Shown here: in pieces, positions 1 through 64,000 of the stretch
Layout: every line of letters starts with the position of its first letter
How positions within the stretch are numbered: the first letter of the stretch is position 1
Assembly (NCBI RefSeq): GCF_036241575.1
Contig: NZ_CP108455.1
Span: 1,626,501 to 1,690,500 of the forward strand
Length of the DNA stretch: 64,000 bases
DNA from: Streptomyces sp. NBC_01267
GTDB lineage: Bacteria > Actinomycetota > Actinomycetes > Streptomycetales > Streptomycetaceae
Reading direction: 5' to 3'
The notes under the pieces: generated by a model
What the model saw: only the letters and a program-made list of their open reading frames with translations
What the model was told of the DNA's origin: nothing
The model's database searches: none
Translations under genes and position numbers: made by a program

Positions 1-571
1 CACCGGACCAGACGGCCGAGTTCAGCGACGCGAACTTGTTGTCACCGACCGGGATGACCGTGCCGAAGTACTCCTGGAAGAGCTCCGGGTGCTCCTTCAG
101 CGCGGTGTCGGTGTCCATGAAGATGACACCCTGCGCCTCCAGCTCCTCGTTGATCTGGTGGTAGACGACCTCGGACTCGTACTGGGCGGCGACACCCGCG
201 ACGAGACGCTGCTTCTCCGCCTCCGGGATGCCGAGCTTGTCGTACGTGTTCTTGATGTCCTCCGGCAGGTCCTCCCAGGACTCGGCCTGCTTCTCGGTGG
301 ACCGCACGAAGTACTTGATGTTGTCGAAGTCGATGCCCGACAGGTCGGAGCCCCAGCTCGGCATCGGCTTCTTGCCGAAGAGCTTGAAGCCCTTGAGACG
401 CAGCTTCAGCATCCACTCCGGCTCGTTCTTCTTGGCCGAGATGTCGCGGACGACGGCTTCGGACAGGCCACGCTTGGCCGCGGCACCTGCCACGTCGGGG
501 TCGGCCCAGCCGAATTCGTACGTACCCAGGCCCTCGAGTTCGGGGTGGGCAGTCTCCATGGGGAGAGTCAT
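1..571 (-). CDS. sufB: Fe-S cluster assembly protein SufB (3' part off the window)
   Basis: SufB is the scaffold subunit of the SufBCD complex that builds Fe-S clusters in the cytoplasm. About 190 N-terminal residues are visible; the C-terminal beta-helix core lies beyond the left edge. The visible part has the family's opening ([17 protein letters not shown]) and the [17 protein letters not shown] segment. The start ATG overlaps the stop of the upstream sufR by 4 nt (ATGA), so the two are probably translationally coupled and form the head of the suf operon. Identification is by recognition of the sequence; confident. Confidence 0.95.
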
Positions 572-1293
572 GCGGGGTTCCTCCCGGCCGTACTGGCGGA
601 TGCTGAATCGGTGGTGATCTGATGGGCGGTCTTGGGGATGAACGTCGTACACACCCCGTCGCCGTGGGCGATGGTGGCCAGACGCTGCACATGGGTCCCG
701 AGCAGACGGGAGAAGACCTCGGTCTCCGCCTCGCAGAGCTGCGGGAACTGTTCGGCGACGTGGGCCACCGGGCAGTGGTGCTGGCAGAGCTGCTCACCGA
801 CCGGCGCGTTTCGCGCCGTAGCAGCGTACCCGTCGGCGGTCAACGCCTTGGCCAAGGCCTCGGCGCGGCTCTCGGGTGCGGCGGCCTCGATGGCTTCGCG
901 GTACGTCTCGGCCTGCGTGGTGAGCCGGTCACGGGCGAAATCCATGACGGCCTCGTCGCCCGAGTGCCGGGCGATCCAGCGCAGGGCGTCCCCGGCGAGC
1001 TTGTCGTAGGACTGCTCGAAGGCGTCCCGGCCGCAGTCGGTGAGCGCGAAGACCTTGGCCGGACGGCCGCGGGTCCGCGCGCCGTACACCCGCTGCTCGC
1101 GGGGGACGATCACCTCGTCGGTGACCAGGGCGTCGAGATGGCGGCGGACGGCGGCGGGGGTGAGCCCGAGGCGCCCGGCGAGCTCGGTCACGGTGGACGG
1201 GCCGTGGTCCAGGATGGAGCGCGCGACGCGGTTGCGGGTGGACCGCTCACCGGTCGCGAGTTCCTCCTGCGGAGCCTCGCCAACGTATTTCAC
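568..1293 (-). CDS. sufR: SufR-type Fe-S dependent repressor of the suf operon
   Basis: A DeoR/ArsR-like winged-helix regulator of about 241 aa. The N-terminal HTH is near residues 30-62 ([11 protein letters not shown] then [11 protein letters not shown]), followed by the [14 protein letters not shown] wing. The C-terminal half has three cysteines, C170, C174 and C187 (C-x3-C-x12-C, in QLCQHHCP and PQLCEAE), the pattern expected of the [4Fe-4S] ligands of Streptomyces SufR. I chose the GTG start at 1293 because the reading frame upstream of it contains the CAAC-N6-GTTG operator and a promoter. The ATG at 1365 would place both inside the coding region. It probably represses its own operon when holding a cluster. 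Confidence 0.88.
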
Positions 1294-1306
1294 AACGCCA
1301 TTGTTG
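1293..1306. promoter_or_regulatory. SufR operator, perfect CAAC-N6-GTTG palindrome
   Basis: The top strand reads CAAC GCCATT GTTG. This is the palindrome I recall as the binding site of the Streptomyces avermitilis SufR regulator. It overlaps the proposed -10 box and touches the GTG start of sufR, so bound repressor would block initiation directly. Confidence 0.8.
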
Positions 1307-1329
1307 CGTAATTCACCGGCTCGCGACAA
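1300..1329 (-). promoter_or_regulatory. Putative sufR-suf promoter, leaderless
   Basis: On the minus strand TTGTCG (1324-1329) is followed after 18 nt by AACAAT (1300-1305) and, 6 nt later, by the GTG at 1293. The -35 box is fair and the -10 weak. The spacing implies transcription starting at or near the start codon, with no leader for a Shine-Dalgarno sequence. Inferred from spacing only. Confidence 0.5.
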
Positions 1330-1365
1330 GCAGAGATCGCGAACGCCCTCGGTGGCTTCCATCAC

Positions 1366-1379
1366 TTAGGGTCACCTAA
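1366..1379. promoter_or_regulatory. Possible DmdR/IdeR-type iron box
   Basis: The sequence TTAGG GTCA CCTAA is a perfect 5+5 inverted repeat and matches 13 of 19 positions of the IdeR/DmdR consensus as I remember it. It lies between the divergent sufR and ABC transporter genes, about 36 bp upstream of the proposed sufR -35 and 51 bp upstream of the transporter -10. It could link either unit to iron status. Confidence 0.45.
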
Positions 1380-1430
1380 ACGGGCTCCGGGACGCCCTGC
1401 CCCGGGCCCGGCGTCCCCCCGGGCGGTTCG

Positions 1431-1436
1431 TAGACT
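1431..1436 (+). promoter_or_regulatory. -10 box of the ABC transporter operon
   Basis: TAGACT lies 7 nt before the ATG at 1444, which suggests a leaderless mRNA. No good -35 is visible. Confidence 0.45.
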
Positions 1437-1443
1437 CCCCCGT

Positions 1444-2370
1444 ATGAGCACAGATCCCGCCGTTGAGGTCCGCGGCCTCGTCAAGCGGTACGGCGCCAGG
1501 ACCGCGGTGGACGGCCTGGACCTCACGGTCGGCACCGGCACCGTCACCGCGGTCCTCGGGCCGAACGGCGCAGGCAAGACCACCACCGTCGAGACCTGCG
1601 AGGGATACCGCCGCGCCGACGCCGGCACCGTGCGGGTCCTCGGCCTCGACCCGGTGGCCGACGCCGCGCGGCTCCGCCCGCGGATCGGTGTGATGCTCCA
1701 GTCGGGTGGTGTCTACCCCGGCGCCCACGCCGCCGAGATGCTCCACCACACGGCCCGGCTGCACGCCCACCCGCTGGACGTGGACACCCTGATCGAGCGG
1801 CTCGGGCTGACGGACTGCGGCCGTACGACGTACCGCAGACTCTCCGGCGGCCAGCAGCAGCGGCTCGCCCTGGCGATGGCCGTGGTCGGCCGCCCCGAGC
1901 TGGTCTTCCTCGACGAGCCGACCGCGGGCCTGGACCCGCAGGCCCGCAGGTCCACCTGGGATCTCGTACGGGAGCTGCGCGCCGACGGCGTGACCACCGT
2001 GCTCACCACCCACTTCATGGACGAGGCCGAGGAGCTCGCCGACGACGTCGTGATCATCGACGCCGGCCGGGCCGTCGCCCACGACTCCCCCGACGCCCTG
2101 TGCCGCGGCGGCGCGGAGAACAGCCTGCGCTTCAGCGGACGGCCGGGGCTCGACCTGGGCTCGCTGCTCAAGGCTCTCCCGGACGGCACCCAGGCCGCCG
2201 AACCGGCCTCGGGCCACTACCGGATCACCGGCACCGTCGACCCGCAGCTGCTGGCCACCGTCACCTCCTGGTGCGCCCAGAACGGCGTGATGCCGGACCG
2301 GATCTCCGTCGAGCGCCACACACTCGAAGACGTCTTCCTGGAACTGACCGGCAAGGAGCTGCGCGCATGA
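1444..2370 (+). CDS. ABC transporter ATP-binding protein
   Basis: A 308-aa cytoplasmic ATPase of the drug/multidrug exporter (DrrA/CcmA-like) type. Walker A is GPNGAGKTTT near residue 40, the ABC signature LSGGQQQRL is near 138, Walker B with its glutamate is LVFLDEP near 157, and the H-loop is in TTHFMDEAE. The C-terminal 90 residues form the usual accessory domain of this subfamily. It overlaps the downstream permease by 4 nt (ATGA), so the two make one exporter. The substrate cannot be read from sequence. Its place next to suf and a possible iron box is suggestive but no more. Confidence 0.92.
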   Translation: MSTDPAVEVRGLVKRYGARTAVDGLDLTVGTGTVTAVLGPNGAGKTTTVETCEGYRRADAGTVRVLGLDPVADAARLRPRIGVMLQSGGVYPGAHAAEMLHHTARLHAHPLDVDTLIERLGLTDCGRTTYRRLSGGQQQRLALAMAVVGRPELVFLDEPTAGLDPQARRSTWDLVRELRADGVTTVLTTHFMDEAEELADDVVIIDAGRAVAHDSPDALCRGGAENSLRFSGRPGLDLGSLLKALPDGTQAAEPASGHYRITGTVDPQLLATVTSWCAQNGVMPDRISVERHTLEDVFLELTGKELRA

Positions 2371-3197
2371 GCGCCGGTACGGCTGCATCCCCGCGATCCC
2401 CACGCCGGGACGGAACCACGTCGACGTACGCCCCCCGGCCGGGGGCGGCGCCGCTCCCCCGCATGATCGCGGCGCAGACGGTCTTCGAGACGAAGATGCT
2501 GCTGCGCAACGGCGAGCAGCTGCTCCTCACCGTGATCATCCCGTCGCTGCTGCTCGTCCTCTTCTCCGCGGTCGACATCGTCGCCGTACCCACGGACACC
2601 GCGGGCGGCGCGGGCAGGTCCGTCGACTTCCTGGCCCCCGGGATCCTCGCGCTCGCCGTGATGTCCACGGCCTTCACCGGACAGGCCATCGCGACCGGCT
2701 TCGAGCGCAGGTACGGGGTGCTCAAGCGGCTCGGCGCGTCCCCGCTGCCGCGCTGGGCGCTGATGACCGCCAAGACGCTGTCCGTCCTGGTCACCGAGGT
2801 CCTGCAGATCGTCCTGCTGACGGTGATCGCTCTCGCGCTCGGCTGGTCGCCGCACGGCAACCCGTTCGCCGTCCTGCTGCTGCTCGTCCTCGGTACGGCC
2901 GCCTTCTCCGGCCTGGGGCTCCTGATGGCCGGGACCCTCAAGGCGGAGGCCACCCTGGCCGCCGCCAATCTGGTCTTCCTGCTGCTGCTCGTCGGGGGCG
3001 GGGTCATCGTTCCGATGGACAAGTTCCCCGGCGGCGTCAGGTCCGTACTGGAACTGCTGCCGATCTCGGCGCTCTCGGACGGACTGCGCGACGTGCTCCA
3101 GCACGGGGCCTCGATGCCCTGGGGCGACCTGGGGATCCTCGTGGTGTGGGCGGTGCTCGGGCTGGGCGCGGCTGCCCGGTTCTTCCGCTGGGAATAG
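2367..3197 (+). CDS. ABC-2 type transporter permease
   Basis: A 276-aa integral membrane partner of the preceding ATPase. After a polar N-terminus (about 50 aa) come six hydrophobic segments, starting at LLLTVIIPSLLLVLFSAV. The FERRYGVLKRLGASPLPR loop is typical of ABC-2 permeases (DrrB-like). I chose the ATG that overlaps the ATPase stop codon; the longer open frame upstream lies inside the ATPase gene. It ends close to ctaA, with about 100 nt between. Confidence 0.9.
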   Translation: MSAGTAASPRSPRRDGTTSTYAPRPGAAPLPRMIAAQTVFETKMLLRNGEQLLLTVIIPSLLLVLFSAVDIVAVPTDTAGGAGRSVDFLAPGILALAVMSTAFTGQAIATGFERRYGVLKRLGASPLPRWALMTAKTLSVLVTEVLQIVLLTVIALALGWSPHGNPFAVLLLLVLGTAAFSGLGLLMAGTLKAEATLAAANLVFLLLLVGGGVIVPMDKFPGGVRSVLELLPISALSDGLRDVLQHGASMPWGDLGILVVWAVLGLGAAARFFRWE

Positions 3198-3284
3198 TCC
3201 GGTCCCCGGCTGGGAACAGTCCGGCCGAAGCAGCCCGGAGTGGGTGAAAGCCCCCCTCGTGAAAGTACGCACAAGCGCCCGGCC

Positions 3285-3290
3285 TACGAT
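3285..3290 (+). promoter_or_regulatory. -10 box of ctaA
   Basis: TACGAT is followed after 6 nt by the GTG at 3297, giving a leaderless arrangement that also supports this start. The -35 region is not recognisable. Confidence 0.45.
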
Positions 3291-3296
3291 GTCCCC

Positions 3297-4298
3297 GTGC
3301 CGAAATTGACTCGCGCCGAAGCCGCTGGCGCCGTGCGCAACCCGCTCGCCTTCATCGCCGAACGCTGGACTCCGGCGCCCCGGACCGTCCAGCGGGCCGC
3401 CATGTCGGCCCTGGTGATGGCGGTGGTGATCGTCGTGACCGGCGGCGCCGTGCGGCTCACCGGGTCCGGGCTCGGCTGCCCGACCTGGCCCAAGTGCACC
3501 GACCAGAGCCTCACCGCGACCAGCGAGATGGGCCTCCACGGCGCCATCGAGTTCTCCAACCGGATGCTGACGTACGTACTGTGCGCGGCGGTCGGCTGGG
3601 CGATCATCGCGGCCCGCTCGGCGAAGCCGTGGCGGCGTCCGGTGACGCGGCTCGGCTGGGCCCAGTTCTGGGTGGTCATGGGCAATGCGGTGCTCGGCGG
3701 CGTCGTGGTGCTGGTCGGCCTCAACCCGTACACGGTGGCCGCCCACTTCCTGCTCTCCACCGGGCTGATCACGGTCGCCGTACTGACCTGGCAGCGCACC
3801 CGCGAGGGTGACGGCGCCCCGCGCCCCCTCGTGGGCAAGGCGGTCGCCCAGCTGACCTGGCTGCTCACCGTCGCGGCGGGTCTGCTGATCGCGGTCGGTA
3901 CGGTCGTCTCCGGTGCGGGCCGGCACGCGGGCGACTCCAGCGAGGTGGAGCGCATCCCCGTCGACTGGTCGATGATCGCCCAGCTGCACGCGGATCTGGC
4001 CTGGGTCGTGGTGGCGCTCACCGTGGCGCTCTGGTTCGTACTGAAGGCGGTGGACGCACCGGTCGGGCCGCTCCACCGGGCCCGTGACCTCTTCCTGGTG
4101 CTGATGGCGCAGGGCGTGATCGGTTATGTCCAGTACTTCACCCACACCCCCGAGATCCTGGTCGGGATCCACATGTTCGGCGCCACACTGGTGTGGATCG
4201 GCGTGATGCGCGTCCTGCTGTCGCTGCGCGAGCGCCCGCACACCACCGGGACCGGGATCCCCGCCCAGCCCGAGGACGCGGCACTCGCCGGCGTCTAA
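3297..4298 (+). CDS. ctaA: Heme A synthase (COX15/CtaA family)
   Basis: This membrane enzyme oxidises the C8 methyl of heme O to the formyl of heme A for aa3 cytochrome oxidase. The protein has 333 aa and about eight hydrophobic helices. GGAVRLTGSGLGCPTWPKC and the histidine-bearing segments (GLHGAIEFSNR, AAHFLLSTG, QLHADLAW, GIHMFGATL) are characteristic, including the cysteine pair near the first helix seen in actinobacterial forms. The GTG start was preferred to the upstream ATG at 3240 because a -10 box lies just before it. Its partner ctaB is 1.6 kb downstream on the other strand. Confidence 0.93.
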   Translation: MPKLTRAEAAGAVRNPLAFIAERWTPAPRTVQRAAMSALVMAVVIVVTGGAVRLTGSGLGCPTWPKCTDQSLTATSEMGLHGAIEFSNRMLTYVLCAAVGWAIIAARSAKPWRRPVTRLGWAQFWVVMGNAVLGGVVVLVGLNPYTVAAHFLLSTGLITVAVLTWQRTREGDGAPRPLVGKAVAQLTWLLTVAAGLLIAVGTVVSGAGRHAGDSSEVERIPVDWSMIAQLHADLAWVVVALTVALWFVLKAVDAPVGPLHRARDLFLVLMAQGVIGYVQYFTHTPEILVGIHMFGATLVWIGVMRVLLSLRERPHTTGTGIPAQPEDAALAGV

Positions 4299-5401
4299 CC
4301 GGTCGATGGGGCGGGGTCCCGCCCCTCCAGGCCGTAGACGCGGCGGGCGTTGCCCGCCGCGATCATCCCGGCCACACGTAACGCGTCCGTACGCGACCAG
4401 GCCCCGTCGGCCACCCAGCCGCCCAGCGCCTGCTCCAGGGCGTCGTGGAACAGCCGCGCGCCCACCACGTACAGCTCGGGCAGCCCCCGGGCGCCGGTGG
4501 AGAACAGCAGCTTCCCGAAGGGCGCGAGCTCAAGGATCTCCGCGAGCACGGCGGCGGCCCGCACCCCCGTGTGGGCGAGGGCCGGGCCGAGGTCGGCGTA
4601 CACATGCGGGTGGACGCTCGCCAGATGGGCGACCTGCCGGTGGTACGGATAGCCGTGCAGCAGCACCAGATCCGTGCCGAGGCCTGTCGCCGCAGCGATG
4701 AAGTCACCGAGCAGCAGCGGGTCGCTCACGCCGATGTGCAGCTGGAGCGGGCGCCCGGTGGCGACCGCGTTCCACAGGAGGTGGCGCCGGAGCACCGGAT
4801 CGGTGAGCCTGCCCCCGACCTGGCGGCCCGCCAGCCAGCGCCCGGCGGCACCGCGGACCTCACCGGGTCCTGGCGGGTCGGCTGCCGGTGCGATTCCCTG
4901 CTCCAGCGGAGCGACCGCGGTGAAGGCGACCGCGGAACCGGCCGCTCCGTGCACGGCCTCGGCCAGATTGGCGAGGAAGGACTCGACGGTGCCAGAGGTG
5001 TCGGCGACCTGCTCGGCGAGCAGTTCCAGACGGACGGTCTCGTGGGCCTCGGCCGCGCCCGCCGCCGCCATCTCCTGCGGCCTCATGAGGTCACCCGGCA
5101 GCCCGGTGTCCACCAGAAAGGTGGTGATCCCGCTGCCGCGCAGCAGCCGTCTCCCCACCTCCAGCACGCCGAGTTCCCGGCGGCGGGCCAGGTAGCGGGC
5201 GGGCGGGCAGTGCGGTTCGAGGTCGAGCAGCGGCGGACACCAGCGCCGTACGGCGAAGCCGGTCTGGGTGTCGAAGAAGGTGGTGCCGGGGGCGGGCGGC
5301 CCCGGAGTCCTGCCGAGGTACGCCTCGAAGGTGCCGAGGCCGAGTTCCGTCCGGAGCACTCCGTGGCAGTACTGGTCCACCAGGGAAGGTGTCTCGATCA
5401 T
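4295..5401 (-). CDS. Amidohydrolase-fold protein, metal site partly degenerate
   Basis: 368 aa, convergent with ctaA and overlapping its end by 4 nt. It resembles amidohydrolase_2 proteins: an N-terminal LVDQYCHG where active members have H-x-H, a PLQLHIGVSDP strand, LLHGYPYH, and a C-terminal AGNARRVYGL, the usual metal-amidohydrolase ending. The first histidine of H-x-H is a tyrosine, and the final metal aspartate position reads FSTGARG. It may therefore bind metal atypically or be non-catalytic. Substrate unknown. Confidence 0.75.
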   Translation of the reverse strand: MIETPSLVDQYCHGVLRTELGLGTFEAYLGRTPGPPAPGTTFFDTQTGFAVRRWCPPLLDLEPHCPPARYLARRRELGVLEVGRRLLRGSGITTFLVDTGLPGDLMRPQEMAAAGAAEAHETVRLELLAEQVADTSGTVESFLANLAEAVHGAAGSAVAFTAVAPLEQGIAPAADPPGPGEVRGAAGRWLAGRQVGGRLTDPVLRRHLLWNAVATGRPLQLHIGVSDPLLLGDFIAAATGLGTDLVLLHGYPYHRQVAHLASVHPHVYADLGPALAHTGVRAAAVLAEILELAPFGKLLFSTGARGLPELYVVGARLFHDALEQALGGWVADGAWSRTDALRVAGMIAAGNARRVYGLEGRDPAPSTG

Positions 5402-5481
5402 CCGGGGCCTCCGCTTCGGACTGTTCTCCTTCAGTCCTAACGGGAGAAGGCACCCTCAGGTGTTGCCCTCAGCCGGTGCCC

Positions 5482-5835
5482 TCAGCTGTTGCCCGAGCCA
5501 CCGAGCTGGATGCCCGCCATCCGCTTCCACTCGTACGGGCCGGTGCGGACCTTGGCCGCGAACTCCCCGTCGAAGGATTCGTGGACGGTGACCCCGGCCT
5601 TCTCGGCGGCGCTCTGCGCCATGGCGTACGACGGGGCCATCAGGTCACCCCAGTCGCCGTCCTCGCCCACCAGCACGATGCGGGCCCCGCGCCGTCCGAT
5701 GTACGCGAGCTGCGCCTCGGCGCCGCCGTGCGCCCGGCCGAAGGCCTGGATCTGCTTGGCGAGCCTGGCCGTCCTGCGCTCGGCCCTGGCGTCGTGCTTC
5801 TCGTCAGCGTTCTCGTCAACCTGAGTCTCTGCCAT
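5482..5835 (-). CDS. Conserved hypothetical protein, 117 aa
   Basis: A small soluble protein with no signal peptide or membrane segment. The first 30 residues are charged and helical (DENADEKHDARAERRTARLAKQIQAFGRA). A compact region follows (RRGARIVLVGEDGDWGDLMAP, then AAEKAGVTVHESFDG). I recognise it only as a protein that commonly sits between the cta genes in Streptomyces. No function can be assigned. Confidence 0.7.
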   Translation of the reverse strand: MAETQVDENADEKHDARAERRTARLAKQIQAFGRAHGGAEAQLAYIGRRGARIVLVGEDGDWGDLMAPSYAMAQSAAEKAGVTVHESFDGEFAAKVRTGPYEWKRMAGIQLGGSGNS

Positions 5836-5922
5836 GGCCGCACACTACTCGCGAGTAGGAGCGGGGGCGACGGTCGGGTGACGTGGTGTGGGCCACTGAC
5901 GCGCCGGCCCCGACGCGGACAG

Positions 5923-6870
5923 CTAGCGCAGGAAGGGGTCCACCGCGACGGCCACGAAGAGCAGCGACACATAGGTGATGGACCAGTGGAACAGCCGCAT
6001 CTCCTTGAGCTTGACGCCCGTGACGCCGTTGTTGGCCCGCGACCGCAGCGCGTGCGCCTCCCGGAGCCAGAAGCCGCCCGCGAGCACGGCCACCACGGTG
6101 TAGAGCCAGCCGGTGTAACCGAGCGGGGTCAGCAGCAGCGAGACGGCGACCATCACCCAGCTGTAGATCACGATCTGCCGGGCCACGACCTGGTTGGTCG
6201 CGATGACGGGCAGCATCGGGACACCGGCGCGCGCGTAGTCGTCCTTGACCTTCATGGACAGCGGCCAGTAGTGCGGCGGCGTCCAGAAGAACATGACGAG
6301 GAAGAGGATGACCGGGGCCCACGACATCGAGTCGGTGACGGACGACCAGCCGATGAGCACCGGCATGCAGCCCGCGATGCCGCCCCAGACGATGTTCTGC
6401 GAGGTACGGCGCTTGAGGATCATCGTGTAGATGACGACGTAGAAGAGGAGTGCGCCCAGCGAGAGCGCCGCCGACAGCCAGTTGACGAGCAGGCCGAACC
6501 ACAGCGTGGAGAACACGGCGAGCGTGAAGGCGAAGACCAGGCACTCGCGCGGGGACACCATTCCGGTGATCAGCGGGCGCTGCGACGTGCGGTCCATCAC
6601 GGCGTCGATGTCGCGGTCGATGTACATGTTGAACGCGTTGGCGCCGCCGGCGGACAGATATCCGCCCACGCAGGTCACCAGAACGAGCCACAGATTGGGG
6701 ACGCCCTGCTTCGCCAGGAACATCACCGGAACGGTGGTGATCAGCAGCAGTTCGATGATCCGCGGCTTGGTCAGCGCCACAAAAGCCTTGACACGGGCCC
6801 CGAATGGCCGACGGGCCCCCGGGCTGGGAGTCAGGACGACCCCTGCGGGTCGGGACTCGACGGCCGTCAC
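5923..6870 (-). CDS. ctaB: Protoheme IX farnesyltransferase (heme O synthase)
   Basis: This UbiA-type membrane prenyltransferase attaches farnesyl to heme B, making heme O for CtaA. It has 315 aa and eight or nine hydrophobic helices. The aspartate-rich substrate motif [15 protein letters not shown] is near residue 95, and [14 protein letters not shown] is the first helix. Two GTG codons compete for the start. The one at 6870 has AGGGG 5 nt upstream, whereas the one at 6876 has the same Gs directly against it, so I took 6870 (protein begins [10 protein letters not shown]). It is divergent from tkt. Confidence 0.93.
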
Positions 6871-7199
6871 GTACACCCCTGACAGAGAATTTCCCAGCAA
6901 GTTCCGGCCGTGAAGGCGCGGTAAAGACTTGCGCGTACCACGCCACTCTAAACGCTGCCCCTACGTCGCCCTCCCCGGGGGTGGGGTCGTGTTGAGGCCG
7001 TTGCCCGCACCCGGGATGCATGGGGAGAACCGTCTTCCGACGGGCGAACCGACGCGCCCGACCGCACCCTGGGAAGTGTCTGTCTTCCGCCGCGGGGAAC
7101 TCGAAAAGACGGGCGTTGCCACAGGGGTAGGCTCGACAACGCCCGGACACATCGACCGTCACCGGGAAACACATATCTGGAGAGGAGCCCTGACCCAGG
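6871..7199. other. Divergent ctaB/tkt intergenic region
   Basis: About 330 bp without a gene. Near the tkt side TAGGCT (7128-7133) could be a -10 box, and GGAGAGGAG (7179-7187) is the tkt ribosome binding site, 12 nt from its GTG. A run of C and G with a short self-complementary stretch surrounds 6960-6985. No tRNA or small ORF stands out. Confidence 0.5.
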
Positions 7200-9287
7200 G
7201 TGAGCACCAAGCCGACCACCACTGATTTCGAGTGGACCGAAACGGACCAGCGGGCCGTCGACACCGCCCGCGTTCTGGCCGCGGACGCCGTACAGAAGGT
7301 CGGCAACGGCCATCCCGGTACGGCCATGAGCCTGGCCCCGGCCGCGTACACCCTCTTCCAGAAGGTGATGCGCCACGACCCCGCCGACCCCGAGTGGGCC
7401 GGCCGTGACCGGTTCGTCCTCTCCGCGGGCCACTCGTCGCTGACCCTGTACACCCAGCTCTACCTGGCCGGGTTCGGCCTGGAGCTGGACGACCTCAAGG
7501 CGTTCCGCACCTGGGGCTCGAAGACCCCGGGGCACCCGGAGTACGGGCACACCGCCGGTGTCGAGACCACCACCGGCCCGCTGGGCCAGGGTGTCGCCAA
7601 CGCGGTGGGCATGGCCATGGCCGCCCGCTACGAGCGCGGTCTCTTCGACCCGGAGGCGGCCCCCGGCACCTCCCCGTTCGACCACTTCGTCTACGCGATC
7701 GCCGGCGACGGCTGCCTCCAGGAGGGCATCTCCGCGGAGGCGTCCTCGCTCGCGGGCCACCAGAAGCTCGGCAACCTCGTCCTGCTGTGGGACGACAACC
7801 ACATCTCCATCGAGGGTGACACCGAGACCGCGGTCTCGGAGGACACCTGCGCGCGGTACGAGGCGTACGGCTGGCACGTCCAGCGCGTCGCGCCCCAGGC
7901 GAACGGCGACCTCGACCCGGCGGCCCTGTACGCGGCGATCGAGGCGGCCAAGGCCGAGACCGGGCGCCCTTCGTTCATCGCGATGCGCTCGATCATCGCC
8001 TGGCCCGCCCCGCACGCCCAGAACACCGAGGCCGCGCACGGCTCGGCGCTCGGCGACGAAGAGGTCGCCGCGACCAAGAAGGTCCTCGGGTTCGACCCGG
8101 AGAAGTCCTTCGAGGTGTCCGACGAGGTCGTGGCGCACACCCGCGCGGCGCTCGACCGCGGCCGTGAGGCCAAGGGCGAGTGGGAGAAGACCCTCGCCGC
8201 CTGGCGCACCGCCAACCCGGAGCGTGCCGCGGAGTTCGACCGGATCAGCGCGGGCGAGCTGCCCGCGGGCTGGACGGACCACCTCCCCGCGTTCGAGGCC
8301 GGTCAGCCGGTCGCCACGCGCGCCGCTTCCGGCAAGGTGCTCCAGGCACTGGGCGGGATCGTTCCCGAGCTGTGGGGCGGCTCCGCCGACCTCGCGGGCT
8401 CGAACAACACCACCATCGACAAGACGTCGTCGTTCCTGCCGGCGGGCAACCCGCTGCCGGGCGCCGACCCGTACGGCCGCACGGTCCACTTCGGCATCCG
8501 CGAGCACTCCATGGCCGCGGCCATGAACGGCATCGCGCTGCACGGCCACACCCGTATCTACGGCGGCACCTTCCTGGTGTTCTCCGACTACATGCGTAAC
8601 GCGGTCCGGCTCTCCGCTCTGATGCACCTGCCGGTCACCTACGTATGGACGCACGACTCGATCGGTCTCGGCGAGGACGGCCCGACGCACCAGCCGGTGG
8701 AGCACCTGGCCTCGCTGCGTGCCATCCCCGGTCTGAACGTCGTCCGCCCCGCGGACGCCAACGAGACCGTGATCGCCTGGCGCGAGATCCTCCAGCGCCA
8801 CACCAAGGAGTTCGGCAAGGGCGCCCCGCACGGCCTGGCGCTGACCCGTCAGGGTGTGCCGACGTACGAGGCGAACGAGGACGCGGCCAAGGGCGGTTAC
8901 GTCCTCCTCGACGCCGAGGGCGGCGACGCCCGGGTCGTGCTGATCGGCACCGGCTCCGAGGTCCACCTGGCCGTGCAGGCGCGCGAGCAGCTCCAGGCCG
9001 CGGGGATCCCGACCCGGGTGGTCTCGATGCCCTCGGTCGAGTGGTTCGAGGAGCAGGACCAGGCCTACCGCGACTCGGTGCTGCCGCCGGCCGTCAAGGC
9101 GCGGGTGGCGGTCGAGGCCGGTATCGGTCTGACCTGGCACCGCTTCGTGGGTGACGCGGGACGGATCGTGTCGCTGGAGCACTTCGGTGCGTCCGCCGAC
9201 GCCAAGGTCCTGTTCCGCGAGTTCGGCTTCACCGCCGAGGCCGTGGCCGCCGCTGCCCGGGAATCTCTCGAAGCCGCCGCACGCTGA
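7200..9287 (+). CDS. tkt: Transketolase
   Basis: A thiamine-diphosphate enzyme moving two-carbon units between pentose and hexose phosphates. It has 695 aa, normal length. The N-terminal TPP domain has [11 protein letters not shown], the [16 protein letters not shown] loop and the GDG...N motif (AGDGCLQEG to DDNHIS). The second domain has [17 protein letters not shown], with the catalytic glutamate, and [16 protein letters not shown] start with a purine-rich RBS 12 nt upstream. First gene of the tkt-tal-zwf-opcA-pgl operon. Confidence 0.97.
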
Positions 9288-9322
9288 CGCTTCTATACAG
9301 ACAAGTAGGAGATGCAACTCTC

Positions 9323-10441
9323 ATGACAGACGCACTCAAGCGCCTCTCCGACGCAGGCGTCGCGATCTGGCTCGACGACCTTTCGCGCAAGCGCATCACG
9401 TCCGGCAACCTCGCCGAGCTGATCGACCAGCAGCACGTGGTGGGTGTCACCACCAACCCGTCGATCTTCCAGAAGGCGATCTCCCAGGGCGACGGTTACG
9501 ACCAGCAGCTCACGGACCTCGCGGCCCGCAAGGTCACCGTCGAGGAAGCCATCCGCATGATCACGACGGCGGACGTCCGGGACGCGGCCGACATCCTGCG
9601 CCCGGTCTTCGACGCCACGCAGGGCCAGGACGGCCGGGTCTCCATCGAGGTCGACCCGCGTCTCGCGCACCACACCACGGCCACCATCGCCGAGGCCAAG
9701 CAGCTCGCCTGGCTGGTGGACCGCCCGAACACGCTCATCAAGATCCCGGCGACGAAGGCGGGCCTGCCCGCCATCACCGAGACCATCGGCCGGGGCATCA
9801 GCGTCAACGTCACGCTGATCTTCTCGCTGGAGCGCTACCGCGCGGTCATGGACGCCTACCTGGCGGGTCTGGAGAAGGCCAAGGCCGCGGGCCTGGACCT
9901 CTCGAAGATCCACTCGGTCGCCTCCTTCTTCGTGTCCCGGGTGGACACCGAGATCGACAAGCGGCTGGACGCCCTGGGCACCGACGAGGCCAAGGCACTC
10001 AAGGGCAAGGCCGCCGTCGCCAACGCGCGTCTCGCGTACGAGGCGTACGAGGAGGTCTTCTCCTCCGACCGCTGGACCGCGCTCGACAAGGCGCAGGCCA
10101 ACAAGCAGCGTCCGCTGTGGGCCTCGACCGGTGTCAAGGACCCGTCGTACCGGGACACGATGTACGTCGTGGACCTGGTCGCGCCCAACACGGTGAACAC
10201 CATGCCGGAGGCGACGCTCGACGCGACCGCCGACCACGGCGAGGTCACCGGCAACACCGTCTCCGGCACCTACGAGCAGGCTCGCGCCGACCTCGGTGCG
10301 GTGGAGAAGCTCGGGATCTCGTACGACGATGTCGTACAGGTCCTGGAGGACGAGGGCGTCGAGAAGTTCGAGGCCTCCTGGATCGACCTGCTCAAGTCCA
10401 CTGAGGCAGAGCTCGCACGCCTCGCCCCTTCGGAGGGCTGA
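9323..10441 (+). CDS. tal: Transaldolase
   Basis: Transfers a dihydroxyacetone unit from sedoheptulose 7-phosphate to glyceraldehyde 3-phosphate through a Schiff-base lysine. It has 372 aa, the length of the actinobacterial class. [12 protein letters not shown] is near residue 44, [13 protein letters not shown] carries the catalytic lysine region, and [14 protein letters not shown] is the phosphate-site signature. AGGAG lies 11 nt before the ATG. It is 35 nt after tkt and 4 nt before zwf. Confidence 0.96.
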
Positions 10442-10445
10442 AACC

Positions 10446-11969
10446 TTGTCAAGCAGCAACCCGCTGCGTGACGCTGCGGACCGACGGCTCCCGCGTATCG
10501 CGGGGCCGTCGGGCCTGGTCATTTTTGGCGTCACGGGTGATTTGTCCCGTAAAAAGCTGATGCCCGCCGTCTACGACCTGGCCAATCGCGGCCTGCTGCC
10601 GCCGGGCTTCTCGCTCATCGGCTTCGCGCGCCGCGACTGGGAGGACGAGGACTTCGCCCAGGTCGTCCACGACTCGGTCAAGGAACACGCGCGCACGCCC
10701 TTCCGCGAGGAGGTCTGGCAGCAGCTGATCCAGGGCATGCGCTTCGTCCAGGGCGACTTCGACGACGACACCGCGTTCGCCACGCTCAAGTCGACCATCG
10801 AGGAGCTCGACAAGCAGCAGGGCACCGGAGGCAACTTCGCCTTCTACCTGTCCGTGCCGCCGAAGTTCTTCCCCAAGGTCGTCCAGCAGCTCAAGAAGCA
10901 CGGGCTGGCCGACCAGCGGGACGGATCCTGGCGCCGCGCGGTCATCGAGAAGCCGTTCGGCCACGACCTGAAGAGCGCCCAGGAGCTCAACAAGGTCGTG
11001 CACGAGGTCTTCCCGCCGCACGAGGTCTTCCGGATCGACCACTACCTCGGCAAGGAGACCGTCCAGAACATCCTGGCGCTCCGCTTCGCCAACACCCTCT
11101 TCGAACCCATCTGGAACCGGTCCTATGTCGACCACGTCCAGATCACCATGGCCGAGGACATCGGCATCGGCGGCCGGGCCGGGTACTACGACGGCATCGG
11201 CGCGGCCCGTGACGTCATCCAGAACCACCTGCTCCAGCTGCTCGCGCTGACCGCGATGGAGGAGCCCGCCTCCTTCGACGCCCAGGCGCTGGTGGCCGAG
11301 AAGACCAAGGTCCTCGGTGCCGTCAGGCTGCCCAAGGACCTCGGCAAGGAGACCGTACGCGGTCAGTACGCCGCGGGCTGGCAGGGCGGCGAGCAGGCCG
11401 TCGGCTACCTCCAGGAAGACGGCATCGACCCCAGGTCGACGACCGACACCTACGCCGCGGTGCGGCTGGAGATCGACAACCGCCGCTGGGCGGGCGTCCC
11501 CTTCTACCTGCGTACCGGCAAGCGGCTGGGCCGTCGCGTCACCGAGATCGCGGTCGTCTTCCAGCGCGCGCCGCACTCCCCCTTCGACCACACGGCGACG
11601 GAGGAGCTGGGCCAGAACGCGATCGTCATCCGGGTGCAGCCCGACGAGGGCATCACGATGCGGTTCGGGTCCAAGGTGCCCGGCACCTCGATGGAGATCC
11701 GCGACGTGTCGATGGACTTCGCGTACGGCGAGTCCTTCACGGAGTCCAGCCCTGAGGCGTACGAGCGGCTCATCCTCGATGTGCTGCTCGGCGACTCGAA
11801 CCTCTTCCCGCGCCTGGAGGAGGTCGAGCTGTCCTGGCGGATCCTCGACCCGATCGAGGAGTACTGGGACACCCACGGCAAGCCCGCACAGTACGAGTCG
11901 GGCACCTGGGGACCGGCCGAGGCGGACGAAATGCTCGCACGCGAAGGACGGAGCTGGCGTCGCCCATGA
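10446..11969 (+). CDS. zwf: Glucose-6-phosphate 1-dehydrogenase
   Basis: NADP-dependent first step of the oxidative pentose phosphate pathway, 507 aa. The nucleotide-binding FGVTGDLSRKKLMPA is near residue 28 and the active-site RIDHYLGKE near 195. The start is a TTG. It has GGAGGG 8 nt upstream, lies 4 nt after the tal stop, and gives the family's N-terminus (SSSNPLRDAADRRLPRI). The open frame further upstream overlaps tal and is not real. The stop overlaps the opcA start (ATGA). Confidence 0.96.
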   Translation: MSSSNPLRDAADRRLPRIAGPSGLVIFGVTGDLSRKKLMPAVYDLANRGLLPPGFSLIGFARRDWEDEDFAQVVHDSVKEHARTPFREEVWQQLIQGMRFVQGDFDDDTAFATLKSTIEELDKQQGTGGNFAFYLSVPPKFFPKVVQQLKKHGLADQRDGSWRRAVIEKPFGHDLKSAQELNKVVHEVFPPHEVFRIDHYLGKETVQNILALRFANTLFEPIWNRSYVDHVQITMAEDIGIGGRAGYYDGIGAARDVIQNHLLQLLALTAMEEPASFDAQALVAEKTKVLGAVRLPKDLGKETVRGQYAAGWQGGEQAVGYLQEDGIDPRSTTDTYAAVRLEIDNRRWAGVPFYLRTGKRLGRRVTEIAVVFQRAPHSPFDHTATEELGQNAIVIRVQPDEGITMRFGSKVPGTSMEIRDVSMDFAYGESFTESSPEAYERLILDVLLGDSNLFPRLEEVELSWRILDPIEEYWDTHGKPAQYESGTWGPAEADEMLAREGRSWRRP

Positions 11970-12997
11970 AAATCGATCTGACGGAAACCACGGCCAGCAA
12001 GGTCAACAAGGCACTGGTGGAGGGGCGTCGCGCGGTCGGCACCCCCGCCGTCGGCATGGTGCTGACCCTCGTCATCGTCACCGACGAGGAGAACGCCTAC
12101 GACGCGCTGAAGGCGGCCAACGAAGCGTCGCGCGAGCACCCCTCGCGCATGCTGGTCGTCGTCAAACGCGCCTCCCGCTCGCCCCGTGACCGGGCCACGG
12201 CCCGGCTCGACGCCGAGATCAGGGTCGGTGCGGACGCGGGCACCGGCGAGACGGTCGTCCTGCGGATGTACGGCGAGGTGCTGCACCACGCCCAGTCGGT
12301 GGTCCTGCCGCTGCTGCTGCCGGATGCACCCGTGGTGGTCTGGTGGCCGGTGAACGCGCCGCTCGACCCGGCCAAGGACCCGCTCGGCGCGCTGGCCCAG
12401 CGCCGGGTCACCGACTCGTACGCGGCCGAGCAGCCCATCAACGAGCTGTCCGCCCGCGCCGCCGCCTACACCCCGGGCGACACGGACCTGGCCTGGTCGC
12501 GCATCACCCCCTGGCGCTCGATGCTCGCCGCGGCGCTCGACCAGGTGCCGAGCCGGGTGACCGGGGTCGAGGTGGAGGGTGAGGAGTTCAACCCGAGCTG
12601 TGAGCTGCTCGCGATGTGGCTCGCCGACCGTCTCGACGTGCCGGTGATCCGCTCCGTGTCGGCCGGCCCCGGCCTCACCGCCGTACGGATGCAGACGGAC
12701 CACGGCGAGATCGTGCTGGACCGCCCGGACGGCTCGCTGGCCACCCTCTGCATGGCGGGCCAGCCGGACCGCGCGGTGGCGCTGAAGCGCCGGGAGACCT
12801 CGGAGCTGCTCGCGGAGGAGCTGCGCAGGCTGGACCCGGACGACACCTATGCGGCGGCGCTGAAGTTCGGCGTGGACCGGCTTGCCGAGCCCGCGCCGAA
12901 GAGCGCCGCGTCCGGGAGCGCGCCCGCCGTGGACGATGCTCCGAAGGCCGCTCCTGCGTCGAAGAAGGCGCCGGCCAAGAAGGCGGCGTCGAAGTGA
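11966..12997 (+). CDS. opcA: Glucose-6-phosphate dehydrogenase assembly protein OpcA
   Basis: OpcA is an actinobacterial and cyanobacterial activator and assembly partner of Zwf. This 343-aa protein begins MKIDLTETTASKVNKALVE and contains the family segment PVVVWWPVNAPLDPAKDPLG. The last 45 residues are an Ala/Lys/Pro tail ending KKAPAKKAASK, likely disordered and basic. Overlaps both neighbours by 4 nt, which fits stoichiometric coexpression with zwf and pgl. Confidence 0.94.
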   Translation: MKIDLTETTASKVNKALVEGRRAVGTPAVGMVLTLVIVTDEENAYDALKAANEASREHPSRMLVVVKRASRSPRDRATARLDAEIRVGADAGTGETVVLRMYGEVLHHAQSVVLPLLLPDAPVVVWWPVNAPLDPAKDPLGALAQRRVTDSYAAEQPINELSARAAAYTPGDTDLAWSRITPWRSMLAAALDQVPSRVTGVEVEGEEFNPSCELLAMWLADRLDVPVIRSVSAGPGLTAVRMQTDHGEIVLDRPDGSLATLCMAGQPDRAVALKRRETSELLAEELRRLDPDDTYAAALKFGVDRLAEPAPKSAASGSAPAVDDAPKAAPASKKAPAKKAASK

Positions 12998-13776
12998 GTG
13001 CTCCGCAGCTCGTCGTCCACCGCGACAAGGAGCTGATGGCGCAGGCCGCGGCGGCCCGGCTGATCACCAAGATCGTGGACGCCCAGGCCGCCCGCGGCTC
13101 CGCCTCGGTGGTGCTCACCGGTGGGCGCAACGGCAACGGGCTGCTCGCGGCCCTCGCCGAGGCGCCCGCCCGGGACGCCGTCGACTGGTCGCGGATCGAC
13201 CTGTGGTGGGGCGACGAGCGTTTCCTCCCGGAGGGCGACCCGGAACGGAACATCACCCAGGCCCGAGCGGCGCTGCTCGACTCGGTGGGTGTGGACCCCG
13301 CGCGGGTGCACGCCATGGCCGCTTCGGACGGTCCGCACGGCAGCGACGTGGAGGCCGCCGCCGCGGCGTACGCCGCGGAGCTGGCCACTGCCGCCGGTCC
13401 CGGGGACCACGGCGGGGTTCCGGCGTTCGACGTGCTGATGCTCGGGGTGGGCCCGGACGCGCACGTGGCCTCGCTCTTCCCCGAACTCCCGGCCGTACGG
13501 GAGTCCGTGCGCACGGTCGTCGGTGTGCACGGCGCACCCAAGCCCCCGCCCACCCGCATCTCGCTGACGCTGCCCGCCATCCGGGCGGCACACGAGGTGT
13601 GGCTGCTCGCCGCGGGCGAGGACAAGGCCGGGGCCGCGGCCCTCGCACTGTCCGGGACCGGGGAGATCCAGGCCCCGGCCGCGGGCGCGTACGGCCTCAG
13701 CAGGACACTGTGGCTGCTCGACTCGGCAGCGGCTTCCCAGCTGCCGCCGCAGCTCTACTCACCGGCCACGGCCTAG
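12994..13776 (+). CDS. pgl: 6-phosphogluconolactonase
   Basis: Hydrolyses 6-phosphogluconolactone, the product of Zwf (DevB/NagB fold). 260 aa. WWGDERFLPEGDPERN carries the conserved GDER segment, LGVGPDAHVASLFP the GPDGH-like loop (here GPDAH), and PPPTRISLTLPAI follows. The GTG start overlaps the opcA stop by 4 nt (GTGA). Last gene of the operon, followed at once by a strong terminator. Confidence 0.94.
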   Translation: MSAPQLVVHRDKELMAQAAAARLITKIVDAQAARGSASVVLTGGRNGNGLLAALAEAPARDAVDWSRIDLWWGDERFLPEGDPERNITQARAALLDSVGVDPARVHAMAASDGPHGSDVEAAAAAYAAELATAAGPGDHGGVPAFDVLMLGVGPDAHVASLFPELPAVRESVRTVVGVHGAPKPPPTRISLTLPAIRAAHEVWLLAAGEDKAGAAALALSGTGEIQAPAAGAYGLSRTLWLLDSAAASQLPPQLYSPATA

Positions 13777-13790
13777 CACCGCGTACATGG

Positions 13791-13832
13791 GACCGGCCCG
13801 CACCCTTGAGGGGGTGCGGGCCGGTCTCTTTT
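13791..13832 (+). terminator. Rho-independent terminator of the pentose phosphate operon
   Basis: A 15-bp stem (GACCGGCCCGCACCC pairing with GGGTGCGGGCCGGTC) with a short loop, followed by TCTCTTTT. It ends the tkt-pgl operon and may also serve pgi from the other strand. Confidence 0.85.
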
Positions 13833-13845
13833 GCCAAGCGGCAGG

Positions 13846-15531
13846 TCAACGACCGCGCAGGGTGCGGTACGTGGAGATCAGCGCGGCGGTGGAGCTGTCC
13901 AGCTGCTCGTCGGCTCCGGCCTCGCTTCCGCTTCCGCTTCCGCTTTCGGTGAGGAGCGGCTCGATCTTCTTGGCGAGGACCTTGCCGAGCTCGACGCCCC
14001 ACTGGTCGAAGGAGTCGATGTTCCAGATGGCGCCCTGGACGAACACCTTGTGCTCGTAGAGCGCGATCAGCTGGCCCAGCACGGACGGGGTGAGCGTGTC
14101 CGCGAGGATCGTCGTCGTCGGGTGGTTGCCCCGGAACGTCTTGTGCGGGACGAGCTCCTCGGCAACGCCTTCCGCCCGTACCTCGTCGGGCGTCTTGCCG
14201 AAGGCGAGGGCCTGGGTCTGGGCGAAGAAGTTCGCCATGAGCAGGTCGTGCTGGGCCTCCAGCCCGGACGTCAGGTCGTCGACGGGCCTGGCGAAGCCGA
14301 TGAAGTCCGCCGGGACGACCTTGGTGCCCTGGTGCAGCAACTGGTAGTACGCGTGCTGGCCGTTGGTGCCCGGCGTGCCCCAGACCACCGGTCCGGTCTG
14401 CCAGTCGACCGGATTGCCCTGGCGGTCCACGGACTTGCCGTTGGACTCCATGTCCAACTGCTGGAGGTAGGCGGTGAACTTGGAGAGGTAGTGCGAGTAC
14501 GGCAGGACCGCGTGCGACTGCGCGTCGAAGAACGCGCCGTACCAGACGCCCAGCAGGCCGAGCAGGAGCGGGATGTTCTCCTCGGGCGGGGCGGTGCGGA
14601 AGTGCTCGTCGACCTGGTGGAATCCGTCCAGCATCTGCCGGAAGCGGTCGGGGCCGATCGCGATCATCAGCGAGAGGCCGATGGCCGAGTCGTACGAGTA
14701 CCGTCCGCCGACCCAGTCCCAGAACTCGAACATGTTGGCCGTGTCGATGCCGAAGTCCGCGACCTTCTCCGCGTTCGTCGACAGGGCCACGAAGTGCTTC
14801 GCCACCGCGTCCTCACCGGCCCGCAGATTCGTCAGCAGCCAGTTGCGCGCGGACGTCGCGTTGGTGATGGTCTCAATGGTGGTGAAGGTCTTGGACGCGA
14901 TGACGAACAGCGTCTCCGCCGGGTCCAAGTCCCTTACGGCCTCGTGCAGATCGGCACCGTCGACGTTGGAGACGAAGCGGACCTGCAGCTCGCGGTCGGT
15001 GAACGAGCGCAGCGCCTCGTACGCCATCGCGGGGCCGAGGTCCGAACCGCCGATGCCGATGTTGACGACGGTCCTGATGCGCTTGCCGGTGTGACCGGTC
15101 CACTCGCCCGACCTGACCCTGTCGGCGAAGGCGGCCATCTTGTCGAGCACGGCGTGCACGGCCGGCACGACGTTCTCCCCGTCCACCTCGACGACCGCGT
15201 CGCGCGGAGCGCGGAGCGCGGTGTGCAGCACCGCGCGGTCCTCGGTGGTGTTGATCTTCTCGCCGCGGAACATCGCGTCGCGCAGCTCGGCGACCCCGGC
15301 GGCAGCGGCCAGCTCACGGAGCAGGCCGAGTGTCTCGTCGGTCACCAAGTGCTTGGAGTAGTCGAGATACAGATCGCCCGCCCGGAGGGTGTATGCGGTC
15401 CCTCGCGCCGGATCCCTGTCGAACAGCTCCCGCAGACGCGTGTCGCCCAGCTGCTCCCGGTGCTTGCCCAGTGCGGTCCACTCGGGCATCTGGTTGAGCC
15501 TGGTACGGCCTTCTGCGTTCATCTCGGACAT
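13846..15531 (-). CDS. pgi: Glucose-6-phosphate isomerase
   Basis: Interconverts glucose 6-phosphate and fructose 6-phosphate, joining the pentose phosphate genes to the glycolytic genes beyond. 561 aa. [15 protein letters not shown] is near residue 140, [12 protein letters not shown] follows, GVWYGAFF is mid-protein, and [11 protein letters not shown] is the C-terminal signature. Near the C-terminus a short Gly/Ser run ([11 protein letters not shown], from a CTTCCG-type DNA repeat) is inserted before the final helix, probably a neutral linker expansion. Confidence 0.95.
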
Positions 15532-15579
15532 CGGTCCATTCTTCTCGTACCTGCGTACATGCCCCGCTGCACATCCAAC

Positions 15580-16788
15580 CTAATTGATCTGACGTGCGAG
15601 TGACGCTACGGCAGCCGCGAAGAGCGCCGCTGCGAGAAGTGCCGGGGTGTTCAGCCCCCACGCGGCGGCCACCGCACCGCCCAGCAGCGCACCCAGAGGG
15701 GCTCCGCCGGTCGACAGCGTACGGAAGGCGGCGCTGATCCTGCCCACCATGGCTTCCGGGCTGCGCTGCTGCATCAGCGTGACCTGGTTGACGTTCCACA
15801 GCATTCCGCACGCCCCGAACAGGGCCAGCGCGGCGACCGTCACCCAGAGCTCCCGGACGCTCCCGACGGCGACCAGACAGCCGGTCTGGACGCTTCCGGC
15901 CAGGAAGACGCTCCGGACGCGCCCGACGCGCAGGGACACCCGGCGGGACAGCAGCCCGCCCGCCAGACTGCCCGCCCCGACCGCGGTGAGGGCCGCCGCA
16001 TAGCCGCTGTGCCCGGCGCCGAGCCATCCGGTGACGTCCAGGACCAGAGTGGCGATCAGCGCGCCCATGCCGATGTTGCACAGCATGGTGGCGATGCACA
16101 GCGCTCTCAGCATCCCGTCGCGCCACAGCACCCGTATGCCTTCGGCGATGTCGCTCCGCAGGGTGCGGCCCGTGGCCCTGGGCGGCCGGTCGGGCGCGGC
16201 CGTCCGCAGCGAGGCGACCAGACCCGCCGCGAGGACGTAGCTGACGGCGTCCGCACCGTACGGCGCCGCCGCCCCGGCCACCAGGAGCGCCGGCACCAGG
16301 GGCGCGGCCAGGAAACCGCCGACGATCTGCTGACCGGTCATCAGCCGCGCGTTGGCACTGCCCAGCGCCTCAGGCGGGACGAGTTGGGGCAGCAGGGCGG
16401 TCGCCGCGTTGTCGAAGAGCGTCTGGAGTGTGGTGAGCGCGAAGGCCAGGGCGATCAACAGGGCCATCGACGCGTGCCCCAGCGCGACCGTCACCGCGAA
16501 GGCGGCCATCAGCACGCCCCGCACCACATCGACGCCCCACATCGCCCGCCGCTGGTCCACCCGGTCGGCGACCGCGCCACCCAGCAGCCCGAACAGCAGC
16601 CACGGCAGATATCCGCAGGCCGTCACCAGGGACACCAGCACCGGATCCCGGGTCAGCGACGCGGCGAGCAGCGGCATCGCCGCCGTACGCAGCGAGTCCC
16701 CGAACTTCGAGACGACGGCCGCCGTCCAGAGACGGCCGAACCCGCCACGCCAGGCCGGAGCGCATACCTGCGCGGCTGCGTCGGCCAT
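15580..16788 (-). CDS. MFS transporter
   Basis: A 402-aa integral membrane protein with about 12 hydrophobic segments in two halves. It has the first-loop signature GGAVADRVDQRRAMW after helix 2 and GGLLSRRVSLRVGR at the equivalent point of the second half. It belongs to the drug/enterobactin-exporter-like MFS (EntS/MFS_3) group by general look. Start ATG at 16788 with GGGAAG upstream; the long open frame before it is a shadow of rbpA. Substrate not readable. Confidence 0.88.
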   Translation of the reverse strand: MADAAAQVCAPAWRGGFGRLWTAAVVSKFGDSLRTAAMPLLAASLTRDPVLVSLVTACGYLPWLLFGLLGGAVADRVDQRRAMWGVDVVRGVLMAAFAVTVALGHASMALLIALAFALTTLQTLFDNAATALLPQLVPPEALGSANARLMTGQQIVGGFLAAPLVPALLVAGAAAPYGADAVSYVLAAGLVASLRTAAPDRPPRATGRTLRSDIAEGIRVLWRDGMLRALCIATMLCNIGMGALIATLVLDVTGWLGAGHSGYAAALTAVGAGSLAGGLLSRRVSLRVGRVRSVFLAGSVQTGCLVAVGSVRELWVTVAALALFGACGMLWNVNQVTLMQQRSPEAMVGRISAAFRTLSTGGAPLGALLGGAVAAAWGLNTPALLAAALFAAAVASLARQIN

Positions 16789-16887
16789 CACAACTTCCCT
16801 GCCGGGTCCACCGGTTGACGTTCCATGGTGAAGACCGTAGACGGCACCACTGACAACGCGGTCCGACCGTGCGGTCCGGCAACGCGG

Positions 16888-16920
16888 TCCGGCCGGACAC
16901 CCCGAGAGGGTCCGGCCGGA
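16888..16920. terminator. Inverted repeat between rbpA and the MFS gene
   Basis: TCCGGCCGGA is repeated at both ends with 13 nt between. Each arm is itself a palindrome, so the arms can pair. It lies just past the rbpA stop on the minus strand. There is no T-run, so it may act as a hairpin that stabilises the 3' end or slows polymerase rather than as a classic terminator. Confidence 0.5.
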
Positions 16921-16930
16921 ATTCATACGG

Positions 16931-17266
16931 TTAGATCTCGCCCCGCAGTTTCGCCAGGGCCTCGGCGAGAATCGCCTCGCCGTCCTCGTCGCTGCGCCGC
17001 TCCCGTACGTACGCGAGGTGCGTCTTGTACGGCTCGGTGCGCGGCGGGTCCGGCGGATTCTCGCTGTCCTGACCGGCGGGGAACCCACAGCGCGGGCAGT
17101 CCCAAGTCTCCGGAACCTGTGCGTCGTGGGCGAAGCTCGGCTGCGTCTCGTGCCCGTTCGAGCACCAGAAGGAGATGCGGAGGCGCGGCGCGGACTCGCC
17201 CCGCTCGGCCTCCCCCATCGGCCCCGCTCCGACCCGGCTTCCCCGGATCGCGTTGCCACTTGCCAC
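16931..17266 (-). CDS. rbpA: RNA polymerase-binding protein RbpA
   Basis: An actinobacterial transcription activator that binds the principal sigma factor and stabilises open complexes. 111 aa, family length. The zinc-binding core is CSNGHETQ...CPRCGFPAG, and the conserved C-terminal sigma-interaction domain follows (PYKTHLAYVRERRSDEDGEAILAEAL). The N-terminal tail is basic (GNAIRGSRVGAG). Upstream on the minus strand TGGACG-N16-TAGACT is a fair housekeeping promoter. Confidence 0.96.
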   Translation of the reverse strand: MASGNAIRGSRVGAGPMGEAERGESAPRLRISFWCSNGHETQPSFAHDAQVPETWDCPRCGFPAGQDSENPPDPPRTEPYKTHLAYVRERRSDEDGEAILAEALAKLRGEI

Positions 17267-17385
17267 GGTCGTAACTCCCTGCGTGATGGTGCTCGAAGAT
17301 GCCCCAGTCTACGTAAGGCCCAACGCGCGTCCAGTGATTGGAGTTACACCCCCGCACCGGAACGCGGGGGCACGGAAGCGGACGG

Positions 17386-17622
17386 TCAGTTCTTCAGCTT
17401 CATCAGCAGACCGAGCACGACGATGCACACGAACCACAGCAGGCCGAGCACCACGGTGATGCGGTCGAGGTTGCGCTCGGCGACCGAGGAGCCGCCGACG
17501 GACGACTGCATGCCACCACCGAACATGTCGGAGAGGCCGCCGCCCTTCCCCTTGTGCATCAGCACCAGCAGCATCAGCAGCAGGCTGAAGACGATCAGGG
17601 CGATCGAGAACCCCAGAATCAC
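17386..17622 (-). CDS. secG: Preprotein translocase subunit SecG
   Basis: 78 aa with two membrane helices (ILGFSIALIVFSLLLMLLVLMH and TVVLGLLWFVCIVVLGLLM) joined by the Gly-rich HKGKGGGLSDMFGGG loop, the classic SecG signature. Auxiliary subunit of SecYEG. GTG start. It lies about 105 nt after tpiA, beyond a strong hairpin, so it is probably transcribed partly by read-through. Confidence 0.95.
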   Translation of the reverse strand: MILGFSIALIVFSLLLMLLVLMHKGKGGGLSDMFGGGMQSSVGGSSVAERNLDRITVVLGLLWFVCIVVLGLLMKLKN

Positions 17623-17658
17623 GGCTGGACCAACTTCCTCGGAACTCTAAACGGACGA

Positions 17659-17695
17659 CGGGGCCGGACGGCTGCTGCCAGCCGTCTCGGCCCCG
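17659..17695 (-). terminator. Hairpin between tpiA and secG
   Basis: CGGGGCCG-g-ACGGCTG-loop-CAGCCGT-ct-CGGCCCCG forms a long interrupted stem. It follows tpiA on the minus strand without a T-run and probably attenuates transcription into secG. Confidence 0.65.
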
Positions 17696-17727
17696 CAAGG
17701 GTACGACGGATCCGCGCTACCGCATAC

Positions 17728-18513
17728 TCACTGGTCGCGGAACCGGACGATCTTGACGAACTCGTCGGCGTCGAGCGCCGCGCCACCGATCAGCGCACCG
17801 TCCACATCGGGCTGCGCCATGATCGCGGCGACGTTCCCGGACTTGACGGAGCCGCCGTACTGGATGCGGACCTTGTCGGCCAGCTCCTGCGAGTACAGCT
17901 CGGCCAGCCGCCCGCGGATCGCGCCGCAGACCTCCTGGGCGTCCTCGGGGGTGGCGACCTCGCCGGTGCCGATCGCCCAGACCGGCTCGTACGCGATCAC
18001 GATCGACTCGGCCTCGTCGGCCGGGATGTCCTTGAGCCCGCCGTCGAGCTGCTTCAGCGTGTACTCGACCTGCTGTCCGGCCTTGCGGATGTCCAGGCCC
18101 TCACCGACGCACAGGATCGGGGTGATGCCGTACTTGAACGCGGCCTTGACCTTGGCGTTGCAGAGCTCGTCGCTCTCCTCGTGGTACTGACGGCGCTCGC
18201 TGTGGCCGACGGCCACGTAGCTGCACTTCAGCTTGGCCAGCATCGGGCCCGAGATCTCGCCGGTGTACGCGCCGGAGTCGTGCGCCGAGATGTCCTGGGC
18301 GCCGTACTTGATCTTGAGCTTGTCCCCGTCGACCAGGGTCTGGACGGACCGCAGGTCGACGAAGGGCGGCAGGACCGCCACCTCGACCGCGTCGTAGTCC
18401 TTGTCCGTGAGCGCGAAGGACAGCTTCTGGACGTGCGCGATGGCCTCGAGGTGGTTGAGGTTCATCTTCCAGTTGCCCGCCATCAGCGGGGTGCGGGTGC
18501 TCTGATTCGTCAT
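17728..18513 (-). CDS. tpiA: Triosephosphate isomerase
   Basis: Interconverts dihydroxyacetone phosphate and glyceraldehyde 3-phosphate. 261 aa. The substrate loop lysine is in GNWKMN, the catalytic histidine in VGHSERR, the catalytic glutamate in [11 protein letters not shown], and the phosphate loop in YGGSVKSGN. It starts 7 nt after the pgk stop, so pgk and tpiA are cotranscribed. A longer open frame upstream overlaps pgk and is not real. Confidence 0.97.
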
Positions 18514-18520
18514 GAGGGTG

Positions 18521-19732
18521 TCAGTTCTCCAGTGCGGCGAGGCCGGGAAGCGTCTTGCCTTCGAGGTATTCGAGGCTCGCGCCGCCACCGGTCGAGATAT
18601 GTCCGAATTTGTTCTCGTCGAAGCCCAGGATGCGGACCGCGGCGGCCGAGTCGCCACCGCCGACGACGGTGAAGGCGGGGCTGTCGAGGAGTGCCTGCGC
18701 GACGGCCCGGGTGCCGTCCGCGTAGTCGGGGTGCTCGAAGACGCCCATCGGGCCGTTCCAGAAGACGGTGGCCGCGTCGGCGAGCTTCGATGCGTACAGC
18801 TTGTCGGTCTCGGGGCCGTTGTCCAGCCCCATCTGTCCGGCCGGGATGGCGTCCGCGGGGACCGTCTGGGGGTGGGTCGGCGCCTTGGCCTTGAGGTCCG
18901 GGAACTGCGCGGAGACCACGACGTCGACGGGGAGCACGAACTCCACGCCCTTCTCCTTCGCGCGCTGCAGGTACTCCAGCACCACCGGGATCTGGTCTTC
19001 CTGGAGCAGCGAGCTGCCGACCTCGTGGCCCTGGGCCTTGAGGAAGGTGTACGCCATGCCGCCGCCGATGAGGATGCGGTCGGCCCGCTCCAGGAGGTGG
19101 TCGATGACGCCGAGCTTGTCGGAGACCTTGGCACCGCCGAGGACCACCGCGTACGGGCGCTGGACGTCGGAGGTCAGCTTCTTGAGGACGCCGACCTCGG
19201 TGGCGATGAGGTAGCCGGCGGCGTGCGGCAGGCGCGCCGGGAGGTCGAAGACCGAGGCGTGCTTGCGGTGCACCGCGCCGAAGCCGTCGCCGACGTAGAG
19301 ATCGGCGAGGCCGGCGAGCTGGTCGGCGAAGGCGCCGCGCTCGGCGTCGTCCTTGGAGGTCTCACCGGCGTTGAAGCGGAGGTTCTCGATGACGGCGATC
19401 TGGCCGTCGGCGAGAGCGGCGACCGTGGCGCGGGCGGACTCGCCGACGGTGTCGGTCGCGAACGCGACGTCGGTGCCGAGGAGTTCACCGAGGCGCGCGG
19501 CGACGGGTGCGAGCGAGAACGCCGGGTCCGGGGCACCCTTCGGGCGGCCCAGGTGGGAGGCGACGACGACACGTGCGCCCGCCTCGGCGAGCTTGGACAC
19601 CGTCGGCAGGACGGCGCGGATGCGGCCGTCGTCGGTGATGGTGGTGCCGGAGAGCGGCACATTGAGGTCGGCGCGGACGAATACCCGCTTGCCCGCGACC
19701 CCTTCGGCGAGAAGTTCGTCGATGGTCTTCAT
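18521..19732 (-). CDS. pgk: Phosphoglycerate kinase
   Basis: ATP-forming step of glycolysis. 403 aa. RADLNVPL is at the N-terminus, SHLGRPKG is the substrate site, [13 protein letters not shown] is the hinge signature, and [10 protein letters not shown] is the nucleotide-loop end. Between gap and pgk is a hairpin that may set their relative levels. Confidence 0.97.
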
Positions 19733-19767
19733 GAGTTCCTGGACTCCTTGGAAGATCTGGACAGGCG

Positions 19768-19809
19768 ACGGGGCCCGGACCGCGCGTCGTTGCGCAGTCC
19801 GAGCCCCGT
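19768..19809 (-). terminator. Attenuator-like hairpin between gap and pgk
   Basis: ACGGGGCCCGGACCGCGCG pairs with TGCGCAGTCCGAGCCCCGT across a TCGT loop, with few mismatches. No T-run follows on the minus strand, so partial termination or mRNA stabilisation of gap is more likely than a full stop. Confidence 0.65.
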
Positions 19810-19839
19810 GCTCACATCGAGGTGCCTACCGGCCCGTGA

Positions 19840-20949
<1,110 letters not shown>

Positions 20950-21005
20950 ATCGAACGGCACCGTAAGGGATTCCGGACCTGACCCCGGCACCTGTACCGA
21001 CCAGT

Positions 21006-21029
21006 AAAAACGTCGTGGCTCATACGACG
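21006..21029 (-). terminator. Terminator of the whiA operon
   Basis: On the minus strand CGTCGT, a 7-nt loop and ACGACG form a stem followed directly by TTTTT (21006-21010). A U-run is rare in this window, which makes this one of its better rho-independent terminators, although the stem is short. Confidence 0.65.
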
Positions 21030-21059
21030 GTGCCGGTACCCATATGGGCACCGGCACCG
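21028..21059. terminator. Second hairpin downstream of whiA
   Basis: CGGTGCCGGT...ACCGGCACCG is a perfect 10-bp inverted repeat whose centre (ACCCATATGGG) is also self-complementary. It lies between whiA and the T-run hairpin, so the two form a tandem 3' structure. Confidence 0.6.
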
Positions 21060-21101
21060 ATCAGTTGGCCGTTGCGGGAAGGCCGGGTGAATTCAGCGGA
21101 T

Positions 21102-22091
21102 TCAGCCGACGAGGCTGTCGTCCATCTCTTCGGAGAGGGTCGACTCCGTGCCGGGAATTCCCAGATCCTGTGCCCGCTTGTCCGCCATCGCCAGCAGCCT
21201 GCGGATCCGCCCGGCCACCGCGTCCTTGGTCAGCGGCGGATCGGCGAGCGCGCCCAGCTCCTCCAGCGACGCCTGCTTGTGCTCCATCCGCAGCCGCCCT
21301 GCCGCCGCGAGATGCTCGGGGACCTCGTCGGCGAGGATCTCCAGCGCGCGCCCCACCCGGGCCCCGGCGGCGACCGCGGCCCGCGCCGAGCGGCGCAGGT
21401 TGGCGTCGTCGAAGTTGGCGAGGCGGTTGGCGGTGGCGCGGACCTCGCGGCGCATCCGCCGCTCCTCCCAGGCCAGTACGGACTCGTGGGCGCCGAGCCG
21501 GGTCAGCAGCGCGCCGATCGCGTCCCCGTCCCGGACGACGACCCGGTCCACGCCCCGCACCTCGCGGGCCTTGGACGCGATCTGGAGCCTGCGGGCCGCG
21601 CCCACCAGCGCCAGGGCCGCCTCGGGCCCCGGGCAGGTCACCTCCAGCGAGGAGGAACGGCCGGGCTCGGTGAGCGAGCCGTGCGCCAGGAAAGCACCCC
21701 GCCAGGCCGCCTCGGCGTCACAGGTGGCCCCCGAGACCACCTGCGGGGGCAGTCCGCGGATGGGACGGCCCCGGCCGTCCACCAGGCCTGTCTGGCGTGC
21801 CAGCTGGTCGCCGCCTGCCACGACCCGTACGACGTAGCGGCTGCCTCTGCGCAGACCGCCGGGTGCCATCACGATCAGTTCGGAGTTGTGTCCGAAGATC
21901 TCCAGGACGTCCCGCTTGAGCCGGCGCGCCGCCATCGCGGTGTCCAGCTCCGCCTCGATCACAATCCGCCCGCTCACCAGGTGCAGCCCGCCGGCGAACC
22001 GAAGAATCGCCGAAACCTCCGCCTTCCTGCAGCAGGTCCGGGTGACGGGGAGCCGGGAAATTTCGTCCTTCACCGCTGCCGTCATCGCCAT
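21102..22091 (-). CDS. whiA: Sporulation regulator WhiA
   Basis: DNA-binding regulator of sporulation septation in Streptomyces, acting with WhiB. 329 aa. It has the LAGLIDADG-derived N-terminal domain ([23 protein letters not shown]) and a C-terminal HTH ([22 protein letters not shown]). The ending DLGIPGTES is typical. Its start overlaps the yvcK stop by 10 nt, so it is the last gene of uvrC-rapZ-yvcK-whiA. I kept the first ATG ([10 protein letters not shown]), matching the S. coelicolor protein as I remember it. Confidence 0.96.
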
Positions 22092-23110
22092 GGGCCGATC
22101 CTTCCATGCATCCGAAAAATACGGTCGTACGCGGCGGCCAGCAGCTCCCGGTCATGTGTCGGGGAGCCGTCGGGCGAGGCCACGGGCGCCAGCTCGACCG
22201 CCGCACCGAGCCCTTGGGCGGCTTCGGCGAGACTTGAGCGGTCGGGCACGGCGGCCTCGTCGGCCAGCACCACGTCCAGGGCGAGTTTAGGGGCGTGTCG
22301 GGCCAAAACCTCCAAATGACGCTGCGGTGAGAAGCCATCGGTTTCACCGGGTTGCGGCGCGAGATTGAGCGAAAGCACTTTGCGGGCCTTCGTCTCGATG
22401 AGCGCGTCCAGCAATTCGGGCACCAGGAGATGCGGAATCACCGAGGAGAACCAGGAGCCGGGACCGAGCACCACCCAGTCCGCGTCGAGGACCGCGGCGA
22501 CGGCCTCCGGCACCGCCGGCGGGTCGTTCGGGACGAGGTGCACCGACTGCACCTCGCCCGGGGTGAGCGCGACCGTCGCCTGGCCACGGACCGTGCCGAT
22601 CTCGTCGGGGCGGTCCGGGTCGTGGCCGCGTACGAGCGCCTGGAGCTCCAGCGGTACGGCGGACATCGGCAGCACCCTGCCGTGCGCGCCCAGCAGCTTG
22701 CCGACCAGGTCGAGGGCCTGCACATGGTCACCCAGCTGCTCCCACAGGGCCACGATCAGCAGATTGCCGACCGCGTGCTCGTGCAGGTCGCCCTTGGACT
22801 GGAAGCGGTGCTGGATGACCCGGGACCAGGTCTGCCCCCAGTCGTCGTCCCCGCAGAGCGCCGCGAGCGCCTTGCGCAGATCACCGGGCGGCAGTACGCC
22901 CAGCTCCTCACGGAGCCGTCCGCTGGAGCCGCCGTCGTCGGCGACGGTCACCACGGCGGTCAGGTCCCCGGTGATCCGGCGCAGCGCGGCGAGCGAGGCG
23001 GACAGTCCCATCCCGCCGCCCAGGGCGACGACCTTGGGCTGGGTGCCACGCCGGATCCGGCCGGGGACCAGACGTACGCGCCGCAGCTTCGGGGTCGCGC
23101 GGCTCGTCAC
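22082..23110 (-). CDS. yvcK: YvcK/CofD-like UDP-GlcNAc-binding protein
   Basis: Regulator of carbon flux to cell envelope synthesis. 342 aa. The phosphate-binding [18 protein letters not shown] and [15 protein letters not shown] are the family's N-terminal signatures. The later [16 protein letters not shown] is also diagnostic. It overlaps rapZ by 4 nt (GTGA) and whiA by 10 nt. This three-gene order is conserved in Gram-positive bacteria. Confidence 0.93.
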
Positions 23111-24045
23111 TCGCGCCCCATGTCGCGGTGGACGAGCACCGTCTCGATCCCTTCCGACGCCAGCCGGGCGGCGAGCTTCTCGGACATCGCCACCGAGCGG
23201 TGCTTGCCGCCGGTGCAGCCGACCGCGATGGTCACGTACCGCTTGCCCTCACGGCGGTAGCCGGTGGCGATGATCTGGAGCAGCTCGCTGTACTGGTTGA
23301 GGAACTCCTTGGCACCCGGCTGGTTGAAGACATAGGCGGAGACCTCCTCGTTGAGGCCGGTGAAGGGGCGCAGCTCGGGGACCCAGTGCGGGTTCGGCAG
23401 GAAGCGGCAGTCGACGACGAGGTCGGCGTCGACGGGCAGTCCGTACTTGTACCCGAACGACATCACCGTCGCACGCAGTTCCGGTTCCTCGTCGCCCGCG
23501 AACTGGGCGTCCATCTTGGCGCGCAGCTCATGGACGTTGAGGCTGGAGGTGTCGATCACCAGGTCGGCGTCGCCACGCAGCTCGCGCAGCAGGTCACGCT
23601 CGGCTGCGATGCCGTCGGTGATGCGGCCGTCGCCCTGGAGAGGGTGCGGTCTGCGGACCGATTCGAAGCGGCGCACCAGGGCGTCGTCGGACGACTCCAG
23701 GAAGACGATCCGCCGGGTGACCTGCTTGTCCGCCAGGTCGGCGAGCGACTGGCGGAGGTTGTCGAAGAAGCGGCGGCCCCGGACGTCGACGACGACGGCG
23801 ATCCGCGCCACGTTGCCCTGCGAGCGGGCGCCGAGCTCCACCATGGTGGGGATCAGCGCGGGCGGCAGGTTGTCGACGACGAACCAGCCGAGGTCCTCCA
23901 GACATTTGGCCGCGGTGGAGCGCCCGGCGCCCGACATCCCGGAGATGATCACCAGCTCCGGGATGGCCGCCTCGGTGGCCTCGGCCGGTGTGCCCGTGCT
24001 GCCCGTGCCCACGTCTGCTCCGTCCCGTTCCTGCTCTTCACTCAT
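23107..24045 (-). CDS. rapZ: RNase adapter RapZ (nucleotide-binding YvcJ family)
   Basis: P-loop protein of 312 aa. Walker [14 protein letters not shown] is near residue 35, DVRGRRFF follows, and the C-terminal domain has [12 protein letters not shown] and [15 protein letters not shown]. In Bacillus and E. coli the family ties amino-sugar sensing to RNA or nucleotide signalling; its role in Streptomyces is less clear. The first 25 residues are an acidic extension. The start overlaps the uvrC stop by 8 nt. Confidence 0.92.
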
Positions 24046-26017
24046 GCGTGCTGCCCCCGTCGTCTTCCATGATCTCTCCTGTTGCCGTGTTCACGGCGGG
24101 TGCGGCCGGAGCCGCCTCCGCGAGCGCCGCGGCCACCGCCTCGGCCGTTCTGCGGCCTATACCGGGCACCTCGCAGATCTGATCAATTGTGGCTTGTTTC
24201 AGCTTCTTGACGGAGCCGAAGTGCTTGATCAGGGCTTGTTTCCTGGTCTCACCCAGACCGGCCACGGAGTCCAGCGGGCCGGATGTGAAGCGCTTGGCCC
24301 GCTTGACGCGCTGGTAGGTGATGGCGAAGCGGTGGGCCTCGTCACGCACCCGCTGGAGGAGGTAGAGCCCTTCGCTGGAACGCGGCAGGACCACCGGGTC
24401 GTCGTCATCGGGGAGCCAGACCTCTTCGAGGCGCTTGGCCAGGCCGCAGACGGCGACGTCATCGATGCCGAGCTCGTCGAGCGCGCGCTTGGCCGCGGCC
24501 ACCTGGGGCTGTCCGCCATCGACCACCACCAGCTGGGGCGGGTAGGCGAAACGCTTGGGGCGGCCGTCGTCCTCGGGGGCCTCGGCCGTCTGTTCCTCGG
24601 TCCACTCCCCCGTCCGCTCCTTCTCCTGGAGGTAGCGCTTGAAGCGGCGGGCGATCACTTCGTGCATCGAGCGGACATCGTCCTGCCCCTCGAAGCTCTT
24701 GATCTGGAAGCGGCGGTACTCGCTCTTCCGCGCCAGACCGTCCTCGAAGACGACCATCGACGCCACCACGTCGTCCCCCTGGAGATGGGAGATGTCGTAG
24801 CACTCGATGCGCAGGGGCGCGCTGTCGAGACCGAGCGCCTCCGCGATCTCCTCCAGGGCCCGGGAGCGAGTGGTGAGGTCGGACGCACGCTTCGTCTTGT
24901 GCAGCACCAGCGCCTGCTGGGCGTTGCGCGCGACCGTCGCCATCAGGTCCTTCTTGTCACCGCGCTGCGGGACCCGCAGGGAGACGTGCGAACCTCGGCG
25001 GTCGGCGAGCCACTGGGTGACGGCCTCGGGCTCCTCGGGAAGGGCGGGGACCAGCACCTCCTTGGGTACGGCGTCGCCCTGCTCCTCCCCGTACAGCTGC
25101 TGGAGCGCGTGCTCGACGAGGCCCGCTGTGTCCACGGCCTCGACCTTGTCGGTCACCCAGCCGCGCTGTCCGCGGACCCGGCCGCCCCGGACGTGGAAGA
25201 TCTGGACGGCGGCCTCCAGCTCGTCCTCGGCGACGGCGATCAGATCGGCGTCGGTGGCGTCGTTGAAGACGACCGCGTTCTTCTCCAGGGCGCGCTTGAG
25301 CGCCTCGATGTCGTCGCGGAGCCGGGCCGCCCTCTCGTACTCCATCTCCTCCGCCGCTTCCCGCATCTCCTGCTCGATACGGCGGATGTACGTGCCGGTG
25401 CGGCCCGCCATGAAGTCGCAGAATTCCTCGGCCAGTTCGCGGTGTTCCTCGGGGGTGACGCGGCCGACGCAGGGCGCCGAGCACTTGCCGATGTAGCCGA
25501 GGAGACACGGGCGGCCGATCTGGGCCGAGCGCTTGAACACCCCGGCCGAGCAGGTGCGTACCGGAAAGACCCGGAGCATCAGGTCGACGGTCTCGCGGAT
25601 GGCCCAGGCGTGGCCGTACGGACCGAAGTAGCGCACGCCCTTCTTCTTGGGGCCGCGCATCACCTGCACCCGCGGAAATTCCTCGTTGAGGGTGACCGCG
25701 AGGGACGGATAGCTCTTGTCGTCCCGGTACTTGACGTTGAAGCGGGGGTCGAACTCCTTGATCCAGGAGTATTCGAGCTGGAGCGCCTCGACCTCGGTGG
25801 CGACGACGGTCCACTCCACGGAAGCGGCCGTCGTGACCATCGTGCGGGTGCGCGGGTGGAGGTTGGCCAGGTCCTGGAAGTACGAGGAGAGGCGCGGGCG
25901 CAGGCTCTTCGCCTTCCCGACGTAGATCACCCGGCGGTGCTCGTCGCGGAATTTGTAGACCCCCGGCGAGTCGGGGATCTGTCCCGGCTTGGGGCGGTAG
26001 CTGGAGGGGTCTGCCAT
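24038..26017 (-). CDS. uvrC: Excinuclease ABC subunit C
   Basis: Dual-incision nuclease of nucleotide excision repair, 659 aa. N-terminal GIY-YIG domain (PGVYKFRD...[14 protein letters not shown]), the cysteine cluster [13 protein letters not shown], a UVR coiled coil ([15 protein letters not shown]), an RNase H-like C-terminal nuclease ([12 protein letters not shown]...VVVDGGQPQ) and helix-hairpin-helix motifs near the end ([34 protein letters not shown]). I start at the ATG giving [10 protein letters not shown]; the open frame upstream crosses the Rieske gene. Confidence 0.96.
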
Positions 26018-26070
26018 GTCTCCCACCCTACTGGCGGGGACTGACAGTGCGAGGTCGTAGCGGGCCGGGG

Positions 26071-26493
26071 TCAGGCCTTCTTGTCGGGGCCCGCGATCAG
26101 CTTGCCACCGACCACCTTCACCGGGACGTCGTTGAGCGGGCGGCTGGCGGGGCCCTGGAGCACCTTCCCCGTCATGGCGTCGAAACGGCTCCCGTGGCAG
26201 GGGCAGATGCCCACCGTTCCCTCGATCTTCTGCAGGGGGCAGTTCTGGTGCGTGCACCGCGACCAGAGCGCCTTGTACTCGTCGGTGCTCGGGCGGCTCA
26301 CGATCAGGAACTGGTCCTTGTAGTACTTGACCCCGCCCACCGGGACCGCGTCCGCGGCGCCGAGGTCGACGGGCTTGTCCGGCCCCGTCGACGTGCTGCT
26401 TCCCCCCGAGCAGGCCGTGAGTCCGAGCCCTGCGGCGCCTGCGAGGGCGGCTCCCATGAGGACGGTACGGCGGGCGGGGGGCAGACCGGACAT
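26071..26493 (-). CDS. Rieske [2Fe-2S] protein with Tat-type lipoprotein signal
   Basis: 140 aa. The N-terminus has twin arginines ([24 protein letters not shown]) ending in a lipobox cysteine, so it is likely exported folded and anchored outside the membrane. The cluster site is CTHQNC...CPCHGSRF, giving Cys/His pairs in both halves. It is shorter than bc1-complex Rieske subunits and stands alone, so a free electron carrier or partner of an unknown reductase is likely. The ATG at 26493 has GGAG 7 nt upstream; an in-frame GTG at 26505 is less likely. Confidence 0.87.
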
Positions 26494-26591
26494 GGGAGGC
26501 TCCACTGTTCAAGGCATCGGTGACGGAACCGACGATACCGGTGGAGATCTCCGCCCCTTCCGGCGGCGTTTACGGTCCAGGAATCTTCGGC

Positions 26592-26597
26592 TACGTT
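26592..26597 (+). promoter_or_regulatory. -10 box of the PfkB-family kinase gene
   Basis: TACGTT ends 8 nt before the GTG at 26606, again a leaderless layout. Confidence 0.4.
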
Positions 26598-26605
26598 CGG
26601 GATCT

Positions 26606-27523
26606 GTGATCACCGTCGCCGGAGAGTCCCTGATCGACCTGGTGCCGCAGAACGCCGCCGCGCCCGGTGAACCGCTGCCCGCACTGCTGCCCCGGCTGGG
26701 CGGCGGGCCGTACAACACCGCGATCGCGCTCGGGCGGCTGGGTGCCCGGGTGGGTTTCTGTTCGCGGGTCTCCACGGACCACTTCGGCGAGGCGCTGCTC
26801 GACGGGCTGCGGACGGCCGGGGTGGAGCTCTCGCTCGTTCAGCGCGGCCCCGAGCCGACGACGCTCGCGGTGGCGACGGTGGGGGCGGACGGTTCCGCCG
26901 GATTCGGTTTCTACGCGGAAGGCAGCGCGGACCGGCTCTTCACACTGCCGGTGCAACTCCCCTCCGGAGTAAGGGCGCTGTCACTCGGCACGTGTTCGCT
27001 GGTCCTCGAACCAGGTGCGAGTGCGTACGAGGCGCTGCTGCGGCGGGAGTCGGCACGCGGGGTGTTCACCCTGCTCGACCCGAACATCCGGAGCGGGCTG
27101 ATCCCGGATGCGGACGGCTATCGGAAGCGGTTCAGGGGCTGGCTGCCGGATGTGACGCTGCTGAAGCTGTCGGAGGAGGACGCGGAGTGGCTCGGCGGCG
27201 GCCCGCAGGAGTGGCTGGCCGCCGGCCCGCAGGCCGTGGTCATCACGCACGGTGGTGACGGTCTGACCGTACGGACCAGGGCCGGTGGCTCCTACCGCGT
27301 GCCCGGCGTGGCCGTCGACGTGGTGGACACGATCGGCGCGGGTGACACGGTCAACGCGGCGCTGCTGCACGGCCTCGCCGAGCGGGACGCCCTGTCGGCG
27401 CGGGCGATCGCCGCGCTCTCCGGCGACGACTGGGCGCAGGTACTGGGCTTCGCCGCCCGAGCAGCCGCGCTGACCTGCTCCCGTGCCGGGGCGCAGCCGC
27501 CGTATGCGAGGGAGCTGGGGTAG
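26606..27523 (+). CDS. PfkB-family carbohydrate kinase
   Basis: 305 aa, ribokinase fold. ESLIDLVPQN is at the N-terminus, GGGPYNTAIALGRLG is the first PfkB signature, and DTIGAGDTVNAALL near residue 240 is the second, with the catalytic aspartate. The N-terminal sequence is most like fructokinase or 2-keto-3-deoxygluconate kinase members, but the sugar cannot be fixed. The GTG start follows a -10 box by 8 nt; the longer frame upstream is not coding. It stands alone. Confidence 0.88.
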   Translation: MITVAGESLIDLVPQNAAAPGEPLPALLPRLGGGPYNTAIALGRLGARVGFCSRVSTDHFGEALLDGLRTAGVELSLVQRGPEPTTLAVATVGADGSAGFGFYAEGSADRLFTLPVQLPSGVRALSLGTCSLVLEPGASAYEALLRRESARGVFTLLDPNIRSGLIPDADGYRKRFRGWLPDVTLLKLSEEDAEWLGGGPQEWLAAGPQAVVITHGGDGLTVRTRAGGSYRVPGVAVDVVDTIGAGDTVNAALLHGLAERDALSARAIAALSGDDWAQVLGFAARAAALTCSRAGAQPPYARELG

Positions 27524-27651
27524 CGGCCGTACACGTACGCGGGGCCGGGCGCAGCCGCCGTCGCGGTGCGGGGTGCGGGGTGCGGGCCGTAACCGCTGGA
27601 GGCGTGCAGAGGTACGGACCGTAACCACCGGGGGGCCGTGGCGTCCGGCGG

Positions 27652-28494
27652 TCAGGGACCGGCCGTCGCGGGTCCGTGCCTTCGGAGAAAGGCGGTGACC
27701 GCGAAGCCGAATCCGGCAGGCTCCTCGGCCCAGGGCAGGTGCCCGGCGCCCCGCAGGGTGACCCGCTCCACCCGTGGCAGGGCCCGCTCCAGGGAGTCGA
27801 CCGCCGAGCGGGGCCGGATGTCACGGTCGCCGTCCACGATCAGCACCGGGACGTCCAGCTCCGCGCACCGCACGCGCAGTGCCGGGGTGCCCCAGCTCTG
27901 CCGGTTCTCGGCGTTGATGGTGTCGTTGGCCGTCTCGTTGACGCCGTACCAAGGGGTGGCCATGGTCTCGGCCAGCTCCCGGGCACGGTCCCGGTCCTGG
28001 AATTCCACCGACCACTGGAGTACGGCTCTGTCCCGGCCGGTCAGCGTGCGCCAGCGCTCCAGGTCCTCTCCCAGACCTCGGTGGAGGCCGTGGACGAACT
28101 CCGGGTGCCAGCCCGCTTCCGGGTCGATGCCGGTGCCGGACACATAGACCAACCCGCTGACCCGGCCGGGGTGTTCCAGCGCATAGCTCAGGGCCAGTTG
28201 GGCACCCCAGGAGTGACCGAGCAGCGCCATCCGGGCCAGCCCGAAGTGGCGCCGTACGTCGTCGAGATCCTGGACCGAACGGGCCACCGTGTACGGACCG
28301 TCGGACGGCTCCGAACGGCCGCAGCCGCGCTGGTCCCAGCGGTGTACGGCGTAATCGGGCAGCAACTCGGCCACCTCGTCCAGGGTGTCCCACAGGCCGG
28401 GACCGCCGTGGCAGAGCACCACGGGCGGGCCCGCGCCACGGCGCACGGCCCAGAGCCGTGCGCCGTCGTCGGTCCGTACAGCCTCCGCGGTCAC
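27652..28494 (-). CDS. Alpha/beta hydrolase, prolyl iminopeptidase-like
   Basis: 280 aa. Oxyanion HGGPG near residue 30, [11 protein letters not shown], the nucleophile elbow [10 protein letters not shown], an acid in [12 protein letters not shown] and the histidine in [10 protein letters not shown]. These are the marks of the S33 prolyl iminopeptidase/aminohydrolase family. Cytoplasmic, with no signal. GTG start overlaps the uvrA stop by 4 nt (GTGA), so it is translated from the uvrA message; a repair role is not implied. Confidence 0.85.
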
Positions 28495-31400
28495 GACGAA
28501 GCGCGGCGCGTACGCGTCGTCTTCTTCGCGGCGGTCTTCGCCGGGGTGCTCCTGGCAACCGTCTTCCCGGCCCCGGCCCCGGCCGTCTTCGCCGCTGCCG
28601 TCTTCCTCGCGGCCGTCTTCTTGACCGGCGCCTTCGTCCCGGACAGGGCCGCGTCGCTGATCCGGTCCGCGTCCAGGATGTCCCGGAGGAACTTCCCGGT
28701 GTGACTGGCCGGGACCCCGGCGACCTGCTCCGGAGTGCCCTCGGCGATGACGAGGCCACCGCCGTTGCCGCCCTCGGGGCCCATGTCGATGACCCAGTCC
28801 GCCGTCTTGACGACATCGAGGTTGTGCTCGATGACGATCACCGAGTTGCCCTTGTCCACCAGGCCGGACAGCACATGGATGAGCTTGCTGATGTCCTCGA
28901 AGTGGAGCCCGGTCGTCGGCTCGTCCAGCACGTACACCGTGCGTCCGGTGGAGCGCTTCTGGAGCTCGCTCGCCAGCTTCACCCGCTGCGCCTCGCCTCC
29001 CGACAGGGTGGGCGCGGACTGGCCGAGCCTGACGTACCCGAGGCCGACCTCGTTGAGCGTGCGCAGATGGCGTGCGATCGTCGGGACCGCCTCGAAGAAG
29101 TCCAGGCCCTCCTCGATCGGCATGTCCAGGACCTCGGCGATGGACTTGCCCTTGTAGTGGACCTCCAGGGTCTCCCGGTTGTACCGCGCCCCGTGGCAGA
29201 CCTCGCAGGGGACGTACACATCCGGCAGGAAGTTCATCTCGATCTTGATCGTGCCGTCACCCGAGCAGTTCTCGCAGCGACCGCCCTTGACGTTGAAGGA
29301 GAAGCGTCCCGGCAGGTAACCGCGGACCTTGGCCTCCATCGTCTCGGCGAAGAGCCGACGGACGTGGTCGAAGACCCCGGTGTAGGTCGCCGGGTTGGAA
29401 CGCGGGGTGCGTCCGATGGGCGACTGGTCGACGTGCACGACCTTGTCGACCAGGTCGTCGCCGTCGACGCGGGTGTGCCGGCCCGGGACCGTACGCGCGC
29501 CGTTGAGCTCGCGCGCGAGATGCGTGTAGAGGATGTCGTTGACGAGTGTCGACTTACCGGATCCCGAGACTCCGGTGACCGCGGTCAGCACGCCCAGCGG
29601 GAACGACACGTCGATGTCCTGCAGGTTGTTCTCCCGGGCGCCGTGCACCGTCAGCCGGCGCCCCGGGTCCACCGGCCGGCGCAGGTCCGGGATCGGGATG
29701 GCCCGCTTGCCCGCCAGGTACTGGCCGGTCAGCGACTCCTTGTTGGTCAGCAGGTCCTTCAGCGATCCGGAGTGGACCACCTTGCCGCCGTGCTCACCCG
29801 CGCCGGGGCCGATGTCCACCACCCAGTCGGCCACCTTGATGGTGTCCTCGTCGTGCTCGACGACGATGAGGGTGTTCCCCATGTCCCGCAGCCGGACCAG
29901 CGTCTCGATGAGGCGGTGGTTGTCCCGCTGGTGCAGACCGATGGACGGCTCGTCCAGCACGTACAGCACGCCGACCAGGCCGGAGCCGATCTGGGTGGCC
30001 AGCCTGATGCGCTGCGCCTCGCCGCCCGAGAGGGTCCCGGCGGCACGATTCAGCGAGAGGTAGTCGAGGCCGACGTCGACCAGGAACTTCAGGCGTTCGT
30101 TGACCTCCTTGAGGACCCGCTCGGCGATCTTCTTGTCGCGGGCGTTGAGCTTCATCCGGCCCAGGAACTCGGCACACTCGCTGATCGACATCGCGGCGAC
30201 CTCGGCGATGGACTTCTCCATCACCGTGACGGCGAGAACGATCGGCTTGAGGCGGGTGCCTTCACAGGTGGGGCACGGCACTTCGCGCATATAGCCCTCG
30301 AAGCGCTCCCGGCTGGAGTCGCTCTCGGCCTCCGAGTGCCGTCGCTTGACGAACGGCACGACCCCCTCGAAGGAGGTCGTATAGGCGCGCTCGCGCCCGT
30401 AGCGGTTGCGGTAGCGGACCTCGATCTGGGTCTTGTGTCCGTGGAGCAGGGCCTTCTTGGCACGCTGCGGGAGTCCCGCCCAGGGGATGTCCGTACGGAA
30501 TCCCAGCTCTTCGGCGAGCGCGCCGACGAGCCGTGCGAAGTACTCCTTGGTGTGACCGAGCGACCACGGGGAGATCGCGCCCTCGTCGAGCGACTTGTCC
30601 TCGTCGGGGATGATCAGCTCGGGGTCGACCTCCATCCGCGTACCGATGCCGGTGCAGTCGGGGCAGGCGCCGAAGGGCGAGTTGAACGAGAAGGAGCGCG
30701 GCTCCAGCTCTTCGAAGGACAGGTCGTCGTACGCGCAGTAGAGGTGCTCGGAGTACATCCGCTCGCGCTCGGGGTCGTCGGCGGGCAGATCGACGAAGTC
30801 GAGGATGACCATGCCCCCGGCGAGGCCGAGCGCGGTCTCCACCGAGTCCGTGAGACGGCGCTTGGCACTGTCCTTCACCGTGAGGCGGTCGATGACCACC
30901 TCGATGGTGTGCTTCTCCTGCTTCTTCAGCTTGGGCGGCTCGGAGAGCTGGATCGTCTCGCCGTCCACCCGGGCACGGCTGTACCCCTTGGTCTGCAGAT
31001 CGGAGAAGAGATCGACGAACTCTCCCTTGCGTTCCCGCACGAGCGGCGAGAGCACCTGGAACCGGCTGCCCTCGGGCAGGGCGAGGACCTTGTCGACGAT
31101 GGCCTGCGGGGACTGCCGCGAAATGGGCCGGCCGCACTGGGGACAGTGCGGCTTGCCGATGCGCGCGAAGAGGAGACGCAGGTAGTCGTAGACCTCTGTG
31201 ATGGTGCCGACCGTCGAGCGCGGGTTGCGCGAGGTCGACTTCTGGTCGATGGAGACAGCCGGGGAAAGACCTTCGATGAAGTCCACATCGGGCTTGTCCA
31301 TCTGACCGAGGAACTGCCGGGCGTACGAGGAGAGCGACTCGACGTAGCGCCGCTGCCCCTCGGCGAAGATCGTGTCGAACGCGAGAGAGGACTTACCCGA

Positions 31401-31505
31401 TCCGGAGAGCCCGGTGAAGACGATCAGGGAGTCGCGAGGGAGGTCGATCGAGACGTTCTTGAGGTTGTGCTCGCGAGCGCCACGAACGATGAGACGGTCG
31501 GCCAC
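28491..31505 (-). CDS. uvrA: Excinuclease ABC subunit A
   Basis: Damage-recognition ATPase of nucleotide excision repair, about 1004 aa. Two ABC domains: Walker [14 protein letters not shown] and [12 protein letters not shown], two LSGGEAQR signatures, and zinc modules ([20 protein letters not shown]...[10 protein letters not shown]). I chose the GTG giving [14 protein letters not shown] because family members begin there; the GTG 12 nt upstream has no ribosome binding site. The last 50 residues are an unusual basic Ala/Lys/Thr tail ([14 protein letters not shown] and similar). Confidence 0.95.
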
Positions 31506-31680
31506 GCCGGTCCGCACCTTTCTGAGAGAAGAAGCAGGGGCGGAGCCCCCTCCCCAGGGTATGGGGGGCGCCTCAGCGATGTCTGAAGATGGCTTGTTGG
31601 ATGTCTCTCACGAGCCTATAGCACGTGCATTCGATTTACGGCCATCGGTAAAGAGCTTCACCCGAAGGAGTGGAGAGGCC

Positions 31681-31686
31681 TATCGT
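31681..31686 (+). promoter_or_regulatory. -10 box of the mycothiol-dependent isomerase-like gene
   Basis: TATCGT is 7 nt before the ATG at 31694, a leaderless layout. Confidence 0.4.
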
Positions 31687-31693
31687 CAGGCAC

Positions 31694-32314
31694 ATGATCG
31701 ATCACGAGCGGGACCTGGCGTCTGTGGATGAAGCGACCGAACAGCTCCTGGCCTCGGCCGCCGGACTGGACAACGCGGCGGTCCACGAACCGTCACGGCT
31801 TCCCGGCTGGTCGCGCGGGCACGTACTCGCCCATCTCGCCCGCAACGCCGATGCGCTGTGCAATGTCTTCGAGGGCCGTCCGATGTACGAGACGGCCGAG
31901 GTGCGCGATGCCGACATCGAGCGGGACGCACCGCGCCCGCTCTCCGAGCAGTTGGAAGACGTACGCGCCAGCGCGGCCCGACTCCGGGAACGGGCGGCGC
32001 TCCCCGCCGACTGGTCACGGACCGTCACCCTGCGCAACGGCGTCACCGACACGGCCGCCCGGATCCCCTTCCGCCGGCGGGTGGAGATCGAGCTGCACCA
32101 CGTCGATCTGGGCATCGGCTACGAGCTGGAGGACCTGTCGGCGGAATTCACCGCACGGGAGATCGATTTCCTCCAGCAGCGCTTCTCCTCGGACCCCGCC
32201 GTGGCGGAGGTCACCGGTCCCGCCACCGCACTGCTCGGCTGGCTCTCGGGCCGCAGGGACGGCGCGGGACTGACCGCCCCCGGCGCAACGCTGCCTGTGC
32301 TCCCCTCGCTCTAG
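31694..32314 (+). CDS. Maleylpyruvate isomerase family mycothiol-dependent enzyme
   Basis: 206 aa, DinB/MDMPI fold. The N-terminal helical part has [20 protein letters not shown], with one metal histidine pair, and the central [15 protein letters not shown] gives the E-x-x-H that completes the site. These proteins use mycothiol as cofactor or detoxify with it. The natural substrate is unknown here. ATG at 31694 preferred over 31670 because of the -10 box between them. It is followed after 10 nt by a metallo-hydrolase gene. Confidence 0.85.
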
Positions 32315-32317
32315 ACT
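32312..32317 (+). promoter_or_regulatory. -10 box overlapping the stop of the preceding gene
   Basis: TAGACT, whose TAG is the stop codon of the isomerase-like gene, lies 7 nt before the ATG of the metallo-hydrolase. The second gene may thus have its own leaderless transcript as well as read-through. Confidence 0.35.
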
Positions 32318-32324
32318 CGGCAGC

Positions 32325-32981
32325 ATGACGTACAGCGGAGTGGTGAAGGTCGGCGGCGGCGCGGACGTGCACGAGCTGACAGCTCTGATGATCTCCAAGG
32401 TCGCAGTGGGGCCGATGAACAACAACGCGTACCTGCTGCGCTGCCGGGAGAGCGGCGAACAGCTGCTGATCGACGCGGCCAACGACACCGCGACACTGAT
32501 GCAGCTGATCGGCGAGGACTCCATCGCGTCCGTCGTCACCACCCACCGCCACGGCGACCACTGGCAGTCCCTGGAAGCCGTGGTCGCGGCGACCGGCGCC
32601 CGCACCTATGCGGGGCGGTACGACGCCGAGGGCATCCCCGTCACCACCGATGTCCTCGTGGAGGACGGTGACACGATCCGGGTGGGGCGGGTCGCACTGA
32701 CCGCCCGCCGGCTGATCGGCCACACCCCGGGTTCCATCGCACTCGTGTACGACGACCCGCACGGCCATCCGCACGTCTTCACCGGCGACTGCCTGTTCCC
32801 CGGCGGGGTCGGGAACACCTGGGAGGATCCCGCGGCCTTCGCGAGCCTCCTGCACGATGTCGAGACGAAGCTTTTCGACGAGCTCCCCGACGAGAGCTGG
32901 GTCTACCCGGGCCACGGCCACGACACCACACTGGGTGACGAGCGTCCGCACCTCGGGGAGTGGCGCGAGCGCGGCTGGTGA
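32325..32981 (+). CDS. MBL-fold metallo-hydrolase (glyoxalase II-like)
   Basis: 218 aa with the zinc motif THRHGDHW (H-x-H-x-D-H) near residue 70, a later TGDCLFPGG with the bridging aspartate, and VYPGHGHDT with the last histidine. The layout matches short hydroxyacylglutathione or mycothiol thioester hydrolases. Next to a mycothiol-dependent enzyme it may act on the same thiol adducts; that is inference. Confidence 0.88.
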   Translation: MTYSGVVKVGGGADVHELTALMISKVAVGPMNNNAYLLRCRESGEQLLIDAANDTATLMQLIGEDSIASVVTTHRHGDHWQSLEAVVAATGARTYAGRYDAEGIPVTTDVLVEDGDTIRVGRVALTARRLIGHTPGSIALVYDDPHGHPHVFTGDCLFPGGVGNTWEDPAAFASLLHDVETKLFDELPDESWVYPGHGHDTTLGDERPHLGEWRERGW

Positions 32982-32994
32982 TCCCCCGCCGCGC

Positions 32995-33027
32995 TCGCGG
33001 CTGGTGATCCCCCGATCCCAGCCGCGA
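32995..33027. terminator. Hairpin between the metallo-hydrolase and terC
   Basis: TCGCGGCTGG and CCAGCCGCGA form a perfect 10-bp stem with a 13-nt loop. One arm is a duplicate of the 3' end of the metallo-hydrolase gene (GCGGCTGGTGATCCCCC occurs at 32971 and 32998). It sits between convergent genes and can serve both. Confidence 0.6.
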
Positions 33028-33096
33028 ACCCGCGCCGCCCCCTGCTTTCCGCCCGCTGCTTCCCGCCCGCCGGGGACAGCGCGGGCCGCTGGGCCG

Positions 33097-34086
33097 TCAG
33101 ACGTCCACGCTGTCCTTCTTCGCTGCCTCCGCCGCCTCCGCTGCCGCCTGCTTCTTGTTGGCGAGAAGGCTGGTGACAGTGGTGACGATCAGCACGCCGC
33201 AGATCACCCCCAGCGAGACCGGGATGGAGATCTCGGGAACGTGCACCCCGGACTCGTGCAGCGCGTGCAGCAGCAGCTTGACGCCGATGAAGCCGAGGAT
33301 CACCGACAGCCCGTAGCTGAGGTGGACCAGCTTCTTGAGCAGGCCGCCTATCAGGAAGTACAGCTGCCGCAGCCCCATGAGCGCGAAGGCGTTGGCCGTG
33401 AAGACGATGTACGGGTCCTGGGTGAGGCCGAAGATCGCGGGGATCGAGTCCATCGCGAACAGCACATCGGTCGTGCCGATGGCGAGCATGACCACCATGA
33501 GCGGGGTCATGATCCGCTTGCCGTTCTTCTGAATGAAGAGCTTGGTGCCGTGGTAGCGGTCAGCGACGCCGAAGCGCTGCTCGATGGACTTGAGAAGCCG
33601 GTTCTCCTCGAACTCCTCGTCCTCCTCGTCGGAGCGCGCTTCCTTGACGAGCTTCCAGGCGGTGTAGATGAGGAACGCGCCGAACAGGAAGAAGATCCAC
33701 GAGAAGCTGGCGATGATCGCCGCGCCGGCCGCGATGAAGATCGCACGCAGGACGAGGGCTATCAGTACGCCGATCAGCAGTACCCGTTGCTGGAGCGGGG
33801 AGGGCACCGCGAACTTCGCCATGATCAGGATGAAGACGAAGAGGTTGTCCACGCTGAGCGACTTCTCGGTGATGAAGCCCGCGAAGAACTCACCCGACGC
33901 CTGGCCGCCCCCGAAGAGCAGCAGGCCCAGACCGAAGAGCGCGGCCAGGGCGATCCAGACCACGGTCCAGATACCGGCTTCCTTGATCGACACATCGTGG
34001 GGCTTGCGCCCGATGAAGAAATCGACTGCGATCAGGGCGCCCAGACCAAGAATGGTCAGCACCCACAGGGTCAGAGAAACGTCCAC
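33097..34086 (-). CDS. terC: TerC family membrane protein
   Basis: 329 aa with about nine hydrophobic helices. The family motif is ITEKSLSVDNLFVFILI, and TDVLFAMDSIPAIFGLTQDP is the second acidic site. TerC/Alx proteins are linked to manganese export and to metalation of secreted proteins. A charged cytoplasmic loop (ARSDEEDEEFEENR) and an Ala/Lys tail are also present. I chose the GTG at 34086 with GGAGG 4 nt upstream; the frame upstream is inside the riboswitch. Regulation by Mn2+ is strongly suggested by the leader. Confidence 0.93.
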   Translation of the reverse strand: MDVSLTLWVLTILGLGALIAVDFFIGRKPHDVSIKEAGIWTVVWIALAALFGLGLLLFGGGQASGEFFAGFITEKSLSVDNLFVFILIMAKFAVPSPLQQRVLLIGVLIALVLRAIFIAAGAAIIASFSWIFFLFGAFLIYTAWKLVKEARSDEEDEEFEENRLLKSIEQRFGVADRYHGTKLFIQKNGKRIMTPLMVVMLAIGTTDVLFAMDSIPAIFGLTQDPYIVFTANAFALMGLRQLYFLIGGLLKKLVHLSYGLSVILGFIGVKLLLHALHESGVHVPEISIPVSLGVICGVLIVTTVTSLLANKKQAAAEAAEAAKKDSVDV

Positions 34087-34090
34087 TACG

Positions 34091-34098
34091 CCTCCGGC
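34091..34098 (-). promoter_or_regulatory. terC ribosome binding site and its mask
   Basis: GCCGGAGG (minus strand) contains the Shine-Dalgarno GGAGG, 4 nt before the GTG. It is the exact complement of CCTCCGGC at 34132-34139, the 3' strand of riboswitch helix P1. The same eight bases can pair with either the P1 5' strand or the ribosome binding site. Confidence 0.7.
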
Positions 34099-34129
34099 GA
34101 TTGCTACGGCTACTTGATCAGCGTCGTCG

Positions 34130-34245
34130 CTGCCGGAGGTCTCTTCCACCCGAGCCGGAACACCGGCTTCCGGGTCGACGCCCCGGGTCCCGGACGGGTC
34201 CGTATTGACGGGTACGTCGCACTTGGGGAGTACTCCCCTCCGCAC
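34130..34245 (-). ncRNA. yybP-ykoY (Mn2+) riboswitch upstream of terC
   Basis: On the minus strand the leader has the conserved GGGGAGTA (34231-34238) straight after the P1 strand CGGAGG (34237-34242). It then has the second core, CCCGTCAATACGG (34200-34212), a GC-rich stem, and finally AGACCTCCGG, which closes P1 (34134-34139). These are the hallmarks of the yybP-ykoY family, which in other bacteria binds Mn2+ and controls terC/alx genes. The element starts within a few bases of the predicted transcription start and ends 44 nt before the terC start codon. Confidence 0.85.
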
Positions 34246-34250
34246 CAAGA

Positions 34251-34280
34251 ACAGTACAGGCAATACCAAGAGAAGGTAAA
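34251..34280 (-). promoter_or_regulatory. Promoter of the terC riboswitch transcript
   Basis: TTTACC (34275-34280) and TACTGT (34251-34256) are 18 nt apart on the minus strand. Transcription would begin near 34245, right at the riboswitch P1 strand. Upstream DNA is unusually AT-rich for this genome and repeats GATCT-TTTACC. Confidence 0.6.
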
Positions 34281-34312
34281 GAGATCGGTAAAGATCAATT
34301 CAAAACAGCAGG

Positions 34313-36133
34313 TCAGTCCGGCAGGCCTCGACGGGCCTCGGCCACGTGACCGAGGACGTGATCCAGCACCCGGCTGCCCGGCGGCGGGAGTGACGGCTCA
34401 TACGTCCAGGCGTGACCGACCCACGGGTCGGCAAGGTGGTCGTCGGGCACGGGCGTTATACGCAGAAGCGAACGCCACAGCGGATCGAGCACCGGACCGT
34501 ACCGGCTCGCGTCCTCCCGGTCGGCGACCATCAGCAGATGGACGCCGACGGACGGCCCCTCGTCGGCGAGATAGCGCAGATGCGTGAGCGCACGGTCGTC
34601 GAATCCGTGCGGGAAGTCGTTGACGATCAGCAGTTGTTCCGCGGTGTCCAGGTCCGGCGGAAGAGAGTCGGCCGCGCCGCCGCGCACGGCCATCTGCACC
34701 AGATCCACCCGCTGGACGAGCCGCCCCAGTACATCGGCCACCGTCCGCGCACCCGCCACCGGCGCCGGGTCGAGCACTCCTGAACCGACCAGCGGGGCAA
34801 GCGATCCGGCAGCCGAACCCGCCGGGTCGATGACGTGCACCGCGAACTCACCGGCGGGGTAGACCGCCAGCAGCCGCGCGGCCAGCGCCACCGCGGTGTC
34901 CATGGCACGTGTACGCAGCCGGCCCGCGTCCCACTCCACGGCCGGGTCGGATGTGGTGCGAGCGCTGTCGATCCACAGACCGCGCTCCAGTGGCAGCCGT
35001 ACCAGCATCGGGATGCGCAGCTCGGGCCGTTCCGGAAGGTGCAGATCTCCGACGCGCAGCGCCATCGGGATCTCCATCGGAACGCGGTACCCGTGCCAGA
35101 CGGGGTTGTCCCAGCGGGCGAAGGCCGGGGGCAGAGCGGGCTCCACGACCTGCGATTCCGCGATGAGCTGGGCGAGGTCACGGTCGAGCACCTCACGCGC
35201 CTGGGCTGTCAGCCCGTCACGCTTCTCCTGCGCCTGCCGACGGGCGTCGGCCCCGGCGGGGCCGATACGGCCGCGCGGATCCGAGAGGGCCCGGTCGACC
35301 TCCTGCTCCATGCGGGACTCGGCGAAGCCGACCGCACTGCGGTACGCGGCGGTGGTGCGCGCCAGGTCCTCGAACATGCCCCAGACCTGGTTGTACAGGC
35401 GCTCCTCCATGGACCAGCCGGTGGCATCTCCCGCGACAGGCGTGGCCGGTTGTCCGGGCGGGGAAGCGGGAGGAGGCGGAGGTGCGGCGCTCCGACGGCG
35501 CGGATGCACGTAGTCGACGGGGCCGCTGGGTCCGGTTCCGGCCCCGGCCGTCCGGGGCGGCGGCACCGCCACCGCGCGGGCCGCACCGCCCACGACCGCG
35601 GCCTGGATGACACCGGCGAGCTCATGGGCCTGCAACAGCCCCTGGTCGCTGAGCATTTCGGCGAGGCCGCCCGCGTATCCCTGGCCGACGGCACGGACCT
35701 TCCAGGCACCGTGTCTGCGGTAGAGCTCCAGGGCAACAACCGCTGACTCGGCGTCGAGACCGGTGACGGTGTAGGTGGCGATCTCCGCGCCGTCGGGACC
35801 GGTGACCGCGACGAAAGGTGCGGCGACGGCGGCGAACGAGGCAGGGCCCCCGACGCCGTCGGGCAGCGCGAGCAGGACGTTCACGCGGTGCACGGTGTCC
35901 GGCAGCGCCTCCAGGTCGACGGCGAGCCGATGGTCGCTCGCCGCCTGTCCGGAGACTTCGAGGCCGGGCAGCTGCGGCGCCCCGGGGTGGGCGACCCACT
36001 CCGCGCCACGGACCTTTCCCTGCTCGTCGCCGAGCGTGGCACCGGCCACGACCGGCTTTCCGGTGGAGACCCGGATCTCCAGTCGGGTCCCGGGCAGGGG
36101 GTGGTTCTGCCCCCGCACCAGCTCGGCCGTCAT
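34313..36133 (-). CDS. TerD-domain protein with Pro-rich linker and large C-terminal domain
   Basis: 606 aa. Residues 1 to about 190 are a TerD/calcium-binding-like beta sandwich (GQNHPLPGTRLEIRVS, AVDLEALPDTVHRVNVLLALP, ATYTVTGLDAESAVVALELYRR). A proline-rich linker (about 200-250) leads to a helical part and a C-terminal domain that resembles the catalytic core of FtsK/SpoIIIE-type proteins only loosely (LLIVNDFPHGFDDRAL). I see no Walker A. Part of a ter group with a small TerD gene upstream and terC downstream. The ATG at 36133 has GAGGAG 9 nt upstream. Confidence 0.82.
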   Translation of the reverse strand: MTAELVRGQNHPLPGTRLEIRVSTGKPVVAGATLGDEQGKVRGAEWVAHPGAPQLPGLEVSGQAASDHRLAVDLEALPDTVHRVNVLLALPDGVGGPASFAAVAAPFVAVTGPDGAEIATYTVTGLDAESAVVALELYRRHGAWKVRAVGQGYAGGLAEMLSDQGLLQAHELAGVIQAAVVGGAARAVAVPPPRTAGAGTGPSGPVDYVHPRRRSAAPPPPPASPPGQPATPVAGDATGWSMEERLYNQVWGMFEDLARTTAAYRSAVGFAESRMEQEVDRALSDPRGRIGPAGADARRQAQEKRDGLTAQAREVLDRDLAQLIAESQVVEPALPPAFARWDNPVWHGYRVPMEIPMALRVGDLHLPERPELRIPMLVRLPLERGLWIDSARTTSDPAVEWDAGRLRTRAMDTAVALAARLLAVYPAGEFAVHVIDPAGSAAGSLAPLVGSGVLDPAPVAGARTVADVLGRLVQRVDLVQMAVRGGAADSLPPDLDTAEQLLIVNDFPHGFDDRALTHLRYLADEGPSVGVHLLMVADREDASRYGPVLDPLWRSLLRITPVPDDHLADPWVGHAWTYEPSLPPPGSRVLDHVLGHVAEARRGLPD

Positions 36134-36152
36134 CGCGTGTGTCTCCTCGTCG

Positions 36153-36270
36153 CTCTGCATTTCTGGTCGCTCTGCACTGCTGATGCCGCGCTGCACTACT
36201 GGTCGCGCTGCACTACTGGTCGCGCTGTACTACTGGTCGCGCTGTACTACTGATCGCGCTGTACAGGTCG
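36153..36270. repeat. 17-bp tandem repeat in the leader of the large terD gene
   Basis: Unit CGCTGCACTACTGGTCG. Four units at 36189-36256 are near-identical, differing by C/T or A/G changes. Two degenerate units precede them (36153-36188) and a partial one follows (to 36270). It ends 20 nt before the start codon on the minus strand, so it lies in the promoter or leader. Confidence 0.85.
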
Positions 36271-36413
36271 TCGCACGGACGTCACTTCGCAGCTGCTCAG
36301 CCAGGGCTCGGCCGCCGCTCGGACGCCGGACGCGGTTGCCCTGCGGATGCGAGGCAGCTCCCGGCGGCAACGCGCCCCCGGGAGCTGCTCGTAGTACGTG
36401 ATGGACGTCCCGG

Positions 36414-37016
36414 TTACAGGTGCGGCAGGATCGTCGGCATCAGGTCCTGGAACGTGCGGCCGTTGGCGGGGGCGCCGATGGCCGTCATCTGCCAGCCCGC
36501 GCCCGCGCGGTGCACCTTCGCCATGATCTGGGCGGTGAACTGGCCGCCGCCGTCGAGCGTGTACCGGGCGAGTTCGTCACCGTTGGCCTCGTCGACGATG
36601 CGGCAGAAGGCGTTCTGCACCTCCTGGAACGTCTGGCCGGTGAAGGAGTTCACCGTGAAGACGATCTGGTCGATGTGCACCGGGACCCGCGAGAGATCGA
36701 CGAGGATCGCCTCGTCGTCGCCGCCCTGTCCGGCGCCGCCGACCAGATTGTCCCCGGTGTGCTTCACCGAGCCGTCGTCGCTGACGAGATGACGGAAGAA
36801 CACGACGTCCACCGGCTGCTTGTCGGCGAACAGCACCGCCGAGGCATCGAGGTCGATCTCACGGGTGCGTGAACCGAACAGCCCGCGGCGCGGTGCCGCC
36901 TGCCAGCCGAGTCCCATCCGCACCGCGGTCAGGGTGCCCCCGTTGTTCTTCTGCAGGCTGATGGCCTGCCCCTTGGTCAGGTTGACGCCAGGGCCCTTGG
37001 CAAAATTGGCCGTCAC
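36414..37016 (-). CDS. TerD family protein
   Basis: 200 aa, a single TerD domain. The family's Ca2+-site motif is in IDLDASAVLFADKQ and the GGDDEAILVDLSRVP strand, with ELARYTLDGGGQFTAQIMAKVHR near the end. Cytoplasmic stress-response family that includes TerD/TerE/CABP1. GTG start. It lies 280 nt upstream of the larger TerD-domain gene on the same strand, separated by the 17-bp repeat. Confidence 0.92.
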   Translation of the reverse strand: MTANFAKGPGVNLTKGQAISLQKNNGGTLTAVRMGLGWQAAPRRGLFGSRTREIDLDASAVLFADKQPVDVVFFRHLVSDDGSVKHTGDNLVGGAGQGGDDEAILVDLSRVPVHIDQIVFTVNSFTGQTFQEVQNAFCRIVDEANGDELARYTLDGGGQFTAQIMAKVHRAGAGWQMTAIGAPANGRTFQDLMPTILPHL

Positions 37017-37124
37017 GCGCTGTCCCTTCTTCCTGTTTCCCCACGTTTTCCCCGCACCCTACGCAGTGGCGCCGACACCGCAGGAGGGCCGGGGCGTTTT
37101 TGTGTCGTTCTTGCAACAACCAGG

Positions 37125-39248
37125 TCAGGCCAGCCCTCCCTCCTTCATCTGGCGCAACTCCTTCTTCAGCTCGCCGACTTCGTCACGGAGCCGGGCGGCC
37201 ACCTCGAACTGCAGATCCGCCGCCGCGGCCCGCATCCGCTCGGTCATCTCCTCGATGATCCCCGCGAGTTCGGCCGCGGGACGATCGGTGGGAACCGTCC
37301 TCGCGCCCTTGGCGCCCTTGCCCGCTCCGCCGCCCAGCGCGGGCACCGGAGCCTTCGCCTGCTTCCCGTCCTTCGTCTGGCGGTAGCCGGTGCCGAGCAG
37401 TTCCTCGGTGTCGACCTCCTCGCGCGCGATCGTCGCGACGATGTCGTTGATCTTCTTACGCAGGGGCTGCGGGTCGAGACCGCGCTCCTTGTTGTACGCG
37501 ACCTGCTTCTCCCTGCGCCGGTTGGTCTCCTCGATGGCCTTCTCCATCGCCGGAGTGATCCGGTCCGCGTACATGTGGACCTGCCCGGAGACGTTGCGCG
37601 CCGCCCGGCCGATCGTCTGGATCAGTGAGGTCCCCGACCGCAGGAAGCCCTCCTTGTCCGCGTCGAGGATGGCGACCAGCGACACCTCGGGGAGGTCGAG
37701 TCCTTCACGCAGAAGGTTGATGCCGACCAGTACGTCGTACTCACCGGCCCGCAGCTCGCGCAGCAGCTCGATACGGCGCAGCGTGTCGACATCGCTGTGC
37801 AGATAGCGGACCTGGATGCCCAGGTCGAGGAAGTAGTCGGTGAGGTCCTCGGCCATCTTCTTGGTGAGCGTGGTCACCAAGACGCGCTCGTCCTTCTCCG
37901 TGCGCATACGGATCTCGTGCACGAGGTCGTCGATCTGGCCCTCGGTGGGCTTGACGACGACCTCGGGGTCGACGAGTCCGGTGGGGCGGATGATCTGCTC
38001 CACGAAGCCGTCGCCCCGCGAGAGTTCGTACTTCCCCGGGGTGGCGGACAGGTAGACGGTCTGGCCGATCCGCTGCTGGAATTCCTCCCACTTCAGCGGT
38101 CTGTTGTCCATCGCGGACGGAAGCCGGAAGCCGTGGTCGACGAGTGTGCGCTTGCGGGAGGCGTCGCCCTCGTACATCGCGCCGATCTGCGGAACGGTGA
38201 CATGCGATTCGTCGAGAACGAGCAGGAAGTCCTCGGGGAAGTAGTCGATGAGCGTGTTGGGCGCGGTTCCGGGCTCACGGCCGTCGAAGTGCATCGAGTA
38301 GTTCTCGACGCCGGAGCAGCTGCCGATCTGGCGCAGCATCTCCAGGTCATAGGTGGTGCGCATGCGCAGCCGCTGGGACTCCAGCATCTTGCCCTGTCTG
38401 TCCAGCTCCGCGAGCCGCCCCTCCAGCTCCTTCTCGATGCCGTTGACCGCCTTCTCCATGCGTTCCGGGCCCGCCACGTAGTGGGTGGCCGGGAAGATGT
38501 AGAGGGATTCGTCCTCGCTGATGATCTCGCCGGTGAGCGGGTGCAGCGTGGAGAGCGCCTCGATCTCGTCGCCAAACATCTCGATCCGGACCGCGAGCTC
38601 CTCGTACACCGGGAAGATCTCGATGGTGTCGCCGCGCACACGGAAGGTGCCGCGGGTGAAGGCCACGTCGTTGCGCGTGTACTGGATGTCGACGAAGCGG
38701 CGCAGCAGCTCGTCGCGGTCCAGCTCGTCGCCCACCTTGAGCGACACCATCCGGTCGACGTACTCCTGGGGCGTACCGAGGCCGTAGATGCAGGAGACCG
38801 AGGCGACCACGATCACATCGCGCCGGGTCAGCAGCGAGTTCGTCGCGGAGTGGCGCAGCCGCTCGACCTCCTCGTTGATCGAGGAGTCCTTCTCGATGTA
38901 CGTATCGGACTGCGGGACGTACGCCTCGGGCTGGTAGTAGTCGTAGTACGAGACGAAGTACTCGACGGCGTTGTTGGGGAGCAGCTCACGGAATTCGTTG
39001 GCCAGCTGGGCGGCGAGCGTCTTGTTCGGCGCCATCACCAGAGTGGGGCGCTGGAGCTTCTCGATCATCCAGGCAGTGGTCGCCGACTTGCCGGTACCGG
39101 TCGCGCCGAGCAGGACAACATCCTTCTCACCTGCACGAATGCGCTTTTCCAGCTCTGCGATGGCCGTCGGCTGGTCGCCGCTGGGCTGGTAGGGACTGAC
39201 GACCTCGAAAGGCGCCACCGTGCGTTCGATCTTGGAAACGGGCCGCAT
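37125..39248 (-). CDS. uvrB: Excinuclease ABC subunit B
   Basis: DNA-damage helicase-like subunit loaded by UvrA and recognised by UvrC. 707 aa. Walker [13 protein letters not shown], the damage-probing beta-hairpin [16 protein letters not shown] box, motif [10 protein letters not shown], and a C-terminal UVR coiled coil ([20 protein letters not shown]) that binds UvrC. ATG at 39248; the frame upstream overlaps ogt. Divergent from ogt with 84 nt between. Confidence 0.97.
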
Positions 39249-39320
39249 GCAACCACCGTACGACCCACCACTGACAACCGCGGCCGACCGCCGCCCGGCG
39301 GCACTGTCGGTGGGCCGCCG

Positions 39321-39326
39321 TACGGT
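39321..39326 (+). promoter_or_regulatory. -10 box of ogt
   Basis: TACGGT is followed by GGAGGC and then the GTG at 39333. The GGAGG is only 1 nt from the start, too close for normal ribosome binding, so leaderless translation is more likely. Confidence 0.4.
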
Positions 39327-39332
39327 GGAGGC

Positions 39333-39878
39333 GTGAACAGCGACCGGCAGATCATCGAGTGGACCGCAGTCGGCAGCGACATCGGGCCACTGCTGCTCGC
39401 TGCGACCGGGAGGGGCCTGCTGAGCGTCGTCTTCCATGCCGACGCAGCGGTGCGGAAGAGAGCCCTTGAGCAGCTTGCCGCGCGATGCGGGACCGCACCG
39501 GTCGAGGCGCCGGATTCGGTACGGCTGGCCGGACCCGTGCGTCAGCTGGCGGCCTATTTCGCGGGTGATCTGCAGGAATTCGACCTGCCGCTGGACTGGA
39601 CGCTGACCTCCGGGTTCAACCGGCAGGTGCTGCGTGAGCTGGCGACCGGAGTGCCGTACGGCTCGGTCGTCGGGTACGGCGACCTCGCGCACCGGGTGGG
39701 CCAACCGGGGGCGGCGCAGGCGGTCGGCGTGGCGATGGGGTCGAATCCACTGCCGGTCGTCGTGCCCTGCCACCGTGTCGTGGAGAGTGATGGAGGGCTG
39801 GGCGGATTCGGCGGAGGGCTGGAGACGAAGCGCCGGCTGCTGGCCCTTGAGGGCGTGCTCCCACAACCCCTCTTCTGA
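39333..39878 (+). CDS. ogt: Methylated-DNA--[protein]-cysteine S-methyltransferase
   Basis: Removes methyl groups from O6-methylguanine by a suicide reaction. 181 aa. Acceptor cysteine in [13 protein letters not shown]-binding helix in [26 protein letters not shown], and the closing [18 protein letters not shown]. It is divergent from uvrB, so two repair genes share an 84-bp control region. Confidence 0.95.
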
Positions 39879-40037
39879 TTCCGGTGGTTCCGACCTCTGC
39901 GGGCCCGCCGGCGGGAGCCCCGGCACCCTGGTGGGAGCCCTGCCTCGAAGCCCCTGGTGGTGGGCTGTCCAAGAGCACCTTTCGCCTGTGCGTAAGGGGT
40001 GTCACACTGCGGCGGTGACTACCACTGGAGGCGCCCG

Positions 40038-41345
40038 ATGACCGCCGTCGACAACGAGGCCGACGGCACGGCCGGTATACCGGGCCCGCTCGCCCACCCC
40101 GCCGACCTGCCCGCCCTGCGCCGCCGGGTCAATGCCGTGCTCATCGCGAGCCAGATACTCGGCGGGCTCGGCGTCGCGACCGGTGTCGCGCTCGCCGCCG
40201 TACTGGCCAAGCAGGTCAGTGGTACCGAGGCCCTGTCCGGGCTCGCTCCGACGGCGACCGTGATCGGCACCGCTCTGCTCTCCGTGCCGCTGGCAGCCCT
40301 GATGACCGCCCGCGGACGCCGCCCCGGGCTGGTTCTCGCGTATCTGATCGGTGCGGTCGGTGCGGCTGTCGTCGTGCTGGCCGCCGTCCTCTCCAACTTC
40401 CCGCTCCTGCTGGTGGGCATGGCCGGTTTCGGTGCCGCCTCCTCCGCCAATCTGCAGGCCCGCTTCGCCGCCGCCGACCTGGCGGAACCGGAACGCCGCG
40501 GCCGGGCCATCTCCACCGTCGTGTGGGCCACCACGATCGGTGCCGTTCTCGGGCCGAACATCGCCGCCCCCGCCGGTCGCAGTGTGACGGGCCTGGGCAT
40601 TCCCGCGGCGGCGGGCCCGTTCGCCTGGTCGGCCGGGGTGTTCCTGGTGTCGGGGGCGCTCGTCGCCGTACTGCTGCGGCCCGATCCGCTGCTGACGGCG
40701 CGCGCCCTGGCCCCGGCCTCGGACCGGTCCCCCGAGGGCCGTTCGCTGCGGGCCGGCGTCGCAGCGGTGGCCGCGTCGCCGCGGGCGCGACTGGCGCTGG
40801 TGACCGTCGCGGTGTCGCACACCACGATGGTGTCGATCATGTCGATGACCCCGGTCGCGCTCAGCCACCACGGCGCCGGCATCCAGCTGATCGGGCTGGT
40901 CATCTCCGGTCACATCGCGGGGATGTACGCGTTCTCCCCGGTGATGGGGTGGCTCTCGGACCGCATCGGCCGCCTCGCGGTGATCGGTCTGGCGGCCGGA
41001 CTCCTGGCGTTCGCCGCGCTGCTGGCCGGGACCGCGGGCAGCAGTCACGGACAGACGGCCGCCGGACTCTTCGTGCTCGGCCTCGGCTGGTCGGCGGGGC
41101 TGGTGTCCGGTTCGACGCTGCTCACCGATTCCGTGCCACAACCCGCCCGCGCCGCCGTGCAGGGCCTCTCCGACCTGACCATGAACACAGCGGCGGGGGT
41201 GGGTGGCGTGGCGGCGGGGCTGATCGTCTCGCGGGCGAGCTACGGCTGGCTGAATGCCGCCGGCGCCTGCCTGCTGCTGCCGCTGGCCGGGCTCGTCCTG
41301 CTGACGGTCCGCCGCCGCGCCACCGCGGCCACCGTCAGAGGCTGA
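40038..41345 (+). CDS. MFS transporter
   Basis: 435 aa, about 12 helices. LMTARGRRPGLVLAYL is the loop after helix 2, SSANLQARFAAADLAEPERRGRAIS the central region, and GWLSDRIGRLAVIGL the matching loop of the second half. The ATG at 40038 has GGAGG 7 nt upstream. Likely an exporter; substrate unknown. It ends 11 nt inside the convergent cupin gene. Confidence 0.88.
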   Translation: MTAVDNEADGTAGIPGPLAHPADLPALRRRVNAVLIASQILGGLGVATGVALAAVLAKQVSGTEALSGLAPTATVIGTALLSVPLAALMTARGRRPGLVLAYLIGAVGAAVVVLAAVLSNFPLLLVGMAGFGAASSANLQARFAAADLAEPERRGRAISTVVWATTIGAVLGPNIAAPAGRSVTGLGIPAAAGPFAWSAGVFLVSGALVAVLLRPDPLLTARALAPASDRSPEGRSLRAGVAAVAASPRARLALVTVAVSHTTMVSIMSMTPVALSHHGAGIQLIGLVISGHIAGMYAFSPVMGWLSDRIGRLAVIGLAAGLLAFAALLAGTAGSSHGQTAAGLFVLGLGWSAGLVSGSTLLTDSVPQPARAAVQGLSDLTMNTAAGVGGVAAGLIVSRASYGWLNAAGACLLLPLAGLVLLTVRRRATAATVRG

Positions 41346-41697
41346 TGTGGTACGCCTTGCGCAGCGTCTCGTGGACGGTCCAGGTCGTACGGTCGCCCTC
41401 GCGCAGCACGCAGGCGTCGCCGGGGCCGATCTCCAGGGTCTGCCCGCCCTCGACCGCGACGCTCGCCCGCCCGCTGACCACCACGAAGAGTTCATTGGCC
41501 TCGGTGTCGGTCACCACACCGGGGGTGATCTGCCAGATCCCGCGCAGTTGGGTGCCGTCCGCCGATTCCCAGAGCACCTTGCCCGTGACCTCGGGATTCC
41601 CGGAGACGATCTGCGCCGGGTCCAGGGGCTCCGGCTCCAGTTCGGCATCCGGGATGTGCACGGCAAAAGAAGCGGAAGTCTGATCAATTGTTGTCAT
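41335..41697 (-). CDS. Small cupin-domain protein
   Basis: 120 aa, a single cupin_3 (EutQ/DUF861-like) barrel: GIWQITPGVVTDTEANELFVVVSGRASV is the first motif and GGQTLEIGPGDACVLREGD the second. Metal ligands are reduced (E in motif 1, no His pair), as usual for this subfamily, so enzymatic activity is doubtful. Its start overlaps the stop of the upstream methyltransferase by 14 nt, so the two are likely coexpressed. Confidence 0.82.
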   Translation of the reverse strand: MTTIDQTSASFAVHIPDAELEPEPLDPAQIVSGNPEVTGKVLWESADGTQLRGIWQITPGVVTDTEANELFVVVSGRASVAVEGGQTLEIGPGDACVLREGDRTTWTVHETLRKAYHISL

Positions 41698-42466
41698 AGC
41701 GCGAAACTTTAGCGACCATGACCGGCTGGAAAAATCCGGTGTCCTCAGGAGCATGCCATCTGGTCTCCACGAACCCCGCCCGCGCCGCGAAACCGGCGGT
41801 CTCCCGCTGGGTGAGCGCCCAGTAAGTGGCCCGGCGCGTCCGCGTCACCCAGGTCGGGCCCTCCTCCGGCAGCAGTTGGAAGTGCTCCAGGTCGTAGCGC
41901 TCGCCGTCCCGGTGCCAGTGCCACAGCTGGAAGGTGATGGTCCGCCCCTCGGGCCGCTCCCTCACCTGGGGCGGAGTGGAACCGGGCCGCTCGCGGCGCA
42001 GTTGGTCGTACGGACGTGTGGACAGCAGAAGCAGCCCGCCGGGCCGCAGCACTCTGCGCATCTCGTCGAGCGCGGCCCGTACGTCGACGGAAGTGAGCAG
42101 GTGCGGCAGGGAGTTGTCGGCGCAGACGACGACATCGAAGGAACGGTCCGCGAACGGCAGCGCGCGCATGTCCGCGGCGCCGGCCGTGAACCGGAGTCCA
42201 CGCGCACGGGCTTCACGCTGGGCCCGCGCCGCCGCGACCGGGCTGAGATCGCTGCCGGTGACCCGGTGTCCGCGCGCCGCCAGGCCCAGCGCCTGCGTGC
42301 CGATGCCACAGGCGCAGTCGAGTACGTCGTGGCGGCCCGGCCCGCGCGCCTCGGAGATCAGCGCGTCGAGCGCGTCGCCCTGCCGGGTCACGGCGGCGTC
42401 CCAGTCGGCGTAGATCAGGTCGTAATCGGCGGCGAGTTGATCGTAGAAGAGCTGTGTGGGGTCCAC
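41684..42466 (-). CDS. Class I SAM-dependent methyltransferase
   Basis: 260 aa. Motif I is VLDCACGIGTQALGLA, with GSDLSPVAAARAQ as the acidic strand, SFDVVVCADNSLPHL as motif II/IV and LRPGGLLLLSTR as motif III. Substrate unknown; the fold is of the small-molecule methyltransferase 11/25 type. Confidence 0.87.
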   Translation of the reverse strand: MDPTQLFYDQLAADYDLIYADWDAAVTRQGDALDALISEARGPGRHDVLDCACGIGTQALGLAARGHRVTGSDLSPVAAARAQREARARGLRFTAGAADMRALPFADRSFDVVVCADNSLPHLLTSVDVRAALDEMRRVLRPGGLLLLSTRPYDQLRRERPGSTPPQVRERPEGRTITFQLWHWHRDGERYDLEHFQLLPEEGPTWVTRTRRATYWALTQRETAGFAARAGFVETRWHAPEDTGFFQPVMVAKVSRYDNN

Positions 42467-42605
42467 CCCCGCACGCTAGCGCGGCCCCTGCTGCGACGGC
42501 GAGCAGCTACGGCGACGGCCGACGCGGCCGATTGTCAGTGGTGGCGTCTAGCGTGGAATCACTGAAGATCAGCCGCACCGGCTGGTCCCTGGGGAGGGGT
42601 GTGCC

Positions 42606-44054
42606 ATGGCTGCTGCGCAGGTGGGGAAGACGACGTATCTGGAGCTGTCCCAGGAGGGCGGCGGGGCACACAAATTCTACGAAGTGACCGTCACCGGCAC
42701 GGTGGTAGCCGTGCGGTACGGGCGCATCGGCGCCGACGGGCAGCGCCAGGTCTCGACCTTCCCGACGGTCGAGAAGGCGAAGGCCGCCGCGGCGAAGAAG
42801 CTGGGTGAGAAGGTGCGCAAGGGATACGCACCGGCGGTACGGGGCGGGCGCGCACCCCGGTCCGTGACCCGCCGTCAGGTGACCTCGGCTCCTTCCACGG
42901 CGCGGGCGACGGCCCCGGTGCTCTGGCGGTTCCGTACCGGCACCTCGGCGTTCGGGATCCATATCGACGAGGACCACTGCTGGGTCGGAAACCAGCACGG
43001 CGATGTCTACACGCTGGGCCACGACGGCGAGGTGCTGGCCCGCTTCTCGCTGCCGGACGGCGTCAAGTGCCTGGTCGCGGACGACTTCTGGATCTACGCG
43101 GGGTGTGACGACGGCAAGGTGTACGACCTGTCGTCGAAGGTGCCCTTCGCCGCGTACGAAATCGCGGACGACGTGGACATCTTCTGGCTGGACATCCACG
43201 AGGGCGTGCTGAACGTGTCCGACCGCAGTGGCGGTCTCACGGTCATCGACCACGAGGACGAGTTCCAGTGGTCCCGCCGCTCCAACGGCAGCAACGCCTG
43301 GATGGTGCGAGCCGACGACAGCGCGGTCTATCACGGGCACACGCGCGGTGTGACGGCGTACGCCGCGGACGGCAGCGGCGAGTTGTGGCACACGGACACC
43401 TCCGGCGGCGTGCTCTTCGGCTGGCAGGAGGAGACCGCGGTGTACGCGGGAACGGGCCGGCAGGTCGTCGAGCGGCTGTCCAAGGCGACCGGCCGGAGCG
43501 AGGCGCGGTACCGGTGCGACGCGGCGGTCTACTCCTGCGCGACCTCCGCCGACGGCGAGTACGTCTTCGCGGGCGACCTCGCCTCCTCGGTCTACTGCTT
43601 CGCCGCGGACGGCACCCGGCTGTGGAAGCTGGGGACGGGCGGCGGCTCGGCGCTCTCCATGCAGTACCACGCCGAGAAGCTGTACATCGTCACCACGGAC
43701 GGCTCGCTGGCCTGCATCGATGCGAGCGAGGCGGCCATCACCGCGGCGCAGGGCGGAAGCGTTCCGGTCGCCTTGGACGTCAAGCAGGCTGCGGCGCTTC
43801 CCACGTACACCCCGGCGGCGACCGTGGCCACGGTGAGTGCGATGCCCGCGCCGGGAGCCGGGATAGTCGTGGAGTGCGTGCAGGTCGGCGGACGGCTGCG
43901 CGTCCAGGTGGTCTCGGACGGCTACGAACCCTCCTGGCACGTCCAGTTCCCCCGGGCGATACGTCAGGTCGGCGCCCGCTACGTGGTGGACGCGCTGCAC
44001 TCCTCCTCGGGCGGCTTCTACCGGGTGCGGGGAGAGATAAAGCGCCTGGTCTAG
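42606..44054 (+). CDS. WGR-domain protein with C-terminal beta-propeller
   Basis: 482 aa. Residues 5-80 are a WGR domain (TTYLELSQEGGGAHKFYEV, VAVRYGRIGADGQ), the fold that binds DNA ends and activates PARP enzymes in eukaryotes. A basic linker follows. Residues 100-410 then form a PQQ/WD-like propeller of about seven repeats built on phrases such as VGNQHGDVYTLGHDGE and FAGDLASSVYCFAADG. No catalytic domain is present. GGGAGGGG lies 6 nt before the ATG. Role unknown; a scaffold that reads DNA state is conceivable. Confidence 0.8.
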   Translation: MAAAQVGKTTYLELSQEGGGAHKFYEVTVTGTVVAVRYGRIGADGQRQVSTFPTVEKAKAAAAKKLGEKVRKGYAPAVRGGRAPRSVTRRQVTSAPSTARATAPVLWRFRTGTSAFGIHIDEDHCWVGNQHGDVYTLGHDGEVLARFSLPDGVKCLVADDFWIYAGCDDGKVYDLSSKVPFAAYEIADDVDIFWLDIHEGVLNVSDRSGGLTVIDHEDEFQWSRRSNGSNAWMVRADDSAVYHGHTRGVTAYAADGSGELWHTDTSGGVLFGWQEETAVYAGTGRQVVERLSKATGRSEARYRCDAAVYSCATSADGEYVFAGDLASSVYCFAADGTRLWKLGTGGGSALSMQYHAEKLYIVTTDGSLACIDASEAAITAAQGGSVPVALDVKQAAALPTYTPAATVATVSAMPAPGAGIVVECVQVGGRLRVQVVSDGYEPSWHVQFPRAIRQVGARYVVDALHSSSGGFYRVRGEIKRLV

Positions 44055-44701
44055 ACCCGCCCCCGGGTGGGACCGTTCCAGGCGAGGTGGTCGGGGTGGT
44101 CCGCCCGTACGACGACATCGGCGGTCTCCGCAGGATCCACTTCGTCCTCGTACCTCCGGAAGGCCGGCAACGTCCACTGCGTGTCCTGCCCGGTACGGCG
44201 CTGAAGCGCTCCCGGCGAGAGCCGCAGGTGCACACTCAGATCGAAGGGAAACCAGTGCCCGAACAGAAACGGCCCCTGCACGATCAACAGCGCACCGTCC
44301 GGAAGTTGCTGATACGGGCTGCGGGTGGCCCGATCGGTCACCGGGTCCCACAGATCGGGCAGTACACGACCGCTGCCGCCTGCCTCCAGCGGACCGAAGA
44401 CCTCCCGCCAGAGCGCACCCGTGTCGAACCAGCCGCTGTAATACGCGTCCGGGTCCCGCTTCCCGTACTCGTACCGCAGGGAGGCCGGGCGTAGAAAGCC
44501 CTGTGTGCTGACGAGGTGGACGGACCGGCCGCGTTCCCGTAGCGCCTCGGCCACGGCGGCCGACAGTTCGGCGGTGGGCGCGGCGGGTGCGCCATCGATC
44601 GCGATCTTGGGCCAGGGGCCGCCGTCCGCGGCCTTCAGTCCGTCCGCGCGCTGTGCCAGGGCATCGGCCAGCCGTTCCCAGGAGATCGCTTCGAGTCGCA
44701 C
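44051..44701 (-). CDS. Uridine-kinase-like protein with a degenerate P-loop
   Basis: 216 aa, convergent with the WGR gene (4-nt overlap). Its body resembles the uridine kinase-like NTPases of actinobacteria (KIAIDGAPAAPTAELSAAVAEAL, FDTGALWREVFGPLEAG, LLIVQGPFLFGHWFPFDLSVHLRLSP). The phosphate-binding loop, however, reads DGAPAAPTAE where G-x4-GK[ST] is expected, so the lysine is missing. It may not hydrolyse ATP. It is divergent from the GT gene at 44818. Confidence 0.72.
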   Translation of the reverse strand: MRLEAISWERLADALAQRADGLKAADGGPWPKIAIDGAPAAPTAELSAAVAEALRERGRSVHLVSTQGFLRPASLRYEYGKRDPDAYYSGWFDTGALWREVFGPLEAGGSGRVLPDLWDPVTDRATRSPYQQLPDGALLIVQGPFLFGHWFPFDLSVHLRLSPGALQRRTGQDTQWTLPAFRRYEDEVDPAETADVVVRADHPDHLAWNGPTRGRV

Positions 44702-44817
44702 CCCTCCATCATCGCTGAGGTCGCCGACCGGCCATGACCGGTGAGGTCCCGGAGGGATGGCGTACGGTGTGGGTCGCGCGGGGCGAGATCGACACGCAGG
44801 CCAGGGGGTTGCGGACC

Positions 44818-46632
44818 ATGGTGATTCGTACTAGGCGGACCATGACCCGAGCCGCGAGCCGCGAGCCGCGAGCCGCGAGCCGCGAGCCGCGAGCCGCGAG
44901 CCGCGAGCCGCGAGCCGCGAGCCGCGAGCGGTGGTTGCGTGTTCCGGTCGGTGAAGATCCCGAGCGCTGGCGCACCCTGCCCGGCAAACGCCTCGTGGTC
45001 GCCGTGGCCCGCACCGTCACCTCGACCGTTCGGGTCCTGGACGTGCTGCGCCCCGTTCTGCGGGACGACCCGCGCGTCGATGTCGTCTTCGCGTACGACC
45101 CGACCTCCGCGTTCAACCACGGAGTCGAGGAGTTGCTGCGGACTGTCGGCGCCCGCGTCATGCCCTGGGGGCAGTTGGCCTCGGCCGAGCCCGATCTGAT
45201 CGTCACCGCCACCGAGAACGCCCGGCTTCCCGGAGTCTGTCCCGTCCTCGTCCTGCCGCACGGCGTGGGCTTCCACAAGACCGTCCCCGACTCCCGCAGC
45301 ACCCGCGAACGGCTGGCCGGGTTGGTGCCCGCCGCCCTGCTGCGCAGCGGGCGGGCCCGGCTCGCGGTCTCGCACCCGAGCCAGGCCGCGCAGTTGGCTG
45401 CCGCCCACCCCGCGGCGGACGGACTCAGCGTGCTCATCGGGGATCCCTGCTACGACGCGCTGCTCGAAGGCCGGAACCTGCGCGCCAGGTACCGCGACGC
45501 CCTGGGCGTGGGCCCTGAGCGACGACTGGTGATGCTGAGCACGACCTGGCGCGAGGAGTCCACCATGGGCTCTCAACCGGGCCTACCGGCCAGGCTGTTG
45601 GCGGAGCTGCCGAGGGACGAGTACGCCGTCGCCCTCGTGAGCCACCCCAATGTGCAGGCCGCGCACGGCTCCTACCAGGTGGAGACCGTACTCGCGTCGG
45701 CCCGCGGCTCCGGTCTGCTGCGGATCCCGCCCGCAGCAGGCTGGCAGGGAACGCTGTTGGCCGCCGACCTGCTGATCGGCGACCACGGATCCGTGACCTT
45801 CTACGGAGCCGCGCTCGGAACCCCGCTGCTGCTCGGCGCGTTCAGTGAGCACGAGGTGGTACCCGGCACACCGATGGCGGAGCTGGGCCAGCTGGCGCCG
45901 CGGCTCGTTCAGGACGCACCGTTGCGCGCACAGATCGAGCGCACACTCTCCGAGCACCAGCCGGACCGCTTCCGCAAGCTCGGGGAGAGCGCCTTCGCCG
46001 ACCCCGGTCACGCGTTGGGGAATCTGCGCACCGTGGTGTACGAACAGCTCCGGCTCGATCCGTGCGAGGGGCCTCCACCGCCCAGGCTGGCTCCCGTACT
46101 CCCCGTGCCACAGCCGGACGAGGAGGACACGACCGCGTCCGTCGTCATCACCCGGGTCGTCACCAGCCAGGGCGACAGCCGGGTCGTGGTCGAACGGTTC
46201 CCGGCGTCCGTCGCTCACCTCGTCGCCGAACCGGACACCGACCGCACAGACACCGACAGCACGGACAGCGTCTTCCGGTACGTGAGCTGCGGCGACGACG
46301 CCCGGGACCAGGGCGTCGCGGAGAGCGCATCCGTCCTGGTGCGCCGTACGGCCGCCCCCACAGCGGTTGCCGCGGCCCGCTGGGCCGAGAACGTCTTCGC
46401 CCGCTACCCCGGCGCCCTGCTCGCTGCCTCGTCGCTCGCGGGCGGCTGCTGCCGGGTGCGGCTCACAGACGGCCGTACGGTCGAGGTGTCCACGACCGGC
46501 CGGACGACCGACGCCGGGATGTCGGCCTCGGCCGTCTACAGCTGCCTCCGGGCAGGCCTGCCCCTGGCGGGCTTCCTCACCCTCTGCTTCGCCGGGCGCG
46601 AGGAGGACGTCACGCTACGACTGCTCCCCTGA
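44818..46632 (+). CDS. GT-B protein distantly like CDP-glycerol glycerophosphotransferase (module 1)
   Basis: About 604 aa. After a low-complexity start encoded by a 7-bp repeat (AASREPR repeated), residues about 40-430 look like a GT-B enzyme. LVLPHGVGFHKTVP resembles the HGTPLK motif of TagF-type proteins, MLSTTWREES the next strand, and IGDHGSVTFYGAALGTP the C-terminal donor-site motif. The last 170 residues are unassigned. I chose the ATG with AGGGGG 9 nt upstream and TACGGT further up. Starts at 44842 or, after the repeat, a TTG at 44935 remain possible. Paralogous to the gene at 48947. Confidence 0.7.
   Translation: MVIRTRRTMTRAASREPRAASREPRAASREPRAASRERWLRVPVGEDPERWRTLPGKRLVVAVARTVTSTVRVLDVLRPVLRDDPRVDVVFAYDPTSAFNHGVEELLRTVGARVMPWGQLASAEPDLIVTATENARLPGVCPVLVLPHGVGFHKTVPDSRSTRERLAGLVPAALLRSGRARLAVSHPSQAAQLAAAHPAADGLSVLIGDPCYDALLEGRNLRARYRDALGVGPERRLVMLSTTWREESTMGSQPGLPARLLAELPRDEYAVALVSHPNVQAAHGSYQVETVLASARGSGLLRIPPAAGWQGTLLAADLLIGDHGSVTFYGAALGTPLLLGAFSEHEVVPGTPMAELGQLAPRLVQDAPLRAQIERTLSEHQPDRFRKLGESAFADPGHALGNLRTVVYEQLRLDPCEGPPPPRLAPVLPVPQPDEEDTTASVVITRVVTSQGDSRVVVERFPASVAHLVAEPDTDRTDTDSTDSVFRYVSCGDDARDQGVAESASVLVRRTAAPTAVAAARWAENVFARYPGALLAASSLAGGCCRVRLTDGRTVEVSTTGRTTDAGMSASAVYSCLRAGLPLAGFLTLCFAGREEDVTLRLLP
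44848..44930. repeat. Heptanucleotide array (GCCGCGA) x 11
   Basis: Eleven perfect copies at 44851-44927 with partial units at both ends. Seven is not a multiple of three, so three units encode 7 residues and any gain or loss of one unit shifts the frame of the GT gene if translation starts upstream. Confidence 0.95.
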
Positions 46633-48792
46633 AGGGAATTCAGGGGAGGGGAATTCAGCCGAGAGGCGCTCGCGCAGGACAGCCACGCGCGGGCCGCCGC
46701 CCTCCTCGTAGATCTCCAGTGCCCGCACCAGGTGGCGCAGACGCTGGTCTCCCGAACAGAGCTCGGCCAGCGCCTCGCGTGCCGGGGCCTCGTAGTGGCG
46801 TGCGCCCACGGACCCGAACGCGTGCACGGCTTCCTCCAGCGCGGTGACCGCCTCGTCGTCACGTCCCAGATGGTGGAGCGTGGTCCCGATGGCGCTGCGT
46901 GCGCGGGCCGCCATCCGCTCGTCCTTCACCGTCAGCGCGAGGAACCGTCGCCAGGCCTCGTCGAGCGTGTCCAGGGCTGTGGTGTGCCGCCCCGCCGAGT
47001 CCTGTGCGCAGCCCAGGAAGTAGAGGCCGATGGCGATACCGCGCGAGTCACCGTCCAGGCGGTAGAACTCCAGCGCCTCCCCGTACGTCTCCACGGCGCG
47101 GGAGAGGTCGTGCCGGTCCCAGTAACGACCGTAGAACTCACGCGCGGAGGCCCGCAGCAGCGTGTCACCGCTCTCGTCGGCCCGGACGATCGCGGTCTCC
47201 AGCTCCGCGCGGGCACGGTCGTCGTCTCCGCGGTCCAGCAGGGGACGTGACACCAGGGCGCGCAGCCGGGACTCGGCGGCGGGATTCCCGTCCGCGGCGG
47301 CAGCCAGCGCGCCGAGCTCGCCGGACTCCGCCCAGTCGTTGAGGTAGCGGCGGTTGAGGTAGAGCGCGGTGAGCGCCTCCGCCAGCTCCCAGGTCCGGCG
47401 GTGCAGATTCAGCGCCGCCGCGGCGCGCACGGCTGCGAGGAGTTCGGCGCGGTGTCCGACCAGCCAATTCAGGGCGTCGGCCTTGGTGGAGAACGGCCCA
47501 GCGGCACCGTCTAGTCGCCGCGTGTACGCGCCGATGCGCATCCGGCCGCCCATCACGGCCAGGTCCGCGTACCCGGTGAGGGTGAGGAAGTGGTCGATCA
47601 CGCGCTTCACGGCTGCCGCGCGTTGTTCCCCGGTCTCGTGCTGTTCGGCCTGGCTGCGGGCGTGGAGGCGTACCAAACCGTGGAACCCGTACGGACCGGC
47701 GGGTTCGTGTCCCGGTCCGGCCCCCGGCTCCCGCTCCCCGTCGCCGGGCACCGCGACCTCCACCAGACTCGCCTCTTCGAGCGTGTCCAGGAGGCGCTGT
47801 GCCTGCCGGGGTGTCAGGTCCGCGAGAGCGGCGGCGGTCTCGGCGTCCCAGTGGTGCCCGGGATAGACGCCGAGGAGCCGGTAGAGGCGGGACGCCTCCG
47901 CATCGAGGCCCTCGTACGCAACGGTGAAGACGGCAGCCACAGCGTTTTCTCCTCCCAGGCTCAGGGCATCCAGTCGGCCCTGCTCATCGGCCAGTTCGGC
48001 GGCCAGCGCGGACGGAGTGAGTCCTCGGTGCATGGCCAGGCGGGCGCCCGCGACCCGCAGCGCGACAGGTAAGCCGTCGCAGAGGTCGACGATGCGGGCT
48101 GCCGCATCCGGATCGGCCGCCACGCGCCCGGCCCCGCACAGGTCCTCCAGGACGCGCAGGCCGTGCGCCGGTTCGAGCGGTCCGAGACGCATCAGCTCCG
48201 CGCCGGACATGACCAGCTCGCCGAGCCGTCCACGGCTCGTGGCGATGACGGCACTGCCCGGACCACCGGGGATCAGCGCTCTGAGCTGAGCCGGTTCGGT
48301 GACGTCGTCGAGCACCACCAGGACCCGCCGGAGCGCCGTGTGGCTGCGGAAGAGCGCGCACAACTCACCGAGTGTGGGTGGCAGGTATTCGTCCGTGACT
48401 CCGAGCGCACGCAGACAACTGGTCACGCCGGTGGAGACATCGGCGCCCGCCTCGCGGCGCAGTTCGGTGAAGTCGACATAGAAGTCACCATCGGGAAACT
48501 GCTCGCGCCGGTCCTGGACCCATTGCCGGACCGTGGCCGACTTCCCCATTCCGGGCAATCCGCTGAGCACCGCGACGCGCGCACCGTTGCCGCCCCGGCC
48601 GGCCCAGTCGTCGATGTCGCCGAGGACCGCCGTCCGATTGACGAACCCGGGCGACGCCGGGGGGACTTGCCGGGGCACCACAGCCGTCCGGGGCTGCGGC
48701 ATGTTCACGGTCAGAGCCCCGATCTCTCCTGCCTGAATGACGGGACCGTACGCGGTTCCGTCGAAGTCGTTCCTCACGGACCCTGAATCCAT
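46615..48792 (-). CDS. STAND NTPase: RHIM-like motif, NB-ARC domain, TPR repeats (module 1)
   Basis: 725 aa. Residues 8-25 carry N-D-F-D-G...PVIQAGEIG, a short motif like bacterial amyloid signalling sequences. NB-ARC: Walker A GLPGMGKS (78-85), Walker B RVLVVLDD (156-163), sensor TSR (185-187), GLPVAL (240-245). A winged-helix part follows, and the C-terminal half is helical TPR-like repeats (ALEFYRLDGDSRGIAIGLYFLGC and similar). All key NTPase residues are present. The ATG at 48792 has GGGGGAA 4 nt upstream and places QAG at residues 20-22, exactly as in the second copy. Its 3' end overlaps the convergent GT gene by 18 nt. Confidence 0.85.
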   Translation of the reverse strand: MDSGSVRNDFDGTAYGPVIQAGEIGALTVNMPQPRTAVVPRQVPPASPGFVNRTAVLGDIDDWAGRGGNGARVAVLSGLPGMGKSATVRQWVQDRREQFPDGDFYVDFTELRREAGADVSTGVTSCLRALGVTDEYLPPTLGELCALFRSHTALRRVLVVLDDVTEPAQLRALIPGGPGSAVIATSRGRLGELVMSGAELMRLGPLEPAHGLRVLEDLCGAGRVAADPDAAARIVDLCDGLPVALRVAGARLAMHRGLTPSALAAELADEQGRLDALSLGGENAVAAVFTVAYEGLDAEASRLYRLLGVYPGHHWDAETAAALADLTPRQAQRLLDTLEEASLVEVAVPGDGEREPGAGPGHEPAGPYGFHGLVRLHARSQAEQHETGEQRAAAVKRVIDHFLTLTGYADLAVMGGRMRIGAYTRRLDGAAGPFSTKADALNWLVGHRAELLAAVRAAAALNLHRRTWELAEALTALYLNRRYLNDWAESGELGALAAAADGNPAAESRLRALVSRPLLDRGDDDRARAELETAIVRADESGDTLLRASAREFYGRYWDRHDLSRAVETYGEALEFYRLDGDSRGIAIGLYFLGCAQDSAGRHTTALDTLDEAWRRFLALTVKDERMAARARSAIGTTLHHLGRDDEAVTALEEAVHAFGSVGARHYEAPAREALAELCSGDQRLRHLVRALEIYEEGGGPRVAVLRERLSAEFPSPEFPSGEQS

Positions 48793-48946
48793 CTTTTCCC
48801 CCGCGGCGGCCGACACCATCCGGTGCACACGCTACCCGTGCGGGCATCCGGGCGCCGGTACGATCTGGGCCATGCCGCTGCCCGACCCCAGGAACGTACA
48901 AGTGAATTACAGAAGCGGCATACATGGCGATACCGGACACTCTAGA

Positions 48947-50692
<1,746 letters not shown>

Positions 50693-50819
50693 AACATCGC
50701 GCGCGAGGGGAGTGCGTGCAGGCGATCGAACCCGCACCTCAGCCCCCACCTGAACCCCCTCCTGAACCCTTTCATGGAGCCGTTCCTGGAACCCTTCCTG
50801 CGGCTCGGACCCAGTCGGC
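50693..50819. other. Convergent intergenic spacer with CCTGAACCC-like repeats
   Basis: Between the second GT gene and the second NB-ARC gene. It holds degenerate copies of CCTGAACCC and CCTGGAACCC (50750-50800). No gene or clear terminator hairpin is visible. Confidence 0.4.
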
Positions 50820-52898
50820 TCAGAACCCGCCTTCCCGTTCGCGGAGCGCGGCAGCCGCCGCACGGTGGGCCGTTGCCGCGTCCGCGTCCCCGGTGTCCGC
50901 GGCCAGCGAGGCGAACGCCTCCAGAATCCGCACCTCGTCCCGAACCGAACCGCGTTCCCGCGCTCCACTCAGCGCGGCGGCGTACAGGCCGGCGGCCTCG
51001 TCCCGTCGACCGACGCGGTGCAGCACCCGCCCCAGTTCGAAGCCGGTCCGGGCCGCCATCCGCTCACGCTGCTGTTCCCGCGCCATCGCGTGGGCCTGTT
51101 CCAACAGCGCCACGGCCCGGTCCAGTTCGCCCATCCCCGCTGCGGCCTGGCCCAGCAGATGGGACTGGAGCAGCACGCCGTACGCATTGCCGATCCCGGT
51201 GTGGATGCGCAGCGATGCCTCGAAGTCCGGTGCGGCGCCCGCCCAGTCGCCTTGTACGGAGCGGACCTTGCCCCGGAACTCCAGGGCGGAGGCCAGCAGT
51301 TTCGGACGGTCCAGCAACTGGGCCGCGGCTACGGCCGGTTCCACCTCGGCATACGCCTCCTCGTACCGCTCCTGCTCCCACAGGGGGCGGGCCAGCTGGC
51401 AGCGCATCCGTACCAGAGCAGCGCTGTGCCCGGCCCGCTGGGCGGCGTCGCGCCCGGTGCGGAATGCCTCGGTCACATCGCCGTAGTGCGCATGGTCGAG
51501 GAAGTGGGTCCACAGGGGTTCGCAGAGCGCCCAGGCCGCGTCGTCCATCCCGTGCGCGTACGCGGTGCGGACACAGGCGTACAGAGCGAGCCGCTCTCCC
51601 TCCATCCAGTGCAGGGCACGCACCTTGCTCTCCCCGAAGTCCACGTCCGGCGCATCCGCGTCACCGGGCTCCGGCTCCGCGAGCGTCATCCGTGGCCCGG
51701 CCGCCAGCGCGTCGGCGCGCTGGGCCTGGCGCAGATACCAGTGGATCACCCGCTGCCGCGCCGCCGCGGCCTCGGCATCCCCGCCGTCCCGGCGTGCGCA
51801 GCGCACCGCGTGGGCCCGGAGCAAATCGTGCATCCTGAGCCGGCCGCCCCTTCCGGGGAGCAGCAGGCTGGCCCGCTCCAGCTCCTCCAACGCGTCCTCG
51901 GCCGCGTCCGGCCCCGCTCCGAGCAGTGCGGTGACGGCCTCGGGCGCGATGTACGGACCGGGGTGCACCGCGAGCAGCCGGTAGAGGCGGGCAGCCTCAC
52001 CGCTCAGGTCTCCGTACGCCGCGTTCCATACCGCTTCAACCATCGGGACCCCCCTCTCCGTCAGCTCGTCGGTCAACTGGGCGACGAGCCGCAGGAGTCC
52101 GCGCCTGCGGTGTCTGCGCAGCCAGTCACCCGCGACCTCCAGCGCGACCGGAAGTCCGCCACAGACCTGGGCCAGCCTCTCGGCCGCCGCGGTCTCGGTG
52201 GTCAGCCGGGGGTCGTCGACGATGCTCCGCAGCAACTGCGCGGCGTGCTCGTTCCCCAGCGGTCCCAGTGGCACCTCCAGGTCGGCGCCGCCCTTGAGGT
52301 CGTCCAGCCGCCCCTGGCTGAGGGCGATCACCACGCTGTCCGCCGACACCGGCATCAGCTGTTCCACCTCGAAGCCGACCCGTGCACCGTCGACCACTAC
52401 GACCATCCGCTTGCCCCGTGTACGCGCCCAGTACTGGCGCTGCCGTCCCGCATACGTCGGCTCCACGCAGTCCGGACGCACCCCCAGTGAGCGCAGCAGC
52501 TCTCCCAGGACTTCCGCCATCTCGACACCTCCGCCCCGGCGGTGGTCGTCGAGATCGACGAACCGCACGGCGTCCGGGAAGTCGCCGCCCAGCCGCCGCG
52601 CGAGGTGCACTCCGAGTGCGGTCTTCCCGACTCCTCGCACTCCGTGCACCGCGACGACGAGGGGCCGCTCGGCCTCCACGCGTCCCGGTCGTCCGATCCG
52701 TCCGATCACCCCGAGCACGGCGTCCCGTTCGCTCTCCCGGTTCACGAAGTGCGCGGCGCCCGGCGGCAGCTGGAACTCGGCGATATCCGGATCCGCATCC
52801 GCGCCCGCATGGAAGTGAACCTCCCCCACGCTTCCGGCCTGAACCACTGTCCCGACCCTGGCTTGCCCGCTCACGCTGTTCCGCGTCTCATCGACCAC
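50820..52898 (-). CDS. STAND NTPase: RHIM-like motif, degenerate NB-ARC, TPR repeats (module 2)
   Basis: 692 aa. Residues 7-25 carry N-S-V-S-G...TVVQAGSVG, with QAG at 20-22 as in the first copy. Walker A GVRGVGKT (86-93) is intact. The Walker B strand reads MVVVVDGA, with glycine where the second aspartate usually stands, and the sensor TSR is LSQ. GLPVAL is kept. The C-terminal 300 residues are TPR-like (EEAYAEVEPAVAAAQLL, LHRVGRRDEAAGLYAAAL). Nucleotide may be bound but hydrolysis looks weakened. GTG start 6 nt after a -10 box. Divergent from the HAD-like gene. Confidence 0.83.
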   Translation of the reverse strand: MVDETRNSVSGQARVGTVVQAGSVGEVHFHAGADADPDIAEFQLPPGAAHFVNRESERDAVLGVIGRIGRPGRVEAERPLVVAVHGVRGVGKTALGVHLARRLGGDFPDAVRFVDLDDHRRGGGVEMAEVLGELLRSLGVRPDCVEPTYAGRQRQYWARTRGKRMVVVVDGARVGFEVEQLMPVSADSVVIALSQGRLDDLKGGADLEVPLGPLGNEHAAQLLRSIVDDPRLTTETAAAERLAQVCGGLPVALEVAGDWLRRHRRRGLLRLVAQLTDELTERGVPMVEAVWNAAYGDLSGEAARLYRLLAVHPGPYIAPEAVTALLGAGPDAAEDALEELERASLLLPGRGGRLRMHDLLRAHAVRCARRDGGDAEAAAARQRVIHWYLRQAQRADALAAGPRMTLAEPEPGDADAPDVDFGESKVRALHWMEGERLALYACVRTAYAHGMDDAAWALCEPLWTHFLDHAHYGDVTEAFRTGRDAAQRAGHSAALVRMRCQLARPLWEQERYEEAYAEVEPAVAAAQLLDRPKLLASALEFRGKVRSVQGDWAGAAPDFEASLRIHTGIGNAYGVLLQSHLLGQAAAGMGELDRAVALLEQAHAMAREQQRERMAARTGFELGRVLHRVGRRDEAAGLYAAALSGARERGSVRDEVRILEAFASLAADTGDADAATAHRAAAAALREREGGF

Positions 52899-52904
52899 GT
52901 GCCA

Positions 52905-52910
52905 ACTCTA
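52905..52910 (-). promoter_or_regulatory. -10 box of the second NB-ARC gene
   Basis: TAGAGT on the minus strand, 6 nt before the GTG at 52898; leaderless layout. Confidence 0.4.
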
Positions 52911-52959
52911 TTCAGCATCACTGGCATTGAGTGGATATCAGGGCGGGAAGCATCTCTCC

Positions 52960-53493
52960 ATGACGGTTCGCCCGCTGCTCCTCCTCGACGTGGATGGCCC
53001 CCTCAATCCGTACGCCGCCCGCCTGCCCCGCCTGCGCGGCTACACCACACACCGATGCCACCCCGCCAACTGGCTCTCCCGCCAGACCCCCGGCTCCCGC
53101 GCCCACCGCCGGGGCCTGCGCGTCCGTCTCCTCCCCGGGCACGGTGCCCGTCTCACCGCGCTCCCCTTCGACCTGGCATGGGCGACCACCTGGATGCACC
53201 AGGCGAACGAGATGATCGCCCCAGTCATCGGCCTGCCCCACGACCTCCCGGTAATCGAATGGCCGGAACTCTTCGCCAAGGACCCCGACGGCCTCTACTG
53301 GAAGACCCGCCCTCTCCTGAACTGGGCCGCGGGCCGCCCGTTCGCCTGGGTGGACGACATGATCACGGACCTGGACAGGGCCCACGTCACGGCCCACCAC
53401 GACGCTCCTTCGCTGCTGCTGCGCATCGACCCCCGCCGCGGTCTGCGGGAGACGGACTTCGCCACACTGATCAGTTGGTCGAAGTCCTTGTGA
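52960..53493 (+). CDS. HAD-like small hydrolase family protein
   Basis: 177 aa. LLLLDVDGPLNPYA has the D-x-D of HAD motif I, WATTWMHQANE is the TT/W motif seen in this actinobacterial group, and FAWVDDMITD gives the paired aspartates of motif III. Likely a phosphatase-fold protein; in this small subgroup no substrate is known to me. The ATG at 52960 has GGGAAG 9 nt upstream. It is 61 nt from the divergent NB-ARC gene. Confidence 0.75.
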   Translation: MTVRPLLLLDVDGPLNPYAARLPRLRGYTTHRCHPANWLSRQTPGSRAHRRGLRVRLLPGHGARLTALPFDLAWATTWMHQANEMIAPVIGLPHDLPVIEWPELFAKDPDGLYWKTRPLLNWAAGRPFAWVDDMITDLDRAHVTAHHDAPSLLLRIDPRRGLRETDFATLISWSKSL

Positions 53494-54220
53494 CGCCGTG
53501 AGGGCTTCCCCGGATAGGCCTCCGCGGCTCCCGCCTCGTAGAGAGGCTTCCCGATGCCCCGGTCCTTGTGCCTCCGCTGCCCCGGAGACCACAGGGCTGG
53601 TCACCTGTACGGAACCGGGCGAGGACGAGGGCTTGCGACCGGTCTAAGCGGTGGGCATAGCTCGGCAGATGGCTTCATGCAGGCACAAACGCTGAGGCCC
53701 GCGTCGCAGCCGGGGCTGGGTTCTGGGTCTGGGTCTGGGTCTGGGTCTGGGTCTGGGTCTGGGTCTGGGTCTGGGGCCTGGGCCTGGGCCTGGGCCTGGG
53801 TCTGGGTCTGGGGCACGCTCCCTCGTCGATCCGTCATCTCAGCCCTCCAAGCCGCCCATACGGCCGGGCAGCCCGATCCAGTCCTTCATTGCGCACTGGA
53901 CCAATGCCTTGATGTGTACCTTGCCCCCAACCTCACGTCTCGTCCGAGACATATGAAGCCGCCCGTTCCGAGATGACCGCAGCTCCGCCGTCCTTGAACA
54001 CGTCCTCGCAGAACGACGCCACCTCTGCCGTACCCGGACGGTTTCGAGCCGGCACGGAGGCAGGCCGGACTGCGGGCGAGCGACGCGGAGGGCTGGTTGC
54101 ACTTCGCGCGGCCGGGCGAGACACGGTGCGCGTCCCTGCGGTGCGCTTGGCCGGGCGTCGGGAGCCTCCTGATACTCGACAAGTGGCTGGACGGGTTCAG
54201 GGCGCCCGCTCGGCGTCGGC
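53494..54220. other. Gene-poor stretch with low-complexity DNA and possible gene remnants
   Basis: 727 bp with no ORF I can support. It holds the TCTGGG array (53722-53812). On the plus strand at about 54020-54205 a frame reads like decayed coding sequence (YPDGFEPARRQAGLRASDAEGWLHFARPG, then LLILDKWLDGF) without a start. On the minus strand a 78-aa frame from 53837 has GGAGGG 5 nt upstream but consists of PD and QA repeats. These are more likely relics than genes. Confidence 0.5.
53722..53812. repeat. Hexanucleotide array TCTGGG/CCTGGG
   Basis: Nine TCTGGG, then one extra G, four CCTGGG and two TCTGGG. Six is a multiple of three, so expansion would be frame-neutral if it were translated. 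Confidence 0.95.
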
Positions 54221-54844
54221 TCAGCGCGCCGCGGTTCCCGTCAGGACATCGAGTTCCAGGCCGAGTTCGCGGGCCAGGGCGTCGTCGGTCCACTCCAGCA
54301 TCGCGGCGCGGGAGAGCGGCGCACCGTAGGAGGTCATCTGGACGGCGAGGCCGTCCAGGAGGGCGGTGAGGCGCCAGGCCGTGGCGGCGGCGTCGGGGCA
54401 GTCGAACTCACCGGCGGCGGCGCCCTCCGCGATGACGTCCGCGAGCGCCGCCTTCCACTGCTGGTCGAGCCCGCCAGCGGTCTCGCGCAGTACGGGGTCG
54501 CGCAGCGCACCGGCCCAGGCCTCGATCCACAGGCGCCAGCCCTTGGCCTGGCCGGTCGGGGCGTACCAGCGGACCGCCGCGCGCAGCCTGCGGACGGCGG
54601 AGGTGCGGCGGCCGAGCAGGAGGCGGAGGTGGGCGAGGTCGCCCTCGGCGGCGTGCGCGAAGGCCGCGGCGACGAGCTTCTCCTTGGTGGCGAAGTGGTA
54701 GAGCACCAGGGCGTTGCTGACGCCCAGGGCGGAGGCGACATCGGCGACGCGCACGGCCGCGGCGCCGCGCGCCTCGATCTGCTCGATGGCGGCGCGCAGC
54801 AGCTCCTCGCGCCGCTCGGCAACGTTCAGTCTGACTCTTGCCAC
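54221..54844 (-). CDS. TetR family transcriptional regulator
   Basis: 207 aa. N-terminal HTH: RREELLRAAIEQIEARGAAAVRVADVASALGVSNALVLYHFATKEKLV, cut here only by reading on; the recognition helix is ALGVSNALVLYHF. The C-terminal domain is of the BetI/TetR_C_6 type (LRLLLGRRTSAVRRLRAAVRW...WRLWIEAW). GTG start, 6 nt after TAGGGT, so leaderless. A large palindrome covers its promoter, suggesting autoregulation. It may once have controlled the dehydrogenase operon nearby. Confidence 0.9.
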   Translation of the reverse strand: MARVRLNVAERREELLRAAIEQIEARGAAAVRVADVASALGVSNALVLYHFATKEKLVAAAFAHAAEGDLAHLRLLLGRRTSAVRRLRAAVRWYAPTGQAKGWRLWIEAWAGALRDPVLRETAGGLDQQWKAALADVIAEGAAAGEFDCPDAAATAWRLTALLDGLAVQMTSYGAPLSRAAMLEWTDDALARELGLELDVLTGTAAR

Positions 54845-54850
54845 CTCGTC

Positions 54851-54888
54851 ACCCTACTGTCCCCACAGGGTGTCCGAACCCTGTGGGG
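54851..54888 (-). promoter_or_regulatory. TetR promoter and candidate operator
   Basis: TAGGGT (54851-54856, minus strand) precedes the GTG by 6 nt. CCCCACAGGGT, 6 nt, ACCCTGTGGGG (54861-54888) is a perfect 11-bp inverted repeat lying just upstream of the -10, where a repressor would exclude polymerase. Confidence 0.6.
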
Positions 54889-54944
54889 GACAAGGTCGCA
54901 CGGACCCTTGACAGCGCGCAACGGCGGGGCCACAGTCGACCACT

Positions 54945-54966
54945 ATTGACTGTTCATTCAGTCAAT
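54945..54966. promoter_or_regulatory. Palindrome ATTGACTG-N6-CAGTCAAT
   Basis: A perfect 8+8 inverted repeat, of the size and AT-content of TetR-family operators. Related half-sites (CTGA/TCAG) recur upstream of the pseudogene at 57376-57395 and 57434-57449. Confidence 0.55.
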
Positions 54967-55206
54967 GCACTGCGCCACGCCTCCCTTGCCCGCGCCGCAG
55001 CAGGAGTCCCTCAGTGACCCGTACACCGATCTCGCCGTCGCACGGCACCGCACCGAGTTCCCCCCAGGGCGCCCCCGGGGACTGCCCCGGTCCGGAGTGC
55101 TCCCCCGATTTTCCAGGGGCTGGGGTGAGCAACGTCCCCGGCTGCGCAAGTCCCTGAACCGGATCGAGGGCGCCGGGGGCCGCGGCCTGCACGGCGGGCC
55201 GGGTCG

Positions 55207-56463
55207 TCAGCGGAACCATCCGAAGCGCTCCGCGATGACCGGCAGCCGCTCGGCCACCAGGGCGTGCGCGGCGGCGCGGGGCGTGCAGTCGTCGGCCTCG
55301 GCGCGGGACAGCATCTGGTCGATCAGGGCACGCATCGAACGGCGGGTGTGGGCGAACGCCTCGTCGGCGTCGGCGCCGATGTCGCCGAACAGCGTCCACC
55401 ACCACCACGCGTTGGTACCGGAGTTGACGACGACGTCCGGCAGTACGGTGATGCCGCGGCCGGTCAGCAGCGCCTCCGCCTCCGGCAGCACCGGCATGTT
55501 GGCGGCCTCGACGATCCAGCGGGCGGTGATGCCCGCCTGGTTGGCGGTGTCCACGGCGTACGAGACGGCGGCGGGCACCAGCACCTCGGCGTCGGCCGTC
55601 AGCCAGGCACCGGCCGGCAGTTCGCTGTCGTCGGCGCGGAGCACGGCGCGGTCCACGCAGCCGTGGCCGTCACGGGCGGCGAGCAGCGTCTCGATGTCCA
55701 GACCGGCGGGGTTGGCGAGGGTGCCCTTGATGTCGGCGACGGCGACGACGCGCAGTCCGGCGCGGACCAGGAAACGCGCGGTGGCGCCGCCCATGGTGCC
55801 GAAGCCCTGTACCGCCACCCGGGTTCCCTGATAGGGGGTACCGGCCCGGTCCAGCGCGGCGAGTACCGATTCGGCGACGCCGCAGCCACCGACGAGCTCG
55901 CCGAGTCCGATGCCGTCCACCTCGATGGCGAACGCGTCGGCGAGGCGCTGCCGGGCGGCCTCCTCGTCGTCCAGGAGCGGGTAGACGGCCTGGATGGAGG
56001 AGACGAGGCCCGCCTCGGAGGCGGCCCGGTCGACGAGGTCCTGAGTGAGGCCGAGGTCCTCGCCGGTCGTCCAGAAGCGTTCGACGTAGGGGCGTACGGC
56101 GCGCAGGTAGCGGACGAGAACGCCGTGGGCGGCGGGGTCGCGCGGGTCGCAGTCGATACCGCCCTTGGCGCCGCCCAACGGGATGTAGCGGCCCTGCGGG
56201 TTGTAGTGCAGCGCCTCCTTCATCGTCATGCCGCGGGCCAGACCGGTCACTTCCTCCAGGGTGCAGCCGGCGCGCATCCGCAGGCCGCCGCTGGAAACCC
56301 CGCGCACCAGCCGGTCGACGACGAGGTGTCCCTGGTGCCCGGTCTCGTGGTCGGTCCAGGTGAGAGAGATCAAGGGGGCGGCGGGAGCGGGCGACGGGCT
56401 CGTCACGGGCGTGGCGGGGGTCTGCGGCGCGGGGGAGGACGGCGTGTGGGAAGACGTGGTCAT
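55207..56463 (-). CDS. Glu/Leu/Phe/Val dehydrogenase family protein
   Basis: 418 aa. An N-terminal Pro/Thr/Ser-rich tail (about 30 aa) precedes the catalytic domain (GGLRMRAGCTLEEVTGLARGMTMKEAL, then PLGGAKGGI with the catalytic lysine, and CDPRD). The NAD domain has VAVQGFGTMGGATARFL. The substrate-side loop is VVNSGTNAWWWWTLFGDI; the four tryptophans are unusual and probably set specificity. A 2-oxoacid/amino acid dehydrogenase. ATG at 56463; the SD GGAGG lies in a small hairpin. It is the intact 3' gene of a decayed operon. Confidence 0.88.
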   Translation of the reverse strand: MTTSSHTPSSPAPQTPATPVTSPSPAPAAPLISLTWTDHETGHQGHLVVDRLVRGVSSGGLRMRAGCTLEEVTGLARGMTMKEALHYNPQGRYIPLGGAKGGIDCDPRDPAAHGVLVRYLRAVRPYVERFWTTGEDLGLTQDLVDRAASEAGLVSSIQAVYPLLDDEEAARQRLADAFAIEVDGIGLGELVGGCGVAESVLAALDRAGTPYQGTRVAVQGFGTMGGATARFLVRAGLRVVAVADIKGTLANPAGLDIETLLAARDGHGCVDRAVLRADDSELPAGAWLTADAEVLVPAAVSYAVDTANQAGITARWIVEAANMPVLPEAEALLTGRGITVLPDVVVNSGTNAWWWWTLFGDIGADADEAFAHTRRSMRALIDQMLSRAEADDCTPRAAAHALVAERLPVIAERFGWFR

Positions 56464-57036
56464 CAGGAGGACTCCTCCGGAACGGTGATGAGGGTGGGCC
56501 CCGGGGTGGTCAGGGCCAGGCGCAGGGCTTCGGCGAGCGCCTCGGGGGAGTCGGCGTGCACTCCGTGGCCGCCGTAGGCGCGGGCCAGTGCGGGCAGGTC
56601 GACCGGGGGCAGGTCGACGCCGGTCGGGTGGTCGCAGCGGGCCGCCATTTCGCAGCCGGTGCGCGTCCCGGCTCCGCGTCCCGGCGTCCCGCTCGTCCCG
56701 CAGCGCGGCGACGGCCCGGCGGACGGCGACGGCCCGGCGGACGGCGACGGCCCGGCGGACGGTACCGGTCTCCGGCCGTGGGGTACCGGCATCCGGCCGT
56801 GGGGTACCGGCATCCGGCCGTACGGTGCCGGTCTCCCGGCTGGTGCGGGTCGTTGCCCCGCCGCCGCGGCAGGCGGCGAGCAGTGCGCGCACGGTGTGGC
56901 AGGCATCGCCCACCAGCGGGAGGTCCGCGGGCAGTCCCGCGTACATCTGCGCCGGGTCGACATCCACCCGGACGAGGGTGCCGCCGAGTGCGGGCGGATC
57001 CGTCCACAGGTCGGACTCGGCCAGCTCCGTGCCGAC
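56463..57036 (-). pseudogene. Decayed thiamine-diphosphate enzyme (acetolactate synthase-like), core replaced by repeats
   Basis: The piece VGTELAESDLWTDPPALGGTLVRVDVDPAQMYAG is the middle domain of an ALS/POX-type TPP enzyme. The end, PPVDLPALARAYGGHGVHADSPEALAEALRLAL and ITVPEE, is its C-terminus in a different frame. The TPP-binding domain between them is absent and the gap contains tandem repeats. The old stop codon overlaps the dehydrogenase start (TGATG), showing the genes were once an operon. Confidence 0.8.
56707..56840. repeat. Tandem 18-bp (x3) and 21-bp (x3.8) repeats inside the pseudogene
   Basis: GGCGACGGCCCGGCGGAC is repeated three times exactly at 56707-56760. Directly after it, a 21-bp unit beginning GGTACCGG and ending CCGGCCGTGG is repeated with few changes to 56840. 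The two unrelated arrays abut. Confidence 0.92.
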
Positions 57037-57291
57037 GCCGGTGGTGCGGGTGGCCGCAGTGGTGAGGGAGGCGGCGTCCGAACCGGTGCCGGGCTCGGTG
57101 ACGGCCAGCATGAATCCGGTGATGCCGACCTCGGCGGCCCTGCGCCACAAGTCCCAGGGGGTCTCGACGTCGGCCTCGTCGACGGCGCGCGCCGCCGGCC
57201 GGATCTCCTCCAGCGCGAAGGTACGGGTGAGGCCGACGATGTCCCGCTGTTCGGGGGTCAGCGGGATCAGCTCGGTGGGCAGCTCCGACAT
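57037..57291 (-). pseudogene. Acyl-CoA dehydrogenase remnant
   Basis: Starts as a good acyl-CoA dehydrogenase (MSELPTELIPLTPEQRDIVG, EEIRPAARAVDEADVETPWDLW, VGITGFML). At residue 62 it jumps straight to AVTEPGTGSDAASL, which normally lies some 60 residues further on. At residue 85 it runs into the TPP-enzyme fragment. FAD and substrate domains are gone. At least two internal deletions are needed to explain it. Confidence 0.8.
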
Positions 57292-57375
57292 GGCGTCTCC
57301 AGACACGACGATGACGTCCTCGGACCGACCGGCACACGGGGAGGAGCTGTCACGGGGCCATGCACCGACCGGTCT

Positions 57376-57395
57376 TACTGAATCACTAGTCAGTA
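57376..57395. promoter_or_regulatory. Palindrome TACTGA-N8-TCAGTA
   Basis: A perfect 6+6 inverted repeat 85 bp upstream of the remnant's start codon. Its half-site resembles the palindromes at 54945 and 57434, as expected of shared TetR operators. Confidence 0.5.
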
Positions 57396-57433
57396 TTTGG
57401 AGTCCGGGCCGCCGGTGTCAATGAGCGCGGATA

Positions 57434-57449
57434 CTGAACCTTCATTCAG
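57434..57449. promoter_or_regulatory. Palindrome CTGAA-N6-TTCAG
   Basis: Inverted repeat in an AT-rich island between the remnant operon and the divergent sugar operon, about 30 bp upstream of the -35 box of the latter. Confidence 0.4.
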
Positions 57450-57477
57450 CGGCCTTTCCACCATGCGCAACGGGGGG

Positions 57478-57506
57478 TTGACCACCCCCCGATCACCTCG
57501 TACGGT
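57478..57506 (+). promoter_or_regulatory. Promoter of the sugar-uptake operon
   Basis: TTGACC (57478-57483), 17-nt spacer, TACGGT (57501-57506): the best housekeeping-type promoter in the window. Start expected near 57513. Confidence 0.75.
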
Positions 57507-57520
57507 GCTCCCACCTCGCA

Positions 57521-57536
57521 GGTGTATCGATTAACC
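57521..57536. promoter_or_regulatory. LacI-family operator candidate
   Basis: GGTGTATCGATTAACC is an imperfect palindrome (12 of 16 symmetric) around ATCGAT, with the central CG typical of LacI-family sites. It lies just after the predicted transcription start, a classic repression position for the LacI regulator of this operon. Confidence 0.65.
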
Positions 57537-57584
57537 ACCTCCCGGGCACCCACTCCCCTGCTCCCCTGTAGGAGGCCGCACGCC

Positions 57585-58877
57585 GTGCGTTCCATGCTGA
57601 ATCGCCGCGGATTCATCACCGCGGGAGCGGCCGTCGCGGCCGGTGTCGCCGCCCCCGGGCTGTCCGGGTGCGGGCTGGTCGGAGGGGACGAGTCCGACCC
57701 CGACACCCTGGTCGTCCACAGTTCGCTGGGCGGCACCGCGCCCGGCTCCGCGACCTTCCGGGCCGTTCTCGACATGTTCCGCAAGGAGAACCCCGGACTC
57801 AGGGTCAAGAGCCTGATCAACGGGGACGAGCTGGGTCAGGTCTACGAGACGTCCCGGCTGGCGCACAAAGAGGCCGACGTCGTCATGGTCAACCTCTACG
57901 ACAAGACCGTCTCCTGGACGGCGCTCGGCGCCACGGTGACCGTCAACGGGTACCTGGACGACTGGGGCCTCCGCGAGCGCATCCTGCCCGCAGCGCTCGA
58001 CGAGTGGACCGACGACAAGGGACGACTCCGCGCCCTTCCCTACATCGCCAGCAACTGGCCCGTGGCATTCAACCGCGGCCTGATGCACAGAGCCGGGGTC
58101 GAGGACATACCGCTCACCGGGGACGCCCTGATCGCCGCCGCCAGGAAGCTGCGGGCGAAGGGCACCGCGCCCGTCACCATCGGCGGCAACGACTGGACCG
58201 GACAGAAGCTGCTCGCCCAGATCATCCAGTCCTTCGTCACCGCCCCGCAGGCCAAGAAGCTCTACGCCACCGGGGACTTCAGCGGGATCAGCGGGGCGCG
58301 CGAAGGCATCGAGTACTTCGTCGAACTGCGGGACGCCGGTGTCTTCACCGACAAGGCCCAGGGGCTCACCACCGACTCGATGACCACCCAGTTCAACACC
58401 GAGGCCGCCGCCATGCAGTCGGCGATGTCCTCGGCCCTCGCCCGGGTTCCTGACAACGTTGCCAGGCATACGGATGTCGGTGGCTGGCCGCTGCCGCCCG
58501 GAGCCGTGCACGACAGGCCGACCATCCTGCGGACCTTCACCGTCTCCGGGTTCTGGGTGAGCCCCAACGGCACCAAGAAGATCGAGACCGTCGAGAAGTT
58601 CGTCCGCTTCATGTACCGGCCCGACATCGTCTCCCGCTTCATCACCGAGGGCGGCCGGGACATGGCGGTGAAGAGCGACACCCTGAGCGACGGGTTCCCG
58701 CTGGTCGCCAAGGCCCAGCAACTCGGCGCCGACGTCAGCCAGGTCGTGCTTCCCGATCTGTACGTACCGCCGTCGGCCGTCCAGCCGATGATCCAGGCCA
58801 CCAGTACGGCCTTCACGCCCGGCGTCAGCGCCCGGCGGATTCTCTCCGCGCTCCAGGGCGCGTACCGCAACGCCTGA
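57585..58877 (+). CDS. ABC transporter extracellular solute-binding lipoprotein
   Basis: 430 aa. N-terminus LNRRGFITAGAAVAAGVAAPGLSGCG combines a twin-arginine signal with a lipobox (LSGC), so it is an exported, lipid-anchored binding protein. The rest is a family 1 sugar-binding protein (LVVHSSLGG, RALPYIASNWPVAFNRGLM, TTQFNTEAAAMQSAMSS). GTG start with AGGAGG 9 nt upstream, better placed than the ATG at 57594. First gene of a binding protein-permease-permease-LacI-hydrolase operon. Confidence 0.9.
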   Translation: MRSMLNRRGFITAGAAVAAGVAAPGLSGCGLVGGDESDPDTLVVHSSLGGTAPGSATFRAVLDMFRKENPGLRVKSLINGDELGQVYETSRLAHKEADVVMVNLYDKTVSWTALGATVTVNGYLDDWGLRERILPAALDEWTDDKGRLRALPYIASNWPVAFNRGLMHRAGVEDIPLTGDALIAAARKLRAKGTAPVTIGGNDWTGQKLLAQIIQSFVTAPQAKKLYATGDFSGISGAREGIEYFVELRDAGVFTDKAQGLTTDSMTTQFNTEAAAMQSAMSSALARVPDNVARHTDVGGWPLPPGAVHDRPTILRTFTVSGFWVSPNGTKKIETVEKFVRFMYRPDIVSRFITEGGRDMAVKSDTLSDGFPLVAKAQQLGADVSQVVLPDLYVPPSAVQPMIQATSTAFTPGVSARRILSALQGAYRNA

Positions 58878-58889
58878 GGAGGCAACCCC

Positions 58890-59819
58890 ATGACGATGAC
58901 GTCATCCGTCAGGCCCGCCTCCCGGCAGGCCGGTCCCCCCTCCGCCGCGCAGCGCAGGCAGCGCGGGCCCCGGACCACGGTTCTCGCCCTGCCCGCCCTT
59001 GCCTGGTACCTGGTCTTCATGGTCGGGCCCATGGTCGCGATCTTCGTGATCGCCGCCCTGCACTGGCCCGGCATGCTGCAGCCGACCTCCTTCGCCGGAT
59101 TCGACAACTTCGGCGCGCTGTACGACGATCCGGTCTTCTGGCAGGCCGTGCGCAACACCGGCGTCCAGATGGTCATCGCGATCCCGGTGATGATCGTCTG
59201 CGCCTACATGGTCGGGTACTACGTCGCCCAGAAGCCGCCGGGACACCGGGTCATCCGCTATCTGCTGTTCGTGCCGGGGCTCATCTCCACCCCGGCCAAG
59301 GCCATGGTCTTCTACGCGGCGCTCTCCCCCGACGGCCTGGTCAACGGCGCCCTGAAGTCGGTCGGTCTCGGCTCGCTGACCGACGCCTGGCTCGCCAACC
59401 CCGACACCGCGCTCTACTGCCTGATCGCGCTCGACGTCTGGGCCGGTATCGGCTTCACCGCCGTCCTCTTCGCCGCCCGGCTCGACAGCGTCCCCGAAGA
59501 GATCGGCGAGGCCGCGCAGCTGGACGGCGCCGGGCACTGGCGCGCCATGTGGCGGATCCACTTCCCCGTCATCAAGGAGTACGTCGGTGTGGTGACGATG
59601 CTCCAGTTCCTCTGGACGCTCTTCGGCTCCGCCCAGCAGGTACTGCTGCTGACCCAGGGCGGCCCCGCCAACTCCTCGACCACGCTGTCGTTCCTCGTCT
59701 ACGAGAAGGCGTTCATGGAGAGCGACCTCGGCTACAGCCAGGCCGTCGGCGTGGTCCTCTTCCTCGCGGGGCTCGTCGGGCTGCTCGCCATCCGCCGCGC
59801 TTTCCGCCAGAGCTACTGA
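58890..59819 (+). CDS. Carbohydrate ABC transporter permease (MalF-like)
   Basis: 309 aa, six membrane segments after a polar N-terminus. The cytoplasmic EAA loop that contacts the ATPase is EIGEAAQLDGAGHWRAMWRIHFP. AGGAGG lies 8 nt before the ATG and 12 nt separate it from the binding protein gene. Confidence 0.92.
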   Translation: MTMTSSVRPASRQAGPPSAAQRRQRGPRTTVLALPALAWYLVFMVGPMVAIFVIAALHWPGMLQPTSFAGFDNFGALYDDPVFWQAVRNTGVQMVIAIPVMIVCAYMVGYYVAQKPPGHRVIRYLLFVPGLISTPAKAMVFYAALSPDGLVNGALKSVGLGSLTDAWLANPDTALYCLIALDVWAGIGFTAVLFAARLDSVPEEIGEAAQLDGAGHWRAMWRIHFPVIKEYVGVVTMLQFLWTLFGSAQQVLLLTQGGPANSSTTLSFLVYEKAFMESDLGYSQAVGVVLFLAGLVGLLAIRRAFRQSY

Positions 59820-59836
59820 TCGGAGCCCGACCCACC

Positions 59837-60688
59837 ATGGCCACCACACAGTTCAGAAAGCCCCGGTTCAGGAAGTCCTGGCTCCCCGCGCACATTCTGG
59901 TGTGGGCGTACGCCGTGCTGCTCGCCATTCCGCTGTACTACTTCCTCGCCTCCGCCTTCAAGTCCAACGAGGCCATCTTCGCGAGCCCGCTCGCCCCGCC
60001 GACCTCGTTCGGATTCGGCAATTTCCGTACCGCGTTCGAGAGCGCGGACCTGGGGATGGCGATCCTCAACTCCGCGATCGTGACGGTGTTCTCGCTCGCG
60101 CTGACCCTGGGCCTCGCGATACCCGCCGCGTTCGCACTCGCCCGCGCACAGGGCAGGGTCGGGTCCGTCATCGAGAAGATCTTCTCGCTCGGCTTCCTCG
60201 TCCCCACCTTCGCCGCCCTCTTCCCGACCTTCCTGCTCTCGGCGGCCACCGGCCTCTTCCACACCCGGCTGTTCATGGTGCTGTTCCTGCCCGCCACGGC
60301 GATGCCGCTGTCGGTGGTGATCCTCATCCAGTTCATGCGGACCATTCCGCGCGAGATGGAAGAGGCCGCCCGGATCGACGGCGCTTCGACCTTCGGCGTG
60401 CTGCGGCACATCTACACCCCGATGTGCATGTCGGGCATCGCCACCGTGCTGCTGCTGAACTTCCTCACCTTCTGGAACGAGTACCTGTACTCGCTGATCA
60501 TCATCGGCCCGGACCCCGACCTGCGGACCATTCAGGTGGCCCTGCCCACGCTCAAGTCGCAGATCGGCACGGACTACGGCATCCTCACGGCCGGTACGAT
60601 CCTCACGCTCGTCCCCGTCTGGATCATGTACACGCTGCTGCAGAAGCGCATGCAGCAGGCCCTCGTGAGTGGTGCGGTGAAGATGTGA
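59837..60688 (+). CDS. Carbohydrate ABC transporter permease (MalG-like)
   Basis: 283 aa, six membrane segments; EAA loop EMEEAARIDGASTFGVLRHIYTP. Pairs with the preceding permease. No ATP-binding gene follows, so the pair presumably uses a shared ATPase such as MsiK, as many Streptomyces sugar importers do. Its stop overlaps the regulator's start (GTGA). Confidence 0.92.
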   Translation: MATTQFRKPRFRKSWLPAHILVWAYAVLLAIPLYYFLASAFKSNEAIFASPLAPPTSFGFGNFRTAFESADLGMAILNSAIVTVFSLALTLGLAIPAAFALARAQGRVGSVIEKIFSLGFLVPTFAALFPTFLLSAATGLFHTRLFMVLFLPATAMPLSVVILIQFMRTIPREMEEAARIDGASTFGVLRHIYTPMCMSGIATVLLLNFLTFWNEYLYSLIIIGPDPDLRTIQVALPTLKSQIGTDYGILTAGTILTLVPVWIMYTLLQKRMQQALVSGAVKM

Positions 60689-61680
60689 GTCCGAGTACGC
60701 CCTCCGGCCCCCGGCCGACGATCAAGGATGTCGCAGCCGGGGCCGGAGTCTCCACGGCCGCGGTGTCCAAGGTCTTCAACAACACCGGCCGGATCTCCGA
60801 GCCCACCCGCCGCCGCATCCTCGACGCGGCGGAGCGGCTGGGCTGGTCGCCGAGTGCGTCGGCGAGCGCGCTGCGCCGCTCGCGTACGCGCACGGTCGCG
60901 ATGGTGGTGCGCCGCCCCACCGATGTCCTCGGCGCCGATCCGTTCTTCTCCGAGCTCATCACCGGTCTGGAGAGTGAGCTGTCGCCGCGCGGCTACGGGC
61001 TGCTGCTGCACCTCGCCGGCGACGTGCGCGAGGAGACCGCGCTGTACGAACGGCTGGCCGCCGAGGGCCGCGTCGACGGCGCCGTACTCACCGAGCACCG
61101 CGCCGACGATCCACGGCTGCCGCTCCTGAAGGGCCTGGGACTGCCGGCGGTCCTGCTGAGCACGGCGCACGGCAACGGGATCACCGAGGCCGTCGGGCAC
61201 CTGCTGGCCCTCGGGCACCGGCGCATCGGCTACGTCTGCGGGCCGGACGACCTCCTGCACACCCGTTTCCGGCTGCGGGTCCTCAGGGAAGCCCTGGCCG
61301 CACACGGTCTCGTACCGGCCGCGGTGGTCCACACGGACTTCACCGAGGCGGAAGCGACAGCCGCCACCGAGCGGCTGCTCGCACTCGACGACCGGCCCAC
61401 GGCCCTCGTGTACGCCAACGACTCGATGGCCGTCTGCGGACTCGGCACCGCCCAGCGGGCAGGCCTGTCCGTGCCCGGCGAACTCTCCGTGGTCGGCTAC
61501 GACAACCTGCCGCTGGGCCGCTGGATCCACCCCCGCCTGACCACCGTCGACCAGTACGTCCAACAGGCCGGCGCAGCCGCCGCCCGCGAGCTGCTCGCGC
61601 AGTGCGGGGAGGACGTCCGCACCGAACCCCTCACCGGACAACCCCGGCTCGTCGTACGTGAGTCGACCGGTCCCGCCTGA
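60685..61680 (+). CDS. LacI family transcriptional regulator
   Basis: 331 aa. N-terminal HTH PTIKDVAAGAGVSTAAVSKVFNN with hinge helix PSASASALR, then a periplasmic-binding-protein-like sensor (TVAMVVRRPTD, ALVYANDSMAVCGL, VVGYDNLPLGRWIHPRLTTV). GTG start overlaps the permease stop. The likely target is the operator at 57521-57536; the inducer would be the sugar imported by this operon. Confidence 0.93.
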   Translation: MSPSTPSGPRPTIKDVAAGAGVSTAAVSKVFNNTGRISEPTRRRILDAAERLGWSPSASASALRRSRTRTVAMVVRRPTDVLGADPFFSELITGLESELSPRGYGLLLHLAGDVREETALYERLAAEGRVDGAVLTEHRADDPRLPLLKGLGLPAVLLSTAHGNGITEAVGHLLALGHRRIGYVCGPDDLLHTRFRLRVLREALAAHGLVPAAVVHTDFTEAEATAATERLLALDDRPTALVYANDSMAVCGLGTAQRAGLSVPGELSVVGYDNLPLGRWIHPRLTTVDQYVQQAGAAAARELLAQCGEDVRTEPLTGQPRLVVRESTGPA

Positions 61681-61698
61681 CCCCCTGGAGCACCACAG

Positions 61699-63651
61699 AT
61701 GCAGCGCCACAGCGCCCAGCTCGCCCACGACCCCGCCGTACTGCCCTGGCTCGGGGCCAACTACTGGTCCCGCACCGGCGGCCCCCTGATGTGGCGCGAC
61801 TACGACCCGGCGGTCGTCCGCGAGGAGCTCGCCGTACTGCGCGAGCACGGGCTCAACATGACCCGGTCGTTCTTCTACTGGCCCGACTTCCACCCCGAAC
61901 CGCACCGCATCGACGAGAAGTTGTGCGACCGGTTCCGGGACTTCCTGGACGCGCACGGCGAGTACGGGATGGGGACCGTTCCCACGTTCATCGTCGGTCA
62001 CATGTCCGGGGAGAACTGGGACCCCGTCTGGCGCGCGGGCCGCGATCTGTACGAGGACGTGTGGATGGTCGGCCGCCAGGCGTGGTTCGCGAGCGAGATG
62101 ACCCGGCGCTTCAAGGACCACACGGCCGTCACCGGCTGGCTGATCACCAATGAGATGCCGGGGTACGGGCGGATCTACCAGGTCGACCCGCCGTCGGTGG
62201 ACGTGGTGACGGCGTGGGCGCAGTCAATGTGCAACGCGGTACGGGCGGCGGGCGGCACCCAGCCCGTCTCGCTCGGCGACGGCGCCTGGGGGCAGGAGGT
62301 GACCGGGCGCGACAACGGTTTCTCGCTGCGCGAGACCGCCGAGTACGTCGATTTCGTCGGGCCCCACGTGTACCGCTCGGACACCGACAAGGTCCGCCAG
62401 CACTACCGGGCGGCCTTCGAGTGCGAGCTGGCCGCGGTGACCGGACAGCCGGTGGTCCTGGAGGAGTTCGGGCTCTCCACGGACACCGTGTCGGCGCGCA
62501 ACGCGGGCGTGTACTACCGGCAGACACTGCACAATTCGCTGCTCGGCGGTGCGACGGGCTGGATCGCCTGGAACAACACCGACTACGACGACCTGTGGGA
62601 ACGGTCCCCGTACGACCACCACCCCTTCGAGATGCACTTCGGCATCACGGACAGCGCGGGACGCCCCAAGGAGCCGCTGCGCGAACTGGCCGCCTTCGGC
62701 AAGGTGCTGGAGCAGGTCGACTTCCCGCGCTGCCGGCGGGCCGACACCGGAGCGGCGCTGGTCGTCCCCGCCTTCCTGGAACGCGGATACCCCTACAGCA
62801 GGCCCGCCGACCGGCCGTTGATCTTCTCCTCGCTCCACCAGGGCTATGTGGCCGCCCGCGGCGCCGACCTCCCGGTGGGCTTCGTCCGGGAGGCGGACGG
62901 GATCGCCGACGACGTCCAGCTGTACCTGCTCCCGTCGACCCGGCAGCTGACGACGCGGACCCGGCGGGATCTGGAGCGGCGGGCGCGGGCGGGGGCGACG
63001 GTGTACCTGTCGTTCTGCTCGGGCGAGCACCCGGCGACGCGCGGCCCGTGGTTCCACGACCTGGACGGCCTCTTCGGGGTAAAGCACCAGTTGTCGTACG
63101 GGGTCGCCGAACCGATCGAGGACAACGTCCTGGAGATGACCTTCACCGAGGACTTCGGCCCGCTGAAGTCGGGGGAGACGTTGCGTTTCCCGGTGTCGGG
63201 GAACGAGGACAGCCGCGCGTATCTCCCGGTGGTGCCGCAGGGCGCCCGGGTGGTGGCGACCGACGGGCACGGGCGCCCCGCACTGCTGGTCCACGAGATC
63301 GGGGAGGGCCGGACGGTACTGGCCACGTACCCGCTGGAGAACATGGCGGCCCGCACCGCCCGGGTCAACCCGGAGCAGACCCACCGCCTGTACGAAGCGC
63401 TGGCGGAGGTCGCCGGGGTGGCGCGGGCCGTGACGGTGGACACCCCGTACGTCAGCGCCGATGTCCTGGTCCACGAGGACGGGCGGCGCTTCGCCTGGCT
63501 GGTCAGCCAGTCGGAGGACGCGCTGAACGTACGGCCGGGCGGAGGCCGCCTGTTCGACCTCGGTACGGGCGCGGAGTCACCGGAGGTCGCGCTGGAGCCG
63601 TACGGGGTGCGGGTGCTCGAACTGCGCGACCAGGACCAGGAACTGCTCTAA
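61699..63651 (+). CDS. Glycoside hydrolase, clan GH-A (GH5/GH42-like)
   Basis: 650 aa, no signal peptide, so intracellular. Residues 15-340 form a TIM barrel: LREHGLNMTRSFFYWPDFHP, the acid/base glutamate in WLITNEMPG near residue 151, FVGPHVYR, and the nucleophile in VVLEEFGL near 255. The rest is a beta-rich domain with a glutamine-amidotransferase-like part (DVQLYLLPSTRQL) as in GH42 enzymes. It would cleave the oligosaccharide brought in by the operon's transporter; the bond is not readable. 18 nt after the regulator. Confidence 0.85.
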   Translation: MQRHSAQLAHDPAVLPWLGANYWSRTGGPLMWRDYDPAVVREELAVLREHGLNMTRSFFYWPDFHPEPHRIDEKLCDRFRDFLDAHGEYGMGTVPTFIVGHMSGENWDPVWRAGRDLYEDVWMVGRQAWFASEMTRRFKDHTAVTGWLITNEMPGYGRIYQVDPPSVDVVTAWAQSMCNAVRAAGGTQPVSLGDGAWGQEVTGRDNGFSLRETAEYVDFVGPHVYRSDTDKVRQHYRAAFECELAAVTGQPVVLEEFGLSTDTVSARNAGVYYRQTLHNSLLGGATGWIAWNNTDYDDLWERSPYDHHPFEMHFGITDSAGRPKEPLRELAAFGKVLEQVDFPRCRRADTGAALVVPAFLERGYPYSRPADRPLIFSSLHQGYVAARGADLPVGFVREADGIADDVQLYLLPSTRQLTTRTRRDLERRARAGATVYLSFCSGEHPATRGPWFHDLDGLFGVKHQLSYGVAEPIEDNVLEMTFTEDFGPLKSGETLRFPVSGNEDSRAYLPVVPQGARVVATDGHGRPALLVHEIGEGRTVLATYPLENMAARTARVNPEQTHRLYEALAEVAGVARAVTVDTPYVSADVLVHEDGRRFAWLVSQSEDALNVRPGGGRLFDLGTGAESPEVALEPYGVRVLELRDQDQELL

Positions 63652-64000
63652 CCGCGACCGCGGTCCCCGCCCATGCTCTGGCGACCGATGATCCCGGCCT
63701 GGATCACGGGAGCTTGGTAAGTGCCCCCGGACATACTGTTGTTGATGACCCCGACCCGCGTGCCGGACGTCGGCGGTGCCATCTCGTCGAGCAGCGTGCG
63801 CAGTTCGGCGGCGGCTTCCGGGTCCGCCTGGAGGGCGCGGCGCATCCGCAGTCGCCACTCGCCCTGCACATCGGCGGCGGTGTCGGTGTCACCGGCCTGC
63901 TGTGCGGTGGTCAGTTCGGCGCGGGCCGCGTCCAGTTCGGCTGCCACCGCCGTCGGTTCGGCGCTGCCCCGCCGGGCCAGGAACGCGGCCATCCGGTCAC
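63648..64000 (-). CDS. Helical protein with C-terminal RHIM-like motif (5' end off the window)
   Basis: The frame is open to the right edge (it reads DR before the ATG at 63992), so the true start probably lies outside. The visible 114 residues are mostly charged and alpha-helical (AAELDAARAELTTAQQAG, WRLRMRRALQADPEAAAELRTLLDEM). The last 30 carry N-N-S-M-S-G...PVIQAGIIG, the same motif that opens both NB-ARC proteins of this window. A helical part followed by this terminal motif is the layout of effector partners of bacterial NLR-like proteins. Function not proven. Confidence 0.7.
   Translation of the reverse strand, partial: DRMAAFLARRGSAEPTAVAAELDAARAELTTAQQAGDTDTAADVQGEWRLRMRRALQADPEAAAELRTLLDEMAPPTSGTRVGVINNSMSGGTYQAPVIQAGIIGRQSMGGDRGRG

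Follow-up and report, generated by a model that had tools for sequence, protein, structure and literature searches.

Two neighboring units in the window, by which we mean the whole 64,000-nucleotide stretch of the Streptomyces sp. NBC_01267 genome analysed here, very probably each combine a phase-variable (contingency) transferase gene (GT), frame-switched by slippage of a short repeat array, with a convergent NLR gene. In the mechanism we propose, DNA polymerase slippage would add or remove copies of a 7-base repeat (a 4-, 8- or 10-base repeat in relatives), and each copy change would shift the reading frame, the unit length being indivisible by three. Cells would alternate at random between making the enzyme (ON) and not making it (OFF). 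The enzyme, a putative GT-B-type transferase with CDP-glycerol glycerophosphotransferase-like motifs, would most likely alter a cell-envelope glycopolymer. A colony would be a mixture of surface types, blunting phage attack, presumably under selection by phages. The NLR would serve as an intracellular sensor that is kept beside the GT in any phase, probably against the same threat. The features of the two units are as follows.

44734-46632, + strand: open frame of GT1, which takes in the start at 44818 given in the initial annotation
44809..44834, + strand: GT1 promoter-like sequence TTGCGG ... TACTAG with a 14-nt spacer (read by eye)
44842..46632, + strand: GT1, PF04464-like transferase with a PF04464 match; ATG 44842 in frame through the array
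44848..44929, + strand: heptanucleotide array CGAGCCG, 11.7 copies, at the GT1 5' end (Tandem Repeats Finder)
46615..48828, - strand: NLR1, NB-ARC and TPR, with the N-terminal RHIM-like stretch GPVIQAGEIG; NB-ARC 35.9 bits
48737-50692, + strand: open frame of GT2
48859..48864, + strand: GT2 -10-like box TACGAT of a leaderless start, 7 nt before ATG 48872
48872..50692, + strand: GT2, paralogous transferase, ON from ATG 48872; no Pfam match
48943..48948, + strand: second GT2 -10-like box, TAGAAT, lying 12 nt upstream of the array
48961..49021, + strand: heptanucleotide array AGCGGTC, 8.7 copies, at the GT2 5' end (Tandem Repeats Finder)
50820..52898, - strand: NLR2, NB-ARC and TPR, with the N-terminal RHIM-like stretch GTVVQAGSVG; NB-ARC 25.1 bits

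Two convergent gene pairs and their products

The two convergent GT/NLR pairs reported by the initial annotation were confirmed at 44.7-52.9 kb of the window, with an 18-nt overlap between GT1 and NLR1 (46615-46632) and a 127-nt spacer between GT2 and NLR2 (50693-50819). Its view of GT1 and GT2 as paralogues was also borne out (35% across 503 columns of the alignment; E 6e-65), and NLR1 and NLR2 were 33% identical over 691 columns. The true GT starts are probably 44842 (GT1) and 48872 (GT2), as read from the sequence, and that of NLR1 may be 48792 or 48777. When the 8.07 Mb genome was searched with GT2, only GT2 itself and GT1 were found at E 0.001; PF04464 matched weakly at one further place, at 6.43 Mb, and the best match of NLR2 was NLR1, among eight other places in the genome. 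GT1 and GT2 fall in separate parts of the family tree; the duplication is therefore old, and a recent tandem duplication of the unit was rejected. One relative (L011) carries module 2 alone, between genes related to those that flank the window's pairs.

The relation of the enzyme to TagF-like CDP-glycerol glycerophosphotransferases (PF04464) appears weak. GT1 scored 30.6 bits against a cut-off of 22.1, whereas GT2 matched no Pfam family and most scanned members lacked the PF04464 match. At E 0.01, the model matched four of the 16 sequences in one alignment and one of the 16 in another, both of which include the window's GT1; in the latter alignment, five sequences matched Epimerase_2 instead. 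The HG...K, HP and D.G(S) motifs, which we take to be those of TagF, are invariant or nearly so, and we infer a GT-B fold. Unlike TagF/TarF-like proteins, the family has a C-terminal domain of its own. Sequence searches of the PDB yielded nothing for the two alignments and three chance-level matches for GT1. Domains of IF-2 were found neither in the window's GTs (Pfam, NCBIfam) nor in the two alignments of 16 (Pfam for both, NCBIfam for the second), and the database name "translation initiation factor 2" is, on domain content, a misnomer for this family. One member matched the NCBIfam model "KRQAASG repeat spurious translation".

NLR1 and NLR2 classify as STAND/NLR (NB-ARC) proteins: both passed the NB-ARC Pfam cut-off of 23.5 bits and carry a Walker A motif, GxxGxGK[ST], and TPR models matched them below the models' own cut-offs. 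They share NB-ARC and TPR with AfsR-like proteins but lie far below the AfsR cut-off (NF053617, 1430 bits), at 293.8 bits for NLR1 and 194 bits for NLR2.

Repeat arrays and the reading frame of the transferase

Arrays were defined as tandem repeats of at least 3.5 copies and at least 24 bp, with a period of 4-12. Across the GT family they occupy one of two sites, the 5' end of the gene or one loop inside the enzyme, with units of 7 bases and also of 4, 8 and 10. Within GT regions, the period of 104 of 107 arrays (7, 8 or 10) was not divisible by three, leaving three with triplet-multiple periods, whereas the rest of the same loci (873 kb) held 22 arrays, 17 of them multiples of three and five heptamers (Fisher p 4e-14). 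The pattern was replicated in other genera, where 26 of 27 arrays were not multiples of three, tetranucleotides among them, against a background of five arrays in 211 kb, two of which were heptamers. No such array was present in 400 kb of the window's genome.

Inside the gene, 38 of 41 arrays begin within an 8-base span, in the loop that follows HGxGxxK, a feature that separates the family from TagF/TarF-like proteins. These arrays are built from 19 different units, and the peptides encoded by the repeats vary between relatives. Stop-free units numbered zero in sense and one in antisense, of 41 units counted by class. The six Kitasatospora loci had no array or a single short one, and a clade in which the nine tested members lack the C-terminal domain had no array in the gene.

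At the in-gene site, the frame in which the enzyme is read depends on the copy number, as seen in the assemblies. The two samples together contained 16 ON and 13 OFF genes: 7 ON and 8 OFF in the phase-blind sample of the genus, where one further gene (L111) was broken otherwise, and 9 ON and 5 OFF in other genera, where every OFF gene stayed open as far as the array from either side. In a first set, 13 of 14 OFF genes had both halves open to the array with the frame differing across it, and this pattern recurred in a second set (5 genes) and on plasmids (3). Close relatives differed in the same manner. Streptomyces anthocyanicus NBC_01668 (17.6 copies, OFF) and NBC_01372 (9.6 copies, ON) are 99.3-99.5% identical there and eight repeats apart; on S. 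anthocyanicus plasmids, where only an NLR fragment was found, the GT still varies. S. coelicoflavus NBC_00099 and NBC_00357 are OFF, and the related SYP-A7193 is ON. Overall, the copy number differed in all seven non-identical pairs with at least 88% identity and arrays in both members. The share of ON genes lay above one third in every set tested, though not significantly (in-gene 7/15, p 0.28; leaderless 9/18, p 0.14), these frames being read from assemblies, in which long arrays can be wrong in short-read drafts.

Both GT genes of the window start with a perfect heptanucleotide array (100% matches in Tandem Repeats Finder), a feature absent from the initial annotation. In GT1, whose promoter-like sequence ends 7 nt upstream of the ATG, the frame that opens at ATG 44842 runs through the array into the enzyme, and the gene is ON in the window's genome. 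In a relative that is 98.5% identical over the part compared (L012), the GT1 array has 25.1 copies in a tract lengthened by 98 bp (14 units), and the ATG is out of frame; the GT2 array there has 11.7 copies, a gain of 21 bp, or exactly three units, that leaves the frame unchanged. GT2 has a second in-frame ATG (49022) directly after its array, which could bypass the switch. In the GT2 clade, 18 of 22 readable array-bearing genes, the window's included, have a TANNNT box located 5-9 nt upstream of an ATG or GTG that is open to the array, in frames 0, 1 and 2 in nine, four and five genes, respectively; four (L035, L038, L039 and L044) have no open leaderless start before the array. For the 5' arrays, including the two in the window, a frame switch is likely, with less certainty than for the in-gene arrays.

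The promoter-like signals around the arrays come from inspection by eye. Many relatives of the GT1 clade have a TTG ... GATA-like box shortly upstream of the array. A second TANNNT-like box lies near the same place in many relatives with other array units. A similar -10-like box was seen in the six Kitasatospora loci that lack a long array.

These signals bear on a tentative alternative that we consider rather doubtful, namely that the arrays work through the RNA leader or promoter region, where copy number would set leader length and through it the amount of enzyme rather than the frame. This possibility fits the -10-like boxes that were read by eye shortly upstream of the array in many members of the two 5' clades. 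It also fits the stop codon that lies between array and enzyme, closing the GT frame, in 14 of the 52 genes that carry a 5' array. Thirteen of these 14 belong to the GT1 clade (25 array-bearing genes), and in them the array is consequently not translated into the enzyme; leader arrays of this kind could tune expression instead. However, an effect on the leader leaves unexplained the in-gene arrays, the scarcity of triplet periods (3/107) and the open leaderless frames of the 18 GT2-clade genes.

Linkage to the NLR gene

A neighborhood survey of homologues revealed that GT and NLR genes recur as neighbors, and thus refuted the possibility that the two are almost never adjacent in other genomes. 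A convergent NLR gene lay just downstream of 54 of 61 GT genes in the phase-blind genus sample (two of the seven unpaired genes end at a contig end) and of 39 of 42 from other genera. All 16 named loci held the convergent pair, with the NLR of one (L018) in three pieces. Distances in the GT and NLR trees were correlated (r 0.79, 127 pairs). By these comparisons, the GT-NLR linkage is real and old. The initial annotation had proposed that the two genes function together, perhaps as a surface-polymer modifier controlled by an NLR-like switch. The first part is supported by the recurrence and the correlated trees; the second did not gain support, and the switch seen in the sequences is the repeat array within the GT gene and not the NLR. 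The NLR looked intact beside all 13 in-gene OFF genes and 24 of 26 ON genes, which indicates that neither gene needs the other's state, and a tie between NLR state and GT phase was rejected.

The tight pairing could also be explained by a Pgl-like conflict system, with the GT as a costly or toxic defense enzyme whose burden on the cell is relieved by phase variation and with the NLR as trigger or antidote; we regard this as possible but unlikely. RHIM-like and helical N-terminal regions can signal, and the N-termini of the NLRs, inspected by eye, hold RHIM-like or helical regions, with a loose RHIM-like pattern in 34 of 98. As a further parallel, Pgl shows phase variation and a PglX toxicity that PglZ suppresses (PMC4365076). 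Such a system, however, fits poorly with an NLR that looks intact in either phase, and PADLOC returned two weak matches only, both to NLR2 (E 0.004 and 0.014). In BASS-type NLR signalosomes, the same amyloid motif occurs in the NLR and in the neighboring effector, and a RHIM-like VVQAG stretch is likewise found at the N-terminus of many paired NLRs here. Yet the strict motif V[VI]QAG occurred in none of 145 GT genes and a loose form in two, in the parts tested, namely the N-terminal part and the core. On these parts, a shared RHIM/BASS motif was rejected as the link between GT and NLR.

Far less probable is a reading of the arrays as spurious or neutral, in which they would be variable linkers at sites that tolerate them and OFF genes would be ordinary pseudogenes. 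In its favor, NCBI labels the translation of such a repeat spurious, and the encoded peptides vary. Against it, OFF genes are open to the array on both halves (13/14, then 5, and 3 on plasmids), neutral linkers would favor triplet periods, 400 kb of the window's genome holds none of these arrays, and both positions persist even though the units change.

Known systems, distribution and significance

Judged by sequence, the GT genes resemble neuO-type contingency loci. The neuO gene encodes the O-acetyltransferase of prophage CUS-3 in Escherichia coli K1, and neuO likewise has a heptanucleotide array in the 5' coding region, where the count decides the frame, with the gene ON when the repeat number is a multiple of three and the N-terminus gaining a heptad per three repeats (PMC3046976). 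The enzyme decorates a surface polymer (PMC3046976, PMC13001214); the gene is OFF in 42 of 64 genomes, and O-acetylation improves survival against K1 phage (PMC13001214). The neuO enzyme and its host are unrelated to those of the GT family, which, unlike neuO, has a second, in-gene array position and an NLR gene as partner. Another parallel is offered by the lic2A-type transferase loci of Haemophilus, which have the tetranucleotide CAAT and act on Gram-negative LPS; we know of no NLR partner there. These loci, too, switch a transferase by a repeat tract inside the reading frame, and OFF cells resist phage HP1c1 (PMC6625227). A homopolymer G tract, unlike the GT arrays, underlies the variation of Pgl. 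The tract lies in the methyltransferase gene of this four-gene system, which to our knowledge lacks a GT/NB-ARC pair. Pgl nevertheless represents a phase-variable anti-phage trait in the same genus as the window, described for S. coelicolor as varying through the G tract in pglX, with switching at 1e-2 to 1e-4 (PMC4365076).

Of 295 genomes sampled from the genus, 132 carried the GT family; for Streptomycetaceae the figures were 62 of 121 genomes sampled and 12 of 16 genera. Plasmid copies were found in seven records, six of which were retrieved, and a search of 50,697 phage records (E 1e-5) gave none. Searches of the open-access literature (titles and abstract openings, among the matches listed) gave no description of an array-bearing GT/NLR family. 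Its GT genes have been masked by the label "translation initiation factor 2" and, in the case of one repeat type, by a "spurious translation" model.

Small-genome pathogens supply the best-known cases of simple-repeat phase variation; in the present data it appears to be widespread among antibiotic-producing soil bacteria. This suggests a working hypothesis for surface or phage phenotypes that are unstable among stocks of one Streptomyces strain. A more speculative and somewhat improbable extension is an NLR-coupled contingency system, in which every member of a large actinobacterial family of randomly switched transferases would have an NLR of its own. The NLR would survey the envelope polymer altered by the GT, or its phage, and trigger death or arrest in cells with a surface state that admits phage; were this true, two layers of immunity, surface diversification and then sensing, would reside in one conserved gene pair. 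The pairing also gives a bacterial NLR a defined partner gene that can be switched, and what such proteins sense becomes a directly testable question.

Two convergent gene pairs and their heptamer arrays

The 44.7-52.9 kb segment of the window, which belongs to a genome of 8.07 Mb in 3 contigs, comprises two convergent pairs, each a putative transferase gene facing an NB-ARC/TPR gene: GT1 (+)/NLR1 (-), followed by GT2 (+)/NLR2 (-). The initial annotation described this segment as a duplicated convergent module, and the 18-nt overlap in pair 1 and 127-nt spacer in pair 2 that it reported are both correct by coordinates. Searching the same genome with GT2 recovered the two GTs only, and the closest in-genome relative of NLR2, among 8 other places found, was NLR1. 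Overlooked by that annotation were two perfect arrays, detected with Tandem Repeats Finder, at a position common to both GT genes:

44848-44929, + strand, 5' end of GT1: heptamer array CGAGCCG, 11.7 copies
48961-49021, + strand, 5' end of GT2: heptamer array AGCGGTC, 8.7 copies

Since seven is not divisible by three, every copy gained or lost shifts the frame. In both genes, an open frame runs from a start codon upstream of the array into the enzyme. Comparison with L012, a near strain, shows a length difference of 98 bp (14 units) for GT1, where the frames differ, and of 21 bp (3 units) for GT2, where the frame is the same. GT1 and GT2 are probably phase-variable.

Just upstream of the module, at 42606-44054, lies a protein with a WGR domain and a beta-propeller-like part, 93% conserved in the relative L011. 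A hexamer array at 53712-53812 (TCTGGG x9.0 plus GGGCCT x4.5) is flanked by a TetR gene and by a + strand ORF (52927-53493) judged by eye to be HAD-like; the TCTGGG part of the array is variable (x7.0 in L012), but in steps of 6. A further tandem repeat (36149-36261) has a 17-base unit, 6.5 copies and 87% matches.

Array positions and reading frames across the family

We counted arrays that were perfect, of period 4-12, with at least 3.5 copies and at least 24 bp. In the first census, which retained both members of two locus pairs representing the same DNA from two collections, GT regions held 107 arrays, with periods of 7 (95), 8 (6), 10 (3), 6 (2) and 9 (1). The remaining 873 kb of these loci and the window held 22, of which 17 had periods that were multiples of 3 and 5 were heptamers, and a 400-kb sample of the window's own genome held none by the same criteria. 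A second sample of 40 regions and 42 genes, hand-picked from the matches of the family-level profile search, all from other genera and mostly on large contigs, yielded 27 arrays, 26 with a period not divisible by 3 and three of them tetranucleotides; its background was 5 arrays in 211 kb, two being heptamers.

Besides the 5' position, arrays occur within the gene, in one loop of the enzyme. Of these in-gene arrays, 38/41 begin 284-291 bases past the start of the N-terminal model; the common site directly follows the HGxGxxK motif and uses 19 different units. Genes were scored as ON or OFF according to whether the enzyme frame was continuous or broken across the array. To avoid bias, we assembled a phase-blind sample using the GT part downstream of the in-gene site as query; it comprised all 61 genes with E < 1e-19, the next matches being three partial hits at E 1e-14 to 1e-9. 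Its in-gene arrays were ON in 7 genes and OFF in 8, the latter including L165, a gene truncated at a contig end; one more gene, L111, has an N-terminal part that is disrupted at another site. The second sample gave 9 ON and 5 OFF. Among OFF genes, both halves were open up to the array in 13/14 from the entire first set and 5/5 from the second sample.

Close relatives also differ in state. The Streptomyces anthocyanicus plasmids of NBC_01668 and NBC_01372 are 99.3-99.5% identical around the GT gene, which has 17.6 repeats and is OFF in the former (CDS annotated at 436 aa) vs 9.6 repeats and ON in the latter (589 aa). Similarly, S. coelicoflavus NBC_00099 and NBC_00357 are OFF and the related SYP-A7193 is ON, and locus L135 (ON) is 91% identical to L137 (OFF). 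Genes with in-gene arrays are very probably phase-variable. L135 also carries an extra heptamer array (TGGGCAA x9.9, 5667-5736) roughly 900 bases upstream of its GT gene.

Among 5' arrays, 18/22 readable genes of the GT2 clade have a -10-like box and a leaderless ATG/GTG 77-111 bases upstream of the array, in frame 0 (9), 1 (4) or 2 (5) relative to the enzyme; L035, L038, L039 and L044 have no such open start. This count excludes three genes cut by contig ends and L046, which is nearly identical to L045. Arrays of the GT1 clade often directly follow promoter-like sequence, and a stop between array and enzyme closes the GT frame in 13/25 genes (14/52 family-wide), so a leader effect has to be considered there. 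In GT1 of the window, the frame runs uninterrupted through the array.

The NLR partner

In 133/146 genes, a count that includes two duplicate loci, a convergent NLR begins at most 1.8 kb from where the GT core was measured to end; 3 further genes end at a contig end. Corresponding figures were 54/61 in the phase-blind sample, with 2 others at contig ends, and 39/42 in the second sample. GT-tree and NLR-tree distances correlated at 0.79 (n = 127 pairs; best of 2000 permutations, 0.08), to which shared species history contributes. The NLR was intact at 13/13 OFF in-gene loci (L111 counted) and 24/26 ON loci with enough flank. On the S. anthocyanicus plasmids, only an NLR fragment was found, yet the GT varies. 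We lean towards a functional coupling of GT and NLR.

NLR N-termini are diverse: many contain RHIM-like VVQAG stretches, as judged by eye, with a loose pattern in 34/98, and most in the in-gene clade have a helical-looking region, also by eye. Background on RHIM and BASS is given in PMC7885112, PMC7889193 and PMC12261475.

Putative function, spread and naming

GT1 matches PF04464, and the motifs HG, HP and D.G, invariant or nearly so across the GT family, resemble those of TagF. Together these make an envelope glycopolymer the likeliest target, an assignment held with moderate confidence. Phage may tentatively be named as the main selective force, the likeliest one by analogy with neuO (PMC3046976, PMC13001214), lic2A (PMC6625227) and Pgl (PMC4365076).

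A scan of named genomes found 16 loci, mainly in Streptomyces and Kitasatospora. All 16 have the convergent NLR, which L018 carries as three pieces. Two of the loci, L012 and L025, have two tandem pairs. In L025, from Actinokineospora iranica, one pair has a 7-base 5' array and the other an 8-base in-gene array. Profile searches detected the GT in 132/295 sampled genomes of the genus (E 0.001), 62/121 genomes and 12/16 genera of Streptomycetaceae (E 1e-20), and 11/296 genomes phylum-wide (E 0.001); five of these 11 had matches below 1e-70, four in the same genus and one in another family. In nine GT genes (L102-L107, L109, L112, L116), the match ends near model position 378 and the C-terminal domain is absent; they have neither in-gene nor 5' array, retain the convergent NLR, and in most cases are flanked on the opposite side by a further NB-ARC gene.

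Phase variation through repeats is already known, as are contingency genes for transferases. As far as searches of one open-access library show, PMC5982138 included, what is new is the scale of such variation in Streptomycetaceae, the two favoured positions of arrays whose units turn over, and the transferase's pairing with an NLR.

Most homologues among 120 listed of 467 are named 'translation initiation factor 2'. The NCBIfam model NF041631, 'KRQAASG repeat spurious translation', is matched by one member of a family alignment; judging by the repeat peptide, that member is probably L070. Through models of this type, curated pipelines may throw away real phase-variable reading frames.
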